Assembly: GCA_004802725.1 (NCBI GenBank)
Contig: SGPM01000445.1
Location: 1-18,435 of the forward strand
Direction of reading: 5' to 3'
Source: Antrodiella citrinella
Taxonomy: Eukaryota; Basidiomycota; Agaricomycetes; Polyporales; Steccherinaceae
Length of the DNA stretch: 18,435 bases
In this document: positions 1 through 18,435 of the stretch, in pieces
How the letters are laid out: every line of letters begins with the position of its first letter
Numbering within the stretch: the first letter of the stretch is position 1
Position numbers and translations under genes: made by a program
Notes under the pieces: generated by a model
The model's database searches: none
What the model saw: the letters and a program-made list of their open reading frames with translations, nothing else
Told to the model about the DNA's origin: nothing

Positions 1-112
1 CGTCAACGCTTCTACCGCTTCTACCGAACTCAACTGTGCCTCTGGTCGACTAAAGACATGCTCCACCAAGCACAGTATAATTTGGAGGATTGTCGAATTC
101 CTTTCTTTTTTT

Positions 113-284
113 CTTCTTAAACTTATTCAAAAGCTTCAGTTCATTTCTACCTCCCCTTGTTTTATTTTCTTTGATCAGGAAGACTTCAACTGAAGTTAGA
201 ACTTTCTTGACCATACATTCTTGTTCTGCATAAGCTCTTTTTGAGTTTATACTATTCAACATCCTCTCAAAGCAAGACAACGTG
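113..284 (-). repeat. Left arm of a ~170 bp inverted repeat
   Basis: Read on the minus strand, this segment matches 2071-2246 on the plus strand almost base for base. The differences are a few substitutions and one 6-nt indel (gttgaagtagaagtc in the right arm, gttgaagtc here). Similarity stops abruptly at both ends. One frame is open through both arms (starting MLNSI in each, then DSKRAYAEQE in the right arm and NSKRAYAEQE here), and the indel is a multiple of three. It may therefore be a piece of a coding repeat such as a retroelement, but I do not recognise the protein. Confidence 0.75.
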
Positions 285-1360
285 CAGGCAAGATCTCACA
301 CAACGGGCACGCAGCTCGTGACAATGAGATAGTAGAAACAAGTTCAAGTTACTCGCAAAGATACACGCAATTGCCAGTGACTCATCAGTACTTCCACAAA
401 ACTCCTAAGAGCATCTGACAAGGCCTTTTCAGAACCTCTCATTACCAGAGCCCTCAGGCCTGAGATGTTGAAGCTTTGAAGGCGGAATGTAACCAGTGCC
501 TATGCATAAATTGCCAGTGTTACATTCGTGCAGACTTGCCGCCCGGACCCCTCCGAGCCCGGTCTCCGAAGGTTCACCAGGACACCTCCGTGGTAGCGTC
601 CGTTCTGACTTAGGAACATTGAGCTCACAGGTTTTATGCCATGATGATCTACTGAGCTTTCCCGTTGAGCTCACGTTTTCTTACCAGACATCTGGAGCTA
701 CTTCGGAGACCTCCGTGCTCCTCCTCATCCGGTATGTTTTACCCCTTGGACTCCTCCTTCCTTTATTACCCCTTCCTCCGTCGTCCTCACCAAATGTTCA
801 TGTTTCCCTCATGTTCCGGTCAGTGACCTCCGGTCACAGTCCTCGCCCCCTACATGTTTCTGCTTATCTACTATCTGCCTCCGATCCAGACTTTGTCCTT
901 TCTCCGTAGGGTACACCGTTAGTATAAGTAGCTACGACAGGACTGTACCGGTTCCTCAGTTTGTAAATTAATGTTTCTTCCGTGTTCTCCTCTCGGGACT
1001 CCGACCCTCTTTCATTACTTGAGCTCGACAGCACGTCACCCACCACTGTGTGGTGTTCGTGTACTCTGTCTCCGTCCAACCGTCGCCCCTCTTTTCGTCC
1101 CCATCGTTCCGCCCTTCCCTCTCCCTTCCTTTGCTCCGGTATCCGTCCGACTGACTCCACTCTGCCTCTGGACTCCTCAACGGTACTTCCGTACTCGTTA
1201 TCGGAGCCATTCAGCGACATCCGCAGCATCTCCGTACCTCCTCCGCTACCTCCATCCCTTCATCCGCTCCCCCTCTGTAGCATCTCCGCACTGACTTAAC
1301 AGCCAGTTAGGAACATGAGATCTGAGGACTCCGGCAGAGGATTCCGACAACGTCACATTG
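285..1360. other. Gene-free, pyrimidine-rich stretch
   Basis: I see no convincing gene here. From about 540 to 1300 the plus strand is rich in CTCCG, CCTCC and TCCGTC, and all open frames are short, overlapping and low in complexity. An imperfect palindrome at 488-525 begins tgtaac and ends gttaca. A TATA-like agtataagtag near 917 and a short resemblance between about 610-635 and 1285-1320 suggest old LTR or other repeat debris, but no boundaries can be drawn. Confidence 0.4.
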
Positions 1361-1781
1361 TGTTACAGTTTTCTCTTTACTTCCCCTATTTTCTTTTCGA
1401 CAAGATCTCTCTTTGGACTTACCTGTATTACTCCTAGACTTTAACTCCTTTTCAAGATTCTTTCACATTCCATGACTCTTTCTCCATAGTTATCATTCTT
1501 ATTCAGATATCCCTTGATTTCCTTGCACATGACCTCGGTCCATGTGACTGACTTACTCAGCATAAGCTATAGGCTTATTCATCATCATTCATAGTATTAC
1601 CAAGCCTTTCTGCTTATTCCTTTACTTTGACTCAGCATATCTGTACCAGTATATAAACCTGTAGTCTCGCTGAGGATTATCTTCAGCTTGACCTCCTTTG
1701 TTCATTATACAAAGTGTCTTAAGCAAGAACCCAGATACACTCAGACTAGACTTGACAGGCTTAACATGCTTTGTTGTAACA
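1361..1781 (+). mobile_element. Probable solo LTR of a retrotransposon
   Basis: The segment starts TGTTACAG and ends TTGTAACA, so its termini are inverted repeats in the TG...CA form typical of LTRs. It is flanked by cattg (1356-1360) and catcg (1782-1786), a near-perfect 5-bp target duplication with one mismatch. A TATA box (tatataaa) lies at about 1650-1657, in the right place for an LTR promoter. No gag or pol coding sequence adjoins either side, so a solo LTR left by recombination is the simplest reading. The direction is inferred from the TATA box. Confidence 0.5.
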
Positions 1782-2070
1782 CATCGTGTCCATATGCTGG
1801 ACAAGCAGATGAGTGACGGCAGAGTTTTCAGAATCCTCCAGGTGCTGAGGTTATGTACTGGCTTAATGAATGGAAGGATGGATAGAGAGGAGGATGACGT
1901 AAAGAAGACGGTTCTACCGCAGATTGCTGGCAGAACATCGAAGAGGAGAAAGAAGGAACGCAGCGGTTATTGACGCCCACTGCACCATTACATAGACTCA
2001 ATTCTACGGGACGCTCATGCCTCGCTCTCCTTAGACTCACAATTTGAAGTATACGACTGAGGATTATGAT

Positions 2071-2246
2071 GTTGTCTTGCTTTAGAGGATGTTGAATAGT
2101 ATAGACTCAAAAAGAGCTTATGCAGAACAAGAATGTATGGTCAAGAAAGTTCTAACTTCGGTTGAAGTAGAAGTCTTCCTGATCAAAGAAAATAAAACAA
2201 GGGGAGGTAGAAATGAACTAAAGCTTTTGAATGAGTTTAAGAAAAG
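2071..2246 (+). repeat. Right arm of a ~170 bp inverted repeat
   Basis: This is the plus-strand partner of the minus-strand copy at 113-284. It carries a continuous open frame of about 57 codons around the peptide SKRAYAEQECMVKKVLTSVE, with two extra codons (VE) relative to the left arm. The arms enclose about 1.8 kb that includes the probable solo LTR. No terminal-repeat or target-duplication structure shows that the arms are the ends of one element. Confidence 0.75.
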
Positions 2247-2304
2247 ATTGAGTTATTAAAAAAGTGAACAAATTCCCACAGTACTCACCGATACACACAG
2301 AAGA

Positions 2305-3363
2305 TCAGACAAACACAAGACAATCTTGGACAGAAGGTAATGCACACGCAAAATATGCTTTCACGTCGTCCCGCCAGGGCTGTACCAATGGCTCCTGCGA
2401 CTCAAACGGCTCAAAAAAGTCAAACCTCAGAGAACGACACTCAAACTCCAGAGGAAGCTGCACAAGCCCTATATCATTCACTTTCCTCACAAGCACGACC
2501 CTCTCCAACCCCTCCAAGTCCCTCAGAACCGCGTCCCACTGATCCCAATGGACCATCCCGAACTGACACTCGTCCATCCGCGTGTACGCGCTCAAGTCGA
2601 ACATCAAACAGAGTGTAACCTCTGTTGGGGCAGAAGCGGAAGCCAGGAGACGCAGGGTGTACTGCCACTGCACGAAGAAGAAGTTGCTCGTAGGCCACGT
2701 TGCGTGCTTCAGCAGCTCGTGGTCTTTTGTCACAAGCAGCGCGAATGTGAGGCTCTTCAATGCTGGACAGTGTATGGACAGGTTGATGGTGCGTGCGCAC
2801 TTGGGGTGCATTCGTCCGAACCCGTCGCTGTGGACTCGACGCCAATGCTGAGCTGAGGATGCGAAAGAGCACCCAAGTGAGAGAGCGATGACAATGAGGA
2901 AAGGAAGAGACGCACATCGTTCATCCGCGTGAAAGTCCACCCTTGTCCTCGTAAAATCCATCCTCAAGGTCTCCAATCCGCGTCCTTTCGCCTCCAGATA
3001 ATTGCATGTCACGTCCACGTCGCGCTCGTCCGTGAGCGTACACGTCATCCCGAGGCTCTTGATCACCTCCTTCTGAGACGCAGTAAGGAGATCTACTTTA
3101 GAAAGTGGCAAGGGCGAGCGGGGTAGCGCGAACATCTGGTTGTCGTCAAATTCGAACTGGATGACACCTACACCTGACCCGATTTCCACAGTATGAGCTG
3201 CAGGCAAGAACGTGTCCGAGTCTGAACCAGCGGGAGATCTAGTGAAGTCTTTGACAAAGGTTTTGCTCGCGGAGAACTTGACGACAGGTGACAAATGGTC
3301 CAGGAGAGCGGGGTGGCGAGGAAGTGGCTGATAGCATAGAGCGGGTGGCAAGGACAGTGGTGG
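2305..3363 (-). pseudogene. F-box/LRR-like protein, 5' end cut off by the inversion
   Basis: This is the C-terminal part of an uncharacterised leucine-rich protein. It resembles the C-terminal regions of the large agaricomycete F-box-like families: alternating hydrophobic strands such as ALKSLTFALL and LRLLASASAPTEVTLCL, then WDQWDAVLRDLEGLERVVLV. A 63-nt intron (2853-2915) with a gtgcgt donor and a cctcag acceptor is likely; being a multiple of three it leaves the frame open. The frame continues upstream to 3546, but everything before 3363 is antisense to the transposase exon at 3364-3558, so those ~61 residues are spurious. I see no F-box motif; it would lie in the lost 5' part. Probably non-functional. 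The family call is by general pattern only. Confidence 0.5.
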
Positions 3364-4883
3364 CTCAAGCTTCTTGATTCTATAGAAAAGCCTGGATCGA
3401 GAGCATCCACACGAATAGATGGACTGGACGGATATCAGACTGTCGTCACGGAGTCCATGTCCCTTCAACATGATTCCGCTATTGCAAACGTACAGGATAA
3501 TGATGGTATGTCTATGGAAACGATGGCAATACCATGCGTAGTGCACGCAATTTCAAAGGTGCGTTCACTTGCTTTTACGCAACTCGTGAGTCGTGTCCGA
3601 ATACTCACAGTGCCTTGTCCACACTAGTTGCGCAAGATCATCCTCGCAGTCCAATCTAGTCCCCAACGACGGCAAAGATGGCTTGCTACCGTCAATACAT
3701 CTCTTCAGCTTTCGGGTCGATTGAAAGAAGAAGCGGCAAAGATGCTTATACTGGACGTCAAGACACGCTGGTCATCAACACACCAGATGCTCAGTAAGGC
3801 GCTCGACCATCCATTTAACCCACAACTAATCAATGTCTTCATTCTTTTCAGGACGTGCTCTAGAGTATCGACAAGAAATTAATACTTACGTCGCAAACGA
3901 AACGGAATTGGCTCACGACGAATTAAGCAGCCTAGATTGGCAAGCAGTTGATGTTGTCGCTCGCTGGCTTCATTTATTCCGCGAAGCAACGACAGAAATG
4001 TCGTCAACTCATCACCCTACTCTGTCAACGTGCCAGGCCATCATCCGTGGACTTCAAGATAGCCTGAAGGATCACCTCCGCGGATTACCCTCGACTACAC
4101 CACCCGAATTGCTCAACGGTCTTCATCAGGCATACAGGAAGCTCAGTGACTACCACCACATCATTAACGAGTCCCCTTTCTACTTGTGGGCATGCTGTGA
4201 GTCTCGTCATGTTTATATACAGCTTCTCTTCTTGCTCACAATTGCCCGTGCAGTGTTGGATCCTCGGATTGGACAGAGCGGCCTAATCAGCGATGCTGAT
4301 CTAGATGGGGACACCAATTACAAAGAACAAATTCTCGCCGCGGTCAAGTCTCTCCAAACGTATTATCTTTCGAATTATGTATCTGCACAGTCGGATCCTG
4401 CTACCACCCTATCCACTACCAACAATCACACCGATGAGCACATCAATCCTATCACACGCTCTCCTCGCAAGCACGACTTCATGGCTCGCTACAATAGACA
4501 TCGCCATCATCCTCTGCCCGCCAATGAGCTAACGAATTATTTTCGTGCGACCTCCGAAGGCCAGGACCTTCAAACAGGAGATGATCTTCTCGGATGGTGG
4601 AGATGGCAGAGTCAACGCTATCCTCACGTAGCTCGTATGGCTCGAGACATTCTGTCAATACCAGGTGAGTACTATTCAGTTGTTCAATCTATTCTTCTCT
4701 TTCTGAGGTTTCTCGTATGCACTAGGGTGCGCAGTTGCTGTAGAACGAGTGTTTTCCTCTGGACGCGACACCATTTCTTTGCGACGTGCAAGCTTGAAGC
4801 CAGCAACTATCCGCAAACTGATGCTCCTTCGGCACCACCTGATACTCTCTCGAAATCAGTCTCGAGCTCGGTCGGCATCATGA
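3364..4883 (+). pseudogene. hAT transposase, C-terminal 424 residues
   Basis: The exons are 3364-3558, 3628-3793, 3852-4196, 4254-4664 and 4726-4883, all with GT-AG introns of 57-69 nt and matching phases. The product runs from LKLLDSIEKP through an acidic linker, the fungal hAT segment LRKIILAVQSSPQRR, then DVKTRWSSTHQMLRRALEYR, WACLLDPRI, and the C-terminal dimerisation block (LGWWRWQSQRYP, DILSIPGCAVAVERVFSSGR, LMLLRHHL). There is no stop or frameshift before the natural TGA at 4881. It lacks the BED finger, the first catalytic aspartates and the CxxH motif, which are all in the half at 13225-15266. It is inactive alone because the inversion removed its start. Confidence 0.85.
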
Positions 4884-5127
4884 TCATTTTTTCGTCAACA
4901 ATATCTTGCATACTACAGTACAATAGATCTATTGAATAATGTACATGTATACTGGTGGTCTATAGGTCGCTCGCACCGCCGTACGAAACGGCCGTAATCC
5001 GTCCAGTTCATCGAACGGACGTTCCGTCAACGGTGCTGACATAATAACGGCCGTTGCCAGCGTCCCGTTGAACGGAACGGCCCGTTAGAAAACGGCCGTC
5101 TGCCGATTCGTAACGTCGGGAGCCCTA
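3364..5127 (+). mobile_element. hAT transposon, C-terminal half with 3' end
   Basis: This is the 3' part of a fungal hAT element. It contains the transposase C-terminal exons (to 4883), a 244-bp tail and the 3' terminal repeat. The tail holds many acggccgt-type subterminal motifs (around 4984-5100), as is usual for hAT ends. The element stops at gggagcccta (5118-5127), the complement of the tagggctccc start of the half at 13225-15980, and is followed by the 8-bp duplication ccaatatt. The left edge at 3364 is not a transposon end: it is an internal break, and the preceding base belongs to the F-box-like gene. Confidence 0.85.
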
Positions 5128-5135
5128 CCAATATT
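5118..5135 (+). repeat. hAT 3' terminal inverted repeat plus target duplication
   Basis: 5118-5127 is gggagcccta, the outer 10 bp of the element. 5128-5135 is ccaatatt, the 8-bp target-site duplication. Its exact reverse complement, aatattgg, follows the matching terminal repeat at 15981-15988. Eight bases is the standard hAT duplication length. Confidence 0.85.
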
Positions 5136-5389
5136 TTACTTCCTTCGGAGTCGGCAGAATCCGTCCGCAGTGGTGGAAAGCTTCAGGTACGAGTCTCAAC
5201 CAAAGACATAGATGTGCTAACGATGAATGTGTTCCGGACAGCTATTATTTCTTTCATGAACAACACAATAAGTCACACTTACTCCGCGGTTTACACTTTT
5301 CAAGCGTGGATTCGTACAATTTGCGTCGCTTTCTATAGACACGAGTCGATTAACAGGTAGTGCAATACAAGTCGCGTCTCGTATAAGAA

Positions 5390-8049
5390 TCAATGCTGGC
5401 CTGAGCGATTCATGAAAGACTGAAGCATCTCTTGGTTGATGCCCCCTCCACTTGGGGTCCTCTGATGATGCCCCATCCCGGCTCCCATGACCATGGGCGC
5501 ACCTCCGCCCATCCCATCCGTTCCTGGCATCGCAACTCCACCGCCTGGTACGTTACCGTTGCCGCCATTGCCGCCATTCGGGACCTGCTGACCCTGAGCA
5601 GCCATCTGCTTTTGCTGAAGCATCTGCTGTTGCTGCAGCGCTAGCGCCTGCAACCACTGCCTCCGTTTCTCTATAGGCAGCGTGCCCAATTGCGCCGCCT
5701 GCTGTGGAGGCAGGCGGGTAAGTATGTATGCGATAGCCACGGGGACCGACTCCAGCTCGATGTCGCAAATGTGTGTTGGCGGTAGTTCTGGGATCCCATC
5801 TGCAAAGAAGCCCCCTGCCAATCCGCCCTTCGCCGGAAAGATCATGAACCGATGTTCCTTCCCTTCACCTGGCCATCCGGTCAGAGCATACTATGGGCAA
5901 TATCAGCGGTTTAGTGAACCAAAGACCCATGGTTGGCTGAACATAACTTACTATCTTCTTCTCTAGAAGGAGTCGTATCAGTTGACGGAAATGATCCTCG
6001 TTCTTCGCTTTATCGTCGCCCGCGACATCGCGAGGTTGAAGTAGGAAGGGAATCGCGTTCGTTCGCTTCAGCCAATCTTGTAAGAGGAACCAAGGAATTG
6101 CCCTCTCCTTCGACGGTGTCAGATTCAGAGCGACTGGCCATGTATGAGGTTGGCTGTCAGATTCAGGTGTATTAGCTCTGCAACGAACCACTTCCACGTT
6201 TCGAGAGACGCACCCAAGATCATGGGTAGACGCACTCGCAAGTGTCACCTTTGTCTGCAACTCCGTTCGCGCATGGGTTGTAGGCTCCAGGCCCCGCCAA
6301 GTGAGCGCGCCTTCCCACCGCTGATCGCTTCTAGGCAATGCACTGGTAGTCGCTGGAGGTGGAGCTGAAGCTTGACTTGAACCCGATGCAACGGGCGGTT
6401 GCGACTGTGGGACAACAGCCGCACCCATGCGTGGCGTCCGTCGTTGCTGCTCCATCAGCTTCTGAAGCTGCGCGTCGTGTGCTTTATTCAACGTCTGAGA
6501 AGTCCCTAGTGAAGGGTTTTGAGGATCTATCGAGGGACCTGCCGTGAGTGGGGCAGCATGCTGCATAACGGCCGGTTCCGAGGAGGGATTGAGTGCAGGA
6601 GCAAGCGCAGTAGGCGGCATGACGATAGGATTAGGAGCAGCTGGGTTCGAAGAGTTCTGTGTTGCGGTTGGTTGTTGAGCGTGCTGGTCCTGAATTTTGG
6701 CACGATAGTGGTCCAGTAACATCTTCATTCTTTTGTAAGTCAGGAAGATTGTTTGAATCTGACTTCGAACCTCTTCGGCCTCTGTGGTACGACCTGCGTT
6801 CTGGTGAGCTGCCAAATCCGCCATCTTCTGTTTGAGCTGTTTCTCTGTATCGTTCAGATGCTCTAATGCTTTCTGATACGTAGCGGGCGTGACCGTGGGT
6901 GTCGGTTGCGGATTGGGTCGGGTCTGCACAGCTACATTCGCGGGCGGGATGATAGGAGAGGGGGTGGGTTGGACCTGCGGTGGGGGGGATGATTGCGACA
7001 CGAGGTTGGGTTTAGGTGACTGGGTCGCTGAGGCGACACGTGGCCGCTTGCTCTCTTGGTTTGAATCCGCAGAAGATGAAGGGGAGTCATGTGGTCGCTT
7101 GACACCCGCAACTGTGAAGCAACTTGAGGACCGAGAACATGTCGGCAATATACGCAAAACGTACTTTTGGGAGGGGGATATCCAGAAAGTCGAACGGAGT
7201 GGTGCGATCGCACAGGGAACCAAGGTGTTTGTACAGAAGTTCCTGCAGTCTATGGAAAACACAGATAAGGATGCATGATTCGCGATGAAATAGTTTGCGA
7301 TGTACCATAGAATGAAAACTGGATAATTTCCCTATGGGCTGCAACAAGACATGGCTGTACTTGATATCACGCTGCGGAGAATCAGCTAGTGCGACAGTTG
7401 ACGATGAGACCTCTTTGAACTTGCCTTCTGTACTTCTTGGGGAAGCGTCTCCCAAGTGACGGCGTCTAGACGAGGCGAAACATTCCATAGTGGTCGCTCA
7501 GCAGCGTCCGGAGGCGAAGCGGCCACATGAATGATATGACACACTGACTTCTGTGGATTTGGATGTCAATTCAGGTAACGAGTTTGAGGGACGAGACTCG
7601 CCTCGGTTGTAGTCTTGAAGATGTCAATGAGCTTCAAGTGAAGGTATGAGCGGACGTCAAAGGGTCGTATGGGCCCAACGTACCTCGAGAGCAGCAATCA
7701 GACCTTCTAGTACCGCCATGCCTCTAGTGCCACCTGAGCCTGTCTGTCCGACGCCCAGTTTTGCCGGGTCGTCCTTGAGGTCCTTTACAATGATTTGGGG
7801 GGGAGCGAATCCGAGCTTGGACAAGAGCGGGGTCGGGTGGGTCGCCGAGGAGGCATAACACACGAACGCAAGTTTCAACTAAGGTGAACTTGAGCTTTCG
7901 AACGTCGTGCGCGAGAGAGTACGTACGGGCCGCCCTGTATCATAGAGGCGTTGGAGGAGGGGAACAATGTAGTCGGCCATCACGCGGGGCCACTCGGTGT
8001 GAAGAGCGAGGGACGAGTCCACGACGCATGCAACGCCGACTTCAGCCAT
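5390..8049 (-). CDS. MED25: Mediator complex subunit 25 homologue (vWA + PTOV-like)
   Basis: Nuclear transcription co-activator subunit that links activators to RNA polymerase II through Mediator. I assemble nine exons: 8049-7927, 7878-7684, 7631-7598, 7543-7425, 7371-7306, 7249-7165, 7111-6214, 6153-5952 and 5890-5390, giving 740 aa. Residues 1 to ~200 form the von Willebrand A-like domain (VACVVDSSLAL, GGTRGMAVLEGLIAALE, CHIIHVAASPPDAAERPLWN, WETLPQEVQK). Next come a KR-rich probable nuclear signal (KRPHDSP...KRPRV, ~212-233), a coiled coil (~285-350), a Pro/Gln-rich linker, a PTOV/ACID-like domain from WEGALTW (~473) to ~640, and a Q/G-rich tail. MAEVGVA is taken as the start because it begins the first vWA strand. 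Intron 4 (7424-7372) is GC-AG. Introns 3 and 7 were placed by frame and conservation. The vWA placement is firmer than the PTOV one. Confidence 0.8.
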
Positions 8050-8316
8050 GGTCGACGCCCACGCCCAGATGTGTGGCGAGGTGAGGTGGATGCCCGCTGT
8101 GCGCGACGATGAGCAGCAGCAGTTGAACGTTGAGCAGCAAATAGACACCGGAGATCTCAGATCGCGTCCAGTGGCGCACAGAGTAATAAGTCCGACTACT
8201 CGTCATTTCATAATGTAAGTACGTCGCCTACAATAGTCCGTTAAGCTGTCTAAGTGTGGCGAACGACACGATGGTCTGTGCAGAGTCCGATACAGAGTAC
8301 AATGTAGAAAAACATG

Positions 8317-9017
8317 TCAGAGGAAAACGAGGTAGGCACCGCCCACAAAACAGGACACGAGGCCAGACACGATTGCTAGCCAGCTCGTACTCAGATGGAA
8401 GCGGAGGGAGGCGTCGCTGGCTGGTGCGGTATTGGTACCAACTAAGCTGAGCCATTGGCTGAATGCTAGGATGGTACCCGAAGCAGTTGCTGATAAGGGG
8501 AGCGATTGGACATAGGTCGGAGTGAATGTATCCTGCACGGCGATGGTTTCGCCTGTATGAAAGTGAATGAGATACGACGGATATTAAATTGGCAGACACT
8601 GACCGGCAGCATTCGTGGTCGTGTACTGGTACACGGTTGGAGGAGCAGGACCGGTAGTGACCGGCGGTTGGCCTACGGGGCCCTGCTGGCCATTTGCGAT
8701 GGTGAGGGCGGGCGTGGTTGTGGGCGTAGTTGTGGGCGTAGTTGTGGGCGTAGTAGTAGGAAGAGTTGACCTGAGGAGACATGAGAAGCGCAGCAGGTGA
8801 GCAGGAATGGTACGTACACTATCTCAGTAGTAGGAAGCCCCGCCGCATTGAGGGTCAGGACCTCGACAATCGACTGCCCGTTCCTAACAAAGGAAATCGT
8901 GAGCAAGCGTCGCCGTGTCAGGACGAGGAGGACGAACACATCGGTGGCCGTCAATGTTTGTGCAACGGTGGAGACAGCGAGGAAGAGACAGCAGAAGAGG
9001 AGAATGAGCGATTGCAT
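8317..9017 (-). CDS. Secreted, probably GPI-anchored Thr/Pro-rich protein
   Basis: The four exons 9017-8938, 8883-8818, 8770-8604 and 8552-8317 give a 182-aa product. The first ~19 residues (MQSLILLFCCLFLAVSTVA) are a clear signal peptide, probably cleaved before QTLTATD. The mature part has VEVLTLNAAGLPTT, a PTTT tandem tract, a Pro/Gln-rich stretch and a second TTTNAAGE segment. It ends in a hydrophobic tail (STSWLAIVSGLVSCFVGG...LVFL) with small residues before it, as expected for a GPI anchor. It is probably a cell-wall or plasma-membrane surface protein; I know no specific function. It lies 267 bp upstream of MED25 on the same strand and is divergent from OLA1. Introns are 47-54 nt with GT-AG ends. 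Confidence 0.7.
8711..8757 (-). repeat. 12-bp tandem repeat encoding PTTT units
   Basis: On the coding strand a unit like actacgcccaca repeats about three to four times within exon 3 of the secreted-protein gene, giving TTTPTTTPTTTPTTTP. The units are almost identical, which suggests recent slippage and probable length variation between strains. Confidence 0.8.
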
Positions 9018-9323
9018 GTCGTGTCGGTCGTGTCGGTGGGTGTGCGCGACGACTTGAACGGCGGCGGGGACGGCGAGGACGCAGCTCCTCCTCCCCACGT
9101 GGCTACGAGGTCACGTGAGAGTGTAAAGGAGGATATGAGCGCCTGATGAGAGCTGATAGCGCGACTGTCACTGCCAAAAATGCTCAGAGTCGCTTTCTTC
9201 TCTTCGCCCTCCTCATCGTCGTCCTCGTCGTCGTCGCTGCGTCGCTCGTCGTGTACACCCGTTCCGTCGTTGTTTGTGCCGTTCTCCTCTGCATCCGTCG
9301 CACTCGCCTCCATCAAGAAAAGG
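9018..9323. promoter_or_regulatory. Bidirectional promoter with two CACGTG boxes
   Basis: These 306 bp separate the start codons of the secreted-protein gene (-) and OLA1 (+), so they must hold both promoters. Two palindromic CACGTG E-boxes lie at 9096-9101 and 9112-9117, only 16 bp apart start to start. CACGTG is the classical fungal bHLH (Cbf1-type) site. A TCG/TCC-rich tract (about 9205-9255) lies in the OLA1 leader. No clear TATA box is visible. A frame open from ATG 9180 runs into OLA1, but its serine-run sequence is unlike any OLA1 N terminus. Confidence 0.5.
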
Positions 9324-11430
9324 ATGCCCCCCAAGAAAGTCGTCCAAGAGAAGAAGGTCCTTCTCGGACGTCCAGGTAACAACCTCAAGATTGGAATCGT
9401 AGGTTCGTCTATCTCGCGTCCCCTTCACTCTGTTAATCCAATCTTTCCGTCTTGCAGGTGTCCCCAATGTTGGCAAATCCTCCTTCTTCAACGTCCTCTC
9501 CAAAACCGGTACAGTTGTCTTCTTGCCGTCCCCTCGCTGTCTTTTTCTGACCTTCTTTCGTTCTCTCAGATTTGGGCATAGCACGAAACTATCCATATGC
9601 TACCATCAATCCCGAAGTTTGTCTTTGTCCTTCAACTTCGCTCTTTTACTCACCCTCTTTTCAACAGGAAGCTCGGATACCCGTTCCTGACGAACGCTTC
9701 GATTGGCTCTGTGCAACGTATAAACCCAGTTCCAGAGTCCCCGCAGCCCTCACCACCATCGATATTGCCGGTTTGACTGCTGTAGGCTTGTTTGGTCATT
9801 GCGTTCCCCTTCATGATTCTCATGCTCTTCTTCAGGGCGCGTCCACCGGTGCTGGTCTCGGCAACGCTTTCCTTTCTCATGTACGCGCGGTAGATGGTAT
9901 CTTCCAGGTCGTTCGTGCTTTCGACGACGCAGAGGTCATTCACGTCGAAGGAGAGGTCAACCCTTTGCGCGACATGGAAATCATACAAACCGAGCTCCGT
10001 CTGAAGGATATCGAATGGGTGGAGAAGCATCTCGAGAACGTCAAGAAGACTTCACGTGCCCTCGGTAGCAACAGTCTTGCCGACAGAGCAAAGAAAGAGG
10101 AGATTGTAAGTCTTATTCATCTTTCTCTTCTGCTTCGTAAGCTCATCCCCTCCAGGCTACAATCGAGAAAGTTCTCAAGGTTCTCACCGTCGACAACTTG
10201 GACGTTCGTAAGGCCGATTGGGGTAACAAAGAGGCAAGTACCTCTCTCAATGCGCGTGTATCTTCCCTCTTCTGTGCGATTTCGTATGATGATAAAGAGC
10301 GATACGCTCAATTTATAACTCAGCTCGTTGAGGTGGGAGTAACGCCCCGGATACCTATGAGATTACTTTATTTCTGACTTTCTTCCCTGGTTTCCGTCAT
10401 CCGTGCCATATTCGTACAATTGCTGACCAATGTTGTTCTTAACAGGTAATTCCGTCACTAGTCAAGACCATTCGCCCCACTCCCTTTTCTGTGTCATTTT
10501 CTGATGACAAAGAGCCCAAGGCTCGATTAACCCAGCTCGTTGAGGCGGGAGTAACGCCCCATTTTCCTCTGAGATTATGTTTTTATCTGATCTACCTCCA
10601 AAATTCCAGCCATCTCCGGTTTTTGTCGCTGTGCGCTGTGCGATGGCTGATATGTCTATTCTGCAGATCGAGGTCGTCAACAGTCTACAGCTTCTCACCG
10701 CGAAGCCCGTCACTTATCTCATCAACCTCAGTGAAAAGGACTATGTGCGCAAGAAGAACAAATGGCGAATTTTGTTTCCTACTCATTGTTCCTTGCCATC
10801 GCTAATGCATCCATGTGTAGGCTGGCGAAGATCAAGGCCTGGATTGACGAAAACAACCCCGGTGACCCCCTCATCCCTTTCTCCGTCGCCCTTGAGGAAC
10901 GGCTCGTAGGCATGTCAGAAGAAGAGCAGATCGAGGAGCAGAAGAGGGTCGGCGCGCAGAGTGCATTGCCTAAAATCACCCACGCTGGCTACGCGTGTCT
11001 TGATGCGAGTTCCACCGTTTTTACTGTTACTCAATACGACGCTTACCGCGTCCTCTATAGCTCATTCGCTATTTCACTTGCGGACCTGGCGAAGTGAGGG
11101 CTTGGACTATCCGAAAAGGAACGAAGGCGCCGCAGGCGGCAGGTGTCATCCAGTATGTATCCGTGTCTCGAATTGTCTCTTCTTCCCTCATCGTTATGCT
11201 TTCTTGTCAGTTCCGATTTCGAGAACAAGTTCGTGTGTGGCGAAATCATGAGCTACGAGGACCTCCGAGAACACGGAAGCGAAACAGCAGTCAAGGCGGC
11301 CGGCAAGCTAAGGCAGCAAGGCAAACCTTACGAAAGTACGTAATTCCGCGTTGCCGTAGTCAGGACTTCGACTAATTACCAATGAACAGTGGTCGACGGA
11401 GACATCGCGTATTGGAAATCCGGCGCATGA
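9324..11430 (+). CDS. OLA1: Obg-like ATPase 1 (YchF family)
   Basis: Cytosolic, ribosome- and proteasome-linked P-loop ATPase of the YchF subfamily. The eleven exons are 9324-9402, 9458-9508, 9570-9616, 9668-9781, 9836-10105, 10156-10233, 10667-10764, 10821-11004, 11061-11152, 11211-11335 and 11390-11430, giving 392 aa (human OLA1 is 396). Features: Walker A GVPNVGKS (27-34); [22 protein letters not shown]; the OLA1-specific NLSE (233-236) replacing NKxD, which marks ATP preference; and a C-terminal TGS domain ([16 protein letters not shown], then [25 protein letters not shown]). The start MPPKK matches the family. Introns 6, 7 and 8 begin with GC. Intron 6 is 433 nt against 51-61 for the rest and contains a duplicated foreign exon. 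All exon phases agree. Confidence 0.93.
10260..10590 (+). repeat. Tandem duplicated armadillo-like exon unit inside OLA1 intron 6
   Basis: Two copies of a ~90-bp unit lie about 212-215 bp apart, matching at 10288-10350 and 10503-10560 (gatgayaaagag..., cagctcgttgagg). The 3-nt length difference keeps the frame. Translated, copy 1 reads [17 protein letters not shown] and copy 2 [16 protein letters not shown]. Between them a GT-AG intron (10339-10445) would splice copy 1 to [10 protein letters not shown], giving [14 protein letters not shown], which looks like an armadillo/HEAT repeat helix pair. It is best read as an exon-intron unit of an ARM-type gene inserted and duplicated within the OLA1 intron. 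The ARM call is by motif only. Confidence 0.6.
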
Positions 11431-11884
11431 GCTCTCAGGACATGTTTGAGTAGCTAAGCTATTCACGAGCAGTCGTATTCTGATGAATCAAAGAATGTAC
11501 GATGGACGTTTCTCACAACATGCACATATAGATTTGTGTTCTGTCTCCTTCGTGATGCGAATGTAGGATCGCCTTGTCACCATCCGTTTTGGACGCGCTG
11601 GCTGACTAGGGGATGATTTCGTTTGACTTAGGCGTGGTGAATTTTGACCATTTTGTGTGTGATACTATATTGGACCGTAGGTTCGGTCGGACCTGTCACT
11701 CGGTCAGTCCAGATTTCTCTTCACTCACTCCTTTGGTGGAGTCCAACGTTGTACAGGAGACATATTATAGTATTATGCACATTCTCTGGGTATCTGATTG
11801 TCAAAATAACATGGTGGTACAGACGAGCAAAAAGGGTAGTTTGTCACTGTTGTGAACGTGCGAAGTATTGCTCTCACCTAAGAT
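11431..11884. other. Intergenic stretch downstream of OLA1
   Basis: It contains the OLA1 3' untranslated region and nothing else I can name. The two short open frames in 11613-11889 overlap each other and have no recognisable motif. Confidence 0.4.
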
Positions 11885-12419
11885 TGTAACTGCTAGTGTA
11901 AAGTAGTTTAGGATGAGATCGAATACAACTTCAAGTTCTCGACTTCAGAGTTCGTTATCTAATCCGAGATCTCGGTAACGTCTTAGTTAGAGAGAGAGAA
12001 AGAGAAGTGATCCACGTAATCAAGCTGTTGAACACAAGAGGACAATAAAAGTATCTTACTTCTTAGAGTCCTTCGAATACGTGTATCATAGTATCTTACT
12101 TACGGTACTTGGAACAGTGAGTCAATCTTATCACACAGAGTGGTAAGAGGAAAGATATTGATTGGAAGAGGGATAATCCTTGGTGGACGAAGAGCGAGGT
12201 CGTTATATACATGTATGAGACAGTCTTCGAGATCCTTCTAGTAAGTACATTGTTATGCAGACGAGTCATTGGGAGTCAGGGAGTCGTATGGCCGAAGCCC
12301 GAGAGATGGTAACAGAAAGGGAGTATGGCCGCATGGCTGAATGAGTGAGAACTTGAGGCATGAGGCGTGTTGTGTTTGAGGAAGAGTCCTAATCATGCAA
12401 AGGTAAATATGGATACACA
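11885..12419 (-). mobile_element. Probable LTR (3' LTR of a minus-strand retrotransposon)
   Basis: On the minus strand the segment starts TGTGTATCC, preceded within 6 bp by a run of seven G (ggggggg acattt) that would serve as the polypurine tract. It ends GCAGTTACA, giving TGT...ACA termini. A TATA-like catgtatataac lies near 12205-12220 and the length is 535 bp. A coding tail lies immediately upstream of the purine tract, as for the end of a pol or gag-pol frame. The 5' LTR is not in the window, so neither boundaries nor a target duplication can be confirmed. The direct repeat agtatcttactt (12049 and 12091) lies inside it. Confidence 0.45.
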
Positions 12420-12461
12420 AAATGTCCCCCCCTGATTAGACTTGTACCTCCAAATGTAGTA

Positions 12462-12827
12462 TCAAAGATATTCGCTGGTCTCGGTGGTGGGAAGGTCGAG
12501 GTGGTCAATAACTCTAAGACCAATGACGTGAGGGTTAGGAACATCCCCATCTATGAGGATGTCGACCCCTTCCTCATCCGACTCCTCGGATACAACAATG
12601 GTCAAGTTGTTTGATGACCCATCACTATCAGTGTCAGTGTCGGCGATAACAGCACTACCGTCATCAATGATAACAGCACTACCGTCATCAATGATAATGA
12701 CCCCATTGTCAATGGTCGCGGCGGCGACACCATCATTGTCATCTGCTGCAACATCCTCGTTATCGGATAGGTACCCCTGGGCTGTGAAGTACTCGGAGGC
12801 TTCAGAATCAGATCCAACTAGAGTTTC
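12462..12827 (-). pseudogene. Acidic coding tail of a probable retroelement, fragment
   Basis: This is an open frame of about 121 codons without its own start, bounded upstream by a stop at 12828. The peptide is strongly acidic (DSEASEYFTAQGYLSDNEDV, two copies of IIDDGSAVI, TDTDSDGSS, SEESDEEGVDILIDGD), then HVIGLRVIDHLDLP and a TGA at 12462-12464. Reading continues past that TGA as YYIWRYKSNQGGTFCVS into the G-run, so the TGA may be a disrupting mutation (for example of TGG). I do not recognise a specific family; the retroelement assignment rests on the adjoining purine tract and LTR-like segment. Confidence 0.4.
12648..12692 (-). repeat. 21-bp in-frame tandem repeat
   Basis: Two near-identical 21-bp units, each containing acagcactaccgtcatcaat on the plus strand, encode the repeated IIDDGSAV peptide in the acidic fragment at 12462-12827. 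Confidence 0.75.
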
Positions 12828-12969
12828 CTATCATTATTGCGTGGATAAGCGCCGACCTCGGTGCCCTCGGAGGTGTCGCGCGCTTGGCGCGTTGCCCCAC
12901 CCGATTAGGCCATTTTTCGCCCAATATGGTGCGGCTTCTTCACCCTTTGCTCGAAATGGCAACCGCCCC

Positions 12970-13215
12970 CCGCGCCGATCATCCCGGCTCACCTTTGCCA
13001 CCCTCCATGCCACCCAGGCATGCCACCCATCGGCCACCTCCCCGTCCTCTCGTCCGGCCACCTACATGCCACCCATCACCCGCCTCGTCGCTCTCTCGTC
13101 GGTGACATCGGCCACCTGTCCCGCCACTCTCACCACTGTCCTTGCCACCCACCCCGCCACCCTCACCGCCACTTGCCACCCTCGCCCACCCTCGTCGGCG
13201 ATACCGGCCACCTGC
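12970..13215. repeat. GCCACC-rich degenerate tract at the inversion breakpoint
   Basis: The plus strand is dominated by irregular repeats of GCCACC, CCACCC, tcggccacct and related words. A longer unit recurs imperfectly (tcgtcggtgacatcggccac near 13097 and tcgtcggcgataccggccac near 13192). All frames are open by composition, so the long frame here is not evidence for a gene. The tract ends at the hAT break (13225) and contains the 20-bp segment 13131-13150 that is duplicated in inverse orientation at 3343-3362. Confidence 0.7.
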
Positions 13216-13224
13216 TAGCTACCC

Positions 13225-15266
13225 GGCAGCAAGATGAATGATGTGTGGTGTGCATCGTATCCGTGAGTCGGTGGCTGAAAACTCGGGGAATCCGTGCTCG
13301 ATCATATGGTCTTCGAGGGATTCCATCATGGTATTGTTATTTGTTGCATTGTCGCTTGTGATGGCCAGGAGCTGTAGAGAGATTTCAGCCACGATGAACA
13401 TTCAATAGAGAAGCCGAATACATACACGTGAATGTAAGTCATAATATGTGAGGGTGCGTGCAACTCCAGAGGCGATGTTTCTGCCGGAATGGTCGCCCAA
13501 GAGCTCTTGAAAGTCTATCAGAAGTTCTTCTGCGAACAAGATCTTAGTATTTTTATGGACACTGCAAGTTTGCATGCTTACCAAGCTGCCAGTCGTTCGA
13601 TACATAATGCATCACAATAGCTAAGAACACGTAGCCATTTGACGAGGTCCATAGATCAAGGGAAAGGCTGACTTTTGAGTCAAGGTTCTGTATATGTCAC
13701 ACGAGCAGTGCTCAGCGCCGCTATCAGCCAAAACGCAAGAAAACGTACCTCAATCATCTGACGAATACTGCCCGTCTTCTCGTCCGCAAGGTTCATAATT
13801 CGGTCAGACATTGTCGTACTTGCTGGGATATGCGGCCGTCTTGGTGCTCGCTGAACATACTCCAACAGCGCAATATATTCAGGTACCTCTGTTGCCGTGA
13901 AGGGCTGATTCGTAACAGCCATCCATTTTGCAAGGAGGTCCTCAAACTTTTCTTGGTCCCACGGCTCCTGCTGGAGTTCCGAGTCAGGCTCAGTCTGACA
14001 GGAACGCTGCACGCATGATGATACCAATCAAACGTACCGATTCGTTGCGGTCTTGATCAACTTCAGTTGCAAGATCGTCAATGTCACGTGTGAGGTTGTA
14101 CGGCAACACTTGAACTGGTTTCCGACCAGCTGCAACAAGTAGCTCGTCTGCCGTTGGAGGTAGGCTCTTCTGTGTAATCCGATTCTTCAACAGCTGCCAT
14201 AGCTTGTGCATTTCCGGCGACACTTTCTTAAGATTGTTGATCAAAGCTGCAAGATGAAGATCGCGTCAGTGAAGTCATTCAACTCACAAAATGAAGCAGC
14301 AAGCTGAAGAGAAATCTCACTGGTCTGCGAACGCTTCATAGCCTTAGTGACAGTGATAATGCGCTTGTCCCCATGATAGCATCGATAATGATTATCACCT
14401 GCGTTACCAGGTCGTCCTAAGGCGTCGTTTAGGACCTCTTCGTAGAAGTAATAGATTGCGGGGCGACGTGTATGACTCTGCGTGAACACATTTAATCAAA
14501 ATCTTAATTCCTGAGCACACTGTAGTCGATACATACCTTAGTACTTTCGCCTGCTTCTAGATTTGCAGATGCAGCGGGTGGTGCGACACTCGGATCGCGC
14601 ACAGGTTGTGTGCTAGTCGAATCAGCGAGCGAGTGCGAAATTCGAGAACGTTTGGTGCGCTTAGTCTTCTTCTCCTTGTGGCGAGCGCTTCGGCGACGTT
14701 TTCCTCTAGATGGAGCCTGAGGAACAGATTGACGAGGCCAGAGGTCGACTACCTGCCTCTTGGTCAGCAGATACATCAGGTTTATATACGAGTAGATAAA
14801 ATACCTCCGCATTTGAAACATTTTCAGGTCCGGAGTTGTCAACGTCTGTTTCCGACTCAGACGACCTGTCGGAGTCCTCGCTGTAGTCATCATCATCACC
14901 GTCGTCCAGTAGCTGACCAGACAAGCTATTAATCGTATACCGAGTGCCGGGAAGCTGAGGTAGCTCGTCACGAGAGTTGCTTGCTTGCTGGTACGTCGGT
15001 GACATGTGCTGCGGAGGATGAAGCCCAGAGCCGGAAACAAAACTGTTGTTTGGTGGCGTATACAGCGGCCTGACCAAGTCAAATGCGGTTGCAGGCCAGG
15101 TCTGAGCAGGTGCGAGACACATCCCCTGATGAGCAGCAGAGTGGGCGGGTGCTGCACCAGTGGTCTGTGAACCTCCGCTGGCCTGAGCCGACCGTGACGG
15201 AGAGGCAAAGTAATCCACACGGGACTCCATGAACTTGAGAGAAGGGAGTGGTGGTAGCGTGCTCAT
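13225..15266 (-). pseudogene. hAT transposase, N-terminal 549 residues
   Basis: The exons are 15266-14805, 14752-14537, 14477-14321, 14246-14038, 13994-13749, 13687-13582, 13529-13426 and 13371-13225, with GT-AG introns of 43-74 nt and consistent phases. The order is: start MSTLPPLPSLKF; disordered Ser/Pro and acidic region; a basic stretch (GKRRRSARHKEKKTKRTKRS); a BED-finger-like segment (YYFYEEVLNDALGRPG, HYRCYHGDKRIITVTKAMKR); then the RNase H-fold core with SLDLWTSSNG (first catalytic Asp), ITSDNATNN (second Asp) and RIRCTPHIIHLA (CxxH). There are no internal stops. The frame breaks at HLAA; GGG TAG follows from the foreign tract. MESRVDYF (15230) is an alternative start. Confidence 0.85.
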
Positions 15267-15980
15267 TGAATACACGTACGGAATATATATGCATCCCAAC
15301 GTGGGCCGTCGTTGCTATTGGAAGCAACATCCGAGTTGCAAATACGGAGACGTGCACCGGAGAGCTCCAGGTATGTTCTAGTGCTACGGGTGATCAGTAA
15401 GGGGTGTAGTCAAAGCAATGAAACACAACGACTCACAATTTTTTGCGGTTGCGCCACAGTCCGATGTTATCAGCGTGCCAGTAGAAGTATTTTACCGGAT
15501 CGTCATAAGGCTCGCGTGAGTTTCTATGGTGATGGAGAAAGCTTAAACGAATACAATCTGCAAGATACAGTCAGATTTGGAGGGGGTGGAGTGTTTCACC
15601 ATGCTCACTCTGTATGTATCCGTCCAGGTCTTGAGCAAATCCTGTAAAATCAAGATAGGTGGCTGGTTTTGGTCCGCAGCAGCATTCTGGAACTCTGATA
15701 TGCGAAGGCTTTGTTTGCTGAGCTTGTAGATCACGCGCGAAAGGAGACTGGGGGAAATTTGCGTGTATTGTGGAATCATGAAGAGCAAGTCGAGCCTACA
15801 ATGAATGGATCATACACAGCGGACGTTTGTACGGCTACGGACCGTCAGATTACGGACGTTCTTGCAAGCGCCCCGTACCGTCACGTTCTGTTTGATGGCA
15901 AAACGGAGACGTGCCGGCGAGAGCCGGCTGTTCGAACGGCCGTACCGTTGCCACGTTTGACGGAACGGTTGGGAGCCCTA
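13225..15980 (-). mobile_element. hAT transposon, N-terminal half with 5' end
   Basis: This is the 5' part of a fungal hAT element on the minus strand. It starts at the terminal repeat tagggctcccaacc (complement of 15967-15980), followed by subterminal acggccgt/accgtac-type motifs (about 15830-15960), a ~714-bp leader, and transposase exons from 15266 down to 13225. The element then stops abruptly inside the transposase and is followed by the GCCACC tract. Its missing remainder corresponds exactly to 3364-5127; joined, they would make an element of 4,520 bp. Confidence 0.85.
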
Positions 15981-15988
15981 AATATTGG
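15971..15988 (-). repeat. hAT 5' terminal inverted repeat plus target duplication
   Basis: 15971-15980 (gggagcccta on plus, tagggctccc on minus) is the outer terminal repeat. 15981-15988, aatattgg, is the target-site duplication, the exact reverse complement of 5128-5135. Along the element both flanks read ccaatatt. Confidence 0.85.
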
Positions 15989-16739
15989 TGGCAGCAGCGT
16001 AGAAATATTTTCAGAAAGGAACTGAACATATAGGACCACATCCATTTCTTCCAGGTAATCTGGGATCGGACGGCCCCACACCCTCTGAGGATTAAACATT
16101 CTGTCGTTGTGTTGTAGACCCAGGCTGAGAAACACCAGCGCAGATAAGCAACAAGTCTCTCCTCCTGTGAGAACCGATAAGCGAAAAGTCCGATGCTCGG
16201 AACCAACACGAGACATAACAGTACCATGAAACAGCCACACGAATCTCACATTGTTCCAGGTACATATTGAGATTCGTGACCGGAAAACGTATCGATATCG
16301 AAGTGGTTGAACCTCGACAACACCATCAGGACGGTAGAGCGGCATGTGTTCATGACAACGCGACAAAGAGCAGTCTCCCAAGCACGAAGGACACCAGCAC
16401 GCCAATGATGGACCCGCGGCATCACCCAGCTCGGTATGGCTCTTTCTGCACGAACCGACAGAAGGCCACATTCTCCAGCGTCGTACAACATGCGGCAGAT
16501 AGTAGACATGTAGTTCAGGAGCTCAGGCTCGTCTTTTGACTGGTCACGTCGTTCTACGATTTTCAACACGAATGGAGCCAGTAAACTTGAAGGATTGGAT
16601 CCCCTTAGACAGTCTTGTCGACCCGTACTAAGTTATGCTGGAGATGTCAAATGCTCGTCATTTTTGTTTTGTACTCATCACAACATAATTGAACAAGAGA
16701 CTTAGGTGGTAGATCTAGAATACAGATAGTGAACGAGTG
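15989..16739 (-). other. Unassigned stretch with scattered minus-strand open frames
   Basis: Several overlapping minus-strand frames occur (16569-16246, 16471-15881, 16227-15850). One contains a hydrophobic run (FMVLLCLVLVPSIGLFAY) that could be a membrane segment, and another the peptide RVWGRPIPDYLEEMDVVL. I could not join these into a credible gene or recognise a family. It may be the decayed 3' part of a membrane-protein gene. Confidence 0.3.
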
Positions 16740-18435
16740 ATTTACACCGTGGCTGGCTCCGGAATTGACGAGCCAATGTAAAGACGGTACATATTCCTAT
16801 CGTGCTCCTTTTACCACCAGCGACACCATCCGCCCAATTGATACCATAAGAATACCTGACCTGACCCTCACGACCAGCCCAGTCAAACTCCAGCAGCATG
16901 CCGCCATTCGAATCGGCGAGATCGTCGTCCAGACCATGTCGACGGACAACCAGGACATTCGGGTGTCGTATATCGCCATGTGTTAGAATTCCTGAGGACA
17001 GTAGGAGTAAGATGAATGTATTGCGTTTGGCTGAGCTCTTGCAAACACATGAGAGAGGGGGAAATACACGAAAAGAGGGCTTTATCTACGAAAACGGGAT
17101 CAATGATAAATTTGTTGTTGATCTACGAGAACTGCCTCATCATAGATTTCAACACCATGCACAAAGCCTGCCGCGTGTAGGACATCCATGGCCTTCTTGA
17201 CACCCAGCCAAACATTTCGTGCGATAGTGTTGGCGTCCCGAATGTGTTGAACGCAGTCTCCCCTCGCACGTACGCCATAACCGCAATCGATGGAGTTTCG
17301 GCGCTGAGGGAGGGTTCTGTTCAGCGAGGAGCGCGTGTGCATCGTGTCCGTACCGCTCGTAGAACTTGACAACAACTTATTCGCCATCCAATGTGCCTAA
17401 AAACATCGCTTGCTGCTTGGAGGGTTTCTGGTCAAAGGCAAACCGTCTCTTGAACTGTAAACGATCTAGAGCTTGACAGTCCGAGTCCGAGGCGTCCGGG
17501 TAGAGGGTCGGTTTGGGCAACATTCTGCAGGGTAATAGCTTGAACGAGGACGGCATCAGGTTTGAGTTCATCTTCTTCACTTCCCCCATGGTATCGGCCA
17601 AAACGGTGACAGAAGATTCGCGCAGCCCTCGTGATCGCCTCAGACATATTGAAATTATTCAAGTGGCCGCCGAGGAACATAAGGTCCGTCAGAGATTGTA
17701 CGACGACGACTTCGAGGAAGATGGCGTATTGGAAGCTGATGTACGGGCCTGCGACAGCTACCAGCAGACACGGGAAACTCGATCCAAATTTGATGCCATT
17801 GTAGCGTGCTTGTCAACTACACTGGACAAGACTCGGTTGACATATCAGACACACCTGGTCCTGCGACACGTATCTTTCATATGTCCTTTGGACCTGGGTA
17901 ATGGGATCACGACCAGCCAACTCGTTCGCGTACTCGAAACACCCAACCAACGCCGCAGGTAGCGTTCCTGACACGATATCTAACAATCGGTCCAAGATTG
18001 GTTGCATAGTAGCTATCCTGGCGTCTTCGTCGGAATGCATCTGAACCGATACTTGGAAGAGCTCGTGGACGTTGCGTTTCGTATCCTCCGACGGGTCGAC
18101 ACTGGCGAGGTGTTCCAACCTGTGCGATGCTTCGGCAAACGGATGGTCGTATATAGCGATGGGAGGCCCGATGGCGCCGTTTCTACCGTTGCATGTTGGG
18201 CACGTTGCTTGTGCGCTCCTGAGTGCTGCCTGATTAGCGGCAATCGCTGACGGGTTAGGAAGGGCCATGATTGCTTTCTTGGTGGCGATTTGCACTAGAA
18301 AAGATGTCAGAGTATTGATTGCAACAGCTCATCTTTCAAGAGTTGAATCACCTCGGTCAACATCGTCCACCACCATAATGGGATCTGGAGTCCTTGCGTT
18401 GAAGAAAATGGAGGCACAATCATGATGCACGAGTA
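16740..18435 (-). pseudogene. Decayed fungal kinase-like gene, runs off the window
   Basis: A protein-kinase-like gene of a type common in agaricomycetes. Its 5' end lies beyond 18435: a frame is open to the edge and reads PDPIMVVDDVD, then a probable intron, then IATKKAIMALPNPSAIAANQ, CPTCNGRNGAIGPPIAIYDH and so on (18295 to about 17850). Middle exons are unclear. The kinase-like part has FDQKPSKQQAMFLGTLDGE, the ATP-lysine strand VVVKFYERYGHDAHALLAEQ, a helix KKAMDVLHAAG, the catalytic-loop analogue LTHGDIRHPNVLV (about 16985-16947) and the DFG analogue EFDWAGREGQVRY (about 16890-16852). A TAA at 17377-17379 interrupts the frame just before VVVKF, and the frame shifts near 17300. Disabled, unless intron placement hides the breaks. 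Confidence 0.6.

Follow-up and report, generated by a model that had tools for sequence, protein, structure and literature searches.

A hAT transposon in two opposite halves in Antrodiella citrinella points to a whole insertion followed by a two-break inversion

Transposons of the hAT superfamily, among them Ac, hobo and Hermes, share an 8-bp duplication of the target site, short terminal inverted repeats with the consensus start C/TA-G, a conserved D/D/E and a C-terminal dimerisation domain. An N-terminal BED zinc finger is common, but not universal, in the superfamily. The maize hAT elements Ac/Ds are described as producing inversions by alternative transposition from their termini (PMC8225341, PMC3470690), and the Galileo inversions of Drosophila are described as having breakpoints inside a DNA transposon, where two copies recombined (PMC2775673). 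Among the matches listed for literature searches on hAT inversion breakpoints in fungi, split transposons and alternative transposition, no title concerned the locus described here, and the word "inversion" is absent from the main text of the A. citrinella population paper (PMC12878558).

A. citrinella is a rare wood-decay fungus, a polypore (Polyporales, Steccherinaceae). We analysed a stretch of 18,435 bp (hereafter the window), which is the whole of contig C385 in the assembly of 602 contigs and 30.0 Mb that we searched for other copies and haplotypes. When the reverse complement of 13225-15980 (2,756 bp) was joined to 3364-5127 (1,764 bp), a 4,520-bp element was obtained (Table 1). The inverted ends of the rejoined element are 10 bp long, TAGGGCTCCC and its inverse, and so carry the hAT start at both ends; the same start is present at the one surviving end of each of two other copies, on contigs C323 and C570. 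Once the inversion is undone CCAATATT lies in direct orientation on both outer flanks as an 8-bp target site duplication, and these two places are its only occurrences in the window, one per strand. The complete element and its shared target duplication, both proposed in a first-pass annotation that undid an inversion of 3364-13224, are thus confirmed at these coordinates. The split 4,520-bp element is a DNA transposon of the hAT superfamily.

Table 1. Positions in the window of the two transposon halves, the junctions, the CCACC-rich repeat and neighbouring features.
Feature	Position	Strand	Remarks
5' half of hAT element, element bases 1-2756	13225..15980	-	left end and first ~552 transposase residues; from length, ends and alignments to relatives
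3' half of hAT element, element bases 2757-4520	3364..5127	+	remaining transposase with C-terminal dimerisation domain, right end
Left terminal inverted repeat TAGGGCTCCC	15971..15980	-	C570 copy has the same end
Right terminal inverted repeat GGGAGCCCTA	5118..5127	+	C323 copy has the same end
8-bp target duplication, outer copy 1, CCAATATT on minus strand	15981..15988	-	
8-bp target duplication, outer copy 2, CCAATATT	5128..5135	+	
Inverted segment, 9,861 bp	3364..13224	.	
Junction 1, CCACC repeat joined to hAT 3' half	3363..3364	.	
Junction 2, CCACC repeat joined to hAT 5' half	13224..13225	.	
Larger piece of CCACC-rich repeat, at second ancestral breakpoint	12827..13224	+	12827-13216 an 82% match to C320
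Smaller piece of CCACC-rich repeat, outside inversion	3305..3363	-	23-base end common to C320
20-base repeat unit identical to 13131-13150	3343..3362	-	inverted in the window, direct after restoration
Piece 95.5% identical to C178	2243..3306	-	F-box-like by appearance only; no Pfam match
Mediator-subunit gene, MED25-like, inside inversion, uncut	5390..8202 (approximate limits)	-	4 protein matches
OLA1 (Obg-like ATPase) gene, inside inversion, uncut	9324..11430	+	start and stop by eye

The joined transposase frame is open over 12 exons and encodes 976 residues plus a stop in 2,931 coding bases; in this model one acceptor site was picked from three, all of which keep the frame open. The first-pass annotation was therefore right about a frame free of stops, while its counts of about 973 residues and 13 exons are replaced by ours. 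The joined frame carries the hAT dimerisation domain PF05699, which was detected with the 3' half alone (E 1.6e-17; 63.5 bits, above the cut-off of 21.4). Chains named as Hermes transposase matched the joined frame with E values of 6.7e-14 and 1.4e-13. By their roles in Hermes, D90, D156 and E577 are presumably the catalytic D, D and E. Position 90 is D in 35 of the 38 aligned relatives described below and position 156 is D in 37; E577 is E in 21/38 and falls in a gap in 15/38. The first 552 residues gave no zinc-finger match, only YL1 below its cut-off, and the N terminus of the model is uncertain.

We collected relatives of the transposase with residues 60-360 of the joined part as query. 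The search returned 54 proteins, one of them the window's own model and 53 non-self; the ten best matches are 43-48% identical to the query, and those with a named source come from mushrooms and polypores. The alignment set comprised 38 of the 53 relatives (left out were the 15 proteins P0032, P0039-P0041, P0043, P0044 and P0046-P0054). We found that the seam sits in a block that is conserved across the relatives, with residues flanking it on both sides in 36/38 and a residue between the halves in none of the 38. This upholds the claim, made from the sequence alone, that the halves join in frame with no residue evidently missing or repeated.

Since the alignment of 38 relatives contains the joined query, each half was also aligned separately to all 53. 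Both halves scored above 150 in 38 of the 53, and the offset at the seam was exactly 0 in 20 of these 38; the remaining 18 deviated by 3 to 52 residues. For many of these, the second-half alignment begins past a variable stretch. With tblastn and six relatives, alignments of the first half reached its last base in 6/6; those of the second half started at its first base, on the next residue, in 2/6 and at base 70 or 265 in 4/6. The searched assembly holds no intact close copy that would give the seam at the DNA level, the two close copies ending before it. A protein search with 233 residues around the seam found, besides the window, two weak matches only, neither close enough to settle the seam in DNA: one on C341 (26% over query 68-232), which spans the seam position, and one on C519 (42% over query 56-113, with one stop), which does not cross it. 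The break inside the transposon is placed to about one codon, and to that precision nothing is lost on the transposon side.

The second breakpoint lies in a CCACC-rich repeat that is now in two pieces. In a search that skips simple repeats, one other copy of 12827-13216 was found, on contig C320. Past the point that matches 13216, C320 continues into a match to the reverse complement of about 3342-3305, across junction 1. When the C320 tail was scored against 5,258 windows of 74 bases on both strands of the contig, the 13 best (scores 29-41) all overlapped about 3342-3305; the next best window elsewhere scored 23, and the sequence that now follows junction 2 scored 14. A 23-base pattern drawn from the C320 and window copies has no other place with fewer than three mismatches in 30 Mb and three places with three, while the reversed control of this pattern has one place in the genome. 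The far edge of the CCACC repeat is marked by the match to C178, which ends at 3306 where the repeat starts. At the restored repeat seam the alignment to C320 is gapped, the window having extra repeat bases and lacking a few others. The repeat-side break is thus placed within one repeat but not to the base, and a small gain or loss may have occurred there. The healing of this second breakpoint is a new observation that goes beyond the first-pass annotation.

Because the hAT element and the CCACC repeat both heal, one inversion of 3364-13224 repairs two unrelated features, although the fit at the repeat is not exact to the base. The insertion must have come before the inversion, since a hAT element is not expected to arrive as two opposite halves 8 kb apart that share one target duplication. 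One insertion followed by one inversion, the order already put forward in the first-pass annotation, accounts for both halves, for their in-frame seam, for there being one pair of 8-bp duplications and, independently of these, for the healing of the repeat. We conclude that insertion of a whole hAT element, followed by a two-break inversion, is very probably the correct explanation. According to this model the 4,520-bp transposon would have inserted whole beside the MED25-OLA1 genes, duplicating 8 bp of target. Two double-strand breaks would later have formed, the first within the transposase gene at element base 2756/2757, the second in the CCACC-rich repeat about 8 kb off. The 9,861-bp piece between them would then have been rejoined turned round, leaving the element in two opposite halves and the repeat in two pieces. 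End joining of two breaks with no visible shared bases fits best as the joining mechanism, as the joins have 0 bases in common. A motif script found no canonical G-quadruplex motif in the window as a cause of breakage.

The strongest competitor, and still an improbable one, is that the genome contains an unbroken element, the middle piece having been flipped by the assembler. According to the account of the published genome, an isolate obtained from fruit-body pieces was sequenced as Ion Torrent reads with a mean length of 222 bp; MIRA and afterwards Geneious served for assembly, and the text mentions a contig-joining step but no long reads (PMC12878558). Short reads and a second joining step could favour such an error, as could the perfect 20-base inverted match near the junctions (3343-3362 and 13131-13150). 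However, that match has its right arm 74 bases inward of the right junction, and no 21-base word is common to the 600-base stretches around the two junctions; the longest word they share has 20 bases and lies off the right join. Moreover, the joins have no base in common, two reciprocal false joins would presumably both be required, and the window contains no N.

Aberrant transposition from the ends of the element is less probable again. Ac/Ds elements do produce inversions in this way (PMC8225341, PMC3470690), but the reaction uses termini, and here both termini are intact beside the shared target duplication while the break lies at base 2756 of 4,520, between 2756 and 2757. Recombination between inverted repeats at the two breakpoints is the least credible of all, since the joins do not fall in both arms of the 20-base match that could suggest it, inverted repeats are not present at both joins, and in the restored order the units of the match are direct within one repeat. 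The break inside the element, together with joins that share no bases, disfavours both of these mechanisms, and we return to end joining after a whole insertion as the preferred reading.

We then considered the genes around the element. No host gene is visibly cut, as both breaks lie in mobile or repeated DNA. The inverted segment had been said to carry MED25, a surface-protein gene and OLA1. OLA1 is borne out by seven YchF/Obg-like sequences that match one stretch of its frame (E 2e-48 to 5e-20). A Mediator subunit is likewise supported, with matches to a Steccherinum ochraceum protein (47% over 80%) and to a Cristinia sonorae protein named Mediator of RNA polymerase II, the number 25 coming from reading of the sequence only; the surface-protein gene was not confirmed beyond its open frame. 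One MED25 frame, searched against solved structures, had 11 weak matches, each of them to prostaglandin synthase with an E value of at least 0.58, and a Pfam scan of ten frames from the neighbouring genes and the joined flank gave none above the cut-off. We also considered whether a gene reappears at the insertion site when the element is taken out. A long open frame does run through the joined flank, but it has no Pfam match, and none of the seven candidates in the protein search matched it at E values up to 10; this reading found no support.

The transposase gene itself is cut off from its second half, so that the whole protein should not form and transposase function is presumably lost. The annotated A. 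citrinella protein EUX98_g8361, which is 100% identical over 18% of the region searched, continues from the first transposase half across junction 2 into an unrelated repeat frame. The split element exposes this model as an artefact of gene annotation.

Two other copies bear on the age of the element. The C323 copy is a 3' part that matches window 3853-5128 at 95% and is followed by a different repeat and then the end of the contig; one of its coding exons carries an 8-bp insertion. The C570 copy holds the first 313 bases of the element. The split copy differs from C323 at 22/305 third, 8/304 first and 6/304 second codon positions, and at 22/362 non-coding positions. Such a distribution of differences suggests that the protein was under selection in the lineage before decay of the copies set in. 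The insertion looks young, since no disabling change was found in the 2,931 coding bases of the split copy, which would put neutral divergence since insertion below about 0.9-1.6%. This bound is rough and was calculated for indel-to-substitution ratios of 0.02-0.1 with the transition bias set at 2. The description of the events as recent therefore stands, roughly, for the insertion.

The species-wide nucleotide diversity of A. citrinella is given as 0.0049 (PMC12878558), and set against the rough age bound this makes segregation in the population possible. A second haplotype with the old order was sought with 5136-11660, the MED25-OLA1 block, which had no second match in the 602 contigs and 30.0 Mb; three further matches in this haplotype search all fell within 11661-11840. 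The single copy of the block weighs little here, because the searched assembly is smaller than the published one, reported as 1,228 contigs and 33 Mb (PMC12878558). We tentatively suggest, while holding it somewhat doubtful, that the inverted order is a young allele for which A. citrinella still segregates, in which case some nuclei, perhaps the partner nucleus of the sequenced isolate, would carry the unbroken order and a whole, possibly working element. If so, the flip would be a natural on/off pair for the transposase at one locus, and the locus could be used to study the origin and spread of a single small inversion.

As a rule, a small inversion gives no clue to the original order. At this locus the transposon and its target duplication are a built-in witness that the insertion must predate the flip, and a single contig was enough to place the transposon break to about a codon and the other break within one repeat. 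The event is real and clean and of an already known kind, and the general picture of hAT elements or inversions is unchanged. The element resembles Ac, hobo and Hermes in the features set out above, and differs in that the present copy is in two halves and that its first 552 residues, with an N terminus that is uncertain, gave no zinc-finger match. As in the Galileo inversions, a breakpoint lies inside a DNA transposon, but those are attributed to recombination of two copies (PMC2775673) whereas here one copy was cut and none lies at the other break. As with Ac/Ds, a hAT element is found at an inversion, but the Ac/Ds events are described as using the termini (PMC8225341, PMC3470690), whereas at this locus termini and target duplication are untouched.

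The CCACC-rich repeat in which the second breakpoint of the inversion falls is directly adjoined by a dispersed repeat, so this breakpoint lies inside a repeat island. The dispersed repeat shows 75–82% similarity to pieces of two other contigs, C314 and C465. The protein model EUX98_g8361 takes in a hAT exon and then runs across junction 2 (13224/13225) into an unrelated repeat frame, and it looks like an annotation artefact. Midway through OLA1, a 57-bp direct repeat was observed (82% identity between copies).

The ends of the block at 114–2243 are inverted repeats of ~170 bp each, 94–97% alike. Within these ends we found two dispersed repeats, the first with about 20 near-full-length matches among the matches listed (81–94%) and the second with at least 9 (96–98%). 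Since the match to contig C178 ends at 2243, the C178 copy is without this block. A 174-bp repeat has at least 38 further matches in the genome (79–98% identity); contig C104 (27427–28087) is without it, and its two flanks match there at 80–82%.

Coordinates of the repeats and of the protein model
Feature	Position	Strand
Block with inverted ends	114–2243	
First dispersed repeat in block	~518–1302	
Second dispersed repeat in block	1360–1781	
OLA1 direct repeat	10316–10372, 10528–10584	
Dispersed repeat beside CCACC repeat	11845–12829	
EUX98_g8361	12462–13669	minus
Unrelated repeat frame	12462–12827	
174-bp repeat	16981–17154
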